Source: Stenotrophobium rhamnosiphilum (lineage in GTDB: Bacteria; Pseudomonadota; Gammaproteobacteria; Nevskiales; Nevskiaceae). From it: DNA of 64,000 nt. The stretch is from positions 62,001 to 126,000 of the forward strand of contig NZ_QANS01000008.1 of the NCBI RefSeq assembly GCF_003052265.1, read 5' to 3'. The notes below the pieces were generated by a model. It did not search any database. It saw only the letters and a list, made by a program, of their open reading frames with translations, and was not told where the DNA came from. This document shows, piece by piece, positions 1 through 64,000 of the stretch (positions within the stretch are counted from its first letter, which is position 1; the number at the start of each line of letters is the position of its first letter). The position numbers were made by a program, and so were the translations under genes.

Positions 1-24
1 CTGCGCTACAGGGCTAAGAAGCCC

Positions 25-74
25 CGCTCCTGCGCATCCATGCGCCCGAGGGGTGCCGTACATCCTGTACATAA
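25..74. repeat. Dispersed palindromic repeat, copy 1
   Basis: About 50 bases here are nearly identical to 37137-37187. Each copy holds two small palindromes in a row, GCGCATCCATGCGC and then GTACATCCTGTAC, followed by ATAA. The copies differ mainly in the short stretch between the palindromes. Both are intergenic, next to gene 3' ends. This looks like a small non-coding dispersed repeat (REP/MITE-like); no protein is suggested. Confidence 0.7.
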
Positions 75-75
75 A

Positions 76-98
76 AGCGGCGCAATCCTTGCGCCGCT
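76..98 (-). terminator. Rho-independent terminator of the M2 peptidase gene
   Basis: A perfect inverted repeat, AGCGGCGCAA and TTGCGCCGCT, is separated by three bases. On the minus strand it is followed by a short T-run (TTTTAT). It lies about 30 bases after the stop codon of the M2 peptidase gene. Confidence 0.6.
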
Positions 99-128
99 AA
101 GTACCCTGATGCCGCTCCCTTCCCCCAA

Positions 129-2099
129 TTATTCGGTCACTGCAGGCGCCTCTGGCACCTTATCCGCAGCAGGCTCCCAGCCACAGCTTTGGTTTTGATT
201 CTGCTGCTTCATATACGCCATCAGCGGCGTGAAGTATTCGATGATCGCTGACGCATCCATCTGGCGTGTGCCGGTCAGTTTCTCCAGCGTTTCCTGCCAA
301 GGCTTGGATGCGCCGGTGCTGAGCATGTCCATAAACTTCTTGCCCGCATCCTTGTTGCCGTAGATATCGCATTCATACAGCGGACCCTTGAAGCCGGCCG
401 CATCGCATAGCGCTTTCTGGAACTGGAACTGGATGATGAAGCTGAGGAAGTAACGCGTGTATGGCGTGTTGCCGGGCACGTGATATTTAGCGCCCGGATC
501 AAAGTCTTCTTCGCTGCGTGGCAATGGCGGTGAAATGCCTTGGTACTGCTCACGCAGCTTCCACCAGCCTTCGTTGTATTGCGCGGGCGTAATCTCGCCG
601 GAGAAAACCTTCCAGCGCCATTGATCAATCAACTTGCCGAATGGCAGGAAGGCGATCTTGTCGAGCGCCACTCGCATCTGTGTATTGATTGTCGCCTTCG
701 GATCTTCTTTCTGCGACGACGCCAAACCCAGCTTGGCCAAATGCGCAGGCGTCAGTGACAAGGTGATGGTGTCGCCGATGGCCTCGTGGAAACCATCATG
801 CGCCGCGCCTTGGAATAGCGGCGTCAGCGGGTTGTACATCAGGTCGTAATAGATGTGACCCAACTCGTGATGGATGGTCTCCAGACTTTCAGCATCAGGA
901 TCAATACACATCTTGATGCGCACATCGCCCTTCATGTCCATGTCCCATGCGCTGGCGTGACAAACCACATCGCGATCACGCGGGCGCAACAACATCGATT
1001 TTTCGTAAAAGGATTTCGGCAACGGAGGAAAGCCAACCGAGGTGTAGAAATCTTCTGCGATCTTGGTCATGCGCACGGCTTGAGCGGCGTCAGCCTGATG
1101 CTCAAGGTCGGAACGCTGCATCGGCGTTGGTGTGCCTTTGAACGCCTTGAGCAATTTGCGCAGCTCTTCATCGCGTTGTTTCTTCAGCGCTGGCGTCACA
1201 TCAACACTGCGTACGCCTTTATACGGCTCGACCTGATCGTAGATATTGCTCCACTGCTGCGCCCACATATTGCCGAGCAGCTGCGCAGGGATGGTGCCGT
1301 TCTTCGACACCACCGCATCGCCATATTTCGCATTGAGCTTGCCGCGCACATAGCAGTGCAGTTCTTCATAGAGCGGCTTGACCTGCGCCCAAAGACGATC
1401 CGTTTCCTTCTCGAAATCTGCGGGACTCATGTCATAGCCGGAGCGCCACATTTCGCCAGTGTTGGCGAAACCCATTTCCTTGGCGCCTTGGTTGGTCAAC
1501 TCGACAAAGCGTTGGTAATCCTTGCGGATGGATTTAGAAGTGGCGTGCCAACCGGCCCAAGCTTCTGCACGTGCTTGTGGCGTCTGCTTCGGATCGTTAA
1601 GGATTTTTTCAATCTGATTGAGGTTGAGACATTCCTCTTTGCCGTCGACGGGTCGGCACCATTTTCCGGAGCCATAATTCGCCTCCATGCTCGAAGCCAG
1701 TTTGGCGAGCTCTTCACGCTTGGCCGCATCACTTGGCGGTGGCATTGCGGTGCTGAGTTTGAGCAAGCGCATGCTGCGCTCCGTATCTCGCGACATCTCA
1801 ACGCTATTGAATCGCTTGGCGTCTTCAATGGTCTTGCCGAGATATTCCATCCACTGCTCATTGGCGGTGGAGGACAACAGCTCTGTGTCGTCAGTGATGT
1901 AAGTGGATTGCACCCACTGCGCTGAATTCAGAAACGGCATCTTCTTGCGTAGATCAGCGTTTACATCGGCGATGAACTTGTCGGCATCAATCGCTGTGGG
2001 GCCTGTGTTCTTCAGCGGTGGCGCCGGAGGCGGCTCGTGCTTGCCGCAGGCAGCGAGCGTTGCCAACACGAGGGTTAAGGCCAATTTCTGATAGCGCAC
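129..2099 (-). CDS. M2-family (ACE-like) zinc dipeptidyl carboxypeptidase, lipoprotein
   Basis: Predicted exported zinc metallopeptidase of family M2 (peptidyl-dipeptidase A, angiotensin-converting-enzyme type), which removes C-terminal dipeptides from peptides. The zinc site is complete: HHELGH gives ligands H411 and H415 with catalytic E412, and the third ligand E439 sits in HEAIGD, 24 residues after the second His as in ACE. The N terminus is a lipoprotein signal ending in LAAC (Cys18), so a membrane-anchored periplasmic enzyme is likely. I chose the GTG start at 2099: GGAG lies six bases upstream, whereas the longer frame begins with TTG inside that Shine-Dalgarno. The length of 656 aa suits a single-domain M2 enzyme. 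It is a separate unit downstream of the nuo operon, with its own terminator. Family assignment is firm; the natural substrate is unknown. Confidence 0.93.
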
Positions 2100-2143
2100 G
2101 TTTAACTCCAAAAAACGTATGACTTGATCATAACTCTATAAGC

Positions 2144-2175
2144 AAAAAGGCCACGCAACTTAACATTGCATGGCC
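2144..2175 (-). terminator. Rho-independent terminator of the nuo operon
   Basis: On the minus strand GGCCATGCAA and TTGCGTGGCC form a 10-base stem (one G-T pair) with a seven-base loop, followed by TTTTTGCTT. It lies 50 bases after the nuoN stop codon and ends the 15-kb operon. Confidence 0.75.
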
Positions 2176-2225
2176 TCTGTTTACGCCTTGCAAGAGTGGG
2201 TTTCCCCAGCCTCGCAATCAAATCT

Positions 2226-3707
2226 TTAGTGGATGCTCAGGGCGCCTGCCTTGATCACCTGGATGAAAGGCTCTGGGTAGATGCCGAGCAGCAGCATCAA
2301 CAACATTAAGCCCAACACCATCACGCCACCCGCCTGCTGTGCCCAATGCAGCGGCGCGGAGAAGCGGCGACGCTGTGGATCAAGCAGATAGAGCGTGATC
2401 ATGACGCGTAGGTAGTAATAGAGGCCAATCGCACTGCCCGCGACAACCGCAGCAAGCAGCAGCCACTGATGCTGATTAACACCGGTCGCGATGATGTAGA
2501 ACTTGCCGATAAAGCCTGCGGTGAGCGGAATGCCTGCAAGCGACAACATCGCCACGGTCAAGATTGAGGTCAGGAAAGGGCGGCGCCAGAACAGACCACG
2601 ATAGTCGTAGATCTGTGCAGCATCGCGCTCGCCAAACGGGCTCGACATCAAAGTAACCACACCAAACGCGCTGAGCGTGGTGACGACGTAAGTCAGCAGG
2701 TAAACACCGACGGCTTCAATCGCGAGCGGGCCGCCAGCAATCAGCGCGACCAACAGATAACCGAAGTGCGCAATCGACGAGTAGGCCAACATGCGCTTGA
2801 TGTTGCCTTGGAACAAAGCCAGCACGTTGCCAACAATGATCGAAGCGATCGCAATGATCGTCAGCACATCGGTGAGGCCAACGTAGCGATAGAGGCCGCC
2901 ATCAACGAAGAAGCGCAGCAACACGGCAAACACAGCCGTCTTGGATGCGGTAGCGAGGAAACCAGTAACCGGCGCGGGTGCGCCTTCGTAAACGTCTGGC
3001 GTCCACAGATGGAACGGCACCACCGACAACTTGAAGCCAACGCCTGCAAAAATCATTGCGACGCCGGTGAGCGCAATCACTGTGCCGCCGCCGGTTGCTG
3101 ATGCCCAAGCTGCAAGCTGAGCAAACGACAGAACGCCCGACTGCGAATAGATCAGCGCCATGCCGAATAGCAAGAAAGCCGAAGCGACTGCCGACAACAC
3201 TAAGTACTTGATGCCGCCTTCCAGCGAGATACGCGACTTGTGTGGGTACGCCACCATTGCGTAGAGCGGAACCGACATCAGCTCAAGGCCGATGAAGAAC
3301 GAAGCCATGTGGCTAGCGCAGGCCATCACCACGCCACCCAGCGCAGAAATCGTCAGCAAGAGATAAATCTCTTCCTTATTGCCTTGGTAGCCTTCCATGT
3401 ACGCGTGCAGCAAGGTGCCGGTCGCCAACGTCGTCGCAAGAATCAGCGACATATAGAACAGCGCGTAACCGTCAACGAGCAGCAAAGGTGTGATCTGTTG
3501 CGGCACGAACGGCGGCAACAATCCAACCATTGGGCCGAGCAAGAACGCAGCGCAGACCAGCAATGCAATGTTGAGTACGGAAACGCCGAGCGTGGCGTTC
3601 CACCAGTGATGGCGTTTAACCGAGATCGCCGCCATCACCACAATCGGCGATGCGCCGGTGATCAGCAGCGGCAACAGAGCGAGCCATTGAGCTTCAGTAA
3701 AGTTCAT
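2226..3707 (-). CDS. nuoN: NADH-quinone oxidoreductase subunit N
   Basis: Membrane subunit of respiratory complex I, one of three antiporter-like proton-pumping subunits (with NuoL and NuoM). The 493-residue protein is a polytopic membrane protein with the proton-conducting transporter domain. Visible hallmarks are the helix containing FIGLELMSVPLYAM with its conserved Glu, the KLSVVPFHLWTPDVYEGAP segment with the TM7 Lys, and the later NIKRMLAYSSIAHFGY segment. It is the last gene of the operon; its ATG overlaps the nuoM stop by four bases (translational coupling) and a hairpin terminator follows. Confidence 0.97.
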   Translation of the reverse strand: MNFTEAQWLALLPLLITGASPIVVMAAISVKRHHWWNATLGVSVLNIALLVCAAFLLGPMVGLLPPFVPQQITPLLLVDGYALFYMSLILATTLATGTLLHAYMEGYQGNKEEIYLLLTISALGGVVMACASHMASFFIGLELMSVPLYAMVAYPHKSRISLEGGIKYLVLSAVASAFLLFGMALIYSQSGVLSFAQLAAWASATGGGTVIALTGVAMIFAGVGFKLSVVPFHLWTPDVYEGAPAPVTGFLATASKTAVFAVLLRFFVDGGLYRYVGLTDVLTIIAIASIIVGNVLALFQGNIKRMLAYSSIAHFGYLLVALIAGGPLAIEAVGVYLLTYVVTTLSAFGVVTLMSSPFGERDAAQIYDYRGLFWRRPFLTSILTVAMLSLAGIPLTAGFIGKFYIIATGVNQHQWLLLAAVVAGSAIGLYYYLRVMITLYLLDPQRRRFSAPLHWAQQAGGVMVLGLMLLMLLLGIYPEPFIQVIKAGALSIH

Positions 3708-5251
3708 GGCAAGACTCCCGCTGCGGTATGCACAGCCTGCTGCGCTGGCAGATAGATCGCCTGCACAGAAGCCATCGACGCCGCCGAAGTATCCAGCACG
3801 ATCTGCGGATACAAACCGAGGCCCAACAGAATCAGCATGAGTGACATCATCAAAGCGAGTTCGCGTTTGGAGAGATCCGCCAAAGCGTGATGCTCTTCTC
3901 TGGGTGCGCCGTGGAATGCGCGCTGCACCATGATCAGCGAATACACAGCAGCAAGGACCAAGCCGCTAGAGGCGAAGATCGTCACCCACATATCAACTTT
4001 CCACGTACCGAGCAGAATCAGGAATTCGCCAACGAAGTTGCCAAGACCTGGCATGCCCAGCGATGCAAAACTGAAGAACAGTGCAATCGGCGGTAGATAC
4101 GGTAGTCGCGACCACAGGCCGCCCATCTTGCGTAGATCACGCGTGTGCAGACGCTCGTAAATTTCGCCGCAGAGCATGAACAGCGCGCCAGCAGAAATAC
4201 CGTGCGCCACCATCTGAATCACGACGCCTTGCAGCGCCTGCGTGGTGCCGGCGTAAATGCCGATCATCACGAAGCCCATGTGCGAGATCGAGGTGTAAGC
4301 AATCAAACGCTTAATGTCGGTTTGTGCAAACGCCATGAACGCGGCGTAGATGATGCCGATCACGCCCAACCACATTGCGATCGGCGCGAAGCTGGCCGAA
4401 GCATTGGGGAAGAACGGCAGCGCAAAACGCAGCAGACCATAAGCCGCAGTCTTCAAAAGAATACCGGCGAGATCAACCGAACCCGCGGTTGGTGCCTGCG
4501 AGTGTGCATCTGGTAACCAGCTGTGCACCGGGATCAACGGCATCTTCACTGAGAACGCGATGAAGAAGCCGAGCATCAACATGTACTCAACCATCGGCGT
4601 CATCTGCGTTTTCAGCAGATCTTCGTAGTCGAAGCTCAGCACGCCGGTGCTCTGATAATTGACGAATACCAAGCCAAGAATCGCGACCAACATGATCAGG
4701 CCTGAAGCCTGCGTGAAGATGAAGAACTTGTTCGCTGCGTAGATGCGTCCTTTTCCGCCTGGTGCGTTATGGCCCCAGAGCGCGATCAGGAAGTACATCG
4801 GCACCAGCATCATTTCCCACAGGAAGAAGAACAGGAACATGTCGAGCGTGAGGAACACGCCAACAACGCCGCCGAGATTCCACAACAGATTGAGATGAAA
4901 GAAGCCGACGTTCTGCTGAATTTCTTTCCACGAGCAACCCACGGCCATCACGCCAAGGATGTTGGTCAGGATGACGAGAATCAGCGACAGACCATCCATA
5001 CCCAAGTGGAAGGAAATGCCGAGGCTTGGAATCCAAGGTGCTTGGTATTCAATGGTCCAGTTCGGATGCCCCGTACCCACTTGCGCCAGCGAGTAATCGC
5101 CAGTCGCCCACAACCAAATCGAGAGACCGAGCGCCGTCAGCATCGTGAACAGCGCAATCCAACGCGGCACGGCAACGCCGAGCGCACGCTCGCTTATCCA
5201 GCACAACAGGCCGCCAATGAACGGCAGAAGAATCAGCCAGACCAGAATCAT
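3704..5251 (-). CDS. nuoM: NADH-quinone oxidoreductase subunit M
   Basis: Antiporter-like proton-pumping membrane subunit of complex I. The protein has 515 residues and about 14 hydrophobic helices. The segment FFLWEMMLVPMYFLI carries the conserved Glu, VKMPLIPVHSWLPDAHSQAP carries the conserved Lys and the WLPDAH signature, and DIKRLIAYTSISHMGF follows. It is placed between nuoL and nuoN and overlaps both by four bases. Confidence 0.97.
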   Translation of the reverse strand: MILVWLILLPFIGGLLCWISERALGVAVPRWIALFTMLTALGLSIWLWATGDYSLAQVGTGHPNWTIEYQAPWIPSLGISFHLGMDGLSLILVILTNILGVMAVGCSWKEIQQNVGFFHLNLLWNLGGVVGVFLTLDMFLFFFLWEMMLVPMYFLIALWGHNAPGGKGRIYAANKFFIFTQASGLIMLVAILGLVFVNYQSTGVLSFDYEDLLKTQMTPMVEYMLMLGFFIAFSVKMPLIPVHSWLPDAHSQAPTAGSVDLAGILLKTAAYGLLRFALPFFPNASASFAPIAMWLGVIGIIYAAFMAFAQTDIKRLIAYTSISHMGFVMIGIYAGTTQALQGVVIQMVAHGISAGALFMLCGEIYERLHTRDLRKMGGLWSRLPYLPPIALFFSFASLGMPGLGNFVGEFLILLGTWKVDMWVTIFASSGLVLAAVYSLIMVQRAFHGAPREEHHALADLSKRELALMMSLMLILLGLGLYPQIVLDTSAASMASVQAIYLPAQQAVHTAAGVLP

Positions 5252-7170
5252 AGGAGCACCACAACAATCACAAGACAGGCGCCGACGCCCATCGCAAACG
5301 CGTAATTGCGCATGCGTCCGTTCTGCGTCGCGGCGAAGAAGCCATGTGCAGAGTGGAAGGCATTAGGAATTTTGGTGATGACGACATCGACGATGTCGTT
5401 GCGGTTGATGTGCACCAGCCAGAGGAAAGGCTGCACAAACAACTTGTCATAGAGCCAGTCGAAACCAAACGCGCTCTGCCAGAACTTGCCGATGTACTTC
5501 GTCACGGCGCCGTTCTTCAAACGCTCAGGCAGCGCCGGGTTCTTCAGGAACAGATACCAGCTCAGCGCGATACCCATCAGCGTCACGATCAGCGGCAGAT
5601 ACTCGATGAACGCGCCGCCCTTGTGGTGATCAGCAATCACGGCATGCGGCAACACACCATCCAACGGAAGATGGATAAAGCCGCCGAAGATCGCAAGCGC
5701 TAACAGCACCAGCAATGGGATGTGGTGATCCAGCGTTTTGGCGCCATGCGGATTTTCATTCGCGGCCAAGCCGTGGTGCGCTTCATCAGCGTGCGCGTCA
5801 TGCGCATCATGATGCGCGTGTGACTCTTTGCGCCAACGCTCAGGACCAAAGAAAGTGATGAAGATCAGACGGAAGCTATACACGGCCGTGAGGAACGCGC
5901 CGAACAAACCAGCCAGCCACAGATCAGTGTGCCCAGTCAGATAAGCCTCGTGCAGGATTTCGTCTTTGGAGAAGAAGCCCGAGGTGAACGGCAGCGCCGT
6001 CAGCGCCATGGTGCCGATCAACATGCACCAGAACACCAGCGGAATATGTTTGCGCAGGTTGCCCATCTTGAAGATGTCCTGCTCGTGATGCATCGCCAGA
6101 ATCACCGAGCCTGATGACAAGAACAACAGCGCTTTAAAGAAAGCGTGCGTCATCAGATGGAAGATGGCGGGTTGGTAAGCACCAACGCCGAGCGCCAAGA
6201 ACATGTAACCGATCTGGCTCATGGTCGAGTACGCGAGAATTTTCTTGATGTCCGTTTGCATCAGCGCCGTGAAGCCCGCCATCACCAGCGTGACCGCGCC
6301 AACAACACCAACACACTGCAGCGCGAACGGCGACAGTTCAAACAGAACATGCGTACGTGCAATCAGGTAAACGCCTGCGGTCACCATCGTTGCAGCGTGG
6401 ATCAACGCGGAGACAGGCGTAGGACCGGCCATTGCATCTGGCAACCACGTTTGCAGTGGCAGCTGCGCCGATTTACCAACCGCACCGCCGAGCAACAACA
6501 GTGCTGCAATCGTCAGCGTCGTCGAGCCCTGCGGCCAGACAACAGCCGCACGTGCCATCACGTCTTGAATGTTCAGCGTGCCGAGTTCATGGAACAGAAT
6601 GAACAGGCCGATCGCCATAAAGGTATCGCCAACACGCGTCACCACAAATGCTTTGCGTGCAGCCAAACCGTTGGCAGGATCCTTGTACCAGAAGCCGATC
6701 AACAGATAGCTGGCAACGCCGACGCCTTCCCAACCGAAGTAGAGGAACAGCAGGTTGTCGCCGAGCACGAGGAACAACATGCTGGCGATGAACAGGTTCA
6801 TGTACGAGAAGAAGCGCGCAAAACCTTCATCACCGCGCATATACCAAGATGCGAACAGGTGAATGAAGAAGCCAACGCCAGTGATGACCGACATCATCAC
6901 CAATGACAGGCCATCGAGACGCAGTGAGAATTGCGGCGCGAAACCGCCAACGTTCATCCACGTCCACAGTAGCTGCGTGTACGCGCCACCTTCCGGCGGA
7001 TGCGTCAGGAACTGGAAGCCGAGCAGTGCCGTCAATGCAGCCGACAAACCAATCGAGCCAACACCAATCACCGCTGCAGCATTTTCAGAAATGCGGCCAC
7101 GCGAGAACGCCAGCGTTAAAAAGCCGAGCAGTGGGAATAGGAAGACTAAAAACAGGAGATTGAAACTCAT
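5248..7170 (-). CDS. nuoL: NADH-quinone oxidoreductase subunit L
   Basis: Distal antiporter-like subunit of complex I, with the long lateral helix at its C terminus. The length of 640 residues is normal for the family. Seen are the N-terminal NADH-oxidoreductase chain 5 region, [40 protein letters not shown] with the key Lys, and [19 protein letters not shown] His/Asp/Ala-rich loop around residues 445-475 ([17 protein letters not shown]) breaks the membrane pattern; such loops vary between species. The ATG overlaps the nuoK stop by four bases. Confidence 0.97.
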
Positions 7171-7484
7171 CCGCGCATCTCCCCTGCAGCGTCGACATCC
7201 AGCGTCTGGAATCGACGATAAAGCTGCAGAACCAAGGCCAAACCAACGCTAGCTTCAGCAGCTGCGAGCGTCAGAATCAGAATGAACATGATCTGTCCGT
7301 CAGCCTGCTGCCAGCGGCTACCGGCCACAACAAATGCCAGCGCAGCGCTGTTCATCATTACTTCAATCGACATCAGCATAAAGATGATATTGCGGCGCAC
7401 GAGTACGCCTGCAAAACCCAGTGCAAAAAGCACTGCGGCTAGTATCAGCCCATGCTCCATCGGTATAGCGGTCACTTCCGTCAT
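7167..7484 (-). CDS. nuoK: NADH-quinone oxidoreductase subunit K
   Basis: Small three-helix membrane subunit of complex I (105 residues), part of the proton-transfer chain together with NuoJ and NuoA. It keeps the two buried glutamates of the family, in [17 protein letters not shown] and in [12 protein letters not shown]. Its stop overlaps the nuoL start. Unlike the rest of the operon, it is separated from nuoJ by about 150 bases holding a palindromic element, so its translation must start independently of nuoJ. Confidence 0.96.
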
Positions 7485-7499
7485 CGTTCCCGGTTCCCG

Positions 7500-7647
7500 T
7501 TATTCGTGCTTGCCGAGGGCGAGCCGGAAAGAGATGAATGTCCAGTGGACATTCATCCCGGCGAGCGCACGGCCATGGATGGCCGGGCCGGACGCAGCGC
7601 CATGGACGGCTCGTACGAAATTATTTAGTTTCTTATTCATGCTTGCC
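7500..7647. mobile_element. Small palindromic element between nuoJ and nuoK flanked by a 15-bp direct repeat
   Basis: The nuoJ 3' end (7633-7647, TTATTCATGCTTGCC on the plus strand) recurs with one mismatch at 7500-7514. The 118 bases between the copies hold a perfect 11-base-arm hairpin (GATGAATGTCC and GGACATTCATC, 7533-7557) and GGCCATGGATGGCC at 7571-7584. This is the layout of an inserted non-autonomous element with a target-site duplication, or of a duplication during repeat spread. It does not interrupt either gene. No transposase is present. Confidence 0.65.
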
Positions 7648-8136
7648 CAAATGATAAGCCGCAACCAGCGCACCCAAGAGCAGCATTGATGCCAATTCCA
7701 CTGCGAGCAGATAAGGCCCGTACAACACGATGCCAACCTGCTTGGGGCTGATCGTAGTCGCACCGGCCATGTGTAAATCACTCGGCACTAATACATAGAG
7801 CAGCAGTCCGAGCAGTACCGACGACAACAACGCAGGCCCGATCCAGGCGCGTGGCGTCAGCCAAAGTTTTTCTTGCTGCACCACGGCTTCACCGAGGTTG
7901 AGCATCATCACCACGAATACAAACAACACCATGATGGCGCCGGCGTACACGATGATTTCCAGCGCACCCGCAAACGGCGCGCCGAGCGTGAAGAAAATCA
8001 TGGCAACTGCAAACAGAGAGACCACTAAGTACAACAGCGCGTGCACGGGATTCTTTCCGGTAACAACTAGAAAGGTCGACAGCACAGCCACTGCAGCGGC
8101 AGCGTAGAAACAAATTTCGATAATGGTTGGCATCAT
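7633..8136 (-). CDS. nuoJ: NADH-quinone oxidoreductase subunit J
   Basis: Membrane subunit of complex I with five predicted helices (167 residues). The segment VYAGAIMVLFVFVVMMLNLG is the family hallmark, containing the region that forms a pi-bulge helix in solved structures. The protein ends in LGKHE, and those codons are duplicated about 130 bases downstream by the element inserted before nuoK. It starts with two consecutive Met codons, and either could be used. Confidence 0.96.
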   Translation of the reverse strand: MMPTIIEICFYAAAAVAVLSTFLVVTGKNPVHALLYLVVSLFAVAMIFFTLGAPFAGALEIIVYAGAIMVLFVFVVMMLNLGEAVVQQEKLWLTPRAWIGPALLSSVLLGLLLYVLVPSDLHMAGATTISPKQVGIVLYGPYLLAVELASMLLLGALVAAYHLGKHE

Positions 8137-8152
8137 GTTCTTGCGCTCCGCA

Positions 8153-8686
8153 TCAAGGCAGCAGCGACTTGACGTCGACCGGCTTGGATTCGTTCTGCGC
8201 AGCGCCTTTGGGTTTGCCCGAAATCGACATGCCTGAGACGCGGTAGAAGTTGTAGTCGTGATATTTGCCGGGGCCGCTGATCAGGAGGTCTTCCTTCTCA
8301 TAAACGAGATTCTGGCGGTTGTACTCGCAGATTTCGTAATCAGGCGTCAGCTGAATCGCGGTGGTCGGGCAAGCTTCTTCGCAAAGACCGCAGAAAATGC
8401 AGCGCGAGAAGTTGATACGGAAAAATTCAGGGTACCAACGGCCATCATCCCGCTCTGCTTTCTGCAGCGAGATACAACCAACCGGGCAAGCCACCGCGCA
8501 AAGGTTGCAAGCCACGCAACGCTCTTCGCCATCAGGATCGCGCGTCAACACAATGCGTCCGCGATAACGAGGTGGGATGTAAGGTTTTACTTCCGGGTAC
8601 GGAATAACGTCGCGCTTGCGCCAGCTGTGGCTGAAGATCATCGCGATGCTTCTGAGCTGGGTATAAACGCCGTGAATGAGTCCCAC
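8153..8686 (-). CDS. nuoI: NADH-quinone oxidoreductase subunit I (2x[4Fe-4S])
   Basis: Peripheral-arm subunit of complex I that carries clusters N6a and N6b and passes electrons towards NuoB. Two ferredoxin motifs are intact: [15 protein letters not shown] and [16 protein letters not shown] chose the GTG at 8686, with GGGAG seven bases upstream and two bases after the nuoH stop; the longer frame would start at a TTG inside nuoH. This gives 177 residues, close to the usual length. Confidence 0.95.
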
Positions 8687-8688
8687 GA

Positions 8689-9726
8689 TCAAACTCCCGA
8701 ATTCCAAAGCACTACCGCCGCCGTCAACAACAGATTGACGAGCGTCAGCGGCAGGCAGAATTTCCAGCCAGCAGCCATGATCTGGTCATAGCGTGGGCGC
8801 GGTAGCGCTGCGCGTACCAAAATGTAGCTGCACATAAATAAGAAGGTCTTAGCGCAGAACCAAACCAAGCCAAGGATTGGATACTGCTCAGCGCCCGGGC
8901 CATGCCAGCCGCCGAAGAACAGCGTCGTTGTCAGGCCTGACACCATCACGATGCCAACGTATTCGCTAACCATGAACATGCCGAACTTCATGCCGGAATA
9001 TTCAGTGTGATAACCCTGCACCAGTTCTGATTCAGCTTCTGGCAAATCGAAAGGCGTACGGTGCGTCACTGCGAGTGCGGCAGGCACCCATGCAAGGAAC
9101 GCGAGGAACTGTGGAATGACATTCCACATGCCAGCCTGCGCATTAACGATATCGCGCAAGCTGAATGAACCAGCCTGCATCACCACGCCCATCAGTGCGA
9201 GACCCATAAACACTTCGTAGCTGATTGTCTGTGCGGTCGAACGAATACCGCCGAGCAATGCGTACTTGCTGTTGCTAGACCAGCCACCAAGCATGACGGC
9301 GTAAACCGACAAGCCAGCAATTGCGAGGAAGAACAACACGCCGATATTGAGATCAGCAACGCCAAGTGTCGGAGAAAGCGGAATCACTGCGAAGCCGAGC
9401 ATCATCATGCTCATCGCGATCACTGGCGCGATGATGAAGGTTGGTTTGTCGACAAACGACGGCACCCAATCTTCTTTGAAGAAAATCTTGAGCATGTCGG
9501 CAACCACTTGGCCGAGACCAAACGGACCCACACGATTCGGGCCATAACGATCCTGCCAGAGGCCGAGCAAGCGGCGCTCCAACCAAATCATGTAGGCAGC
9601 GACGATCACCATGATCAACAAGATCGCGAGTGTGGTGAGGGCGGTGAAAATAAACGGCAGCCATGGTTCCAGCCACGCCATGATCGGCGCGAACCACGCT
9701 TGCAGCTTGGCAAGGAATCCTGACAT
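8689..9726 (-). CDS. nuoH: NADH-quinone oxidoreductase subunit H
   Basis: Membrane subunit of complex I that forms, with NuoB and NuoD, the quinone-binding chamber. It has 345 residues and eight or so helices. Family motifs seen are [20 protein letters not shown] near the N terminus and the acidic loop in [20 protein letters not shown]. Its start shares one base with the nuoG stop (TGATG). Confidence 0.97.
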
Positions 9727-12434
9727 CAGTGTCCCCCGCTCACTTGTGCGATGGACTGCGAATTCAGCATCGGCAGTTCAACTAGACCCGCTGGCAAACC
9801 GACAACGCCTTGCGGCAAGGTTTTGCTGATCTGCGTTGGCAGCGTGACGCTCACGCCTTCAATCGTGACCGTTGCCTTGCCATTGATGCCGAGGCGCTGT
9901 GCATCGGCAGCATTGAAGACAACCGTTGCAGGTGCAGCACGATCCTGAATTGGTTTTGCGCGCGACGACAATTCTTCAGCGCCGAAGTGGCGATGCAACA
10001 CGAGTGCACGCAGACCATTGGCCGAAGGTGCAAACGCAGCAGGAATATTCTTGAAGTAAGACGGCTGACCCGTGCCAGAAACAAACACGTGCACGCCAGC
10101 ATCGCCACCGCGCATATGGCCGCCAACTTCCGTCTGGAATTTGTTCCAAGCCGATGGCGAGTTCCAACCTGGTGCCCATGCGTAAGGCACGAGCGCGGCA
10201 GGGCGATCCAACTTGCCGGTGCCGTTGTAGCCTTCCATCGAGAAGTTCAGCGGGTTGTCGATGTCTTGCGGCTGACGTGGTTCATGCACGCTGATGTTGG
10301 CGCGCATGGCAGTGCGTCCGCTGTAACGATGCGGTTCGCGTGCCATCTTCATGCCATTGACGCGGAACTTGGCGCTAGGCGCAGCTTCCGTGATCTTGGC
10401 CAACGCTGGCAGCGCAGCGGCGACAGCAGCAATCACATCATCAACAATCACCGCCGAAGCGGAGTTCTTCAGTTGAGACAACCAACGCCAAGCTTCCGTC
10501 GAAACGAAGTCTTTGTTGTAGTACGCCGAGTCGTAGACCTGATAGTGACGCTGCGCGCGGCCTTCCATGCTGACGAAAGTGCCGTCGCCTTCAAACACGC
10601 TGGCAGCAGGCAACACGATGTGCGCCTGTTCAGCCGTTGCCGTCATTTGATGATCGAGAACAATCAAGCTCTTCAGATCTTTCAGTGCTGCATCGACCTG
10701 CGCTTTTGGCGCGCGGCGGTACAAATCATTTTCCAACACGACCAGCGTGTCGGCTTCGCCAGCATTGAGTCGCTTGAACGCAGCATCAATATTGCCGGCA
10801 TCCATCATCGACAGGCCGAGGCTGTTGGCTTCTGACAGTGCGAGTGAAATATTCACTGCTGAGCCTTTGCTCTTCAGCGCAGTCGCAATGTTCGCAGCCG
10901 CTTCAATCACGGCAGCCGATTGCGCGCCAACGCCAGAGACGATCAACGGGCGCTGTGCCTTGCCGAGTACATCTGCGATTTCTTTAGCGAGTGCCTGCGA
11001 TGCAGCCGACAGACCATCAACCTTCGGCGCTGCGCCATCTAACAAATTGGCGATAGCAAAGCCGAGGCGCGCGATATCTTCTGGCGCAGCCTGCGCGGTT
11101 TTCTGTGCAACGTCGTCGAGACGCGTTACGTCAGTGCTGACGATGAACAGCGGGTTCTTCTGCTTCTGCACGAGGTCAGCAAGTGCAATCACCTGCCAAT
11201 CCGGCACGTTCTTCTTAGCGCCGAGTTCCTGCATCTTGCCGCGTACTGACTGACGAATCGCCAGTGCCACGCGAGCTGCAGTGCTGGTGACGTCTTCACC
11301 GAGCACAAGAACCGCGTCAGCCTGTTCAATCTGTTCAATGCTTGCAGCAGCGACCGCACCACTACGCAATACATTGAGTACGGCTGCAGTGAGATCGTGT
11401 TCCAGCGACGACATGCCGCTGTAGAAATTTTCTGCGCCGACCAACTCGCGCAATGCGTAGTTGGACTCCACCGATGCACGCGGCGAACCAATGCCGAGCA
11501 CCTTCTTGGCGTTGCGAATCATGCTGCCGGATTGCGCAAGCGCTTCGCCGTTTTCAATCAGGATGTGACGACCGCTATGACGCAGCAGCGGACGACGTGG
11601 GCGATCCTTGTTATTGGTATAGCCGTAACCAAAGCGACCGCGATCGCAGAGGAAGTAACCGTTCACTTCACCGTTGTAGCGATTTTCGATACGACGAATT
11701 TCGCCATAACGTTCGCCGGGAGAAATGTTGCAGCCGACTGCGCAACCGGTGCAGATGCTTGGCGCAAACTGCATGTCCCACTTACGGTTGTAACGCTCGG
11801 AGTGCGTCTTGTCGGTGAACACACCGGTTGGGCAAACCTCGGTGAGGTTGCCGGAGAATTCGCTTTCGAGCGTGCCTTCTTCTGCACGGCCGAAATAAAC
11901 ATTGCTTGCCGAACCAAACACGCCAAGATCGGTGCCGCCTGCGTAGTCCTTGTAATAACGGACGCAGCGGTAGCAAGAAATGCAGCGGTTCATCTCATGG
12001 CCAATGAACGGGCCGAGATCCTGATTATTGTGCGTGCGCTTGCTGAAGTTGTAGCTACGGCTGTGGTGGCCGGTCATCACCGTCATATCTTGAAGATGGC
12101 AGTGGCCACCTTCTTCGCAGACTGGGCAGTCGTGCGGGTGATTGGTCATCAAGAATTCAACAACAGCACCGCGGAACTGTTTGGACTCATCATCTGCAAT
12201 CGAGATGTAGGTACCGTTGGCAGCAGGCGTCATACAAGACATGACGATGCGACCCATCTTGTCGTTCTCGTCCTTGTACTGCTTCACCGCGCATTGGCGG
12301 CAAGCGCCAACCGAACCAAGCGCCGGGTGCCAGCAGAAATAAGGAATATCGAGGCCCAGCGACAGGCAGGCCTGAAGCAGATTGTCTGCTCCGCTGACCT
12401 CATACTGCTTGCCGTCTACGTGTATCGTCGCCAT
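9726..12434 (-). CDS. nuoG: NADH-quinone oxidoreductase subunit G
   Basis: Largest peripheral subunit of complex I (902 residues), carrying several Fe-S clusters. N-terminal 2Fe-2S ferredoxin domain: [15 protein letters not shown] and a later Cys in VMSCMTP. Then the His/Cys-ligated cluster ([12 protein letters not shown]), the 4Fe-4S motif CISCYRC, and the extra N7 cluster site CTGCAVGC, completed by the Cys in [10 protein letters not shown]. The C-terminal two thirds is a molybdopterin-oxidoreductase-like domain without catalytic function in complex I. The presence of the N7 ligands matches the E. coli type. Confidence 0.97.
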
Positions 12435-12448
12435 GTATTTCTAACCTG

Positions 12449-13768
12449 TTATGCCGCAACTGGCGTTTTAGCGACGCCAGCTTCCGTTGGCGTTTTCGCA
12501 ACGCCCGCTTCGAATTCAGAACGGAAGAATTTAAGGGCCGACTGCAGCGGCTCCATCGCGCCCGGTGCGTGCGCGCAGAACGTGCGGCCCGGACCCAAGT
12601 AACGCGTGAGACGCTCAAGCTGTGCGATGTCTTCTGCACGACCCTGACCGCGCTCCAGCGCCATCAGAATTTTCACGGACCACGGCAAACCATCGCGGCA
12701 CGGTGTGCACCAGCCACAAGATTCGCGTGCAAAGAATTCTTCAAGATTGCGCACAACAGAAACCATGTTCTGCTTGTCATCAACCACCGTCAGCAAACCC
12801 GTGCCCATACGTGAGCCCGCTTGGCCGATGGTGTCGAAGTCCATCGCCAGATCCAGATGCTCAGGCATCAAGAAATCGGTTGATGCGCCGCCCGGCAACC
12901 AGCACTTGAGCTTGTAGCCGTCTTTCATGCCACCGCCGTGATCTTCGAGAATCTCACGTGCGCTGGTGCCAATCGGTAATTCATAAACGCCGGTGCGCTT
13001 GGCGCGACCGGAAACACCGTAAAGCTTGGTGCCGCCATCTTTCGATTTGCCTTGCGACAAACCACGGAACCATTCAGAGCCATTCACCAAAATCGCAGGC
13101 ACGTTGCACAGCGACTCGACGTTATTAACGACTGTCGGACGGCCCCACAAACCAGAGATCTGCGGGAACGGTGGCTTGGCGCGCGGATTGGCGCGACGGC
13201 CTTCGAGTGAATTGATCAGTGCGGTTTCTTCGCCGCAGATATAACGACCTGCGCCGGTGTGCACGAAGCAGTCGTAATCCCAACCGCTGCCAAGAATATT
13301 TTTGCCGAGCAAACCAGCAGCGCGCGCTTCAGCGAGCGCCTTGTTCAAACGCTCTGCTGCAACAACGTATTCGCCGCGTAAGAAGATGTAACCAGTGCAA
13401 GCGCCAACAGCGAATGCCGTAACGATCATCGCTTCGACGAGCTGGTGCGGCGCACCTTCCATCAACAGACGATCTTTAAACGTGCCGGGTTCCATTTCGT
13501 CTGCGTTGCAGACGACGTACTTGGCGCCAGAGTCTGGGCCCATTGGCACCAACGACCACTTCACGCCAGTAGGGAAACCCGCACCACCGCGACCGCGGAG
13601 GTTTGCTTCTTTAACTTTGGATTGCACTTCTTGCGGCTTGAGATCTTTGACCGCCGTACGCAGCGCGACATAACCGCCGCTTGCTTCATACGCTTTGAGA
13701 TCCTGCGGCTGCGCGAGATTGACGCGCGCCGTCAGCGGCTTTACTAACAGGTCTTGTTCCAGACTCAT
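12449..13768 (-). CDS. nuoF: NADH-quinone oxidoreductase subunit F (NADH-binding)
   Basis: Entry point of electrons into complex I: binds NADH, FMN and cluster N3. It has 439 residues. The glycine-rich nucleotide site is [15 protein letters not shown], and the 4Fe-4S ligands are in [12 protein letters not shown] plus the Cys in RTFCAHAPG. The C terminus carries a near-duplicated EAGVAKTP / EAGVAKTP tail that looks like a short local duplication. Its start overlaps the nuoE stop by four bases. Confidence 0.97.
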
Positions 13769-14292
13769 GCGTACTTCTCCAAGAGTGTGGAAATGCCCTG
13801 CGGGGTGAGATCACCGTGCAAGTCGTCGTCGATCATCATCGTCGGGCCTTTGTCGCAAGCGCCAAGGCAGCAGATCGGCAACAGCGTGAAGCGGTTGTCG
13901 GTCGTGGTCTGGCCCATACCGATGCCGAGATTTTTTTCGAGCGAGGTTTTGATTTCTTCGTAACCGGTGAGGAAGCAAGAAATGCTGTCGCACACTTTGA
14001 TTACGTGACGTCCAACTGGACGGCGATAGATCAGGCTGTAGAACGTCGCAACGCCTTCCAATTCTGCAGCGGAGATGCCGATCATTTCGGCAATCGGCGC
14101 AATCGCTTCATCCGGCACCCAGCCACGATGTTGCTGCACGATCTTCAGTGCACCAATGCTCGCAGCGCGGCCATCAGGATAGTGACCGAGCTCGTGCTCG
14201 ATTTCGTGGCGCTCGGTCTCCGTCAACGCAAAAGGCTGTGCCTTTGGCAGATCAGAGAGCTTCACGGTTGAGTTTGAGTTAGCGGTCGACAT
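13765..14292 (-). CDS. nuoE: NADH-quinone oxidoreductase subunit E
   Basis: Peripheral subunit of complex I with a thioredoxin-like fold, holding the off-path 2Fe-2S cluster N1a next to the FMN of NuoF. Ligands are visible as CDSISC and CCLGAC. It has 175 residues with a polar N-terminal extension of about 20 residues. It overlaps the 3' end of nuoCD by 14 bases. Confidence 0.96.
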
Positions 14293-16060
14293 CGGCCATC
14301 ACGAAGTCAATAGAAGCGATGTAGGCAATAAGGTCCGGAATCATGGCGCCCTTAATCACCGACGGAATTTGCTGCAAATGTGCGAACGACGGCGTACGGA
14401 TGTGCGTGCGGTAGCTCATCGTGCTGCCATCGCTGATCAGGTGATAGCTGTTGATGCCTTTAGTGGCTTCAATCATCTGGCTTGATTCGCCAGCCGGCAT
14501 CACCGGACCCCACGACACGCCGAGAAAGTGCGTGATCAACGTTTCAATATCTTGCAGCGTGCGTTCTTTCGGTGGCGGGCAGGTCAATGGATGATCTGCT
14601 TTGTACGGGCCAGCCGGCATGTTTTCGAGGCACTGCTTGATGATGCGAATGCTCTGGCGCATTTCTTCAACGCGCACAACGCAACGATCGTAAACGTCGC
14701 CGCCGGTTGCTGTCGGCACTTCAAAATCAAAATTCTCGTAGCCGGAATACGGACGTGCTTTACGCAGATCGAAGTCGCTGCCGGTAGCGCGCAGGCCTGG
14801 GCCGGTGACGCCCCACTCCAACGCATCTGCGGTGTTGTACTTGGCAACGCCACGCGAACGCATTTTGAGAATGCTGTTTTCGAGTGCGGCCTTCTGGTAT
14901 TCGTCGAGACGCTTCGGCAGGTACTCCACGAAGTCGCGCACCAAACGATCCCAACCCTGCGGCAGATCGTGTGCAACGCCGCCGATGCGGAACCATGCCG
15001 GGTGCATACGGAAGCCAGTGATGGCTTCGATCACGTCATACGCTTTCTGACGATCAACGAACATGAAGAACACCGGCGACATTGCGCCAACGTCCTGACA
15101 GTAAGTGCCGTAATACAGAAGATGTGAAGTGATACGGAAGAATTCGCAAAGCATGATGCGGATGGTTTTGACGCGATCCGGAACTTCGATGCCTGCGAGT
15201 TTTTCCACTGCCAAGATATACGGCAGGTTGTTCATCACGCCGCCGAGATAATCGATGCGGTCGGTGTAAGGAATAAACGTGTGCCAGCTCTGACGTTCGC
15301 CCATCTTTTCAGCGCCACGATGGTGGTAGCCGATGTCTGGCACGCAGTCGACGATCTCTTCACCATCAAGCTGCAACACGAGACGGAACGCGCCGTGAGC
15401 CGAAGGATGGTTAGGACCGAGGTTGAGGAACATGAAGTCCTCTTCTGCGGTGCCGCGCTTCATGCCCCATTCTTCTGGGTTGAAACGCAGGGCTTCCTGC
15501 TCCATGTCCTGCTTGGCGACAGTCAGTGCAAACGGATCAAACTCAGTCGCACGCGCTGGATATTCCTTGCGCAGCGGATGGCCCTGCCAAGTACGCGGCA
15601 GCATGATGCGTTGCAGATTCGGGTGACCATTAAAGGTGATGCCGAACAAATCCCAAACTTCGCGCTCGTACCAATTGGCGTTCTGATAAATGCCAACGAT
15701 GCTGGGCAGCGATGGATAATCGCCGGTCAGCGCGACTTTCAGACGAATGTCAGCGTTACGCTCAATCGACAGCAGTTGATAAACCACTGTGAAGTCTGCC
15801 GCTGGCAGACCAAAACGATTCTTGCGCAAGCGCTCGTCCACGGCCGTGAGGTCGTAGAGCATCTTGAACGGACGTGAGATGGTGTTCTTGAGATAACGCA
15901 GCACTTCGCCGAGACGCGACTGATCAACCCAGAGGGTCGGTACGCGATCAACAGTGTTCTGCAAAACAAAAGGACTTTCGCCAAAACGGGAAAAGAGCTC
16001 GCGCACGATCTCGTGCGGAGTACCCTTATCAGCGTGGGGTGCGTTGCCGTCTGCGGTCAT
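14279..16060 (-). CDS. nuoCD: NADH-quinone oxidoreductase fused subunit C/D
   Basis: Single 593-residue protein combining the 30-kDa subunit (NuoC, about residues 1-190) and the 49-kDa subunit (NuoD, about 205-593). NuoD forms the quinone-reduction site with NuoB. The NuoC signature ERE-WDLFGI-F-GHP-L is visible around residue 130. In Nuo[12 protein letters not shown] marks the start and [14 protein letters not shown] follows. The fusion is typical of many gammaproteobacteria and is the main taxonomic clue in the operon. It overlaps nuoB by four bases. Confidence 0.97.
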
Positions 16061-16725
16061 ACTGAATCCGGCGTCCGAAGTTTGGTCACTGCCATGCGCT
16101 CTTCGCGATGCTTATCGCGCTGCGACGGCATGTTGGCTTTGTAGACGCCTTGATCGCCGATCACCCACGACAGTGGGCGACGTTCTTTACCAATTGCATC
16201 TTGCAACAGCATCAAGCCCTGCAAAAATGCTTCAGGACGTGGTGGGCAGCCGGGAATATAAACATCGACCGGCAGGAATTTATCAACGCCCTGCACCACC
16301 GAATAAATGTCGTACATGCCGCCCGAGTTGGCGCATGAACCCATGCTGATCACCCACTTGGGTTCCAACATCTGCTCGTACAAGCGCTGCACAACCGGTG
16401 CCATTTTCTGGAAGCAGGTTCCGGCGATCACGATCACGTCGGCCTGACGTGGTGACGCGCGAATCACTTCTGAGCCAAAACGCGCGAGATCGTGCGTTGG
16501 CGTAAATGCTGTCGCCATTTCGACGTAACAGCAGGACAGGCCGAAGTTGTACGGCCAGATTGAATTTTTGCGGCCCCAGTTCACGGTGCCTTTCAACATA
16601 TCTTCGAGCTTGCCGAGGAAGATGCTGCGATGCATCTGGTCTTCCATCGGGTCACGTACCGGCTCGCGCTGTTCCTGCGGGTAGCGCGGGCCATCGGTGT
16701 CGATGCGGGTAAGGGTGTATTCCAT
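16057..16725 (-). CDS. nuoB: NADH-quinone oxidoreductase subunit B
   Basis: Peripheral subunit holding the terminal cluster N2 that reduces ubiquinone. The unusual adjacent cysteine pair (LSCCYVEM), the Cys in GTCFQKM, the Cys in [10 protein letters not shown] and the Cys in [10 protein letters not shown] complete the N2 site. It has 222 residues with a charged N-terminal extension of about 30 residues. It lies four bases after nuoA. Confidence 0.97.
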
Positions 16726-16729
16726 AGGA

Positions 16730-17140
16730 TTACTTCGTCTCGGACTGCTGCTGCTGCTTCAGACGCTTGCGCGAATCTGGCGCCCACTCAAGCGCACCAA
16801 TGCGCCAGAGATAGACCAAGCCAGCAAGCAAGATCGTGATAAAGATGACTGCCTCAGCAAAGCCGGCCCAGCCCGCTTCTTTTACCGAGACGGCCCAAGC
16901 GTAGAGAAACAGCGCTTCGGCATCGAAAATTACAAAAAACATGGCGACCAGATAAAACTTGGCGGACATGCGCATACGCGCACTACCCACGCCAACGACG
17001 CCGGATTCAAAAGGTTCTTCTTTGGCGCGGCCTCTAGCACGGCCGCCGAGCAACCACGACATCCCAATCATCAATCCGCAGATACCAAAAACGCAGATGA
17101 CATAGAACGCGAGGCTAAAGAGGTTTAGCGTGTCCCCCAC
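16730..17140 (-). CDS. nuoA: NADH-quinone oxidoreductase subunit A
   Basis: First gene of the complex I operon: a three-helix membrane subunit at the junction with the peripheral arm. The segment [21 protein letters not shown] is close to the conserved loop (E-P-[YF]-E-[CS]-G) of the family. I chose the GTG at 17140: AAGGAG lies eight bases upstream and the protein then begins [19 protein letters not shown], straight into the first helix. The longer frame to 17191 adds 17 polar residues that run across the Shine-Dalgarno. Length is 136 aa. Confidence 0.95.
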
Positions 17141-17163
17141 GGGAACATCTCCTTCAAAGGAAT

Positions 17164-17191
17164 TAGCATAGTTTAACGAATCGGATCGCAA
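17164..17191 (-). promoter_or_regulatory. Possible sigma-70 promoter for the nuo operon
   Basis: On the minus strand TTGCGA and TATGCT are separated by 16 bases, about 25 bases before the nuoA GTG. This is a moderate match only. nuo promoters are often multiple and regulated by global regulators, so other start points upstream (17192-17300) are possible. Confidence 0.35.
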
Positions 17192-17302
17192 ATCAGCTAT
17201 TCGTTTAATTATGTTTACACCCTTGACGCGAGCTTAATCTGACGGTGCAACTCGCTTTTTCAGAGGCCATTTGCGAGTCACTCTCATTTGGGCCGCCTTA
17301 TC

Positions 17303-18382
17303 TCAGACTATGGGGGGCTCTTCCACTTCCCACATGCTGATCTCAGCTCGCAACAAACGCACGGCTTGAGCGGCGGCCTCAGGGTCTTCGAACCTTGCGA
17401 CATGGAACAGCGCATCACCTTCGTTGACCAATGGCAGCTTGAGGCGGCCGATGACAATACCTTCGGCACCACTAACGACCGGCGTCTCCAGTTCTCCGAA
17501 GGGTTCGCCAACCACACCAAGCACTTGCCCCACACGCACCAGCTCGCCCAACTTCGTCTGCGCTCGCAGAATTCCACTGGCTGGCGACCGCACCCAGGCG
17601 CTGGATCGAGCCACAACGGAAGCCACTGTTCGCGAAGGCTCTGCGCTGACACGCGAAACCATGCCGAGCTCTGCCATCACATTCATCACGCCCTGCACAC
17701 CGATGCGAATGCACTGCTCATCAAACCGCAGCGCCTCGCTGGACTCATATAAAAGGACCGGAACGCCCTTCTTCGTCGTGTGCTCACGCAGCGTGCCTTT
17801 GGTAGGCGTGGAATTGAGCATCAGCGGCACGCCGAAAACATGGGCAAGACGCAGCGTCTCTGGATTGCTCAAATCTGCACGAATCTGCGGCAAGTTGGGG
17901 CGATGAATCGCGCCCGTGTGCAAGTCGATCCCGTAAGCACTTTTGCCGACAACCTCTTTCAAGAATAGATTGGCGAGCCGAGCCGCCAAGGAGCCGGTTT
18001 CGCTACCCGGGAAGCTGCGATTGAGATCGCGGCGGTCCGGCAGATAACGCGATTGCTGCAGAAACGCCGGCACATTCACCACCGGCACCGCCAGGATCGT
18101 GCCGCACAATTCATCGCGCTCACGCAGTTCGCGCAGACGCAACAGGCGGCGAATGATTTCGACACCAATGATTTCGTCACCATGCAAAGCCGCGCTGACA
18201 AACATCACCGGCCCCGGCTTTTTGCCACGCACCACGCGCACCGGCAGGGTCACCGGCGTATTGGTGTAGGTGTTGGCAACAGGGATATGAACGATGCGAC
18301 TTTCGCCAGGAGCGATGCGTTGACCTGCGATTTCGAAGGGCTCGGTCACTATTGGTCTTGTTGGTGATTCCACGTCTGCCAT
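17303..18382 (-). CDS. Succinylglutamate desuccinylase/aspartoacylase family protein (M14-like)
   Basis: Zinc-dependent amidohydrolase of the AstE/AspA family (359 residues). The zinc motif HGDE follows VSAALHGDE, and the further His is in GIDLHTG; RDLNRSFPG supplies the substrate-binding Arg/Asn residues. The C-terminal third (about 265-350) has a biotinyl/lipoyl-like fold pattern with PASGIL and GEPFGELETP. It follows rimK by 62 bases on the same strand and probably forms an operon with rimB-rimK. That context suggests it trims an acidic residue or N-acyl group connected with glutamylated proteins, but the substrate is inference. Confidence 0.85.
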   Translation of the reverse strand: MADVESPTRPIVTEPFEIAGQRIAPGESRIVHIPVANTYTNTPVTLPVRVVRGKKPGPVMFVSAALHGDEIIGVEIIRRLLRLRELRERDELCGTILAVPVVNVPAFLQQSRYLPDRRDLNRSFPGSETGSLAARLANLFLKEVVGKSAYGIDLHTGAIHRPNLPQIRADLSNPETLRLAHVFGVPLMLNSTPTKGTLREHTTKKGVPVLLYESSEALRFDEQCIRIGVQGVMNVMAELGMVSRVSAEPSRTVASVVARSSAWVRSPASGILRAQTKLGELVRVGQVLGVVGEPFGELETPVVSGAEGIVIGRLKLPLVNEGDALFHVARFEDPEAAAQAVRLLRAEISMWEVEEPPIV

Positions 18383-18443
18383 CCTCGGCGCAACTTCATA
18401 TCAACATGTATTGCCGCGAGCAGTGCTCGCGAAGCGCGACGCC

Positions 18444-19349
18444 TTACCCAGTACCCCGAGTTTTGGTCTTACCCGGCGCGGCATTGTTCTCAATAAACTC
18501 AATAATCTGATCCGCAATATCAATGCCACTCGCGGCTTCGATACCTTCAAGACCTGGCGAAGAGTTGACCTCTAAGACCTGCGGGCCTTTGTCAGTGCGC
18601 AGCAAATCGACGCCAGCGACATTGAGACCCATGATTTTTGCAGCGCGAATTGCCGTGCTGCGTTCCTTGGCAGTGATCTCAACCGCACTGGCCGTGCCCC
18701 CGCGGTGAAGATTGGAGCGGAACTCGCCCGGCGTGGCCTGACGCTTCATCGCGGCCACCACTTTGTCGCCAATCACAAAGCAACGCAGATCACTGCCGCG
18801 CGCTTCTTCAATGAATTGCTGCACCAAGAAGTAAGCGTCGAGATTTCGGAAAGCCTCGATCACCGACTCCGCCGCCTTATCGGTTTCACAAAGCACAACG
18901 CCAACACCCTGCGTGCCTTCGGTGAGTTTGACCACCATCGGCGCGCCGCCGACGAGGTTGATCAAATCTCGTGTGTCATCTGGTGAATGGGCGAAACCCG
19001 TCACCGGCAAGCCTACGCCTTTGCGCGCCAACAACTGCAGCGCTCGCAACTTGTCGCGCGAACGCGAGATCGCGACGGATTCATTCAGAGAATAGACGCC
19101 CATCATTTCAAACTGACGAACAACGGCCGTTCCGTAAAAAGTGACAGACGCGCCGATGCGCGGAATCACCGCATCAAAGGTCGGCAAGCGCTTGCCGCGG
19201 TAATGCACCTGCGGATCGTGTGGCGCAATATTCATATAGCAACGCAGCACATCAATGGTCTGCACCTGATGGCCGCGTGCTTCGGCGGCTTCGATCAAAC
19301 GTCGAGTCGAGTACAGATTTTTATTGCGCGAGAGCATCGCAATTTTCAT
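18444..19349 (-). CDS. rimK: Ribosomal protein S6--L-glutamate ligase RimK
   Basis: ATP-grasp ligase that adds glutamate residues to the C terminus of ribosomal protein S6; family members can also make poly-glutamate. At 301 residues it matches the E. coli enzyme in length. Seen are the N-terminal MKIAMLSRN start, the ATP-grasp loop [16 protein letters not shown] and the metal-binding end [20 protein letters not shown]. Its start overlaps the stop of the retropepsin-like gene by four bases, indicating co-translation. Confidence 0.95.
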
Positions 19350-19828
19350 TTTCGCTTACCCATCAAGAATGACGCGGCGGGATCAACCACATAGCGATCT
19401 TCCAGCGCCGTGCGTCCAAGCAGCATACGAAAAAGCATGTTGTCACGTGCGGTCAGTGTCACTTCAATTTGCCAACGATGCGGGCCGAGAATCAGCGGCG
19501 TGTGGATCACCGGTCGCAGTTCGCGATGACCACCCGAATCCGACACCCAACGCTCATCAATCAACTCCGCCTCGCACCAGATTTCTTCCGTCGATTTTTG
19601 CAGCGGCCGCACCGCAAAGCGCACGCGCTTCGGCGATGGCCGCTCAATCCGAACCGCATGGATCGCCGAAGTCCGTGCGCCGGTATCGACCTTGGCCTTG
19701 ATTTGCCGAATACCCAATCCCGGCAAAGACACCCACTCACGCCAGCCGAGTGCAGGCAGCACCATGGCAACCTTGGTACTCCGCTTAGCCTTCAAAGGCC
19801 GCTCCCCCGCTTTGATTTTTATCGGCAT
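19346..19828 (-). CDS. rimB: RimK-associated retropepsin-like protease (RimB / 'ATP-dependent zinc protease' family)
   Basis: A 160-residue protein with the aspartic-protease-like motif [13 protein letters not shown] (Asp48-Thr-Gly) near the N terminus. This is the family often annotated as ATP-dependent zinc protease and now viewed as retropepsin-like. Members sit next to rimK; in pseudomonads RimB acts with RimK in modulation of S6 glutamylation. The four-base overlap with rimK supports that pairing here. The first 20 residues are basic and poorly structured. Confidence 0.85.
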
Positions 19829-19962
19829 GCGCTTTGTTTTTTATTATTGATTAATATTTAATTAAAAACACTTTTAAAACAATCGAGCCGTGAGCCAGAT
19901 TTCCTGCCATCGCAGCAGCCATCGACTCCTATAATGAGTCCATCAGCCAGCCGGAGCCCATC

Positions 19963-20280
19963 ATGACCGCCGCAGCCAAACCAACTTTCAACAGCTTCTC
20001 CGATTTCTACCCCTACTACCTCGAAGAACACGCCAACCGCACCTGCCGCCGCCTGCACTTCATCGGCACCACGCTGGTCATTCTGACGGCACTTTACGCG
20101 GTTTTCACCGCTAGCTGGGCTGCACTTTGGTTGCTCCCCGTTGTCGGCTACGGCTTTGCTTGGGTCGGCCATTTTTACTTCGAACACAACCGCCCCGCGA
20201 CCTTCCAACATCCCTTCTACAGCTTCGCTGGGGACTTTGTGATGTACAAGGACATTCTTACGGGGAAGATTGCGTTTTAA
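19963..20280 (+). CDS. Mpo1-like / DUF962 membrane protein
   Basis: A 105-residue membrane protein of the DUF962 family. Features are the N-terminal FNSFSDFYPYYLEEHANRTC and HFIGT motif, a central hydrophobic region of two or three helices (about 32-62), and GHFYFEHNRPATFQHPFYS with conserved His and Asn. The yeast member Mpo1 is an Fe2+-dependent dioxygenase acting on 2-hydroxy fatty acids, and the HxxxNRP-type residues are kept; activity here is inference. The start is supported by GGAG six bases upstream. Confidence 0.85.
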   Translation: MTAAAKPTFNSFSDFYPYYLEEHANRTCRRLHFIGTTLVILTALYAVFTASWAALWLLPVVGYGFAWVGHFYFEHNRPATFQHPFYSFAGDFVMYKDILTGKIAF

Positions 20281-20308
20281 GGATAGTAAAACGCTGCTGG
20301 AGCTAAGC

Positions 20309-20593
20309 GTGAAACAACTAGCGCTAATCGTCACTACGTTATGCATTGCAGCCTTCGTTACAGGATGCGTCACCATGACTGATCCAGTATCGATGGGAGA
20401 AAACCGCTATCTGGTCACTCTCAATGCTCGCGGTGGATTCCAAAGTGACGGAGAGTTACTTTCGCGCAGCATTACTAAGGCGAATGAGTTTTGCCAAGCC
20501 AAAGGACTGCGCGCTGAAATCGCTGATACGAAAAACACTGGAGTCCAGATGTGGACGCCACAAAACAACCAAGTCATCTTTTCGTGCATCTAA
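20309..20593 (+). CDS. Small lipoprotein of unknown function
   Basis: A 94-residue predicted lipoprotein. I chose the GTG at 20309 because GGAG lies seven bases upstream and the protein then begins with a clean signal, MKQLALIVTTLCIAAFVTGC, with the lipobox Cys at 20. The longer frame to 20270 adds a charged stretch in front of the signal and overlaps the upstream gene. The mature part (about 74 residues) has two Cys, one at CQAKG and one near the end in FSCI. I do not recognise the family. Confidence 0.7.
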   Translation: MKQLALIVTTLCIAAFVTGCVTMTDPVSMGENRYLVTLNARGGFQSDGELLSRSITKANEFCQAKGLRAEIADTKNTGVQMWTPQNNQVIFSCI

Positions 20594-20615
20594 CGCTTAA
20601 CCCTTAGATTGAGCC

Positions 20616-20700
20616 CGTAGGCTGGGTTGAAGCGTAGCGAAACCCAGCATCTATCTAACCAACGGCACATGCTGGGTTGATGAAGCCAACCCAGCCTACG
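20616..20700. repeat. Long inverted repeat (CGTAGGCTGGGTT family), copy 1
   Basis: Perfect 13-base ends, CGTAGGCTGGGTT at 20616-20628 and AACCCAGCCTACG at 20688-20700, enclose a second inner inverted repeat (AACCCAGCAT / ATGCTGGGTT). A close copy lies at 46358-46440 and a relative with GGGTGGGT ends at 53144-53224. It sits between a lipoprotein gene and alkA. This is a REP-like dispersed palindrome that could also act as a bidirectional transcription stop. Confidence 0.8.
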
Positions 20701-20755
20701 ACACGCCAAACCACGTGTCCGAAAACGGCTAGTCACGGCCATCAGCCTGCGTATC

Positions 20756-22276
20756 ATGCAGGCCATGTCACTCGATACGCAGACGCCGCAAGCCGACACT
20801 TACTACCTAGCCCTGACGGCTCGGGACGCGCGCTTTGACGGCTGTTTTTTTATTGGCGTGACCTCCACCGGCATTTACTGCCGCCCGGTTTGCAAAGTCC
20901 GCACGCCCAAGCGCGAAAACTGCCGCTTCTATACGCATGCAGCACAAGCGGAGAGCGCGGGCTTTAGACCTTGTCTGCGTTGCCGCCCAGAACTCGCGCC
21001 TTACTCGCTCACTTGGTCCACACAAGACGCCAGCACGATCCTCGCGCAGCAAGCAGCGCGCTTGCTAGATGAATCGCAGGGCTGGGGCGAGGCCGCACCT
21101 TCCGTACAAAAGCTCGCCCAGAAACTTGGCGTGACGGATCGCCATGTACGTCGCATTTTCGAAGCGCAGTTCGGCGTAACGCCGATGCAGTATTTGCAGA
21201 CACGCCGTTTGCTCACCGCCAAACAATTACTGGCCGATACCAATCTGCCAATCACACAAATTGCACTTATCAGCGGCTACGCCAGCGTGCGGCGCTTCAA
21301 CGCTGCATTCGCGCAGCACTACAAACTGAATCCAACACAACTACGCCGCGATGGCGCCAATCAAACCAGTGGCGACGGCACTCTGGTGCGCCTTGGCTAT
21401 CGCCCACCGTATGACGTCCACGCGATGTTGGCTTTTCTAAAAACGCGACGCATCAATGACGTCGAGTTTGTCGCCAACACCGCAGATGACCTGCGCGTCG
21501 GTCGCACGCTGCGACTTGAAGCGAACGGCAACATCGCGAGCGGTTGGATCATGAGCAGCTTTGATCCAGTGCAACATCAGGTGCTGCTGCGCGTCAGTGA
21601 TTCCCTGCGCAGCGTTTTGCCTGCGGTGATTTCAAAGCTACGCGCTGCGTTGGATCTCGACGCCAATCCGCAAACCATCAATGCCGTCTTGCATGACAGC
21701 TTCCCGAACGATGATGGCCTACGCGTGCCGGGCACAATGGATGGTTATGAACTTGCTGTACGCGCTGTGCTCGGACAGCAAATCACCGTTGCTGCGGCCC
21801 GCACCTTGGCGCAGCGCATCGTCGATAAGTTTGGCGAACCGATTGAAACGCCATACCCAGAAATGACGCGCCTGTTCCCTGCGCCTGCCGTGCTCGCACA
21901 AGCCGAAGGCGATGCACTCGGACAACTCGGCATCGTCAAACAAAGACAAGCCGCGATTGTTGGTATTGCGCGCGCTGTAGCGGAAAAACGCATCGCGCTT
22001 CATAGCGGAGTTGATGTGCCCGCAACCATTGAAGCCCTGAAAGAATTACCAGGCATCGGCGACTGGACCGCGCAATACATCGCGATGCGCGCGCTGCGTT
22101 GGCCTGATGCATTTCCCGCAGGCGATATCGCACTTCACAAAGCGCTAAACGTGAAGGAAGAAAAAAATCCAACCCGTGCAGCCGAAGCTGCATCGCAAAT
22201 CTGGAAACCCTGGCGCAGTTACGCCGTCATTCGCGCATGGAATGGACTCAGCGCCACCAAGAAGGAACCGTCATGA
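20756..22276 (+). CDS. alkA: Ada-like methyl-sensor fused to AlkA (3-methyladenine DNA glycosylase II)
   Basis: A 506-residue fusion for alkylation-damage response. Residues about 15-82 form the Ada zinc domain: GIYCRPVC and CLRCRP give ligands C42, C46, C73 and C76, of which C42 would accept methyl groups from DNA phosphotriesters. An AraC-type helix-turn-helix follows (about 90-195), then the AlkA N-terminal domain and a HhH-GPD glycosylase fold (LPGIGDWTAQYIAMRAL) with catalytic D457 in PAGDIAL. It should excise alkylated bases and activate its own regulon when methylated. The stop overlaps the ogt start (ATGA), so the two repair genes are coupled. A second Met at 20765 is an alternative start. 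Confidence 0.95.
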   Translation: MQAMSLDTQTPQADTYYLALTARDARFDGCFFIGVTSTGIYCRPVCKVRTPKRENCRFYTHAAQAESAGFRPCLRCRPELAPYSLTWSTQDASTILAQQAARLLDESQGWGEAAPSVQKLAQKLGVTDRHVRRIFEAQFGVTPMQYLQTRRLLTAKQLLADTNLPITQIALISGYASVRRFNAAFAQHYKLNPTQLRRDGANQTSGDGTLVRLGYRPPYDVHAMLAFLKTRRINDVEFVANTADDLRVGRTLRLEANGNIASGWIMSSFDPVQHQVLLRVSDSLRSVLPAVISKLRAALDLDANPQTINAVLHDSFPNDDGLRVPGTMDGYELAVRAVLGQQITVAAARTLAQRIVDKFGEPIETPYPEMTRLFPAPAVLAQAEGDALGQLGIVKQRQAAIVGIARAVAEKRIALHSGVDVPATIEALKELPGIGDWTAQYIAMRALRWPDAFPAGDIALHKALNVKEEKNPTRAAEAASQIWKPWRSYAVIRAWNGLSATKKEPS

Positions 22277-22773
22277 AATTCGATCCCTCAATTGTTCAGA
22301 CTCGTTACGAAAGCCCACTCGGCCCGATGATTGTCGCGGCGACGAGCAAAGGTTTGGCGGGACTTTGGTTTGATGGCCAACGTCATCTGCCGAACACGCT
22401 GGACTGGCCGCACGATGCAAATCATCCAGTGCTGATCAAAGCCGTGAAGCAATTGCGCGAGTACTACGATGGCAAGCGCACAAACTTTGATTTGCCGCTT
22501 GATCTGCAAGGCGGCACCGAGTTCCAGCAATCGGTGTGGCAGGCGCTATTGAAGATTCGCAGCGGCGAGACGACGAGCTACGGACAACTCAGCAAATCCA
22601 TCGGCAAACCAGCGGCCGTACGCGCGGTGGGTTCAGCCGTCGGCCGCAATCCAGTCAGCGTAATCGTGCCTTGTCACCGCGTCGTCGGCGGTGATGGCTC
22701 ACTCACCGGTTACGCGGGTGGACTTGATCGCAAAACGGCGTTGCTCAAACTCGAAGGCGCAACGCTTTTGTAG
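22273..22773 (+). CDS. ogt: Methylated-DNA--protein-cysteine methyltransferase
   Basis: Suicide repair protein that removes methyl groups from O6-methylguanine. The active-site motif IVPCHRV is intact (Cys134) and followed by GDGSLTGYAGGLDRK. The start at 22273 is chosen because AAGGAA precedes it, the ATG overlaps the alkA stop, and the protein of 166 residues then matches Ogt length; the longer frame to 22237 runs back into alkA. It supplies the methyltransferase domain that the upstream Ada-AlkA fusion lacks. Confidence 0.95.
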   Translation: MKFDPSIVQTRYESPLGPMIVAATSKGLAGLWFDGQRHLPNTLDWPHDANHPVLIKAVKQLREYYDGKRTNFDLPLDLQGGTEFQQSVWQALLKIRSGETTSYGQLSKSIGKPAAVRAVGSAVGRNPVSVIVPCHRVVGGDGSLTGYAGGLDRKTALLKLEGATLL

Positions 22774-22806
22774 CCCGGGTGCAACCCGGGTTTCACCCGG
22801 ACTACG
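22770..22806. repeat. Short GTAGCCCGGGTG palindrome at the ogt 3' end
   Basis: GTAGCCCGGGTG and CACCCGGACTAC form imperfect inverted ends around an inner CCCGGGT. It begins inside the ogt stop codon and ends just before the next gene's stop, so it lies exactly between two convergent genes. It is a common type of dispersed repeat and a possible bidirectional terminator. Confidence 0.6.
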
Positions 22807-22812
22807 GACAAC

Positions 22813-23727
22813 TTACTTGCGTAGGCGCTGGATCAGCATCACCACTGCAAGAACAAGCGCACCCGCGATAACACCAAACACTGCTTCCAACACCGTGCCA
22901 GCGATTGCCTGCACCAACACATTAACGCCAGCAATCGAAGCTGAAATCGCAACAATCGCGTGATGCACAATCGGCAAGCCGTGAACCAAAATGCTGCCGC
23001 CGACCATGAACATGGCGGCGGTGCCGACAACCGATAAGGTCTTCATCAACATCGGCGCAAAAGCCAGCAATCCACGGCCGAGCAACTGTGCTGCGGCATT
23101 CGCTTTGCGACTGAAATAGAGGCCAGCGTCATCGAGTTTGACGATGCCCGCCACCAAGCCATACACGCCGACCGTCATCACCACTGAGATCAGCGAAAGC
23201 ACAGCAAGTTGTTTCTCGAAGGTCGCACCTGCAACCGTGCCGAGCGCAATCACAATGATTTCGGCAGACAGCACAAAATCCGTGCGCACTGCACCTTTCA
23301 CTTTGTCTTTTTCAAACGCGACGATATCGACGCTGGCATCTGCAATCGCTTTGAGGCGCGCCTCTCGTTGCGCCTGATCTTCATCCGCATGATGCAGAAA
23401 CTTGTGCGCAAGTTTTTCCACGCCTTCAAAGCACAGATATGCGCCGCCCAACATCAGCAGCGGAATAATCGCCCAAGGAATGAACGCGCTGATCGCCAAT
23501 GCTGTGGGCACCAGAATCAGCTTGTTGATTGCCGAACCTTTAGCTACTGCCCAAACCACGGGCAGCTCACGATCCGCATTCACGCCAGAAACTTGCTGCG
23601 CATTCAGCGCGAGATCGTCACCGAGTACGCCTGCGGTCTTTTTAGCCGCGACTTTGGTCATCACAGAAACGTCGTCGAGTATCGAGGCGATATCGTCAAT
23701 CAATGCCAACAAACTGCTACCCGCCAT
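22813..23727 (-). CDS. DUF808 (YedI-like) inner-membrane protein
   Basis: A 304-residue membrane protein of the DUF808 family, whose E. coli member is YedI; the function is unknown. The N terminus ([20 protein letters not shown]) and [19 protein letters not shown] are the family signature. Several hydrophobic helices lie at about 75-105, 160-205 and 225-300. It stands alone, convergent with ogt. Confidence 0.88.
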
Positions 23728-23753
23728 ACATCACCTTTTTGTAAAAATTATTT

Positions 23754-24962
23754 CTAGAGTGCTTCAAAAATTGTCTGCATCAGCGCGCGATAAAACGCCA
23801 AGCGTGGGAAGTCGTTATTCCCGAGATTAAAAGTCTTATAACTCACACCCCAGTGATGCGTACGCACGGCGCCGAGGTGGATATTATTTTGAGCAGCGAT
23901 CTGAGGCACTTTCGGCACTAGGTTATCGCTGAGCACGACCTGACCATCGTTGTAGATTGAGACCGGCTCCGACACGAGCGCCTGACGATACATGGCGTAG
24001 TCATCGAGATTGAACTGCCACCAGTGCCGCTTGTAATCCTTCAGCGGCAACACCGCGCCAATTGAAAAGTATTTGAGTTGCGGCGGCAGCTTCGGCGCGT
24101 AGTCGCGCATGCGTGACTGACGCTCCTCGTGTGCAAGCGAGCCGATGCCATCGGCCATGTCTTCACGTAGCTGCGGCGTACCAAGACCGGCCAATTTTCC
24201 GATCAGCGGATGACGACTACAGAAGTCGATCACCTTATGAATGCTAAATAACTTTGGCTTGGGACTCAGCAAATCGTCGGCCAGATATGAGCCGCCGATA
24301 TCGCCACACAGCCCAAGGAATCCACGCGTGTTTTTGAGAATGAAGCTGTCGGCGAAACGGCCCGCGTGCAGATCAGCCAGCAGTTCCAGCGCCAGAGGCG
24401 AGCCATAGGAATAGCCGATAAAGAAAAGCTTGTATCCCTCGTCTACCCACCCGCGCAGACTCGGGCTGTTGTGCAGCATCTCAAACAGCGGCTCATTGAT
24501 ATGCCGCATTGCTGCATTGGAACGCGGGTATTTCACATAGAGCAGCTTGAGGCCATCGCCGCACGCATAAACCTGCTCTTCTGGCGCATCGCTCGTTGGG
24601 CCCGGCTTGAGCATCACGACGTGATGCGGTGAATCCTTGCGTTCAATCGACTCATGCCATGAAAAATTCTTCAACGTTTCATGGGTAAACCCGGGCAGCA
24701 TCACCAGCACGATTTTCTGCTTGTGATAAAGATCCTGATTGGCTGCGACGCCAGCAGTAGAGGCCAGCGCGAGTCTTTCGCGGATCTCGGTTGGACTCAA
24801 TTCGAGCTTTGAATAGTCCAGGTCACGACCTGCACCCGTGATACGCAGCTCGTCCAAGCGATACGGCTTCCATGCCCATTGCGCGATTTGTTCGGCGCTA
24901 AAGCCCTGCGCCGCCAAATGGCGAATGAAATACTCCGAAAACCGCTGTGCCCAATCCGTCAT
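23754..24962 (-). CDS. Predicted alpha/beta-hydrolase of unknown function
   Basis: A 402-residue protein with alpha/beta-hydrolase features: a central strand leading to VLVMLPGFTHETLKNFSWHE, a nucleophile elbow FIGYSYGSPLAL (GxSxG), an acidic candidate in IYNDGQVVLSD and a late His pair in RTHHWGVSYK that could complete a Ser-Asp-His triad. No signal peptide is visible. I do not recognise a named family; the long N-terminal part (about 115 residues) before the hydrolase fold is unusual. The neighbour YedI-type gene lies 26 bases downstream on the same strand, so they may be co-transcribed. Substrate unknown. Confidence 0.75.
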   Translation of the reverse strand: MTDWAQRFSEYFIRHLAAQGFSAEQIAQWAWKPYRLDELRITGAGRDLDYSKLELSPTEIRERLALASTAGVAANQDLYHKQKIVLVMLPGFTHETLKNFSWHESIERKDSPHHVVMLKPGPTSDAPEEQVYACGDGLKLLYVKYPRSNAAMRHINEPLFEMLHNSPSLRGWVDEGYKLFFIGYSYGSPLALELLADLHAGRFADSFILKNTRGFLGLCGDIGGSYLADDLLSPKPKLFSIHKVIDFCSRHPLIGKLAGLGTPQLREDMADGIGSLAHEERQSRMRDYAPKLPPQLKYFSIGAVLPLKDYKRHWWQFNLDDYAMYRQALVSEPVSIYNDGQVVLSDNLVPKVPQIAAQNNIHLGAVRTHHWGVSYKTFNLGNNDFPRLAFYRALMQTIFEAL

Positions 24963-25078
24963 GGTTCTGCCTTATTTTTTATTGCGCGCAAATTAGCACT
25001 CCGCAGGGCAGAAGTAGCCTGCATTGATCACTTTTTACTCAGATCAGCGTAAAATCCGCGCCCTTAGCGAGTTGACCC

Positions 25079-26968
25079 ATGTCTGAACACCACCAATTTG
25101 ATGTGATTGTCGTCGGCGGGGGCCATGCCGGCACCGAAGCCGCGCTCGCGCCTGCCCGCATGGGCCTGCGCACGCTGCTGCTCACGCACAACATCGAAAC
25201 GCTGGGCCAGATGTCCTGCAACCCCGCCATTGGCGGCATCGGCAAAGGTCACCTCGTTAAAGAAGTCGACGCCCTCGGCGGCTTGATGGCTCGCGGTGCG
25301 GACCACGCCGGCATCCAGTTCCGCATGCTCAACGCCAGCAAAGGCCCAGCCGTTCGCGCCACTCGCGCTCAAGCAGACCGTGCGCTTTACAAAGCCTTTG
25401 TACGTCACGAACTGGAAAACACGCCGAACCTGACGCTGTTCCAACAGCCGGTCGACGATCTGATTCTGGAAGGTGAACGCATCACCGGCGTCATCACACA
25501 GATGGGCCTGAAATTTTACGCGCCTGCTGTCGTGCTCACGGTTGGCACCTTCCTCGCTGGCCGCATTCATATCGGCATGGAGAACATGCCCGGCGGTCGC
25601 GCAGGCGATGCGCCAAGCAATGCGCTGTCGGTGCGACTACGCGAAGCACTTCCACGCATCGGCCGTCTCAAGACCGGCACGCCGCCACGTCTTGATGGCC
25701 GCACGATTAATTGGGATGTGCTGACACCGCAGCCGGGCGACACACCGACACCGGTGTTCTCTTTCATGGGCTCGCGTGCGCAGCATCCACAGCAGATCAA
25801 CTGCCACATCACGCATACCAACGAGCAGACGCACGACATTATTCGCAGCGGCTTTGATCGCTCGCCGATGTTCAATGGCGTGATTGAAGGCGTGGGTCCG
25901 CGCTACTGTCCGTCCGTTGAAGACAAGGTCAATCGCTTCTCCGACAAACTCTCGCACCAGATTTTTCTGGAGCCAGAAGGTTTGAGCACGACGGAAATTT
26001 ATCCGAACGGCATTTCGACTTCGCTGCCTTACGATATTCAAGAACGCTTCGTGCGTTCGATCAAAGGCCTTGAGAACACGCGCATCGTGCGTCCGGGCTA
26101 CGCGATTGAATACGATTATTTTGATCCGCGTGATTTGCAGAATTCCCTACAGAGCAAACACATCAAGGGTCTGTATCTCGCTGGCCAGATCAACGGCACC
26201 ACCGGTTACGAAGAAGCCGCCGCGCAAGGTTTGCTCGCCGGCATCAACGCGGGTCTGCAAGTTAAAAACGAAGCGCCGTGGACACCACAGCGTCACGAGG
26301 CTTATATCGGCGTGCTCGTTGATGATCTGATCACGCGCGGCACCACCGAGCCGTATCGCATGTTCACTTCACGCGCCGAGCATCGCTTGCTGCTGCGTGA
26401 AGACAACGCTGATCTTCGTCTCACCGAACTCGGCCGCAACATGGGCTTGGTTGATGACGCGCGTTGGCAGCACTTCACACAGAAGCGCGAGGCCATCGAA
26501 CTAGAACGCACGCGTCTTGATCAGCTCTGGCTCAAGCCAGCGCAGCTCAGCACGCCAGAAATCGTTGAAGTGTTTGGTCCCGCAGCCGTGAGCAGTGGTT
26601 TTTCCGCATTGGAATTGCTGCGTCGCCCTCAAGGTGATTACGCAACACTGGCGCGCTTAGGCATGGGCGCTGACGGCATTGATCCGGACGTTGCAGAGCA
26701 AGTCGAAATTCAAACCAAGTACGCGGGCTATATCGATCGTCAGCAGCTAGATATCGAACGCAGCCGCCGCCATGAAGATGCCCCGCTGCCGCTTGATTTG
26801 GATTACACCGCCGTGACAGGCCTCTCCAACGAGGTGCGCGTCAAACTCGTTCAGCATCGCCCACAAACCGTGGCGCAGGCTTCGCGCATTCAAGGCATCA
26901 CGCCTGCGGCGGTGTCGCTGCTGCTCGTACACCTCAAAAAGACCGGCCAGCTCCGCAAAGCGTCTTAA
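25079..26968 (+). CDS. mnmG: tRNA uridine-5-carboxymethylaminomethyl modification enzyme MnmG
   Basis: FAD-dependent partner of MnmE that installs the cmnm5 group on uridine 34 of tRNAs. It is full length (629 residues). The FAD dinucleotide motif [12 protein letters not shown] is at the N terminus; [18 protein letters not shown] and GRIKTGTPPR-type signature [15 protein letters not shown] are intact, with [17 protein letters not shown] near the end of the FAD domain. A C-terminal MnmE/tRNA-binding helical domain is present. In many bacteria mnmG is followed by rsmG-parA-parB near oriC. Here rsmG and parA are absent and a terminator follows directly. Confidence 0.98.
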
Positions 26969-26975
26969 TGGGGGC

Positions 26976-27003
26976 AAACCCGGCCAATAAGCCGGGTTTT
27001 GGG
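26976..27003 (+). terminator. Rho-independent terminator of mnmG
   Basis: AAACCCGGC and GCCGGGTTT form a nine-base stem with a six-base loop, followed by TTTTGG. It starts eight bases after the mnmG stop. Confidence 0.75.
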
Positions 27004-27127
27004 CATATCGAAATAATGATTGTCAGATCGGCGACCTGATTCATAGATCGTTCAGAATTTGACCGTAATATGCATCCCGTTCCACCCGCATTTAGTTTCA
27101 ACCACACCTATAACGAGGATCACTCAC

Positions 27128-27547
27128 ATGAAAAAATTCGCACTCGCTGCTGCCGCTGCTGCTCTGGCTCTTTCTGCTCCGATCTTTGCTGCCGGCCTCG
27201 GCGCTTCGGTTGGCCTCGACACCTCTGGCGTGACCGATGCCGCTAAGGGCACCGTCAGCGCAACCACCGACGCCGCCAAGGGCGCTGCTCACGGCGCTAA
27301 AGACGCTGCAGGCAAAACCGTTGACGCAACTAAAGAAGCCGGCCACAAGGCTGCTGACGGTGCCAAGGGCGCCGCTGCAGACGTTAAAGCCGAAGGCAAG
27401 GACGCTGCTGCTGAAGCCAAGAGCGAAGGCAAAGCTGCCAAGCACCGCGCCAAGAAGAACGCTGCCAAAGCAAAGGCTGATGCAGAAGCCAAGGCTTCAG
27501 CAGCAGTTCCTTCGGTTGACGCTAACGCCAGCGTTACCACGAAGTAA
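27128..27547 (+). CDS. Exported Ala/Lys-rich LEA-like repeat protein
   Basis: A 139-residue exported protein of very low complexity. The start at 27128 is chosen because it gives a signal peptide (MKKFALAAAAAALALSAPIFA) and has AACGAGG upstream; the longer frame adds 23 unrelated residues. The mature part consists almost only of Ala, Lys, Asp, Gly and Glu, with loose 11-residue periods such as AKGAAHGAKDA and TKEAGHKAADGAKGA. That is the amphipathic, probably disordered pattern of LEA/desiccation-type and histone-H1-like proteins. It has no enzyme motif. A role in envelope protection is speculation. It is monocistronic with its own terminator. Confidence 0.8.
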   Translation: MKKFALAAAAAALALSAPIFAAGLGASVGLDTSGVTDAAKGTVSATTDAAKGAAHGAKDAAGKTVDATKEAGHKAADGAKGAAADVKAEGKDAAAEAKSEGKAAKHRAKKNAAKAKADAEAKASAAVPSVDANASVTTK

Positions 27548-27563
27548 GCTTCACCCTTCAAAC

Positions 27564-27591
27564 AAAAAGGCGAGCCTCGGCTCGCCTTTTT
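27564..27591. terminator. Bidirectional Rho-independent terminator
   Basis: AAAAAGGCGAG and CTCGCCTTTTT form a perfect stem with loop CCTCGG. The A-run and T-run make it usable on both strands. It lies between the converging LEA-like gene and the YgjP-like gene. Confidence 0.85.
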
Positions 27592-27609
27592 GTTGTCTGA
27601 AAGAAAGTG

Positions 27610-28437
27610 TTAGTTCGCGCTGCGCGAACTCGGCAAATACAAATGCAATCGCGCGCCCTGATCACGCAACCAAGTGCGGTGCGTATCAAAGTCTGGCATC
27701 TGTTGTTCGACCAACGCCCAAAATGCGTCGGAGTGATCGTGATGCTTGATGTGGCAAAGCTCGTGAATCACAACGTAGCGAAACACTGCGGGCGGCGCCA
27801 TCACCAAACGCCAAGACAAGCTGATGCCACCATCAGCAGCACAGCTTCCCCACAAAGTTTTTTGATCGCCGATACGCGGTTCACCGACGCGAATACCTAG
27901 GCGCGCGGCTTCTTCGTTCATCATGCGTTGCGCGTCTTGCCGCGCTTGGCGTTGCAGTTCTTGCACCAACACACGCTGCAACTTTGTGCGATCGCCCAGT
28001 TGGGCAGAAGGAGAGAACACGCTGATTGCTTCGTCATCAACTCGCACGCTGATGTTGCGCATGCTGGTGCTGACAACTCGGAGCGGCAGATCAATGCCAC
28101 GCAGTGGAATGCGATCGCGGTTGTCCCAATTCAAACGCTGCGGATCAAGTGGCGCATCCGCATGACGCTGACGCATCTCCGCAATTTTTTGTTGAATCCA
28201 ACCTTCGCGACTTTTCAAAAAATCGCGCGCTGCATATTTGGGCGCATGACGTGGAATCACCAACACGACTTCGCGCGGCGAACGGACTTCGATGCGAATG
28301 TTGCGCGACTTGGCACTGACCCGCTCGATGACTTCGTAGCGGTCGTCAAACAAATCAAACTGGAGCTTCTGCACTTCCAAAACCGCCTCCAAACATCCAC
28401 CCGCACTGCCGGTTGGCAGCTTTAGGGTTGTGTGCAA
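27610..28437 (-). CDS. YgjP-like (DUF45/M48-type) zinc metallopeptidase
   Basis: Predicted cytosolic zinc metalloprotease of the YgjP/DUF45 family. The zinc motif HELCHIKHHDHSDAFW contains HExxH and the third His six residues later, as in the family. The preceding text GSCAADGGISLSWRLVMAPP matches the family's W-G-S-C and N/S-W-R-L block. The full frame (275 aa) begins with TTG. The first 20 residues look non-native, and the true start may be a TTG or GTG at 28380 or 28374, which have GGAGG or TTGGA upstream. Its partner and substrate are unknown. Confidence 0.85.
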   Translation of the reverse strand: MHTTLKLPTGSAGGCLEAVLEVQKLQFDLFDDRYEVIERVSAKSRNIRIEVRSPREVVLVIPRHAPKYAARDFLKSREGWIQQKIAEMRQRHADAPLDPQRLNWDNRDRIPLRGIDLPLRVVSTSMRNISVRVDDEAISVFSPSAQLGDRTKLQRVLVQELQRQARQDAQRMMNEEAARLGIRVGEPRIGDQKTLWGSCAADGGISLSWRLVMAPPAVFRYVVIHELCHIKHHDHSDAFWALVEQQMPDFDTHRTWLRDQGARLHLYLPSSRSAN

Positions 28438-28601
28438 ATAATATCATTACTAAAAATTAGTAAATACAAAAAAACAAACCGTGCTGCATTTTAATGCACC
28501 GAAACTGTCGCTACGGTTGCCGGGTCACATAACGGTAAAAAAATCGTCACGTGCGGAGCAAACCCTTTAACTACCTGCATTGCTGCGGTGAACATCAAAG
28601 C

Positions 28602-28610
28602 TTATCCACA
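28602..28610 (+). other. Single consensus DnaA box
   Basis: TTATCCACA matches the high-affinity DnaA box exactly and lies in the A+T-rich gap between the YgjP-like gene and parB. A single box has little weight; no cluster of boxes or AT-rich 13-mers that would suggest an origin is visible. Confidence 0.3.
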
Positions 28611-28693
28611 GCTTTATCCCAACCTTCTGTCGATAAATACTACTCGTTTAGGTAGACCCTTTTGGTCAGCGACATGCCGACTGGCTCCACCCA

Positions 28694-29491
28694 TCAATCT
28701 GCCGAATAGCCGACCTTTGCGAGCACGCCATCCAGCTCATCGAGAGAGTGAAACTTCACCTTCAGTTCACCCTTACCTTTTTTGTCTGCACTGACCAAAA
28801 CGCTGCACCCGAGCAGGTCTGAGAGATCACGCTCGAGCTTTTTCCAGTCACCTGGCTTGGTAGGGTGAAACACAATCTTGCTATCGCGTACCGCCGCAAT
28901 CTTGCGCTCCAACATGCGCACGGTGAGCTTGTGACGAATGACTTCGTCTGCCCAACGAATCTGATGTTCCAGCGGTTGGCCCGCCAACACTTTGGCGTGG
29001 CCGAGCAGAATGTGACCTTCATTAACCAGCGCCTGCACTGTCGGCGCGAGATTGATCAAACGCAGATAGTTAGAGACGTATTCGCGTGATTTGCCAACGC
29101 GCTCGCCAATCTGCTCATGCGTCAGCGTGAAAATTTCTGAGAGACGTTTAAGGCCCGCCGCAGTTTCCATCGGCGTGAGTGACTCACGCTGCAAGTTTTC
29201 GATGAGGCCAACAACGAAGGCCTCGTCATCGGTCAAATCATCGCGAATGATCGCCGGAATATCGTGCAGGCCCGCTTGCTGCGCAGCGCGCCAACGGCGC
29301 TCACCCGCCAGTAGCTCATAACCCCAAACCTGTGTACGCAACACAATCGGCTGCACCACGCCGGACTCGCGGATGGACTCCGCCAGATCACGCAACGCAT
29401 CCGCATCGAAATGCCGACGCGCCTGCTGGGACCCGGGACGAATCAGGTCGATCGGGACTTCTTTAATGACGGTATTTGGACGCTTGGACAT
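28694..29491 (-). CDS. parB: ParB/Spo0J-family DNA-binding protein (orphan)
   Basis: ParB-type protein of 265 residues. The N-terminal CTP-binding domain carries the family motif [15 protein letters not shown] and the later [15 protein letters not shown] helix-turn-helix ([20 protein letters not shown]) follows at about residues 120-145. The C-terminal dimerisation part is [10 protein letters not shown]-like and Lys-rich. Such proteins normally load on parS and cooperate with ParA in chromosome or plasmid partition. No parA is adjacent and no full parS site was found nearby, so it is either the chromosomal ParB moved away from its partner or a ParB-like paralog. It is divergent from folE. Confidence 0.85.
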
Positions 29492-29551
29492 GAACCACGA
29501 GCTGAGCAGGTATGGGACAATCTACGGCGAAATCAGAAGACGAGCGCCGCA

Positions 29552-30094
29552 ATGGAAGCACAGTTTAGAGCCATCATCGAAGCCGTAGGGGAAAATCCTG
29601 AACGCGAAGGTCTCGTTCGCACGCCTTTGCGTGCCGCCAAAGCCATGCAGTATCTGACGCAGGGCTATGAGCAGGACATCAACGAGATCGTCAACGGCGC
29701 CATTTTCGAGTCTGAAAATGACCAGATGGTGATCGTGCGCCATATCGAGATGTACTCGTTGTGCGAGCATCATCTGCTGCCCTTTATCGGCAAATGCCAC
29801 GTCGCCTACCTGCCGGATGGCAAGGTCATCGGCCTGTCCAAGATCCCCCGCATCGTCGATATGTTTGCCCGCCGCCTGCAGATTCAGGAAAACCTGACCA
29901 AGCAAATCGGCGAATGCGTGCAAAACGTCACCGGCGCCAAAGGCGTGGCGGTTGTCATTGAAGCGAAACACCTTTGCGCCATGATGCGCGGCGTCGGCAA
30001 GCAGAATTCGGACATGGTGACGTCCGTGATGCTGGGCCGTTTCCGCGAGGATTCCCGCACTCGCCAGGAATTCCTGGATCTAATCCGCTCTTAA
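29552..30094 (+). CDS. folE: GTP cyclohydrolase I
   Basis: Catalyses the first step of tetrahydrofolate/pterin synthesis, GTP to 7,8-dihydroneopterin triphosphate. Zinc ligands C71 and H74 ([10 protein letters not shown]) and C142 ([11 protein letters not shown]) are all present. From the ATG at 29552 the protein has 180 residues, the usual compact length. The frame continues open to 29411, but that part overlaps parB on the other strand and does not resemble FolE. Confidence 0.96.
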
Positions 30095-30133
30095 AGCCGT
30101 ATAAAGGCTGGTGCGGACTCAATTCGCGGGTTT

Positions 30134-30177
30134 ACTGCACAAGTGTATATTGCGCGCCACTGCACAAGTGTATATTG
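30134..30177. promoter_or_regulatory. Two 19-bp direct repeats upstream of the acyl-ACP desaturase
   Basis: ACTGCACAAGTGTATATTG occurs perfectly at 30134-30152 and 30159-30177, spaced 25 bases start to start, with TGTAAAC after the second. Each has the partial palindrome CACAAGTG and a TATATT that could be a -10 element. The second copy ends 57 bases before the desaturase start. This is a likely tandem operator for a lipid-responsive regulator, by inference; the binding protein is not encoded next to it. Confidence 0.6.
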
Positions 30178-30233
30178 TGTAAACATGCATCGGCTTTCGA
30201 TGCGTGCTTTCCCTAGCTAGAGGCCTCAAGCCG

Positions 30234-31217
30234 ATGTCAGCCGTTATGTCGTCCAGCCGCTTTGGCACACCCGACCAGATTGAAGTTCTGGTCCACCTGG
30301 AACCGCTAGTCCGCGAGCAGATCGAACTGCACAAGGGCGGCCGCAAGCTGTGGTTCCCGAATGACCTGCTTTGCGCCGACGAAAAAGCTGGCGAAGAAAC
30401 GGAAGCCGAGATCCTTCGCACCCGCGACGCCGCACGCGGCATCCCGGACACGGTTCGCGTTGCACTCGCATTGAACCTGCTGACGGAAGAAGGCCTACCG
30501 CACTTCCATCGCCTGATCGCCGTGTACTTGGGCAACGAAAGCCCTTGGAGCACCTGGAACAATCTCTGGACCGCCGAAGAAGATCGCCACGGCTGCGCCA
30601 TGCGTGACTACATCCGCGAAGTGCGCATCCTTGATATGAGCGCGTTCGAGCGTCGCCAGTTTCAGTACATCGACGCTGGCTTTGAACCGGAATGGGAAAA
30701 CGACCCGTATCGCTTGCTCGCCTACACCTCGTTGCAAGAAAAGGCGACGCAGGTTTCGCACTCCAACACCGGCCGCATCTGCGGACAGTACGAACCACGC
30801 GGCCAACGCGTGCTCGCACACATCTCGGCAGATGAGTCACGTCACTACGCGTTTTATCGCGCAGCGTTCGACGGCATTCTGAAAATCGACACCAACCGCG
30901 CACTCAACTCGCTGCTCAAAGTCGCCACTGGTTTCGCTATGCCCGGCCACGCCATCACTGGCTTTGACGACATGAGCGAAGTGCTGCGTCGCGCCAACAT
31001 CTTTGGCACGCGTCAGTATCAAAAGATTTTGGAAGAACTGTTGGAGTTCTGGAACATCGGCTCGCTCACCGGCCTCAACGACCTCGGTCGTCAGTGCCAA
31101 GAAAAGCTGATGAAACTCCCAGCACGTCTTGCACGTTTGGCCGATTACGCCGACGCAAAAACCGTGAAGCGCGGTTTTGCTTTCGACTTTATCTACAATC
31201 GCGGCATCGAAATCTAA
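30234..31217 (+). CDS. Soluble acyl-ACP desaturase (diiron, type 2)
   Basis: Predicted soluble fatty acyl-[acyl-carrier-protein] desaturase, which introduces a double bond into an ACP-bound acyl chain using a diiron centre. The two iron-binding motifs are WTAEEDRHG (E-x-x-H around residues 116-119) and ISADESRHYAFY (E-x-x-H). The 327-residue protein from the ATG at 30234 is somewhat shorter than plant enzymes, as usual for bacterial members. A GTG at 30204 would add ten residues; an ATG at 30246 would remove four. The direct repeats upstream suggest regulation. It could modulate membrane fluidity. Confidence 0.9.
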   Translation: MSAVMSSSRFGTPDQIEVLVHLEPLVREQIELHKGGRKLWFPNDLLCADEKAGEETEAEILRTRDAARGIPDTVRVALALNLLTEEGLPHFHRLIAVYLGNESPWSTWNNLWTAEEDRHGCAMRDYIREVRILDMSAFERRQFQYIDAGFEPEWENDPYRLLAYTSLQEKATQVSHSNTGRICGQYEPRGQRVLAHISADESRHYAFYRAAFDGILKIDTNRALNSLLKVATGFAMPGHAITGFDDMSEVLRRANIFGTRQYQKILEELLEFWNIGSLTGLNDLGRQCQEKLMKLPARLARLADYADAKTVKRGFAFDFIYNRGIEI

Positions 31218-31233
31218 GCAGTACGCTTCAAAG

Positions 31234-31265
31234 AAAAAGGCCCGCATTGCGCGGGCCTTTTTTTG
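31234..31265. terminator. Bidirectional Rho-independent terminator
   Basis: AAAAAGGCCCGC and GCGGGCCTTTTT form a strong stem with a five-base loop. It lies between the converging desaturase and autotransporter genes and can serve both. Confidence 0.85.
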
Positions 31266-31278
31266 TTACTGCGATGAA

Positions 31279-33501
31279 TCAATCGCCGCCAAGAATAAAC
31301 GACATGCTGCCGCGCACTGCTGCGCCGCCACCTTGTGGTGAATAACCAACACCAAGGTTCAAGGCGCTATGCCCGCTTTCATTGAAACGCGAAACGCTCA
31401 GACCCAAACCATCTTGTCCACGATAGTGGCCATAGCCTGTCGTCACCGAATACTGACCCGGCTTGAGCATGATCGGATTCGGCGTCGTTGCCATCGCGAT
31501 TGCAGTACCGCGATAAGCCGCATCGGCGACACGACCAATGAGTGCACCCGAGCCGCTCACAGCGTCTTGCAACTGTTTGAAGTTCACAGCATCTGTAGGG
31601 CCGGTGCCCGCAGCGACATTAGTGATGCGGCGTTCATTGCCAGCTGAGCCAATACTCAAGGTGTTCGCTTGATCAGCGATAGAGCCATTACCCAAGGCGA
31701 TGCTGTTCGCAGCCGCGGCGGTGGTCTGGGCATTGTTGCCAATCGCGGTGGAGAGATTGCCATTGGCCACCGCGTTGTCACCTACCGCCGTGGTATTGGT
31801 GCCTAATGCTTGTGCGCCAGTGCCCACAGCGACGGAAGACTGCGCAACGGCACCGTTACCAATAGCCACCGAATTTGATGTCACCGCCCTAGCGTTGTTA
31901 CCGATTGCCACAGCACCAGCAGCTTGCGTTGTGGCACCTGTACCCAGCGTGACCGTGTTGCTTCCGCCAGCACTCGCACCTTCACCTGCAGTCACCGTAT
32001 TCACCGCTCCCGCCGTAATGCTGACGTTCTGAAGATGCAGCTTGGTTTCAATATCCTGATCCTTGGCTTGCATCGTTGTAATGCTAGTTTCGGCAGTTGT
32101 CAGACGCGTGCCTTGCGATGAAACCGTGCCCTGCAGTGTCGTGATATTGCCCTCGGCAGTCGTCACACGTGTGGCCACTGCGTTGACTTGGCCAACGTTG
32201 GCAGCATCGGCGTTTTCGATGCCATCAGCGACATGGACGATGCGGCGTTGGTTGCCGACTCCACCCACCGAGAAAGTATTATTTTCAGTCGCAGTACTGC
32301 TATTGCCGATGGCAACCGCATTGGTCACTCCATTCAGCACGATGGAACCATTGCCGATGGCAACACTGTTGGTCGCACCTGACTGCACATTCGCACCAGA
32401 GCCAATGGCGACTGCGCTCACCGCGTTAGCGGCGGCGTTAGAACCCAAGGCAGTACCGGCCGTGCTGCTCGCGCGACTATTAAATCCAAGCGCGATGGAC
32501 GAAGAACCTGCTGCGACTGCAGAGTCACCCACCGCCGTTGACGAAGTCCCTCTGGCCTCACTCTCCACGCCGAGTGCGCTAGAACGATTGCCCTCAGCAA
32601 CGGCACCACCATTGGTGTAGCTACCATCCGGCTGAAGCACGGCAAACGAACTGCCGCCACCGACGGCTGTACTTAAACTTCCCTTAGCTTCTGCGTAAGT
32701 ACCAAAGGCGCTGCTCGCAACACCCGAGGCATTCGATGATGTACCGACCGCCGTCGCATTGCCTTGGGAAGCGTTGCTACTGGTGCCATAGGCCGTGGAA
32801 AAATCCGCAGTCGCTTGAGCAGCGCTACCTGTCGCTGTAGCGTTGGCGCCGGCGGCTTTAGTCAGGCGTCCAATAGCAACGGAATCTTGACCACTCGCAA
32901 TACTGCTACTACCGACGGCACTAGCGCCGAATTTTGTCGCTGAGGCGCCATTGCCGATGGCTGTCGAGCCTTCGCCTTTAGCAGAACTGGCATTGCCAAA
33001 AGCACTGGCTCTCAGCTCGGTCGCTTGGCTACCAAAGCCCACTGCCGTGGCAGCACTCTCTGTCGCTTGGCTATGCGCACCCACGGCAACAGCGCCGTAG
33101 GCGCCCGTGGCACGCGCGCCTTTAATCTGATTAGTCCCATTAATCGGGTCATTACCATTCTCAAACCCGCCACCAATCGCGACATTGCCCAGTCCACTAG
33201 CGGAAGCAGGATCAATCTGAGTCCCACCCTGTGAAGTTGGACCGCTTCCGATTGCGACAGCCCCTTCCGCAAGTGCCGTCGTGCTGTTTCCTATTGCGAT
33301 TGAATTTTGGTCCTGAGCTATTGCACCTGGCCCTACGGCGACAGAACTGGGATCGGCGGGGACATTCGCGCCATCGGTCGCACCTGCAAACACCGCCGGT
33401 GCAAAAAAGCTCATTGCAATAACCGTGGCGACCAGATGGCGCCGAAATGTTGGCGCAGCGTCGCGCGAACTCTTTGTTTTTATTACGTGCTGATTCGTCA
33501 T
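31279..33501 (-). CDS. YadA-like trimeric autotransporter adhesin
   Basis: Surface adhesin of the trimeric autotransporter (type Vc) class, 740 residues. The long signal peptide ends near AVFA (about residue 39). The passenger is a head of many 14-residue Hep_Hag repeats (pattern SxAIGxxSxA, for example SVAIGNGAVAQ) from about residue 50 to 420. Next comes a short stalk/neck (NVGQVNAVATRV and a T-T-A-E heptad region), then further head repeats, a second neck (DAVNFKQLQDAV) and the C-terminal YadA anchor of about 70 residues ending in FILGGD, which forms the trimeric barrel. I chose the ATG at 33501 because AGGGAG lies nine bases upstream; the frame reaches 33558. It is divergent from two LuxR-type genes that may control it. 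Confidence 0.93.
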   Translation of the reverse strand: MTNQHVIKTKSSRDAAPTFRRHLVATVIAMSFFAPAVFAGATDGANVPADPSSVAVGPGAIAQDQNSIAIGNSTTALAEGAVAIGSGPTSQGGTQIDPASASGLGNVAIGGGFENGNDPINGTNQIKGARATGAYGAVAVGAHSQATESAATAVGFGSQATELRASAFGNASSAKGEGSTAIGNGASATKFGASAVGSSSIASGQDSVAIGRLTKAAGANATATGSAAQATADFSTAYGTSSNASQGNATAVGTSSNASGVASSAFGTYAEAKGSLSTAVGGGSSFAVLQPDGSYTNGGAVAEGNRSSALGVESEARGTSSTAVGDSAVAAGSSSIALGFNSRASSTAGTALGSNAAANAVSAVAIGSGANVQSGATNSVAIGNGSIVLNGVTNAVAIGNSSTATENNTFSVGGVGNQRRIVHVADGIENADAANVGQVNAVATRVTTAEGNITTLQGTVSSQGTRLTTAETSITTMQAKDQDIETKLHLQNVSITAGAVNTVTAGEGASAGGSNTVTLGTGATTQAAGAVAIGNNARAVTSNSVAIGNGAVAQSSVAVGTGAQALGTNTTAVGDNAVANGNLSTAIGNNAQTTAAAANSIALGNGSIADQANTLSIGSAGNERRITNVAAGTGPTDAVNFKQLQDAVSGSGALIGRVADAAYRGTAIAMATTPNPIMLKPGQYSVTTGYGHYRGQDGLGLSVSRFNESGHSALNLGVGYSPQGGGAAVRGSMSFILGGD

Positions 33502-33739
33502 GACCATCTCCCTGAAAGTTGAGTTAGCCGCGACAGGTGGATGATGCAATTTGCTCATTCCTGTCCCGCGGCCGCGTCATAGAGATAGCCTTGCATCGAC
33601 TTTTGCGCCCCATAAGGGCTAATAGGGATTGCTTAAAGTCCTTGTAAAAGCTACTAATACAAGCAAGCTCAAATGGATAAATGAGCTACCAGAGGGAAGG
33701 ACCCCCGGCAGAAATGCCATTGGTGATTTGGGGAATGTG

Positions 33740-34876
33740 ATGTCGATTCTCAAAGCCGCGACGCGTGCATCAGCGCGGATTCGGCAATTAGCAACGCTTG
33801 ATATCAGTGGCCCGCAACTCGCGCCGCTGGTACTGCAAGAGCTGCATGCGCTGCTGCCGTTTGAAGTGGGCATCTATAACCACACCGCAGCGGATGGCAG
33901 CTATCACTACTTTGTAGACGAGCAGAATGCGGATCAGGTTTTAACGCCGATGAGCGTTGATCCCTATTTTTTTCAGCTCGAAAATGAAGTGGTGCGCCCA
34001 GAGAGTGAGTCTGTGCTTTGCGAATTCGGCCCCACGCCGATGACAGAAGCCTTGCGCATCTCACGCTCGGAATTTCTACAGCACCCTTACTACAACGAAG
34101 CATTGCGCCTCGCCGGTGGCGATGATGGCGTAAGAATGTTGCCGCGCTCACGCGATGGCCAACCCGTTGGCCGAATCCTGATTGGCCGCGACTCGCGCAA
34201 GCATCACGATCAACTGATTTCACGCGCAGATTTGCAAGCAATGACACGCGTACAACATTGGATCTCGCACGCGCTACAACCGCGCGAACTTACACCAACG
34301 CTCGAATACGATACAAACGATGTCGCCCTGCTCGTCGTTGGACACGATATGCGCTTGCAGCACTTATCTCCCAATGCAGAGCGCCTCGTATCGCTAGCCT
34401 TTGGTGGTCGATGGAGACGCCAAGGCAGCTTGCCTGAAGCACTTGTGCAAGTTCTGCGCGGCCTGCGCCAGCTGAACAAATCAGAACATCACGCTTGTCC
34501 GCCAGTGCTAGACAAAATCAGTCCCTGGGGACGTTTTAGTTTCCGCGCGCATCTATTGGATGCGACGCCCGCAAATGTCTCCGAGCTCATTTCAAACAAT
34601 TCACATATCAGTGCCTACGGCATCACCGTGACGCATGAAGTGCCGAAAGCATTGCGCTTGATTACCGCCGTGCAAAAAACCGACCTGCCGCAACGACAAG
34701 CCGAAGTTTGTTATTGGCTCGCGAGTGGTTACACGCATCAAGACATTGCAGACCGCAACGGCATCAGCATCAACACCGCGATTTATCACAGCCAACAGAT
34801 CTACTCGCGATTTAACGTTAGCAATCGCAAAGAATTGGCTTTGCAGTTATTAACAACGAGTGCGACACAACATTAA
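33740..34876 (+). CDS. LuxR-family transcriptional regulator, copy 1
   Basis: A 378-residue regulator with a C-terminal LuxR/FixJ-type helix-turn-helix (about 315-370): the region LPQRQAEVCYWLASGYTHQ followed by DIADRNGISINTAIYHSQQI. Residues about 15-175 look like a GAF-type sensor with PLVLQELHALLPFEVGIYNH, and a second domain follows (ALLVVGHDMRLQHLSPNAERL). No phospho-acceptor receiver is seen. The start is set at 33740 because GGGGA precedes it and the protein then aligns end to end with the next gene; the frame stays open to 33629. It is a tandem duplicate of the gene at 34936 and divergent from the adhesin. Confidence 0.88.
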   Translation: MSILKAATRASARIRQLATLDISGPQLAPLVLQELHALLPFEVGIYNHTAADGSYHYFVDEQNADQVLTPMSVDPYFFQLENEVVRPESESVLCEFGPTPMTEALRISRSEFLQHPYYNEALRLAGGDDGVRMLPRSRDGQPVGRILIGRDSRKHHDQLISRADLQAMTRVQHWISHALQPRELTPTLEYDTNDVALLVVGHDMRLQHLSPNAERLVSLAFGGRWRRQGSLPEALVQVLRGLRQLNKSEHHACPPVLDKISPWGRFSFRAHLLDATPANVSELISNNSHISAYGITVTHEVPKALRLITAVQKTDLPQRQAEVCYWLASGYTHQDIADRNGISINTAIYHSQQIYSRFNVSNRKELALQLLTTSATQH

Positions 34877-34935
34877 ACTGCACCAGGCCCCACCCCTCTA
34901 ACCGTTAACACCTCCGCTGGCTTTACGGAAGATCG

Positions 34936-36072
34936 ATGTCAAATTTCAGAGCAACTGCCCGCGCCTCTGCACGGTTGAAACAATTAGCAACACTAGACAT
35001 CAGTGGCCCACAACTGGTGCCGCTTGTTATGAATGAGCTGCATGGGCTGTTCTCGTTCAACGTCGGCATTTACGACCACACGACAGCCGATGGTGACTAT
35101 CACTTTTTTATCGATGAGCAGAATGCGGACAAGGTTCTGACGCCGATGATCGCGCATCCTTATTTTCTGCAACTTGAGAATGAGGTGATGCGTTCGCGGC
35201 GCAATTCTGAGCTCTATGAATTTGGCCCGACTCCGATGACGGAATCCATGCGGATTTCACGTTCGGAATATCTGCATCATGCATTCCACAACGAAGCGCT
35301 GCGCCCCGCTGGCGGCGACGATGGCGCTCGCTTGCTGCCACGCTTACGTAACGGTCAACCACTGGGCCGATTGATTCTGGGACGCGACTCTCGCAAACAT
35401 CACAACCAGCTCGTCAGCCGCGCCGAACTACAACCGATGGCGCGCGTGCAGCATTGGATCGCTCACGCACTGGAGCCACGCGCCCCGACAGCAACACTCG
35501 AATACGACAACAAGGAATGTGCGCTGCTCATTGTGGGTGGCGATATGCGTCTGCGTCATTTATCACCGAACGCTGAGCGGCTGATGACGCTCGCATTTGG
35601 TGAGTACTGGCGTCTGAAAGGCTCACTGCCAGAGGACCTGCTGCGAGTTCTGAGCTCAATACGCCAGATCAATCATCAGGATCATGCCGGGCAGCCGCCC
35701 GCTCTGGATAAAAATAGTCCTTGGGGGCGATTTAACTTCCGGGCGTACATTCTCGATGCAACGCCGGAAAATGTCGGAGAACAAATTTCTAACGGCAATC
35801 ACGTCATTGCCTACGGCATCACCGTGACGCATGAAGTACCCGTTGCATTGCGTTTGATCGAAGCGGTGCATCACTCCCGACTGACGTCACGACAAACTGA
35901 AATTTGTTATTGGCTGGCGCGCGGAGCGCAGCATCGAGAAATTGCCGATCGCTGCGGCATCAGTATCAACACCGCGATTTATCACAGCCGCCAGATTTAC
36001 GCGCACTTCAACGCCAACAATCGTCAGGAACTGGCGACACAATTATTGGCGAAGAACGCGACTCGCCATTAG
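34936..36072 (+). CDS. LuxR-family transcriptional regulator, copy 2
   Basis: A 378-residue paralog of the preceding gene, colinear over the whole length, for example LATLDISGPQL near residue 20, FGPTPMTE near 95 and the shared HTH core GISINTAIYHS. The C-terminal LuxR HTH (LTSRQTEICYWLARGAQHRE) is intact. The sequence has diverged clearly from copy 1 (many substitutions, no frameshift), so the duplication is old and both copies are probably functional. It lies 59 bases after copy 1. Ligand and target genes are unknown. Confidence 0.88.
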   Translation: MSNFRATARASARLKQLATLDISGPQLVPLVMNELHGLFSFNVGIYDHTTADGDYHFFIDEQNADKVLTPMIAHPYFLQLENEVMRSRRNSELYEFGPTPMTESMRISRSEYLHHAFHNEALRPAGGDDGARLLPRLRNGQPLGRLILGRDSRKHHNQLVSRAELQPMARVQHWIAHALEPRAPTATLEYDNKECALLIVGGDMRLRHLSPNAERLMTLAFGEYWRLKGSLPEDLLRVLSSIRQINHQDHAGQPPALDKNSPWGRFNFRAYILDATPENVGEQISNGNHVIAYGITVTHEVPVALRLIEAVHHSRLTSRQTEICYWLARGAQHREIADRCGISINTAIYHSRQIYAHFNANNRQELATQLLAKNATRH

Positions 36073-36074
36073 CT

Positions 36075-36353
36075 TCAGCGGCGCACTTCAAATCCAAGCG
36101 CGTCCGGCTGGGTGTCGTTGATGATCCACTGTATGCCATCGACTCGCGCTAACGTCGGGCCGTGGCGCATCCAGGCTTTCAAGGTTTCCAATGCAGGCCC
36201 GGGGCCGCTGACCAAGCCCTCGACGCGGCCATCCGGCAAATTACGGACCCAGCCATTCAGTCCTAACTGGCGCGCCTGTTCTGCGGTGGACTGTCGGAAA
36301 TAGACCCCTTGCACGCGGCCGGTGACGATAAAGCGGTAACATTCGTCTGTCAT
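36075..36353 (-). CDS. acyP: Acylphosphatase
   Basis: Small cytosolic enzyme (92 residues) that hydrolyses acyl phosphates. The signature FIVTGRVQGVYFRQST contains the catalytic Arg, and GWVRNLPDGRVEGLVSG contains the catalytic Asn; both motifs are complete. It converges on the second LuxR gene with two bases between their stops. Confidence 0.95.
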   Translation of the reverse strand: MTDECYRFIVTGRVQGVYFRQSTAEQARQLGLNGWVRNLPDGRVEGLVSGPGPALETLKAWMRHGPTLARVDGIQWIINDTQPDALGFEVRR

Positions 36354-36382
36354 TTTTGTGAAAGCTGCTTTGGTCTTATCTC

Positions 36383-37072
36383 ATGGGCATTTTAAACCGC
36401 ATCCGCAAAGGTCTTGAGGTCATTGGCGTTCGCTCGTCCGAAGACGACCTGCCGATGAAGGATCGCGAAGAACTCTCGTTTGCTGCCGAAGTACCGGTTG
36501 ACGGTGCTAATGCGCCCCTGTGGCGCGTTAATGTGCAGCTGGTCACGGAGCCGCATGGCGATGGCGAACGCGTGCGTTTGCGTGCACATGTGCAAACCAA
36601 TTTTGCTTCGCTGCGCCCGGCACTCACCGCGACGAGCGGCAAGAGCGACACAAAGGCGATTGGCAATGGTCGCAGCGGAAAATCGCTAAGCCTTACTCAA
36701 CGCACCACCGCATTGGCGCAACGCGCGCTGGAAAATCCGGTGGTTAACTTCTTGGCGCAGCCGCTGCTCAAGCACGATTTCAATACCTGGATTGATTTGC
36801 AGGCCTCGACCGCTTCACTCGACGCTGGCGCTCACGCGCTGGTTCCGCAAAGCGAAAAGCTCACCGCAATGGGTATCCGCCCTGCACGCAGCAAAGATGG
36901 TGGGCCGGTTGCGGAGTCGTGGTCGGGTCAGTCACCCAACGGCTCGGGCTTTGCACAGGTCTCGATTATTCAGATGGAAAAGAAACATCTGCCGGCACAG
37001 CTGGTGAAGATGTTGGGCGACAAGCCGTTTCAGATGGCTGGGGCGATTATTAATACCGTCGAAGAGAAATAG
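36383..37072 (+). CDS. Conserved-looking hypothetical protein
   Basis: A 229-residue protein I do not recognise. The N terminus (MGILNRIRKGLEVIG) could be a short amphipathic helix. A middle segment (about 90-125) is Ser/Lys/Thr-rich and probably flexible, and the C-terminal half is mixed alpha/beta with AQVSIIQMEKKHLPAQLVKM. No signal peptide or membrane helix is seen. Codon use matches the neighbours and it is divergent from acyP, so it is likely a real gene. It is separate from the downstream RND operon (about 280 bases away). Confidence 0.65.
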   Translation: MGILNRIRKGLEVIGVRSSEDDLPMKDREELSFAAEVPVDGANAPLWRVNVQLVTEPHGDGERVRLRAHVQTNFASLRPALTATSGKSDTKAIGNGRSGKSLSLTQRTTALAQRALENPVVNFLAQPLLKHDFNTWIDLQASTASLDAGAHALVPQSEKLTAMGIRPARSKDGGPVAESWSGQSPNGSGFAQVSIIQMEKKHLPAQLVKMLGDKPFQMAGAIINTVEEK

Positions 37073-37136
37073 TTGTTCGTAGGAGCGCCCGCTTCTGCGC
37101 TGCCTTTTAAAGCCAGCATCTCTGCACAAACACCTC

Positions 37137-37187
37137 CGCTCCTGCGCATCCATGCGCCCGCGAAGGTACCGTACATCCTGTACATAA
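37137..37187. repeat. Dispersed palindromic repeat, copy 2
   Basis: Second copy of the repeat seen at 25-74, with the same order of GCGCATCCATGCGC and GTACATCCTGTAC followed by ATAA. It lies after the hypothetical gene and before the RND operon, in an intergenic stretch of about 280 bases that otherwise shows no gene. Confidence 0.7.
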
Positions 37188-37353
37188 CTTAACCCTTATA
37201 TAACGCGGCTTTGCACGCGCTTTACATTAATCTAGGCCCCTAAGTGCGGGCCTGCGTTCAGACGGCATCGATCTGAACAAAATCCTGTCATTCGTTTGAT
37301 GCGCATCCAGCCAAAATCGGCGGCGCACTATTTACTGATTAGGATTTCCTCAG

Positions 37354-38646
37354 ATGAGCGCAGGACCGGACCAAGCCAACTCGTATCAGCGCGCCACTGG
37401 CGCCCCACGCAAACGCCGCAGCAAATGGTGGTGGCTGGTCGTTGTGGTGGTGATCGCCAGCATCGGCTGGATCATCTGGTCTGCCAAGCATCAGCCCGCA
37501 CAAGCAGCCGGTGGCCGCAAAGCCGGCATGGCTGGCAAGGCGATGACCGTGAACGTCGCTGCCGCGCGCAGTGGCGATATCAATCTGTATCTCTTTGGAC
37601 TCGGCACAGTCACGCCGCTGGCAACCGTTACGGTGAAGCCACGTGTTGATGGCCAACTGATGCGCATCCTGTTCAACGAGGGACAGGAAGTGAAAGCAGG
37701 CGACCTGCTCGCAGAAATTGATCCACGCCCTTTCCAGGTTCAACTCTCACAAGCACAAGGCCAGCGCGCACGCGATCAAGCCCAGCTCGAAGCAGCGCGT
37801 CTTGATCTGGAGCGTTACAACACGCTCTACACGCAAGACTCCATCGCCAAGCAGCAAGTTGATCAGCAAGCGTCTTTGGTGAAGCAATACGAAGGCACGG
37901 TCAAAACAGACCAAGCCGCAGTCGACGATGCCAAATTGCAGTTGACGTATTCACGCGTCACCGCGCCAGTGAGCGGCCGCGTGGGTCTGCGTCAGGTTGA
38001 TCCAGGCAATATCGTCAGCACTGGCGATGCCAATGGCATTGTTGTGATCACACAGCTCAAACCAATCAACGTTCAGTTCTCGCTGCCAGAAGACAATTTG
38101 CAAAGCGTGCTTGAGCAAATCCGTGCAGGCACCAAGTTGCCCGTCGACGCATACGATCGCGCGCAGACCACTTTGCTCGACAGTGGCTCGCTACTCACCA
38201 TCGACAATCAAATTGATCCGACTACCGGCTCGGTCAAACTCAAATCTACCTTTGCGAACAAAGCGGAGAAGTTATTCCCGAATCAGTTTGTCAACGTGCG
38301 CATGCTGTTGACCACTAAGCGCGGCGTCACGCTGATTCCGAGTGCGGCGATTCAGCAAGGCGCAAGTGCGGTCGGCACTTATGTCTACGTGCTGCAACCC
38401 GATTCAACAGTGAGCGTGCGCAAAATCAAAGCTGGCACAGTTGAAGGTGACAACACCGAAGTAGTCAGTGGCCTGAAAGTTGGCGAGCAAGTGGTGATTG
38501 ATGGCGTCGACAAATTGCGTGAAGGCGCAAAGGTCGCGCTGCCCAATGCCAAGCCTGCTGATGGCGCGCCAGCGACCGACGGCAAAAAGAAGAAGCGCGA
38601 AGGCGGCGGTGACAAGCCACGCCACAAACGTCCTGCTGCTGAATGA
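37354..38646 (+). CDS. mdtA: RND efflux periplasmic adaptor subunit (MdtA-like)
   Basis: Membrane fusion protein of a tripartite RND pump (430 residues). A single N-terminal anchor helix ([19 protein letters not shown]) follows a basic cytoplasmic start. Then come the first half-lipoyl segment ([26 protein letters not shown] in part), a coiled-coil hairpin (about 115-185, Gln-rich), the second lipoyl half ([20 protein letters not shown]), and beta-barrel and membrane-proximal domains. The C-terminal tail is Lys/Gly-rich. It leads a four-gene operon whose order matches mdtABC plus an outer-membrane factor. No two-component genes are adjacent. Confidence 0.92.
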
Positions 38647-38692
38647 TGGCCGCGCCTTTCGCGCTCGCCCTCATCCATAGCCGACTCTGATC

Positions 38693-41600
38693 ATGAATCC
38701 TTCACGCCCCTTCATCCTTCGTCCCGTCGCCACGACGCTGATGATGGCTGCCATTCTGATTGCGGGCGCGCTCGCATATCGATTGCTGCCGCTTTCTGCA
38801 TTGCCAGAAGTGGATTACCCAACGATACAAGTTGTAACGCTTTACCCCGGCGCCAGCCCAGAAGTGATGACCTCATCCGTCACCGCGCCATTGGAGCGTC
38901 AGCTTGGACAGATGCCAGGCCTCAATCAAATGTCGTCGACCAGCTCCGCTGGCGCGTCGGTCATCACGCTGCAGTTCAATCTGGAATTGAGCCTCGATAT
39001 TGCTGAGCAAGAAGTGCAGGCAGCGATGAATGCTGCAGGCAATTTGCTACCGGCCGATCTGCCCGCGCCGCCGATTTACAGCAAGGTGAATCCCGCAGAC
39101 ACGGCGATTCTGACGCTGGGCCTCACCTCTAAAACCTTGCCACTCACCGACGTCGAAGATATTGCCGACACCCGCCTCGCACAAAAAATCTCGCAGCTCA
39201 GTGGCGTCGGTCTTGTCACCATCAGCGGCGGCCAACGCCCTGCCGTGCGCGTGCAAGCCAATGCCAAAGCATTAGCCTCTTATGGTCTCAACATCGATGA
39301 CCTGCGCACTTCGATTGGTAACGCCAATGTGAATGGCGCCAAGGGCAGCTTTGACGGCCCAACTCGCGCTTACACGATTGACGCTAACGATCAGCTCAAA
39401 TCTCCAGAGGAATACAAGAACATCGTTGTCGCTTATCGCAACGGCGCGCCGATTCATTTGTCGGATGTTGCAGACGTTATCTCCGCTGCCGAGAATATTC
39501 GTCTCGGCGCGTGGATGAATAAAACGCCTGCGGTGATTTTGAATATTCAGCGCCAACCCGGCGCCAATGTCATCGAAGTGGTTGATCGCATCAAAGCCTT
39601 GTTGCCCGGCTTGCGTGACAGCTTGCCGAGCTCGGTCGATGTCAGCCTGATTTCGGATCGCACCACCACCATCCGCGCATCCGTGCATGACGTGCAGATT
39701 GAATTGCTGTTGGCCGTGGGCCTCGTCATCGCAGTGATCTTCGTATTCCTGCGCAGCGTTCCTGCCACCATTATTCCGAGCTTGTCGGTGCCGCTGTCGC
39801 TGGTCGGCACGTTTGCTGTGATGTATCTGGCGGGCTTCTCGCTGAACAACCTCACTTTGATGGCGCTGACCATCGCGACCGGTTTCGTCGTCGACGATGC
39901 CATCGTGATGATCGAAAACATTTCGCGTTACATCGAGAAAGGCGACACGCCGATGCAGGCTGCGCTCAAAGGCGCGGGCCAGATCGGATTCACGATTGTG
40001 TCCTTGACGGTGTCACTGATCGCCGTGCTGATTCCTCTGTTGTTCATGGGTGATGTGGTTGGCCGCTTGTTCCGCGAGTTTGCGATCACGCTCGCCGTGA
40101 CCATTGTGATCTCCGCAGTTGTGTCGCTGACGCTGGTGCCGATGCTCTGCGCCAGACTGCTGCATCACACGCCAGAAGCACAGCAAGGTCGCTTCTATAA
40201 AAAAGCGGGCGCTGTGATCGACGGCATGATCGAGCACTACAGCCGTTGGCTGACGTGGGTTCTGGATCGCCAGAGCGCAACGCTGTGGGTTGCTGTCGGC
40301 ACCTTGGCACTCACCGCGCTGCTCTACATCGCAATCCCTAAAGGCTTCTTCCCGCTGCAAGACACTGGACAAATTCAGGCAATCACCGAAGCGCCACAAT
40401 CCATCTCTTACGCGGCTATGGCGAAGCGTCAGCAAGCCTTGGCCGAAGTCATCCTTAAAGATCCGGATGTTGATGCACTGTCATCCTTCATCGGCGTTGA
40501 TGGTGCCAACAGCACATTGAACAGCGGCCGCATGTTGATCAGCCTCAAGCCACATGATCAACGCGATGGCGCGCCTGAAGTGATGCGTCGCCTTCAGCAA
40601 GAAGCAGAATCTGTCGCGGGCATCTCTCTGTATCTGCAGCCCGTACAAGATCTCACCATCGAGAATCGCGTCAGCCGCACGCAGTATCAGTTCACGGTTG
40701 AAGATCCAAACCCTGACACGCTCGCGCTGTGGGTGCCGAAGTTGCTTGAACGTTTATCCGAGCTGCCGCAGCTGGCCGACGTTGCCAGTGACTTGCAACA
40801 AAACGGCCTCGCCGCATACATCAAGATTGATCGCGACGCCGCAGGCCGCCTCGGCATCACACCAGCCGCAGTCGATAGCGTGCTCTACAGCGCTTACGGC
40901 CAACGCTTGGTGTCGACCATCTTCACGCAAGCTAATCAGTACCGCGTGGTGTTGGAAGCCGCAAAGGGCCAGCGTGAAGGTCCATTAGCGGTCAACGAAC
41001 TCTACGTCGCTGCTTCTGACGGCCAGCAGATTCCGCTTAGCGCGATTACAACCATCACCGAACGCGCCGCACCGTTGGTGATCAATCACCTCAGCCAGTT
41101 CCCATCGACCACGGTGTCGTTCAATCTCGCACCGGGCGCTTCACTCGGCGATGCCGTTCAAGCGATTAAAGACGCTGAAGCTACGATGGAAATGCCCGTC
41201 AGTATGCAGACCAGCTTTCAGGGTGCGGCATTGGCGTTCCAAGCTTCGCTCAGCAATACGCTGCTGCTGATTCTTGCTGCGATTGTCACCATGTATATCG
41301 TGCTCGGCGTTTTGTACGAGAGCTTCATCCATCCGATCACGATTCTGTCGACGCTGCCATCGGCGGGCGTTGGTGCATTGTTAGCGCTGATCATGTTTGG
41401 CAATGATCTGGGCATCGTCGCGATCATCGGCATTATTTTGCTCATTGGTATCGTCAAGAAAAACGCGATCATGATGATCGACTTCGCGCTCGATGCTGAA
41501 CGCAACGAAGGTAAATCTGCACGCGATGCAATTTACCAAGCCTGCTTGCTGCGCTTCCGTCCGATCTTGATGACGACGCTGGCCGCGCTGCTCGGCGCAT

Positions 41601-41803
41601 TGCCACTGATGCTCGGCACAGGCGTTGGTTCTGAACTGCGCCATCCGCTTGGCGTCAGCATCGTTGGTGGTTTGATTGTGAGTCAGGTGCTGACACTGTT
41701 CACCACGCCTGTGATCTATCTGGCTTTTGATCGACTAGCGAAGCGTTACGGAAGTAAGGCTTCGCCAGAAAACGAAGCCAGCCTTGGTGATTCGTCGCTG
41801 TGA
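38693..41803 (+). CDS. mdtB: RND multidrug efflux permease (MdtB-like)
   Basis: Inner-membrane proton-driven drug exporter of the HAE-1 RND family, 1036 residues with twelve expected helices and two large periplasmic loops. Visible motifs are the N terminus [17 protein letters not shown], the first periplasmic start [20 protein letters not shown], and the TM4 acidic pair in [17 protein letters not shown] that carries protons. MdtB-type proteins work as heterotrimers with the adjacent MdtC-type protein. Its stop overlaps the next start by four bases. Confidence 0.94.
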
Positions 41804-44800
41804 GTATTTCTGCGCCCTTCATCAAGCGCCCAGTAGCAACCACGCTACTGACAGCAGCGATTGCTTTGGCGGGCGCGCTCGCGTTCCGCTTGCTGCCAGT
41901 AGCGCCATTGCCGCAGGTAGATTTTCCAACGATCTCAGTTCAAGCCTCATTTCCGGGCGCGAGTCCGGAGACGATGGCCAGCAGCGTCGCGACGCCGCTA
42001 GAGCGTCAACTCGGACGCATTGCTGGCGTCAGCGAAATGACTTCGTCGAGTTCACAGAACTCGACGCGCATTACGCTGCAGTTTGAGCTCGACCGCGATA
42101 TCGATGGCGCAGCGCGTGATGTGCAAGCGGCGATTAATGCGGCGCAAAGCCAATTGCCTACCGGCATGCCGAATCGCCCGACGTATCGCAAGGTGAATCC
42201 TGCGGACGCGCCGGTGATGATCCTGACGCTGACTTCCAGCACATTTAGTCAGGGCCAAATTTACGACGCGGCTTCCACCATCCTCGCGCAAAAGCTTTCG
42301 CAGGTATCAGGTATTGGTCAGGTTCAAGTCGGCGGCAGTTCTTTGCCAGCCGTACGTGTTGAACTGAATCCGACCTCGCTCAATAAATACGGCATTGGCC
42401 TTGATCAAGTTCGCAGTGCGATCTCCACCACCAATGCCAATCGCCCCAAAGGTTCGGTTGAAGAAGGCGATCGTCACTGGCAGCTTTACACCAATGAACA
42501 GTCACGCCAAGCCAGCGACTATCGCTCACTGATCATCCGCTATCAGAACGGCAGCGCCGTTCGTGTATCGGATGTCGCAGAAGTCACCGACTCGGTTGAA
42601 GACCTGCGCAACCAGGGCTTCGCGAATGGAGCGCCATCCGTTCTCGTCATTCTTTCTCGCCAACCCGGCGCCAACATTATTGAAACCGTTGAGAACGTCA
42701 AAGCGCTGTTACCCGCGCTGCGCGCTTCAATTCCCGGTGGCATCAGCCTGAATGTGGCGATGGAGCGCACTGCGACGATTAAGGCATCGCTGCACGATGT
42801 TGAACGCACTTTGGCGATTTCAGTCGGGCTCGTGATTCTGGTGGTGTTTGTATTTTTGCGGAACGTACGCGCCACACTCATTCCTGCCGTCGCGGTGCCA
42901 GTGTCTTTGATCGGCACTTTCTCCGTGATGTATCTCTGCGGCTACAGCCTCGATAACTTGTCGCTGATGGCACTCACCGTCGCTACGGGTTTTGTCGTCG
43001 ACGATGCGATTGTGGTTTTGGAAAACACTTCGCGGCATATGGAAGCGGGCATGTCGCGCATGGAAGCCGCGCTGCTCGGCGCCAAAGAAGTCGGCTTTAC
43101 CGTACTGTCGATGAGCTTGTCGCTGGTTGCCGTCTTCATCCCAATCTTGTTGATGGGCGGCATTGTCGGTCGCTTGTTCCGTGAATTCGCGGTGGTCTTG
43201 TCTATCGCCATTGGCATTTCATTAATCGTTGCGCTGACCACTACGCCGATGCTGTGCTCGCGTTGGCTACAGTCACCGAAGGAATATGAGCACGGTCGTT
43301 TCTACCGCGCCAGCGAGCGCGTGTTCGTTTCGATGCTGTCTTTCTACGAAGACACTCTGCGTTGGGCCTTGCGCCACGGGCGCTTCATGATGGTGCTGTT
43401 GCTCGCAACCGTCTGTCTCAACGTTTATCTCTACACACTCGTGCCCAAGGGATTTTTCCCGCAACAAGACACCGGCCGCATCATGGGCGGTATCCGTGGC
43501 GATCAAAGCATTTCGTTTCAAGCGATGCGCGGCAAGCTTTCCGAGTTCATCGGCATCATTCAGAAAGATCCGGCAGTCGCTGATGTCGTCGGCTTCACCG
43601 GCGGCGGTCAGCGCAATAGTGGCAATATTTTTATTTCGCTCAAACCACTGAGTGAACGCAAAGTCTCTGCTGATCAAGTGATTGCGAGACTACGACCGCA
43701 GTTCACCACCGTCGCCGGAGCCAGCGTGTTCCTGCAAGGCGCGCAAGACATTCGCGTCGGCGGCCGCATGGGAAATTCTCAGTACCAATACACGCTGCAA
43801 AGCGACAGCCTTGATGAACTTCGCACCTGGACACCCAAACTCGCTGAAGCATTGCAGAATTCAACAATTGTCACTGACGTAGACAGCGACCAGCAGCAAG
43901 GCGGCCTCGAAACCATGCTGACGATTGATCGCCCCACCGCGACACGCTTGGGCATCAGCACGCGTGATATCAACAACGCGCTCAATGACGCTTTCGGCCA
44001 GCGCCAAGTCGCCACGATCTACAACGCGTTGAACCAATATCACGTGGTGATGGAAGTCTCGCCACAGTATTTGCAGAGCCCGGAATCACTCAGAGGCGTT
44101 TATGTGAAAACCAGCGATGGCACGATGGCGCCGCTGATGTCCTTCGCGAGTTTCCAGCCCGCCAATGGTTCCCTGTCAGTCAATCACCAAGGCGAATTCG
44201 CGGCATCGACGCTGTCATTTAATCTGCCCGAAGGCGTGGCACTGAGTGATGCGGTTGCTGAAATCAAGCACACGATGGATAACATTGGTGTACCGACACC
44301 AGTGCACGGTAGCTTCCAAGGCACCGCGAAAGCATTTCAAAAATCGCTTGAGAGCCAACCTTGGTTGATTCTCGCGGCCTTTATCGCGGTGTATATCGTG
44401 CTCGGCGTTTTATACGAGAGCTACATCCATCCGCTGACGATTTTGTCGACGCTGCCTTCTGCTGGCGTTGGTGCGATTTTGGCTCTGCTCGCTTGCAAGA
44501 GTGAGTTCAACATCATCGCCATGATTGGCGTTATTTTGCTGATTGGTATCGTCAAGAAAAACGCGATCATGATGATCGACTTCGCACTCGATGCCGAACG
44601 CACGCGCAATTTGACGCCTGAGCAAGCAATCTTCGAAGCCTGCCTCAAGCGTTTCCGCCCGATCATGATGACGACGATGGCGGCGCTGCTGGGCGCACTG
44701 CCACTGGCACTCGGCACCGGCGTTGGTGCTGAACTGCGCAAGCCACTCGGCATCTCGATTGTTGGCGGCTTGATCTTTAGCCAAGTGCTGACGCTCTACA

Positions 44801-44913
44801 CCACGCCCGTGGTTTACCTTTATCTCGACCGCTTCAGTAACTGGTGCTCACGCACTTGGGCGCAGCGTCGTGGCAATCATTATTCAAACAGCGCGCAGGA
44901 TGCAGCGCTGTAA
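41800..44913 (+). CDS. mdtC: RND multidrug efflux permease (MdtC-like)
   Basis: Second RND permease of the operon (1037 residues), paralogous to the upstream one. It starts at GTG overlapping the mdtB stop and begins [20 protein letters not shown]. The TM4 motif [21 protein letters not shown] is intact, as is the C-terminal [19 protein letters not shown]. The adjacency of two permeases suggests an MdtB2C-type heterotrimer; MdtABC exports bile salts, novobiocin and metal-complexing compounds in enterobacteria, and the substrate here is unknown. Confidence 0.94.
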
Positions 44914-44924
44914 TGCGAGGCCCC

Positions 44925-46355
44925 ATGAAACACCTTGACCTCAAACCTCTTCTGCTCGGCTTGCTCGCGTCTTCGCTGACAGCCTGCGCGATTGGTCCTG
45001 ACTATAAGAAACCAGACGCGCCTATCGCGCCTGCATACAAAGAAGCCGGTGATTGGCTCAGCGCCACGCCTAGCGACGAAGCGCAGCGCGGGCCGTGGTG
45101 GGAAGTTTTTCAGGATCAGCAGCTCAATGATTTAGAGCAGCAGGTCAACATCTCCAACCAAACGCTGGCACAGGCTGAGGCGCAGTATCGCCAAGCCACT
45201 GCACTGCTGCGCCAAACACGTGCAGGCTTTTTGCCAGAAGTATCTGTTGGCGGCTCCGCACAACGCTCGGGTGATGGCGGCGGATCGACGGCTGTCGTTG
45301 GCAATCGTTATTCCTTGTCGGCGGATGCCTCATGGGAACTCGATCTCTGGGGCCGCGTACGTCGCAGCGTAGAAGCCAGCGCCGCGAATGCGAAAGCGAG
45401 TGCCGCTGATCTCGCTTCCGTGCGTCTCAGTACGCAAGCGCAGCTCGCGCAAACTTATTTCCAGTTGCGCGTGACCGATGAGCAGAAGCGTTTGCTTGAC
45501 GACACCGTTTCTGGTTTCGAACGCTCGATGCAGCTCACGCAGAATCAATACAACGTCGGCGTCGCTGCTAAATCCGATGTCGTGCAAGCACAAGCGCAGC
45601 TCAAATCTGCACAAGCACAAGCGATTGATGTGAGCATTCAGCGCGCGCAGCTTGAGCACGCGCTTGCTGTGCTGGTTGGTAAAACGCCAGCGGAATTCTC
45701 CATCGCACCGGCACCGTTGCTGGCCGTCATTCCGCCAGCAACACCACCGGGCGTGCCATCAACGCTATTGGAACGTCGCCCAGACATCGCGTCTGCTGAA
45801 CGTCGCATGGCTTCTGCCAATGCACAGATTGGTGTCGCTAAGGCCGCGTATTTCCCATCGCTGACGATCTCCGCCAGCGGCGGCTTCCAAAGCTCTAGCT
45901 TTTCAGATTGGATTAGCCTGCCTAGCCGCTTCTGGTCGGTGGGTCCGTCCGCAGCAATGACACTGTTCAGTGGCGGCGCACGTAGCGCGCAGACCGATCA
46001 GGCGATTGCCGCTTACGATCAAAACGTCGCTGCGTATCGTCAGACCGTGCTCGGTGCTTTCCAGGAAGTTGAAGATAATCTGGTTGCGTTGCATCTGTTA
46101 GAGCAGCAAGCACAGGTACAGAACGAAGCCGTTATTGCCGCACAACAGTCGGCAACCATCGCAACCAATCAGTACAAGGCTGGAACGGTGAGTTATCTCA
46201 ATGTGGTGAGCGCGCAGAACACGGCATACAGCAATCAGCGTAGTGCGCTGACGATTCTGAATTCACGACTCGCTGCGAGTGTAGCTTTGATCAAGGCACT
46301 GGGCGGCGGTTGGCACGCGGATGACGACAGCGCGAAGCCCGTTGAAACGAAATAA
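44925..46355 (+). CDS. Outer-membrane efflux lipoprotein (NodT/OprM family)
   Basis: TolC-like outer-membrane channel of the RND pump, 476 residues. The start at 44925 has GCGAGG just upstream and gives a lipoprotein signal ending in LTAC, followed by AIGPDYKKP, the typical NodT-family start. An ATG at 44913 overlapping the mdtC stop is an alternative. Two outer-membrane efflux repeats follow, with LLERRPDIASAERRMASANA in the second. It closes the operon, giving a complete tripartite system. Confidence 0.93.
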   Translation: MKHLDLKPLLLGLLASSLTACAIGPDYKKPDAPIAPAYKEAGDWLSATPSDEAQRGPWWEVFQDQQLNDLEQQVNISNQTLAQAEAQYRQATALLRQTRAGFLPEVSVGGSAQRSGDGGGSTAVVGNRYSLSADASWELDLWGRVRRSVEASAANAKASAADLASVRLSTQAQLAQTYFQLRVTDEQKRLLDDTVSGFERSMQLTQNQYNVGVAAKSDVVQAQAQLKSAQAQAIDVSIQRAQLEHALAVLVGKTPAEFSIAPAPLLAVIPPATPPGVPSTLLERRPDIASAERRMASANAQIGVAKAAYFPSLTISASGGFQSSSFSDWISLPSRFWSVGPSAAMTLFSGGARSAQTDQAIAAYDQNVAAYRQTVLGAFQEVEDNLVALHLLEQQAQVQNEAVIAAQQSATIATNQYKAGTVSYLNVVSAQNTAYSNQRSALTILNSRLAASVALIKALGGGWHADDDSAKPVETK

Positions 46356-46357
46356 TT

Positions 46358-46440
46358 CGTAGGCTGGGTTGAAGCGAAGCGAAACCCAGCATCTATCTAG
46401 CAGAACAAAAGCTGGGTTGATGAAGCCAACCCAGCCTACA
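46358..46440. repeat. Long inverted repeat (CGTAGGCTGGGTT family), copy 2
   Basis: Close copy of 20616-20700, with CGTAGGCTGGGTT at the left end, GAAACCCAGCATCTATCTA inside and CCAACCCAGCCTAC at the right end. The loop sequence differs (CAGAACAAAA here). It starts three bases after the outer-membrane-factor stop and ends seven bases before the stop of the converging gene. Confidence 0.8.
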
Positions 46441-46447
46441 AATTCGA

Positions 46448-46999
46448 TTAAAGTCCCGGCAAACCTGATTTAGCCTGCGCCGATGTCGGGCAAGTTGATG
46501 CATCTGCCTCGACCTTGCCGACAAGCAACAAGAAGCTTTCAAACGGCACCATATTGTTCATCGCTTCAATCATTGGGCCTTTGAAGCGCAGACGCGTGGT
46601 CATCATTGCCTTCATCGGGCCGTATTCGCCCTTGCCCATTTCAACCCAGTTCTGGGTTGATGCATTCATCACGTAATCAACGCCGGAAGTCAGCTTGGTG
46701 GTTTTGATCTTGCCGCCGTAGATGCACTGCGCGAGTTCGCCCTTTTGTGCGATCTGTAGTTCTACCCATGCGCTGTTTTCGCAATCGTTGCGATAGATCT
46801 GGATGGCTTTGTAGCCGTGGCCGCCGTCATTGCTGGCCCACTTGGATTTGACCAGTTCCTTGGTCAGGATCGGGTCCTTATTCCATGCATCACAGGCTTG
46901 GGCGGCCCATTCCGGCGACAGCAATGTCGTTGAGGCCTGTGCCGATGTCGCCAACATCGCTCCCGCGACCAATCCCGCAATCCCTAGCTTGCTACACAT
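46448..46999 (-). CDS. Exported protein of unknown function, possible SCP2-type lipid-binding fold
   Basis: A 183-residue secreted protein. The start at 46999 is chosen because GTGGAG lies six bases upstream and the signal peptide then reads MCSKLGIAGLVAGAMLATSAQA. The mature part has four Cys (AACDAWNK, NDCENSAW, QCIYGG, STCPTS), which could form disulfides. The segment FKGPMIEAMNNMVPFESFLLLVGKV is reminiscent of SCP-2-like lipid-binding proteins of other gammaproteobacteria. That resemblance is from memory and unsure. It stands alone, divergent from the MATE gene. Confidence 0.7.
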   Translation of the reverse strand: MCSKLGIAGLVAGAMLATSAQASTTLLSPEWAAQACDAWNKDPILTKELVKSKWASNDGGHGYKAIQIYRNDCENSAWVELQIAQKGELAQCIYGGKIKTTKLTSGVDYVMNASTQNWVEMGKGEYGPMKAMMTTRLRFKGPMIEAMNNMVPFESFLLLVGKVEADASTCPTSAQAKSGLPGL

Positions 47000-47098
47000 A
47001 TCCATCTCCACTCTTATTCAATTTCGTACTCGCCCCAGTCTAGGCAAGCATGCGAAGATCACTAACGAACTTCGGGCAATATCCTTATAACCGACCCC

Positions 47099-48424
47099 AT
47101 GGAATCCAATCGCAACCGCGAGGTGCTGAAACTAGCGCTGCCAATTATTGGCGGCATGGTTTCGCAGAACCTGCTGAATCTCGCAGACGCGTGGATGGTC
47201 GGCTCACTCGGCCCTTCTGCACTTGCTGCCACCGGCCTCGCGAACTTCCTCAACTTCATGGCGGTTGCGGCGATCACGGGCATCTCACCTGCCGTGCAAG
47301 CGATTGCGGCGCGACGCGCTGGCGAAGGTCGCATCGGTGAAACTGCGGTGTCACTCAACGGCGGCCTAATGCTGTCTTTGATGATTGGCATTCCGCTAAC
47401 AGTGATCTTCATCCTGCTCGCGCCTGCAATCTTCCGAGCAATGAATAACGATCCTGCGGTTGTTGAGCAAGGCACAGAGTATTTGCAGTGGCGCTTGGTA
47501 GCGGTTGCCGCCATCGGCATGAACTTCTCGTTCCGCGGTTATTGGAGCGCGATGAAGATGACGCGCATCTACATGATTACGCTGATCGACATGCACATCC
47601 TCAACGTCATCTTCAGCTATAGCTTGATCCACGGATTATTTGGTCTGCCTGCCATGGGCGTGAAAGGCGCAGGCATCGGCACGACGATGGCGATCATGGT
47701 CGGCACTGCCATTTATTTTTGGATGGCGAGCAGACACGCCAAGCCGAATGGCTTTCTGGAACGCCTGCCAACCGGCATCGAATTCCGCAGTCTGCTGAAA
47801 CTCGGTCTACCTTCTGCAATTCAGCAGCTGTTATTTGCTGGTGGCTTCACCGTTTTGTTCTGGATCATCGGCCACATCGGCACCGCGGAGCTCGCCGTAT
47901 CGAACGTGTTGGTGACGATTTCGCTCACCGCAGTGCTACCCGGCATTGGCTTTGGCATTGCAGCAGCAACGCTATGCGGACAAGCCCTTGGCCGCGGTGA
48001 CGCAGTCGATGCCAAGCGTTGGGCTTGGGATGTCTATCGCGTGAGTTTGTGGTTGTTCGTTCCACTGGCCGCAATCATGTTGCTGTTTCCATCGCCAGTG
48101 TTGTCACTGTTTGTGCACGGTGACGCAATGCTGATTGAGATTGGCCGCCTGCCATTGCAAATGGTCGGCATCAATATTCTGCTCGACGCGCTTGGCTTGA
48201 TCATGATGCAAGCACTGCTCGGCGTTGGCGCGAGTCGCCTCGTGATGATTGTTGCGGTTGGCTTGCAGTGGCTGGTGTTTCTGCCTGTCGCGTATTTACT
48301 CGGCCCCGTCTACTCGATGGGCTTGATGTCGATCTGGATTGCGATGGGCATTTATCGTTTACTGCAAACCGTTATCTTCACTCGCGCATGGCAGCGCGAG
48401 GGTTGGACCCATCTCAAAGTTTAA
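47099..48424 (+). CDS. MATE-family multidrug/sodium or proton antiporter
   Basis: A 441-residue polytopic exporter of the MATE (NorM-like) family with about twelve helices in two homologous halves. Seen are LALPIIGGMVSQNLLNLADAW at the start and GLPSAIQQLLFAGGF at the start of the second half. An Asp in the first helix (NLADAWMVG) is a typical ion/drug site. An esterase-family gene follows 14 bases later and is probably co-transcribed. Confidence 0.9.
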   Translation: MESNRNREVLKLALPIIGGMVSQNLLNLADAWMVGSLGPSALAATGLANFLNFMAVAAITGISPAVQAIAARRAGEGRIGETAVSLNGGLMLSLMIGIPLTVIFILLAPAIFRAMNNDPAVVEQGTEYLQWRLVAVAAIGMNFSFRGYWSAMKMTRIYMITLIDMHILNVIFSYSLIHGLFGLPAMGVKGAGIGTTMAIMVGTAIYFWMASRHAKPNGFLERLPTGIEFRSLLKLGLPSAIQQLLFAGGFTVLFWIIGHIGTAELAVSNVLVTISLTAVLPGIGFGIAAATLCGQALGRGDAVDAKRWAWDVYRVSLWLFVPLAAIMLLFPSPVLSLFVHGDAMLIEIGRLPLQMVGINILLDALGLIMMQALLGVGASRLVMIVAVGLQWLVFLPVAYLLGPVYSMGLMSIWIAMGIYRLLQTVIFTRAWQREGWTHLKV

Positions 48425-48438
48425 GAACCGCTTCTAAT

Positions 48439-49347
48439 ATGCCGAGCATCCGCGCCCGTTTGACCATGTTGTTCTTCAGTGTGCAGAAGAACTTTCTCTT
48501 AAGTCGAGGCGACAACACACGCTTGATGCGTCGCGTCACCGAATTCGCCGGTTCGCGTATTCGCATGCCGCGCAATATCCGCATGGAACGCAGCAGCGCG
48601 GGCGGCGTCACCGCGGCGCGCCTGACCAACACGCACGTCTCCGCGAAGCGCCAACGAATTTTGGTTTATCTCCATGGCGGCGGTTATGTCGTGGGCAGCC
48701 CGATGACGCATCGCGCATTCGCGGCTCGTCTGGGACAGCGCGCTGGCGCTGGAGAAATCTGGATGCCGGACTATCGCTTGGCACCAGAGCATCCCTTCCC
48801 GGCCGCAGTTGATGACGTTGTGAATTTTTGGCGCGCGCTGGTTAAACAGAATCCTAAGCACGAATTTATTCTGGCGGGCGAATCAGCAGGCGGTGGGCTT
48901 TGCGTTTCGCTATGCATCACTTTGCGCGAGAACCAGGAACCATTACCGTCACGCATGTATCTGCTCTCACCGTGGCTTGATCTCAGCCTGAATAGCCGCA
49001 CGCATACTTCGCAAGGTAAGCGCGATCCGTTCTTGAATCGCGCATTGCTTGAGAAACACTTCGCCCGTTTCTACGCAGGCGAAACACCGCGCGAGCACCC
49101 GCTGCTATCGCCCTTGTTTGCTGATCTGCACGGCCTACCACCCACACTGGTGCATGTCGGGTCGCGAGAAGTTTTGCTAGACGATAGCCGTCAATTTGCA
49201 GATAAAGCGCGGAAGCAGAATGTCGATGTGACGCTAGAGATTCACACCGGCCTCTGGCACGCATGGCCGGTGTTTCAGACAGCACCAGAATGTACGGTCA
49301 CCATCCGTCACGCCGGTGAGTGGCTAGCTAAGGCGAACCGTAAATAA
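48439..49347 (+). CDS. Alpha/beta-hydrolase of the hormone-sensitive-lipase (HGGG) family
   Basis: A 302-residue esterase-like enzyme. The oxyanion motif VYLHGGGYVVGS and the nucleophile elbow LAGESAGGGL are intact; the acid is probably the Asp in REVLLDDS and the base the His in GLWHAWPVF. WMPDYRLAPEHPFPAA is the family signature. The start is set at 48439, just after the MATE stop; the frame reaches back into the MATE gene but has no better start. Its 3' end overlaps the converging MFS gene by 24 bases. Confidence 0.9.
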   Translation: MPSIRARLTMLFFSVQKNFLLSRGDNTRLMRRVTEFAGSRIRMPRNIRMERSSAGGVTAARLTNTHVSAKRQRILVYLHGGGYVVGSPMTHRAFAARLGQRAGAGEIWMPDYRLAPEHPFPAAVDDVVNFWRALVKQNPKHEFILAGESAGGGLCVSLCITLRENQEPLPSRMYLLSPWLDLSLNSRTHTSQGKRDPFLNRALLEKHFARFYAGETPREHPLLSPLFADLHGLPPTLVHVGSREVLLDDSRQFADKARKQNVDVTLEIHTGLWHAWPVFQTAPECTVTIRHAGEWLAKANRK

Positions 49348-50583
49348 ATCTTTAGAACGACGCCAGATATAAGCCACCGTGCCCAACGTGGCGACGCCAC
49401 CAAAGACAACGGAAGGCACCACGCCTAGTAAGCGTGCAGCAACGCCTGATTCAAATGCGCCGAGTTCGTTCGACGAACTAATGAAGATGCTGTTGACCGC
49501 AACCACGCGGCCGCGCAGATGATCAGGCGGCATCACTTGCATGATGGTCTGGCGAATCACCACGCTGATGCTGTCGAAGGCGCCAGTGAAAAACAGTGCC
49601 AGCACTGACAGCCAAAAGTTTTTAGACAGCGCGAAGACCAAGGTCGCGACACCAAAACCCAGCACCGCTAACAACAGATTGCGCCAGGCTTTATTCAGCG
49701 GCGGGTTATACGTGCAATAGATCACCGTGAGCATGGCGCCGACGGCAGGCGCAGCGCGCATCAGGCCTAAGCCCTCTGCACCAACATGCAGAATGTCTTC
49801 CGCGAAAATCGGAAGGATCGCGACCACTCCACCAAACAACACGCTGAACATGTCCAGCGAGATGGCGTAGAGAATGATCTTGTTACTGAAAACGTAGTCG
49901 AGTCCTTCACGCAGACTCACCCAGATACTTTCATGCGGTGGCGCCACTGGCACAGGCTTTTTGGCGATGCGAGAGATCAGGACGAAGTTGAGCACGAGCA
50001 TGCCCACTACGATCATCATCGTTGTGCTAAATCCAAAACCTGCGTAAAGAAAACCCGCAGAGGCCGGACCCACAATCGCGCCTGCCTGCCAGAACGTGCT
50101 GCTCCACGTCGACGAGTTGCCGTAAATTTCTCGCGGAACCAGAAACGCTTTGAGTGAAGATGAAGCTGGCGAATAAATGCCGCGCGCCAAACCCAGCAGC
50201 GCGATCACGCCATAGATGATCAGCAGCATCGTGGTTTGCGAAAGCTGTACGCGTGTCGAGGGCAGTGTTGCCCAAGCCAGAATTGCCGAGCCTGCAATGA
50301 TGACCAGCAATGACTGCTGCATCAGCGTGCGCTTATCGCGACGATCCGCAAGATAGCCGCCGAAGAGCGCAAGGCCGATGAATGGAACGGCTTCTGCCAA
50401 GCCAATCAAGCCGAGCACGAGTGGATCGTGCGTCATCTTATAAAGCTCGTAACCCAACACCACCATCTGAATCAGCAGCGCAGCGCTGGTCAGAAAAGTA
50501 CCGATGATAAGATTACGAAACTCGGGATATCGAAGTGCAGCGTAAGGATCGTAGGCTTTGATAGGACTACGATCCTCATTCAT
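49324..50583 (-). CDS. MFS transporter (EntS/MFS_3-like)
   Basis: A 419-residue major facilitator of twelve helices, closest in outline to the EntS-type exporter group. The N terminus is YAALRYPEFRNLIIGTFLTSAA, with the loop GGYLADRRDKRTLM between helices 2 and 3 (motif A). A conserved PPDHLRGRVVAVNSIF lies in the second half. The substrate is unknown. It is convergent with the lipase-family gene (24-base 3' overlap) and lies three bases after prfC on the same strand, so the two may be co-transcribed. Confidence 0.88.
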   Translation of the reverse strand: MNEDRSPIKAYDPYAALRYPEFRNLIIGTFLTSAALLIQMVVLGYELYKMTHDPLVLGLIGLAEAVPFIGLALFGGYLADRRDKRTLMQQSLLVIIAGSAILAWATLPSTRVQLSQTTMLLIIYGVIALLGLARGIYSPASSSLKAFLVPREIYGNSSTWSSTFWQAGAIVGPASAGFLYAGFGFSTTMMIVVGMLVLNFVLISRIAKKPVPVAPPHESIWVSLREGLDYVFSNKIILYAISLDMFSVLFGGVVAILPIFAEDILHVGAEGLGLMRAAPAVGAMLTVIYCTYNPPLNKAWRNLLLAVLGFGVATLVFALSKNFWLSVLALFFTGAFDSISVVIRQTIMQVMPPDHLRGRVVAVNSIFISSSNELGAFESGVAARLLGVVPSVVFGGVATLGTVAYIWRRSKDLFTVRLS

Positions 50584-50586
50584 GAC

Positions 50587-52179
50587 TTAGCGCTGCTCGC
50601 GCGTATCGGAGAAGCGTACTTCAGGATGACGCTCTTTCGTCATGTTCAAGTTCACGCTGCTCGACGCCAAGTACACCATCGTGCCGTAGTGATCCTTGGC
50701 CAGACGCGTTTCGTTCTTGTCGATGAACTCGCGTAGCTTCTTCTGATCGTCGCAATGCACCCAACGTGCGTTGTGAACCTGCACAGGTTCAAACACGCAG
50801 TCGACGCTGTATTCGTCTTTGAGACGGTACTGCACCACTTCAAACTGCAGCACACCGACGGCGCCGAGAATGATGTCGTTGTTGGTCATCGGGCGATACA
50901 CCTGCGTGGCGCCCTCTTCGCACAACTGATCCAAGCCCTTGTTGAGCTGCTTGGCCTTCAACGGATCTTTCAGAATGACGCGACGGAACAAGTCTGGCGC
51001 AAAGTTGGGAATACCGGTGAAGTGCAACGCTTCGCCTTCGGAGAATGAATCGCCGATGGAGATGGTGCCGTGATTGTGCAGACCGATGATGTCGCCCGGC
51101 CATGCTTGTTCAACGTTCTCGCGATCCGCCGCCATGAACGTCAACGCGTTGGAGATACGCACGGGGCCGTTGAGGCGAACTGAGTGCAACAACATGCCTT
51201 TGCGATAACTGCCTGAGCACACACGCAAGAACGCCACGCGGTCACGATGCTTAGGATCCATGTTCGCCTGAATCTTGAACACGAAGCCGGTGAACTTCTC
51301 GTGATCCGGATAAACCTCGCGATCAATGCCATTGAACTCGGCATTGCGCGGCTGCGGTGGTGGCGACCACTCGGTGAATCCATTCAACAATTCGCGTACG
51401 CCGAAATTGTTGATGCCTGAGCCGAAGAACACTGGCGTGAGCTTGGCTGCGCGATAAGCGTCGAGATCAAAACCATCGCCCGCCATCGACACAAGGTCAA
51501 TTTCGTCGAGCAGAGTTTGGTAATCCTGACCAAAGCGTTCGTGCAAACCTTCGGCGCGCAGACCATCAATCGTTTCAATTTCAGAAACGCGATGCTTGTC
51601 ACCGGAGTAGATGTAGAAGCGATCTTCCAACAGGTGATACACGCCTTTGAACGCGCGACCCATACCAATCGGCCAGGTGATCGGCGTGCAACGAATGTTG
51701 AGGATGCGCTCGATTTCGTCGAGCAGCTCCAACGGCGGACGGCTTTCGCGGTCCAGCTTGTTGATGAAGGTGACGATCGGCGTGGCGCGCAGGCGCGTCA
51801 CTTCCATCAATTTGATCGTGCGCGGCTCAACGCCTTTTGCGGCGTCGATGACCATCAGTGCGCTATCCACCGCGGTGAGCGTGCGGTAGGTGTCTTCAGA
51901 GAAGTCTTCGTGACCCGGCGTATCGAGCAGGTTGACAATTTTACCGTTGTACGGGAACTGCATCACCGAGGTGGTGATCGAGATACCGCGCTGCTGTTCG
52001 AGCGCCATCCAATCGGACGTGGCGTGGCGCGTGGCCTTGCGGCCCTTAACCGTACCGGCGAGCTGAATCGCTCCTCCGAACAGCAAGAGCTTTTCCGTCA
52101 GCGTGGTTTTACCAGCGTCCGGATGGGAAATGATGGCGAATGTGCGCCTGAGCGCGGCCTGATCTGCAGCTTCGGTCAT
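50587..52179 (-). CDS. prfC: Peptide chain release factor 3
   Basis: GTPase that recycles RF1/RF2 from the ribosome after termination. At 530 residues it is full length. G1 [16 protein letters not shown]2/switch I with [13 protein letters not shown]3 [14 protein letters not shown] and G4 FINKLDRE are intact. Domains II and III follow, with the typical [14 protein letters not shown]. The ATG is clear. Confidence 0.97.
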
Positions 52180-52215
52180 GTGTACGGGAACCCTGAAGGG
52201 CCGCGATTTTAGCCG

Positions 52216-53049
52216 CTATGGGGCTTTCGCGCTTGGGGCTTCGGGCGATTCGGGCAAATTAACCGGCGCTTCGCTGGGCACAGGCGCAATCTCTGGCGCG
52301 GGGACCGTGTCCTGCGTGGGGATTTCGACTTCCTGAGCGACAGGCTCAAGCACAGGAACCTGCTGCGGTGTCGGCGGCGACGCCGGGATCAGCTCGGGTG
52401 GCGGCATCGGGACTGGGACTGGCGCAGGCACCTGTACTTGCGGCGCGGGCTTGCGCCCCGGCAATCGCAGCCAACCTAAAACTCTCGGGTGGTTCACGGT
52501 GACGCCGTTGTCGCTACGCCGCAAAGCTAGGGTCTGGCGACTGCGGCCACTCGAGCCGGGGTTCTGCTGAATGAATTCCAACGAGCCCTCGGCGACCGCT
52601 GAAACAATGACGATATGGCCGTAAGGGTTTCCGGGTCGCGGCCCGAAAATCAGAATGTCTTCCAACTGTGGCGCCGTCGGCGACCCGTTTCGATATTGCA
52701 GCAAGCCGCGGCTTTTATTGAGCCCGCCATCCGCAACCTTCGCATCGAAATACTGCACGGCGTTGCCCGATGCATTCGGCATGCGATGTTTTAAGCGCTG
52801 GTAGTAATAGCGCTTAACGAATTCCACGCATTGATAACGCAGGCCGAGGTTGTAGCCGTCGACCGTGATGTTGCGGCCGTTGCTGTGACCAATCGCGCCG
52901 TTGAAATAAACAGGGATGCCATTGAGGCGATCGACGACATCGCCGACTTTTGGTGCGGGCGCAGCGCTGACCTGCGCGAGCGCTGCAGGGATAGCTAAAA
53001 GCGATGTCGCTATAACGAGGGCCGCGTATAGATGACTACGAACGCTCAA
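52216..53049 (-). CDS. Exported CHAP-domain amidase/endopeptidase with Pro-rich tail
   Basis: A 277-residue secreted protein. The signal peptide ends near AALA (about residue 25). The CHAP domain (about 35-190) has the catalytic Cys74 in YQCVEFVKRYYY and His145 in PYGHIVIVSA. Such domains cleave peptidoglycan or glutathionylspermidine-type amides. From residue about 198 to the end the protein is Pro/Val/Ala/Glu-rich (PAPVPVPMPPPE type), a probable flexible wall-spanning linker. It starts with TTG, with AAAGGA eight bases upstream. The target bond is not known. Confidence 0.85.
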   Translation of the reverse strand: MSVRSHLYAALVIATSLLAIPAALAQVSAAPAPKVGDVVDRLNGIPVYFNGAIGHSNGRNITVDGYNLGLRYQCVEFVKRYYYQRLKHRMPNASGNAVQYFDAKVADGGLNKSRGLLQYRNGSPTAPQLEDILIFGPRPGNPYGHIVIVSAVAEGSLEFIQQNPGSSGRSRQTLALRRSDNGVTVNHPRVLGWLRLPGRKPAPQVQVPAPVPVPMPPPELIPASPPTPQQVPVLEPVAQEVEIPTQDTVPAPEIAPVPSEAPVNLPESPEAPSAKAP

Positions 53050-53143
53050 GCTTTAAATCCTTTAAAGCGGCAATGGATGCATTGATCATATGCCTTCGTG
53101 TTCGCTTAATACCCTACCCGGTTATGTAGGGCTGATCGCGGTT

Positions 53144-53224
53144 CGTAGGGTGGGTAGAGCGCAGCGAAACCCACCGTTCGTTCGATGACAGCGGTGGGTT
53201 TCGTTTCACTCTACCCACCCTACA
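53144..53224. repeat. Long inverted repeat with GTAGGGTGGGTAGAG ends
   Basis: Perfect 15-base ends, GTAGGGTGGGTAGAG and CTCTACCCACCCTAC, surround an inner repeat (GAAACCCACCG / CGGTGGGTTTC). The organisation is the same as that of the two CGTAGGCTGGGTT repeats at 20616 and 46358 but the sequence differs, so these are related REP-like families. It lies six bases after the hvfC stop on the minus strand and may end that operon. Confidence 0.75.
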
Positions 53225-53229
53225 AAAGA

Positions 53230-54003
53230 CTATCGCCGAGTACCGAGCAAAATATCCCGCTCACGCAAATCACGAAGAATCTCCGCACCCGCATCCACCA
53301 CAGCTTGCGGTTGTGGGTGACCTAGCTCAGTCGCAATTTGAGTCAGCAGCTGCGTGCCGCTAGAGGTCACATCTTCTTCCAACAACTGCATCAATCGCGC
53401 CGTGACCGCGTTGATTTCCATAAACCGCACATCGTCCTGACGATTGCGATTGACGATGAGATAAGTCGGCTGCTCGCTGGGCGCTTCGGGAATTGAGTCG
53501 GGCCCGATGCGATGCACAGGCCATTCGTAAGACAGCGTCCATGCCAGCGGCGAGACCAAGGGCCTGCCTGCCATGACATCACCGTTTGGATTCGCCAGCT
53601 CAGGCGTCAGCGTTAACTCAGAAACTGACAACTCCAACTCCACCCATTCGTAATGGCACAACTCACGAAGAAACGGCGGATCATCTGCATGCTCGCCACG
53701 GCCATTTTCAAGAAAGCTCAAAAACTCTGCCGCGACGCGATGGAACAAAGGATCGTGACATTCATGTCGCGCATAAAAATCTCGCACGCGCGCATGCCAA
53801 ACGTCATCCGCAGAAATTTTTCGCAGAACCGGGAAAGCATTGGCGAGAAAGTCTTCGACGTTGTTGTAGAACAGATCGCGATAAATTTGCGTGCGGCGAT
53901 CTTCAACATCAGACGGCGCCGGGTTATGCGCCGGATTGCGTAGATGCGCGGCGAATTGGTATTGCGCCTGTTGAAAGCGAGGCAGCGTTGCGTGCTTATC
54001 CAT
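53230..54003 (-). CDS. hvfC: HvfC-like DUF2063 partner of a RiPP-modifying oxidase
   Basis: A 257-residue protein of the DUF2063 family, which pairs with DUF692 oxidases in RiPP biosynthesis and helps recognise the precursor. The N-terminal domain (about 1-100) has the [13 protein letters not shown] start and [20 protein letters not shown], the typical block; the C-terminal part is a second mixed domain. The ATG at 54003 lies inside the last codons of hvfB (8-base overlap), so the two proteins are translationally coupled. The longer frame to 54045 is not supported. Confidence 0.88.
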
Positions 54004-54847
54004 GCGCAGCGAGCAAACGTTTTTGATGTCGCGCCTGCATAGCATTGATGTGGCGCACTTCCACCATCAACTCATCGAGCGGGGGAATATTGAAGTCGCG
54101 CTCCAACAGCGTCGGGATCACGCCAAACTTTTCATAAGCACGATCAAGCAAGGCCCACACCGGATCAATCACATCAGAACCGTGTGTATCAACGCGCAGA
54201 TCCTCTGCTTCGTCGTAATGACCCGCCACATGGATATAGCGCACGCGCTCGCCGGGCAGGCCATCGAGAAACTTCACCGGGTCGTAGCGGTGATTAATGC
54301 TGTTGACGTAAATATTATTTACATCCAGCAACAAATCGCAGTCGGATCGCTCCAGCACTGCGCGAATAAATTCGAGTTCGCCCATCTCCTGCGCCGGGGC
54401 GGCGTAGTAGCTGGCGTTTTCTAAAGCGATGCGTCGTTCCAAAATATCTTGTACGCGTTGTACGCGCTTGGCGACGTAATCAACGGCTTCTTCCGTAAAC
54501 GGAATCGGCATTAAATCGTACAGGTGTCCATCGTCCGAGCAGTAAGTGAGATGCTCGGTGTAGTCGCGGATGCCGTGAAGATCGAGAAACTTCTTCAGGC
54601 GCCGGACAAAATCTTCATCGAGTGGCGCAGGGCTGCCAATCGAAAGTGAGAGTCCGTGTGTGACAAACGGAAAGCGCTCAGTAAATGAGCGAAATGTTTT
54701 GGCGTAGCTGCCGCCAATATCCATCCAATTTTCTGGCGTGGCTTCAAGAAAGCCGATCTCGCCGCGCGTAGCATCTGCAAGCGGGCCCGTGAGGGCCCGC
54801 CGCAGACCTAAGCCTGCACCTTGCACCGCTGTTGTGACATTGCCCAT
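53996..54847 (-). CDS. hvfB: HvfB-like DUF692 multinuclear iron-dependent oxidase
   Basis: TIM-barrel enzyme of the DUF692 family (MbnB/TglH/HvfB type, 283 residues). Members of this family convert Cys residues of a precursor peptide, in the Hvf type to an oxazolone-thioamide. Family blocks seen are [76 protein letters not shown] and IHVAGH, which supply the His/Asp/Glu metal ligands. The start is either ATG 54847 or TTG 54889 directly after the hvfA stop. It is coupled to hvfC and downstream of hvfA. Confidence 0.9.
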
Positions 54848-54889
54848 GGGAGGATTATGCCGTTGTAGCGATGCAGCTGCAGTGATCAA

Positions 54890-55234
54890 TTACTTCTTGT
54901 TGGCGCCGCACTTGCCTTCGCCACACTTGCCGTCAGCTTTCTTGCCGTCAGCGCCTTTCTTCTCGCCGCACTTGCCGTCAGCTTTCTTGGCTTCAGCGCC
55001 TTTCTTTTCGCCACACTTGTGTTCACCGGCTTTCTTTTCGCCGCACTTGGCTTCGCCAGCTTTCTTCTCGCCACACTTAGCTTCGCCAGCTTTGGCGTCG
55101 TCAGCGGCAGCAACCATGTAGCCGCTGCTCATTGCGCTGGTCTGAAAAACGGAAGCATTAGCGACTGCGCCGGTGAGCGCAAAAGCGGCGCCGAGAGCAA
55201 TGATGAGTGGCTTGCGGTTGTGGATGGTCTGCAT
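54890..55234 (-). CDS. hvfA: HvfA-like Cys-containing RiPP precursor, copy 1
   Basis: A 114-residue precursor with a signal-like leader (MQTIHNRKPLIIALGAAFAL, cleavage near VANA). It is followed by VFQT, GYMVAAADDA and a Lys/Glu/Gly-rich repeat core. Cys residues lie at 54, 64, 74, 89, 104 and 109. Three repeats read AGEAKCGEKK or AGEHKCGEKK (10-residue period), then ADGKCGEKK and ADGKCGEGKCG. Only the last has the EGKCG motif known from Haemophilus HvfA. The start is fixed by AGGAGA seven bases upstream. It lies between hvfX and hvfB. By family knowledge, selected Cys are modified and the product binds Cu(I); which Cys here is inference. Confidence 0.9.
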   Translation of the reverse strand: MQTIHNRKPLIIALGAAFALTGAVANASVFQTSAMSSGYMVAAADDAKAGEAKCGEKKAGEAKCGEKKAGEHKCGEKKGAEAKKADGKCGEKKGADGKKADGKCGEGKCGANKK

Positions 55235-55301
55235 GTGTATTCTCCTAGATATAAGGCCCTGAATGGACCGTTGGGTTAAACCTTGCGTAGGGCAATACGC
55301 C

Positions 55302-55898
55302 CTAGGCCTGGGATTGGATGCGTCGTTGAATCCAATAATCGACGCTGACATAGCGGCCGGCACCCGTGAAAAACAGTGACAGCAGCATGATTAAATAAGT
55401 TGCAGCGAACTCGATACCGTTGTTGAGGATCACCAGAGAGCCATGATCCGTCAGACGATCATAGTCACCGTGCTCCATCAGAATTTCTTTGATCTCTTGC
55501 AGACGATCAATTGCGCTCATCGTGCGCTCTGTAGCAAATGGGCCCATACCTTCAGATATCGCCAGCCAGCCATTCGGTAAATGCACCGTCACAATCGCAA
55601 CGAGCATCGTGAACATCAGCGGCAACGCGATCCAACGCACGCCCAAGCCCAGTACCAGAGCTGCAGCGCCCAATAATTCTGCGCTGGTTGCGAGCCCTGC
55701 CATTAATGTTGGAAACGGCAAGCCAAGTCCGTACATCGCATCGCCGAACCATTGAACCGTGTCCGGAAAATGCATCGCCTTGTTCATACCGGCAACAAAG
55801 AAGATTGGCGCGAGATACAAACGCAGCGCCAAGGGCGCCAGAAAATCCAACTGGCGCGTCGCGTCTAAGTAGCCTTGCATCTTGAGCAGGAGTTTCAT
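55302..55898 (-). CDS. hvfX: HvfX-like DoxX-family membrane protein of the RiPP operon
   Basis: A 198-residue polytopic membrane protein of the DoxX family, first gene of the operon (hvfX-hvfA-hvfB-hvfC). Four or so helices are apparent (about 22-40, 65-90, 95-115 and near the C terminus); the N-terminal part has LRLYLAPIFFVAGMNKAMHF. DoxX-type proteins are standard in Hvf/bufferin loci and probably aid maturation or export. A shorter start at 55898 is chosen over the Met at 55919; both have weak Shine-Dalgarno sequences. The divergent AraC-type gene begins about 40-80 bases away. Confidence 0.85.
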   Translation of the reverse strand: MKLLLKMQGYLDATRQLDFLAPLALRLYLAPIFFVAGMNKAMHFPDTVQWFGDAMYGLGLPFPTLMAGLATSAELLGAAALVLGLGVRWIALPLMFTMLVAIVTVHLPNGWLAISEGMGPFATERTMSAIDRLQEIKEILMEHGDYDRLTDHGSLVILNNGIEFAATYLIMLLSLFFTGAGRYVSVDYWIQRRIQSQA

Positions 55899-55975
55899 GG
55901 CGTTTCCGTGTTTTTCCATGGGGTGAATGTTAGGCTTTGACGATCATCTCAACTGCGTGTCCGCGTCCGGTTTTT

Positions 55976-56818
55976 ATGCTCGAGAGTACGGAAGACCGAA
56001 TCCTAGACGCTGCGCTGACGGCCTACCAGCTGCATGCCAAGGTCACTGATAACGCTACCTATTGTGACCACTGGCAAGAAGCCGAAGCAGCCGTTAAAGC
56101 CTGCATTTTTCATTTGATCGGTGAAGGCCAGTGCGTACTCAAGATGCCCGGCCTTGATGGGCCACAAACCTTGATCGCCGGCGATTTGGTGGTGTTTCCA
56201 CACGGCGCCGCGCACCATCTCAGCGGCGATGGCTACACCACGATGCTCTGCGGCCAGTTCGATTTCATCATCGGCCCCAAGAATCCGATTCTCGACGCCT
56301 TGCCTGACTGCGTCATTGTGCGCGCAAGCGAAGCGGGCACTGCATTTCAACGCATCGCACAAATCATGTGCGAAGAAGCACGCAGCAGCAGCTTTGGCAG
56401 CCGCGCAGTGCTCGATAAGTTGGCGGACTCTTTATTCGTGATGACCGTGCGTCATCATCTCAGCACCACCACTCACCGCCGCGGCCTGCTGGCGGCGTTG
56501 GCCGATCCAAAATTGCGTCGCGCCCTTTCTGTGATGCATTTGAATCCCGGACAAGATTGGACCGTAGCTGAACTCGCCACAGAAGCCTGCATGTCGCGCA
56601 CAGCATTCTCAGAATTATTCAGCGCCGTATTAGGCACCAGCCCGATTAACTACCTCACGCAGTGGCGCATGATGGAAGCGCTGAAGCTTGTGCAAGATTC
56701 CAGCTTGTCGATGCTCGCGATTGCAGAGAAATTTGGTTATCAAACCGAAGCTGCATTCCGTCGGAGTTTTAAACGCATACACGGCCACGGCCCCGGACAT
56801 TTCCGTCGCGCCAAATAA
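55976..56818 (+). CDS. AraC-family regulator (cupin-6 sensor type)
   Basis: A 280-residue AraC-type activator placed head to head with the hvf operon and end to end with the second precursor gene. The N-terminal cupin-like region has GEGQCVLKMPGLDGPQTL and LVVFPHGAAHHLSG, typical of the cupin_6 group; the C-terminal double HTH holds WTVAELATEACMSRTAFSEL and QTEAAFRRSFKRIHGHGPGH. His/Cys residues in the sensor (HGAAHH, CGQFDF) could bind a metal, which is inference. An in-frame TTG at 55937 would add 13 residues. It probably regulates the divergent hvf operon. Confidence 0.88.
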   Translation: MLESTEDRILDAALTAYQLHAKVTDNATYCDHWQEAEAAVKACIFHLIGEGQCVLKMPGLDGPQTLIAGDLVVFPHGAAHHLSGDGYTTMLCGQFDFIIGPKNPILDALPDCVIVRASEAGTAFQRIAQIMCEEARSSSFGSRAVLDKLADSLFVMTVRHHLSTTTHRRGLLAALADPKLRRALSVMHLNPGQDWTVAELATEACMSRTAFSELFSAVLGTSPINYLTQWRMMEALKLVQDSSLSMLAIAEKFGYQTEAAFRRSFKRIHGHGPGHFRRAK

Positions 56819-56847
56819 AAAAAGCCCCGGCAATGCCGAGGCTCTTT
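56818..56847. terminator. Bidirectional hairpin terminator between the AraC gene and the second hvfA
   Basis: AAAGCCCCGGC and GCCGAGGCTCTTT form an imperfect stem around AAT with an A-run on the left and a T-rich tail on the right. It separates the two converging genes by 42 bases. Confidence 0.65.
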
Positions 56848-56860
56848 CAAAACATTCCGC

Positions 56861-57175
56861 TTACTTCTTCTTAAGCTGGCCGCACTTGCCTTCACCGCAT
56901 TTGCCTTCGCCACACTTATGTTCTGCATTCTTGTCAGCAGCCTTACCCTTCGCAGGTTTCTGCTCACCACACTTCAGCTCGTGAGATTTCTTATCTGACT
57001 TCGGTGCTGGCGTCGCAGGCGCAGCAGCATCCGCAGGTGCGGCATCCGCCGCTGCCACCATATAACCCGTGCCGAGATCAGCAGTCTGAAACGTCGAGGC
57101 CTGCGCCGTTGCACCGCTCAAAGCAAAAGCCGCGCCGAGCACAACCGCTAAAGGCTTCTTCGAAATCGTGTTCAT
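56861..57175 (-). CDS. HvfA-like Cys-containing RiPP precursor, copy 2 (separate from the operon)
   Basis: A 104-residue paralog of the first precursor. The leader is alike (KPLAVVLGAAFALSGATAQA, then TFQT and GYMVAAADAA), followed by an Ala/Pro-rich spacer and a core with four Cys at 69, 88, 93 and 98. The core reads HELKCGEQK, then AEHKCGEGKCGEGKCGQLKKK-type text with two GEGKCG units. I chose the ATG at 57175 because GGAG lies eight bases upstream; the longer frame to 57232 adds unrelated residues. It has no modification genes of its own, so it probably uses the HvfB/HvfC of the adjacent operon in trans. Confidence 0.88.
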   Translation of the reverse strand: MNTISKKPLAVVLGAAFALSGATAQASTFQTADLGTGYMVAAADAAPADAAAPATPAPKSDKKSHELKCGEQKPAKGKAADKNAEHKCGEGKCGEGKCGQLKKK

Positions 57176-57367
57176 CGCCAACACTCCATATTGATAGAGA
57201 CCGCAAGAAAATAACATTTTGTATATGAACATTGATTGAACAATGACATTGGCGGTGTTTTTATTTATCCAACATTAGTTAATTTCGTAGCCAAATTATG
57301 CCCGCGCACGTCAACGCTCTATATACTTCGCCACCCAAGAGCACCGCGCGTGCGGAAAACACTCACC

Positions 57368-57444
<77 letters not shown>

Positions 57445-57450
57445 ATCAGT

Positions 57451-57479
57451 CTTTATGCACTCCCAATGAGTGCATAAAG
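57451..57479. repeat. Perfect 12-bp-arm hairpin directly after the tRNA
   Basis: CTTTATGCACTC and GAGTGCATAAAG enclose a five-base loop CCAAT, seven bases after the CCA end. There is no T-run, so it is not a simple terminator; a terminator follows separately at 57487. It may be a tRNA-processing structure or part of an integrase site at the tRNA 3' end. Confidence 0.6.
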
Positions 57480-57486
57480 CGCACTT

Positions 57487-57512
57487 AAAGCCCGTAACTA
57501 CGGGCTTTTTTG
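57487..57512 (+). terminator. Rho-independent terminator of the tRNA transcript
   Basis: AAAGCCCGTA and TACGGGCTTT form a perfect stem around AC followed by TTTTG. From here to 57709 I see no gene or other structure. Confidence 0.8.
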
Positions 57513-57709
57513 TTATCCGTTGGTCCCGAGAAAGGCAATTTCAGTAAGTTTTACAACTTCTAGCCTCAGCGCTCTCTATCTCTGCATCGCGAGGACCAAC
57601 CAAAGGCCCAGAAGCGTCAATCGTGAGCGCTCGCAGATTTCGCCTTCGGAGAATATTAAAGGCCGAAATGTGGATTTAATTTTTATAGCCTAACTAGGGC
57701 ACCGTAGGT

Positions 57710-58819
57710 CTAGCTTTTGGCGTGCCAATCACATGTCCATGACTGCAGCTCGGCGATGTTGAACTTGTTGTCAATCACAATAGCCGCACTCGCCCTTGCG
57801 CGAGTAAGAGCCACGTAGAATTTCGCACGGGTCTCCGACGTAAGTTCCACTTCCCGGTTTCCCAACCAGTCAACGAAGTCATTCGTTGGGTAGATCAGCA
57901 CCCTTTCAAACGCAAGCCCTTTCGACTCGCCGAAATTCATCGCTGCGACTGCATCGGAAACTGCCGTTTTTTTTGAATGGCGCAACTGCATCGGCGCAAA
58001 TACTCGAAGGTATGCTTCGACGTCTCGCTTCCTAACAAGGAAAATGCCGTCATGATCTGTAGTTTTTGTATTAGACGATTTGCCACTCGAAAATTTCGGA
58101 AAAAGCGCATCCGACAGCTCGCAAAGCGCCGGATTGCATCGATGATTAACAGATAGCGATATCTCGTCAATTGCAGTATCCAGTCGGGCCGCAGCCAATT
58201 CTCGAAAGTAGTCGACAATTCCGGATTTTTTGAATTTTTTGTACTTTGGGGAATCACTGGTCGAATACGTGCCTTGGCGAGGATCACCAACTAGCATCAC
58301 TTTTAGTGCTGATTCCATAAAAAGCTCAATAAGCTCGAGATCGTACCCCGCCAAGTCCTGAACTTCGTCGATATAAATTTCATCGAAGATGGCGGCAATA
58401 CGCTTTACCACTCTCCCGGACGAGAGAGCGTCACACTTCACAGCGAACTTTGAAATCTTGTCGCGGTATATTTGATTGTGTTGGTTAAGGTAGTGCCGAA
58501 TATCCGTCTCTTTAACGTAATGAGCCGATATACCCTGATTAAAATGCAACCCCTCGATACGCGCATCAGTTATACAGCCCTGATACGGGCGAACAGAATG
58601 CTGGAGTAAAAAAGTTAGCCATCCGGATACCGTTACATTTGACGGTACAAATCCATTCTTTTCCAGAAATTTCTTTTCTATCTCCGCCTTGTTTGTCTCG
58701 GTATAGGTCAAAATAATGACCTTTGAATTCGGGTTTGATAGCGCTGCGTTGACTAGGAGCGTGGTTTTTCCAGATCCCGCAGCTGCAATAATAATTCTGT
58801 TCTTCTCTGCGTCGACCAT
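57710..58819 (-). CDS. Compact UvrD-like SF1 helicase (GajB-like)
   Basis: A 369-residue helicase of the UvrD/Rep type with all core motifs: Walker A AAAGSGKTT (12-20), DEVQD (151-155), GDPRQ (178-182), NHRCN (225-229), ESKGLAFERV (298-307) and YVALTRARA (335-343). It is shorter than typical GajB or UvrD proteins, and the inserts between motifs are small, so the accessory 1B/2B domains are reduced. It starts one base after the stop of the OLD-type gene and is surely co-translated with it. Codon use is richer in A/T than in the flanking core genes, consistent with transfer. The family pairing suggests phage defence; direct function is inference. Confidence 0.85.
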   Translation of the reverse strand: MVDAEKNRIIIAAAGSGKTTLLVNAALSNPNSKVIILTYTETNKAEIEKKFLEKNGFVPSNVTVSGWLTFLLQHSVRPYQGCITDARIEGLHFNQGISAHYVKETDIRHYLNQHNQIYRDKISKFAVKCDALSSGRVVKRIAAIFDEIYIDEVQDLAGYDLELIELFMESALKVMLVGDPRQGTYSTSDSPKYKKFKKSGIVDYFRELAAARLDTAIDEISLSVNHRCNPALCELSDALFPKFSSGKSSNTKTTDHDGIFLVRKRDVEAYLRVFAPMQLRHSKKTAVSDAVAAMNFGESKGLAFERVLIYPTNDFVDWLGNREVELTSETRAKFYVALTRARASAAIVIDNKFNIAELQSWTCDWHAKS

Positions 58820-58820
58820 T

Positions 58821-60446
58821 TTACTGATCGATTGCGGAAGTGATGTACGCAGGGAAATTGGCGGCCAAAAGAGAATTGAAAATCTTTAAAGCGCAATCCG
58901 TTTTGTTTGCGCGCATATACTTCAAGAGCTTCGCTTCCTCGTTGAATTTTGTTCCGAGAATTTCCCCCATCAAAACGCATCCATTTACGGAGAGCATTCT
59001 CGGCTCAAGCGTATTGAAATTAAAACCCTCACCATCAAGCTCTCGGCGATCATCCACTGTTTCTTCGAAGCAAATGCGGATATGTTTCTTTTCATTCGCA
59101 CCCAGATAGTTCTCATACTTTTTCTTTAGTGCCGCGACATCGCCATCGTTGTCCGTAACTACGACAACGGTTTTCTTCAGCTTCTCAGCAATTGCCAAGA
59201 ATCGAAGAAAGCTTGTTCCAACGGATATCACGTCAACACCAACCGCTATCGGCAATTTCCCGTGTTTATTTTGGTACGCTTTCTGAACAATGAGCTCATC
59301 GGAATCCCCCTCAACTAGTATTGCGCTCTTACATAGCAAAAGTCGCAGAGTGTCGTATCCAGCAAGTTTCTGAAAAAACGAGGCAGTATCGGGATCGAGC
59401 TCACTCAATCGAGCTGTCCTTCCATTGTGAAGCATTATTAGATTCGAAAGGTTCGCTTTATTCGCGACAAAGCTACTATGCGTCGTCATAATGATCTGCT
59501 TGTCGACGTTCGTGGAAGACATCATATCGATGAGCTGATTTAAACGTGAATGAGACAAGTGATTTTCTGGCTCCTCCACGAGTAGGACATTCGCGTTCTG
59601 CGCTTTCTTGTGCGATAGAGCAATAGCAATCTTAGCCAGCGACTGTTCGCCTTTCCCAATAAAATGAAATGGGATCTGATCAATACAAGTAATGAGATTT
59701 GATTCCCATGCACTACGCGCTGCCAGATCAATAGCCAGAGAAATTTCTCTTCCAGCAAGCAGATCGTTTGCTTTGTTTATTTTTTTATTGACTTCACCAA
59801 CCTCATCGTTCCGTCGAAAGTCGTCAGCCATCTCGCGATGAACTTTAGCAAGGGCTACGCGCTCCTTATCATCTAGAAAGTCGCGAACAATGCGTGACAC
59901 ATAAGCGTCAGATCCATTCTGATTGCGCGCACCTGCGGAATCGATGAACGCCGCCGACAACGAAATTCCTCGTATCGTCAGCGGCTTTCGTGCAAATGAC
60001 TCAACCACGATTTCGTAGTATTCAATCGGGAGGCCCGTCACGCCACTCTTAACAAACTCGCTGTATACACCACGATACTGCTCATCAAAGCGAGCCGAGA
60101 ATTTGATACCGGCCGCGTCCTGATCTCGCAGAGAATTCCCGTTGCCTTTATATTCTGCGATGCCGTCCCCACCGAAATAAATTTCGATAAGAAGCTCTGG
60201 TGGGCCGCTCGTCGGATCAGCAATATATGTCTCTACAACATTACGGTTGAATACGTGCTCAGAAAGATCGTTTCGCAAGAAGCGTCCGTGAAAAACGCCT
60301 GAGAGAGCTAGGTTAATCGCCTCCAGGATAGTCGACTTTCCAGAATCGTTATCGCCGACTACGACGTTAACGCCTTTATTGAACTCCAACACAAAATTTC
60401 CGTGGAAACATTTGAAGTTTTTGATTATTAATTTTGCGATATGCAT
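58821..60446 (-). CDS. OLD-family ATPase/TOPRIM nuclease (GajA-like)
   Basis: A 541-residue protein with an N-terminal ABC/SMC-type ATPase split by a coiled-coil-like insert. Walker A is GDNDSGKST (31-39), the signature GKGEQS is at 264-269 and Walker B is VLLVEEPE (287-294). The C-terminal TOPRIM nuclease has ILVEGDSDE with E379 and TDNDGD with D432 and D434. This layout is the OLD (overcoming lysogenisation defect) family. Pairing with a UvrD-like helicase one base downstream defines class 2 OLD proteins, to which GajA of the Gabija system belongs. GajA is an ATP-sensed nickase that acts on phage DNA. It begins the two-gene operon and lies about 160 bases after the coiled-coil protein gene on the same strand. 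Confidence 0.88.
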   Translation of the reverse strand: MHIAKLIIKNFKCFHGNFVLEFNKGVNVVVGDNDSGKSTILEAINLALSGVFHGRFLRNDLSEHVFNRNVVETYIADPTSGPPELLIEIYFGGDGIAEYKGNGNSLRDQDAAGIKFSARFDEQYRGVYSEFVKSGVTGLPIEYYEIVVESFARKPLTIRGISLSAAFIDSAGARNQNGSDAYVSRIVRDFLDDKERVALAKVHREMADDFRRNDEVGEVNKKINKANDLLAGREISLAIDLAARSAWESNLITCIDQIPFHFIGKGEQSLAKIAIALSHKKAQNANVLLVEEPENHLSHSRLNQLIDMMSSTNVDKQIIMTTHSSFVANKANLSNLIMLHNGRTARLSELDPDTASFFQKLAGYDTLRLLLCKSAILVEGDSDELIVQKAYQNKHGKLPIAVGVDVISVGTSFLRFLAIAEKLKKTVVVVTDNDGDVAALKKKYENYLGANEKKHIRICFEETVDDRRELDGEGFNFNTLEPRMLSVNGCVLMGEILGTKFNEEAKLLKYMRANKTDCALKIFNSLLAANFPAYITSAIDQ

Positions 60447-60604
60447 AAGGCGTATTTATGTGAAATTTATCACTTATGAAATGACTGAATCATCTCGACT
60501 TTGACGCAGGGCCAGCGCGATAGACTCAAAAAGAAAATTGCGTCGACATCCAGCATGGCAGCTATTAAACCCAAGCTTAACGCGCTGCCAGCTTGACACA
60601 GTGC

Positions 60605-61186
60605 CTATGTACTCGCTTGCTCATGGACTCGGGCGACGAGCATTTTCTCAAGCTCTTGCAATTCTTCGAACAAATGTTCCGCTTGAGCATTTGCCTCCTG
60701 CGATACTTGGTCAGGACCGACAGCGTCAAACTTACCTTCCGCAGCCCGGCCTATGGTGCGAGCTAAAAGATCCCTCGCCTTCTCAGATAGCGCTGCCCCA
60801 TGCGTCGCCAAAAAATTCTCCAGCTTCTTTTCTATAGGCCCGAACTCGAGCGCTATATCGTCACATGCCTCATGCCAATCCATATCTGGATGTGAGTAGC
60901 GCGGCTGAATCGCTCTGATGAGCGCGACCAGGGCTGAAGCCGCCTCATATTCCTTTTGAAAAATAAATTCCGACTTCTTGAGTGCCGTTCTGAATCGTTC
61001 GGCGTCCAAAAGAAAATTATTGCGTAAGCCTTCGAGAGCGGAATCATGCTTTGCCTTCTCCTGATGCAGCAACCGATCAGCCCACACCTTGCCGAGCCAA
61101 CTTGAGAAACCAAATAAAATTGCTACGGCTCCGCCGAGGGCTGTCAACATCACCCCGGCAATCTTCACAATGTCATCAAAATTCAA
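60605..61186 (-). CDS. Membrane-anchored coiled-coil protein of unknown function
   Basis: A 193-residue protein with one N-terminal membrane helix (about 8-32: VKIAGVMLTALGGAVAILFG) and a long charged helical part behind it. LLHQEKAKHDSALEGLRNNF and SEFIFQKEYEAASALVALIRAI look coiled-coil, and two further helical stretches are visible near the C terminus. No enzyme motif is seen. Its ATG overlaps the recombinase stop by four bases, so it is translated with the integration module. The OLD/helicase pair follows on the same strand after 158 bases. It may be an accessory or effector of the island; this is inference. Confidence 0.7.
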   Translation of the reverse strand: MNFDDIVKIAGVMLTALGGAVAILFGFSSWLGKVWADRLLHQEKAKHDSALEGLRNNFLLDAERFRTALKKSEFIFQKEYEAASALVALIRAIQPRYSHPDMDWHEACDDIALEFGPIEKKLENFLATHGAALSEKARDLLARTIGRAAEGKFDAVGPDQVSQEANAQAEHLFEELQELEKMLVARVHEQAST

Positions 61187-62835
61187 AGTAATATCTCCAA
61201 GTCCCTACGGCCGAAGTTCAGCGCCAATATCTCACGCTGATCTAGCCAACTCAAAGGCAGATTTTCAATCCTTAGAATCTTCTTCGCTGTTGTGTCGGCT
61301 GTCTGCTTGCCCGCCAAGAGATCGGCGACGATATCAGGCGCCAGGAATGCGAGTGGCATAGCTCGGCCGACATTGCTGTTATCCACATCTTCTGTCTTGG
61401 AAAACTCAGCCGCAGTCATCGGTTTCTCCGAAAACATCTGATCCCAGAACCTCATACTCAAGCTGAGTGCCTTAAAGATCTGTGGATCAGTTTGAGCCCG
61501 CGCTATCGTCGATCCTTCCATTACGATTCTTCTTTCGACGCCGCGCCGCTTCATCGCTATTTCCACTGCCTTCTCGATTTTCAGTGGCGCCTTAGTCGGA
61601 AGATTAATACTGACCTTAATGCGGTTTATATTGATCTGCACATGCTCGATCCATTCCAGTCGATCTCTCATTCCAGCAAGTTCGATTTGATTCCGTAGAT
61701 CTCTAATTCCGTGCGCATCTAAACCTGATTTAATTGCTGCGGCGCCTATCGCGGCTTGATCACTGATTGCGGCCAAAACGATTTCATCGACTCGTCTTTC
61801 TATTTCCAAGGCCGGCAGCCTCCAGGGCTGCATCGATCGTTCATTGGATTGATCATTATCACGATCATCTTCATGCGTGACGTAGTAGCGATACCTGCGC
61901 CCTTTCTTGCTTGAGTGAATCGGCGTGAGCATGCGATTCGATTCATCAAAGATCTTTCCCATGAGTGGGCTGTCTTCAGTCTTCCTGCGCGGCTTACCTC
62001 TGCACTTCCGACTAATTTCTAGCTTCTCTTGAGCAGCCTTCCAAATCGCCTTGTCAATGATCGCATCGTGCTGTCCCTGGTATCGCTCTTTCTTGTGAGG
62101 AATAACTCCGATGTAGATCGGATTTCTGAGAATGGTATGCAGCGCTCCACGACTGACTGGATCGTTTGACGGCTTGCCGTGTGGCCTTGAGGTGATGCCT
62201 TTCTTCTGGAGGGCGATTGCCAACTCTCTGACACTGGAACACTGCAGGTAGTCATTGAAGATGGTTCTGACGACTTCAGCATCTTCAGGAACAACAATGA
62301 GCTTTCGATCTTCTACCTTGTATCCTCGCGGCAATCCTCCGCCCATCCACATGCCCTTCTTCTTGGAGGCTGCGACTTTGTCTCTGATGCGCTCTCCTGT
62401 GACCTCTCGCTCAAACTGAGCAAATGACAGAAGCACGTTCAGGGTTAGACGCCCCATGGATGAGGTAGTGTTGAACTGCTGCGTCACAGCTACAAATGAC
62501 ACGCCCTGTCTATCAAAGACTTCGACCATCTTTGAGAAGTCGTGGAGCGATCGGGTTAAGCGATCCACCTTATAGACCACAACGACATCGACAGCTTTGG
62601 ATTCAATATCCGCCAGAAGTCTTTGCAGCGCTGGTCGCTGCATCGTTCCACCAGAGATGCCACCATCGTCATAAGCCGTGGGGATTAGCGTCCATCCTTC
62701 TCCGCGCTGGCTCTTAATAAAGGCCTCACAGGATTCTCTTTGGGCTTGCAGAGAATTGAAGTCCATATCGAGGCCTTCATCTGTGGATTTACGGGTATAG
62801 ACGGCACAGCGTTTTACAGAACGCTCATCCGTCAT
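61183..62835 (-). CDS. Large serine recombinase
   Basis: A 550-residue site-specific recombinase of the large serine family, which integrates and excises mobile DNA. The catalytic domain begins CAVYTRKSTDEG with the nucleophile Ser17; YDDGGISGGTMQRPAL and VVYKVDRLTRSLHDF are the conserved resolvase blocks. The recombinase domain follows (GLPRGYKVEDRKL onwards). The usual Cys-based zinc ribbon is not evident; GKIFDESNRMLTPIHSSKKG occupies that region, as in a known subgroup. It overlaps its neighbours by four bases on both sides and lies in a DUF3489-DUF2924-DUF2924 unit typical of proteobacterial islands. Confidence 0.92.
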   Translation of the reverse strand: MTDERSVKRCAVYTRKSTDEGLDMDFNSLQAQRESCEAFIKSQRGEGWTLIPTAYDDGGISGGTMQRPALQRLLADIESKAVDVVVVYKVDRLTRSLHDFSKMVEVFDRQGVSFVAVTQQFNTTSSMGRLTLNVLLSFAQFEREVTGERIRDKVAASKKKGMWMGGGLPRGYKVEDRKLIVVPEDAEVVRTIFNDYLQCSSVRELAIALQKKGITSRPHGKPSNDPVSRGALHTILRNPIYIGVIPHKKERYQGQHDAIIDKAIWKAAQEKLEISRKCRGKPRRKTEDSPLMGKIFDESNRMLTPIHSSKKGRRYRYYVTHEDDRDNDQSNERSMQPWRLPALEIERRVDEIVLAAISDQAAIGAAAIKSGLDAHGIRDLRNQIELAGMRDRLEWIEHVQININRIKVSINLPTKAPLKIEKAVEIAMKRRGVERRIVMEGSTIARAQTDPQIFKALSLSMRFWDQMFSEKPMTAAEFSKTEDVDNSNVGRAMPLAFLAPDIVADLLAGKQTADTTAKKILRIENLPLSWLDQREILALNFGRRDLEILL

Positions 62836-63272
62836 TGCGCTTTACTCTTTAACCCAAAGAACAGAGGGCCTGAGCGCTTCTGACCTGTGATCTGGAATGT
62901 GACTTCCGTTAAAGAGCGATAGGCCTTGCCCTGATACTCGACACGATCTTCGTGAACCGTGACGTTATGCTGTTGCCCTCTCCACTCCCGGATAAGAAGC
63001 GTTCCGGGTGATGCCTTGCGAAGAGGAGCGACGGCCTTGCCATTGAGAAGCATCTTTCGGATATCAGGCTTGAGTCCTCCATAAACCTGTTCCTGCATGC
63101 GATAGGCCGTGGCCAGTGCCAGGATGAAGTTGGAGAGACGAAGCGGTGGGGATCGGCCATAGGCCCTGCTGAACTCATTCACCAGATCTGCACGACTCAT
63201 ATGGATCAGGCTATTGAGTTTTGCATTGAGCTTTTCAGGATCGCGCTTGAACTCCGCCACATTAATGCCCAT
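62832..63272 (-). CDS. DUF2924 protein, copy 1
   Basis: A 146-residue protein of the DUF2924 family, which accompanies serine recombinases of this type; its function is unknown. The start at 63272 is set by AAGGAG seven bases upstream and gives MGINVAEFKRDPEKLN; the frame reaches 63326 but overlaps more. Family features are SRADLVNEFSRAYGRSPPLRLS and, near the end, VTVHEDRVEYQGKAYRSLTE. It overlaps the second DUF2924 gene by 11 bases and the recombinase by four. Possibly it binds DNA or partners the recombinase. Confidence 0.82.
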   Translation of the reverse strand: MGINVAEFKRDPEKLNAKLNSLIHMSRADLVNEFSRAYGRSPPLRLSNFILALATAYRMQEQVYGGLKPDIRKMLLNGKAVAPLRKASPGTLLIREWRGQQHNVTVHEDRVEYQGKAYRSLTEVTFQITGQKRSGPLFFGLKSKAQ

Positions 63273-63693
63273 GGCCGGACTCCTTGATTCCCTGATTGAA
63301 GAATTCCGATACAGAACTCTTCCCACCCGTAATAGCCTCTACCGCTTTCTGTAGTGAGCTATAGAATTCGCCGCGATATGCGGCGCCATCTTCTAAAACG
63401 GTCACCTCATGAATAGCGCCCTTCCACTGACCGAGAAGAATCGTGTTGCGACTACTTTCAATCACCAGTGATGTGATGGCTTCAGCAGCAGTGAGCGCCT
63501 GATACATCCGGGATCGCAAGCGAGCAGTAAGTTGCTGCTGCAATCGATAGCCAATCGATACTCGAAGAAATTCATCGCCACCATCTTTCGCTGCGTCCTT
63601 GCCGTGCAGGCGCTGATACTGATGCTCTAGCGCTAAGCGATCTAGCTTTGGCAGATTGATCAGCTGACGTTCGATACTAGCCGCGCCCTTCAT
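63262..63693 (-). CDS. DUF2924 protein, copy 2
   Basis: A 143-residue paralog in the same operon. LPKLDRLALEHQYQRLHGKD corresponds to the start block of the family, and VLEDGAAYRGEFYSSLQKAV to the C-terminal block. Copies 1 and 2 differ strongly, so the duplication is old. Its ATG overlaps the DUF3489 stop by four bases. It has no recognisable catalytic motif. Confidence 0.8.
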   Translation of the reverse strand: MKGAASIERQLINLPKLDRLALEHQYQRLHGKDAAKDGGDEFLRVSIGYRLQQQLTARLRSRMYQALTAAEAITSLVIESSRNTILLGQWKGAIHEVTVLEDGAAYRGEFYSSLQKAVEAITGGKSSVSEFFNQGIKESGHGH

Positions 63694-64000
63694 GATGCAA
63701 TCCGGTAAATCGCACAGCCATCCTTCATCGTGAGATCAACTTTCAGACCCTGTCGCTTACGTAGAGTCCCTGAGATCAAGCCTCGGATCGAATGGGATTG
63801 CCATCCGGTGGCTTCGACAAGTGCAGGAATATCGCAACCAGTCGGTTGACGCAGCAGACGGATAATCAGGGCTTGCTTGGATTCAGCCTTCGCCTCGCCC
63901 AGTGACAATTGCCCTAGTTGGGCCCAGACAGTTTTGATAGCGATCTTACGATCGGCAAATCGCTTGATTGGATTAACGCCCAGCAGAGCGTTATGGATCG
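63690..64000 (-). CDS. DUF3489 protein, 5' part beyond the window
   Basis: The reading frame remains open through the right edge of the window, so the gene is cut there. The visible part reads NPIKRFADRKIAIKTVW and then AQLGQLSLGEAKAESKQALI, ending in CAIYRIAS. The block QPTGCDIPALVEATGWQSH followed by SIRGLISGTLRKRQGL is a winged-helix-like domain typical of DUF3489, probably DNA binding. A TTG at 63908 would give a short 72-residue version, but the upstream text matches the family, so the longer partial protein is preferred. It is the first visible gene of the recombinase operon. Confidence 0.8.
   Translation of the reverse strand, partial: IHNALLGVNPIKRFADRKIAIKTVWAQLGQLSLGEAKAESKQALIIRLLRQPTGCDIPALVEATGWQSHSIRGLISGTLRKRQGLKVDLTMKDGCAIYRIAS

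Follow-up and report, generated by a model that had tools for sequence, protein, structure and literature searches.

For oxazolin of Haemophilus influenzae, the hvf operon has been described to encode HvfX, HvfA, HvfB and HvfC, with six cysteines in repeated KCG motifs in its precursor; the passages concerned describe one precursor and mention no AraC gene (PMC13419390, PMC13097082). Oxazolin was reassigned to 5-thiooxazole, copper binding was shown, and the name captophorins was introduced (PMC13097082), so that the oxazolone/thioamide chemistry assumed in an earlier note on the DNA studied here is out of date. Another captophorin, fontiphorin, is encoded by fonABC of Fontimonas thermophila, which belongs to the Nevskiaceae (NCBI taxonomy) and is close to the genome analysed here. 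It is described as the product of a minimal cluster of an EGKCG-type precursor, an MNIO and a DUF2063 partner, and the passages concerned mention neither a second precursor nor an AraC gene (PMC13097082). For the wider group of MNIO clusters, tandem precursor genes were reported in the Buf1 and Buf2 clusters, other precursors were located separately from the MNIO genes, and a genome was found to contain as many as 4 Buf_EGKCG precursor genes; the authors suggested that some MNIOs take more than one substrate (PMC12452194, in the parts considered).

The window analysed here, a stretch of 64,000 nucleotides of Stenotrophobium rhamnosiphilum, contains a locus with the same four Hvf proteins as the oxazolin operon and the same core of precursor, MNIO and partner as fontiphorin. 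On the minus strand, the genes are ordered hvfX-hvfA-hvfB-hvfC, with an AraC-type gene divergent to hvfX on the plus strand. Beyond what is mentioned for the two described systems, a second EGKCG-type precursor gene, designated hvfA2 here, is located past the AraC gene on the minus strand and is convergent with it. Precursors outnumber modifying enzymes in this locus, as in the tandem and stand-alone cases of PMC12452194; however, the statement on tandem genes in that paper concerns the Buf1 and Buf2 families, whereas the extra gene here lies behind a regulator gene. Literature searches at the level of titles and abstracts, among them MNIO or DUF692 in combination with AraC, revealed no description of this arrangement.

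The starts of hvfX, hvfB, hvfC and the AraC-type gene within their open reading frames were inferred from alignments and ribosome-binding sites. The hvfX gene (55302..55898, minus strand, frame open to 55919) codes for a DoxX-family membrane protein, with 230.6 bits for NCBIfam NF050144 (cut-off 80) and a Pfam DoxX domain. HvfB (53996..54847, minus strand, frame open to 54889) is an MNIO (formerly DUF692) maturase, which scores 434.7 bits for NF003818 (cut-off 360), belongs to the Pfam family MbnB_TglH_ChrH and matches 3bww with an E-value of 1.2e-71, sharing the stretches 'RR' and 'LLERDFN'. The profile and the structure match place it in the HvfB/BufB group expected of a captophorin or Buf_EGKCG-oxazolin cluster. 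By motif rather than by alignment with FonB, its Arg-Arg and ERDF stretches were equated with Arg15/Arg16 and Asp249/Phe250 of FonB, as these are given in PMC13097082. HvfC (53230..54003, minus strand, frame open to 54045) reaches 315.5 bits for NF050145 (cut-off 142) and contains the Pfam domains DUF2063 and NGO1945_C together with a weak match to 3dee (E 1.5e-05), the composition of a PME1 partner with DUF2063 and an RRE-like domain. The AraC-type protein (55976..56818, plus strand, frame open to a TTG at 55937) consists of Cupin_6 and HTH_18 domains; its best NCBIfam model is that of RclR, an AraC regulator for reactive chlorine, at 132.5 bits, far below the cut-off of 400, which makes it a relative and not a member of that family. 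Open reading frame positions, NCBIfam and Pfam thus bear out the six genes as the earlier note had placed them, and its assignment to an Hvf-type cluster agrees with the scores of HvfX, HvfB and HvfC above their cut-offs.

Downstream of hvfC, the region 50587-53049 (minus strand) codes for peptide chain release factor 3 (RF3_C, GTP_EFTU) and a CHAP-domain protein. Judged from the open reading frames, L080 and L082, in which a related AraC gene occurs without hvf, apparently have a release factor 3 gene beside it as well. On the other side, a tRNA-Met gene (57368-57444, plus strand) is located beyond the gap upstream of hvfA2, and beside it a Gabija-type defence pair was identified at 57710-60446 (minus strand), with 436 bits for the GajB-like and 653 bits for the GajA-like protein (PADLOC).

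The operon-linked precursor HvfA (54890..55234, minus strand, 114 aa) and the second precursor HvfA2 (56861..57175, minus strand, 104 aa) both exceed the cut-off of 19.5 of the KCGExKCG domain model NF050137, with 34.4 and 29.1 bits, respectively. For the full-length HvfA equivalog NF050188, scores of 36.8 and 19.4 bits were obtained against a cut-off of 95, and the two proteins are therefore filed as KCGExKCG-domain precursors and not as HvfA equivalogs; a Pfam search identified no family for either. HvfA contains six cysteines and HvfA2 four, and all ten are located in [DE]xKCG, the cysteine context described as accepted by FonBC (PMC13097082), so that both genes show the repeated KCG motifs typical of precursors in such clusters. 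The earlier claim of two cysteine-rich precursors with matching leaders holds on these core contexts and domain scores. Both leaders are of the KKPL...ALGAAFALTG...A-AS type, which is common to the family and Sec-like by appearance; for the HvfA studied in PMC13419390, efficient modification was reported to need the Sec signal. Ribosome-binding sites precede both start codons, AGGAG in hvfA and GGAG in hvfA2. In the sister species, the operon precursor (L037:8011-8460) has irregular core cysteine contexts (HSC, SNC, GECMC) beside normal KCG motifs. A 5-thiooxazole captophorin is the product to be expected here, and the peptide is probably copper-binding.

Across the genome, which is 99.7% complete and consists of 21 contigs, profile searches identified one MNIO, which is HvfB, and one DUF2063 protein, which is HvfC, while the KCGExKCG model matched only hvfA and hvfA2 at E-values up to 1. 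This agrees with the earlier description of a second precursor that has no modification genes of its own next to a single HvfB/HvfC pair. Consequently, if HvfA2 is modified in this way, HvfB and HvfC do it, and HvfA2 most likely uses the same enzymes as HvfA. The sister genome G057 has other MNIO matches besides hvfB, and the sharing of one enzyme is thus evident only for the genome of the window.

Several precursors per enzyme also occur elsewhere in the class. In a class-wide draw, the KCGExKCG domain was found in 76 of 274 genomes (E up to 0.001), and eight genomes with several precursor places were picked by eye from among the places listed. G210, G173 (76% complete) and G327 each have a single MNIO match and two or more precursor places, from which it follows that sharing one pair is not special to this genus. 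Two MNIO matches each were present in G207, G267 and G291, and three in G215. G220 contains two EGKCG precursor loci (L182, L183), and no MNIO was detected in it with an E-value of 0.001 or lower. Among class relatives, L161 and L167 contain tandem EGKCG precursors, in the case of L161 in a genome with one MNIO match (G327); unlike here, both genes are on one strand directly before hvfB. Two-cysteine precursors of the form EH[SA]CGEGGCG, without a KCG motif, were seen before hvfB in L193, L194 and L195 of the family.

Within the bacterial family, 33 of 58 genomes code for an HvfB that scores over the cut-off. The 34 hvf loci compared came from 28 genomes with a KCGExKCG match, among them G026 with an incomplete HvfB that stays under the cut-off, and from the six remaining genomes over the HvfB cut-off. 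An AraC relative is divergent to hvf in 26 of these loci; its linkage is usual in the family, and the unusual feature of the locus is therefore not the AraC gene. The earlier suggestion of novelty was overstated in view of this linkage and of the tandem and stand-alone precursors already in print (PMC12452194, in the parts considered). A second EGKCG precursor past the AraC gene was found in two of the 24 AraC-linked loci with a visible far side, after leaving out L049 and L062, which end within 130 bases past AraC. At least two KCG motifs, or a looser equivalent, were required, so that precursors with few motifs could escape this count, and one frame in L052, which contains a lone KCG and was regarded as due to chance, was left unscored.

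Both of these loci belong to the genus of the window. In G057 (L037), the only other genome of the genus compared, the arrangement is the same, with an hvfA2 orthologue in the same place and the tRNA-Met gene upstream of it. In a scan of named genomes with the regulator alignment, 80 of 425 loci were kept, with Solimonas, Nevskia and Panacagrimonas among the named neighbours. One of the 80, L072 (Nevskiaceae bacterium Bin_35_3), also has the arrangement, presumably not a case independent of G057.

The leaders of the two species are 83% identical for HvfA and 71% for HvfA2, compared with 63-64% between HvfA and HvfA2 within one genome. Across species and copies, 60% and 69% were obtained, the latter for HvfA of G057 and HvfA2 of the window; since 69% is hardly lower than 71%, the dating of the duplication depends chiefly on the shared position. 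A duplication of the precursor gene before the split of the two species is the simplest reading. Between the species, dN/dS of the leaders was about 0.10 for hvfA (36 codons) and 0.13 for hvfA2 (35 codons), rough values given that dS exceeds 1, and both copies look constrained. An alternative is that hvfA2 is a leftover duplicate heading for loss, either unexpressed or made but unmodified, in line with its restriction to one genus, with a promoter that is not recognisable and with upstream DNA that by eye is little alike in the two species. However, the open frame, the ribosome-binding site, the leader and four intact motifs were retained in both species, and together with the low dN/dS of the leader this makes such decay quite improbable.

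A difference between the copies was identified at the leader site before LxxGY, which is Asp or Glu in all 29 precursors of the family that come from other genera (25/25 and 4/4). Within the genus, both HvfA have Ala at this site and both HvfA2 keep the acidic residue, so that HvfA and HvfA2 could be handled differently. That the acidic residue is essential for recognition was not upheld as a firm claim, since the site varies by eye across the class sample and since Ala changes in FonA were tolerated: as reported, the Ala scan revealed no position before the core as strictly needed (PMC13097082). It is conceivable, though doubtful, that the roles were split after duplication, with hvfA2 keeping the family-type leader and the operon copy losing the acidic residue and changing its core. 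One HvfB/HvfC pair would then give two captophorins that differ in metal capacity and are controlled separately, and it would process one precursor in preference to the other.

For the regulation, a conserved block was identified between AraC and hvfX (55924..55971, minus strand), with GGAC followed by CTAACAT 35 nt on, which may represent a binding site of the regulator and a -10 box. In all 12 selected gaps, GGA[CT] and CTA[GA][CT]AT were exactly 35 nt apart, a spacing which may partly reflect the AraC reading frame, as a stop codon lies inside the block. These 12 were picked from 23 extracted gaps because the block was visible; in those left out (L038, L039, L042-L046, L050, L052, L054 and L063), CTA[GA][CT]AT was not visible or hvfX did not adjoin AraC. 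Common control of both precursors by the AraC protein is an alternative: as one regulon, hvfX and hvfA2 would each have a binding site for the protein in their upstream DNA and would be switched on together, so that the two precursors would contribute to a single response. In both genomes of the genus, the regulator gene is flanked by the precursor genes on its two sides, and it adjoins hvf in most of the family loci as described above. However, the block was not detected ahead of hvfA2 in either of the two genomes, with best scores of -5.8 and -5.6, near the background (mean -7.4, sd 4.5, 95th percentile 0.9; 317 windows of 200 bp), compared with 33 and 47 at hvfX. The model is only fairly specific, as without its own genus it scored the own hvfX site at 13.2, lower than one background window at 20.0. 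Thus, hvfA2 seems not to share the element, although the absence of a motif is a limited test and weak evidence where the block itself is a putative operator. Control of hvfA2 by the AraC protein is unsupported on this account, and a single regulon appears unlikely.

The promoter of hvfA2 must be located in the gap of 57176..57367 (minus strand). A scan of 55850-57480 revealed no sigma-70-like site for either hvfX or hvfA2, and a putative terminator between AraC and hvfA2 is visible by eye but was not called. In the regulator, His46, Cys53, His80 and Cys92 are kept in 26 of 26 hvf-linked rows and are common to nearly all rows. Cys30, likewise present in all 26, was rejected as a mark of hvf linkage, since it occurs in 19 of 64 unlinked rows too. 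Together, the five residues form a candidate sensing site, for which a metal or redox role is a guess.

As the explanation that we consider rather probable as a whole, the locus is a captophorin cluster of the EGKCG/oxazolin type with a precursor gene that underwent duplication ahead of the separation of two Nevskiales species of one genus, and both products are modified. On the two precursors, which bear the same kind of Sec-type leader, HvfB together with HvfC would convert the cysteines of the KCG motifs into 5-thiooxazoles, and the products would be exported and would bind excess Cu(I). The divergent AraC-type protein probably controls the hvfXABC operon, and transcription of hvfA2 from its own promoter would allow its dose to differ from that of the operon.

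Only the arrangement is new, and it is a small variation on a known system. The cluster is an ordinary one of the probable captophorin type, in a family close to the source of fontiphorin, and its unusual point is the second, separately placed precursor gene. If HvfA2 is indeed modified in trans, the system would show one MNIO pair shared between substrates, and it would offer a natural leader pair with and without the acidic residue, useful for recognition tests. As the AraC gene is linked to hvf throughout much of the family, its product is a candidate for the regulation of captophorin genes.
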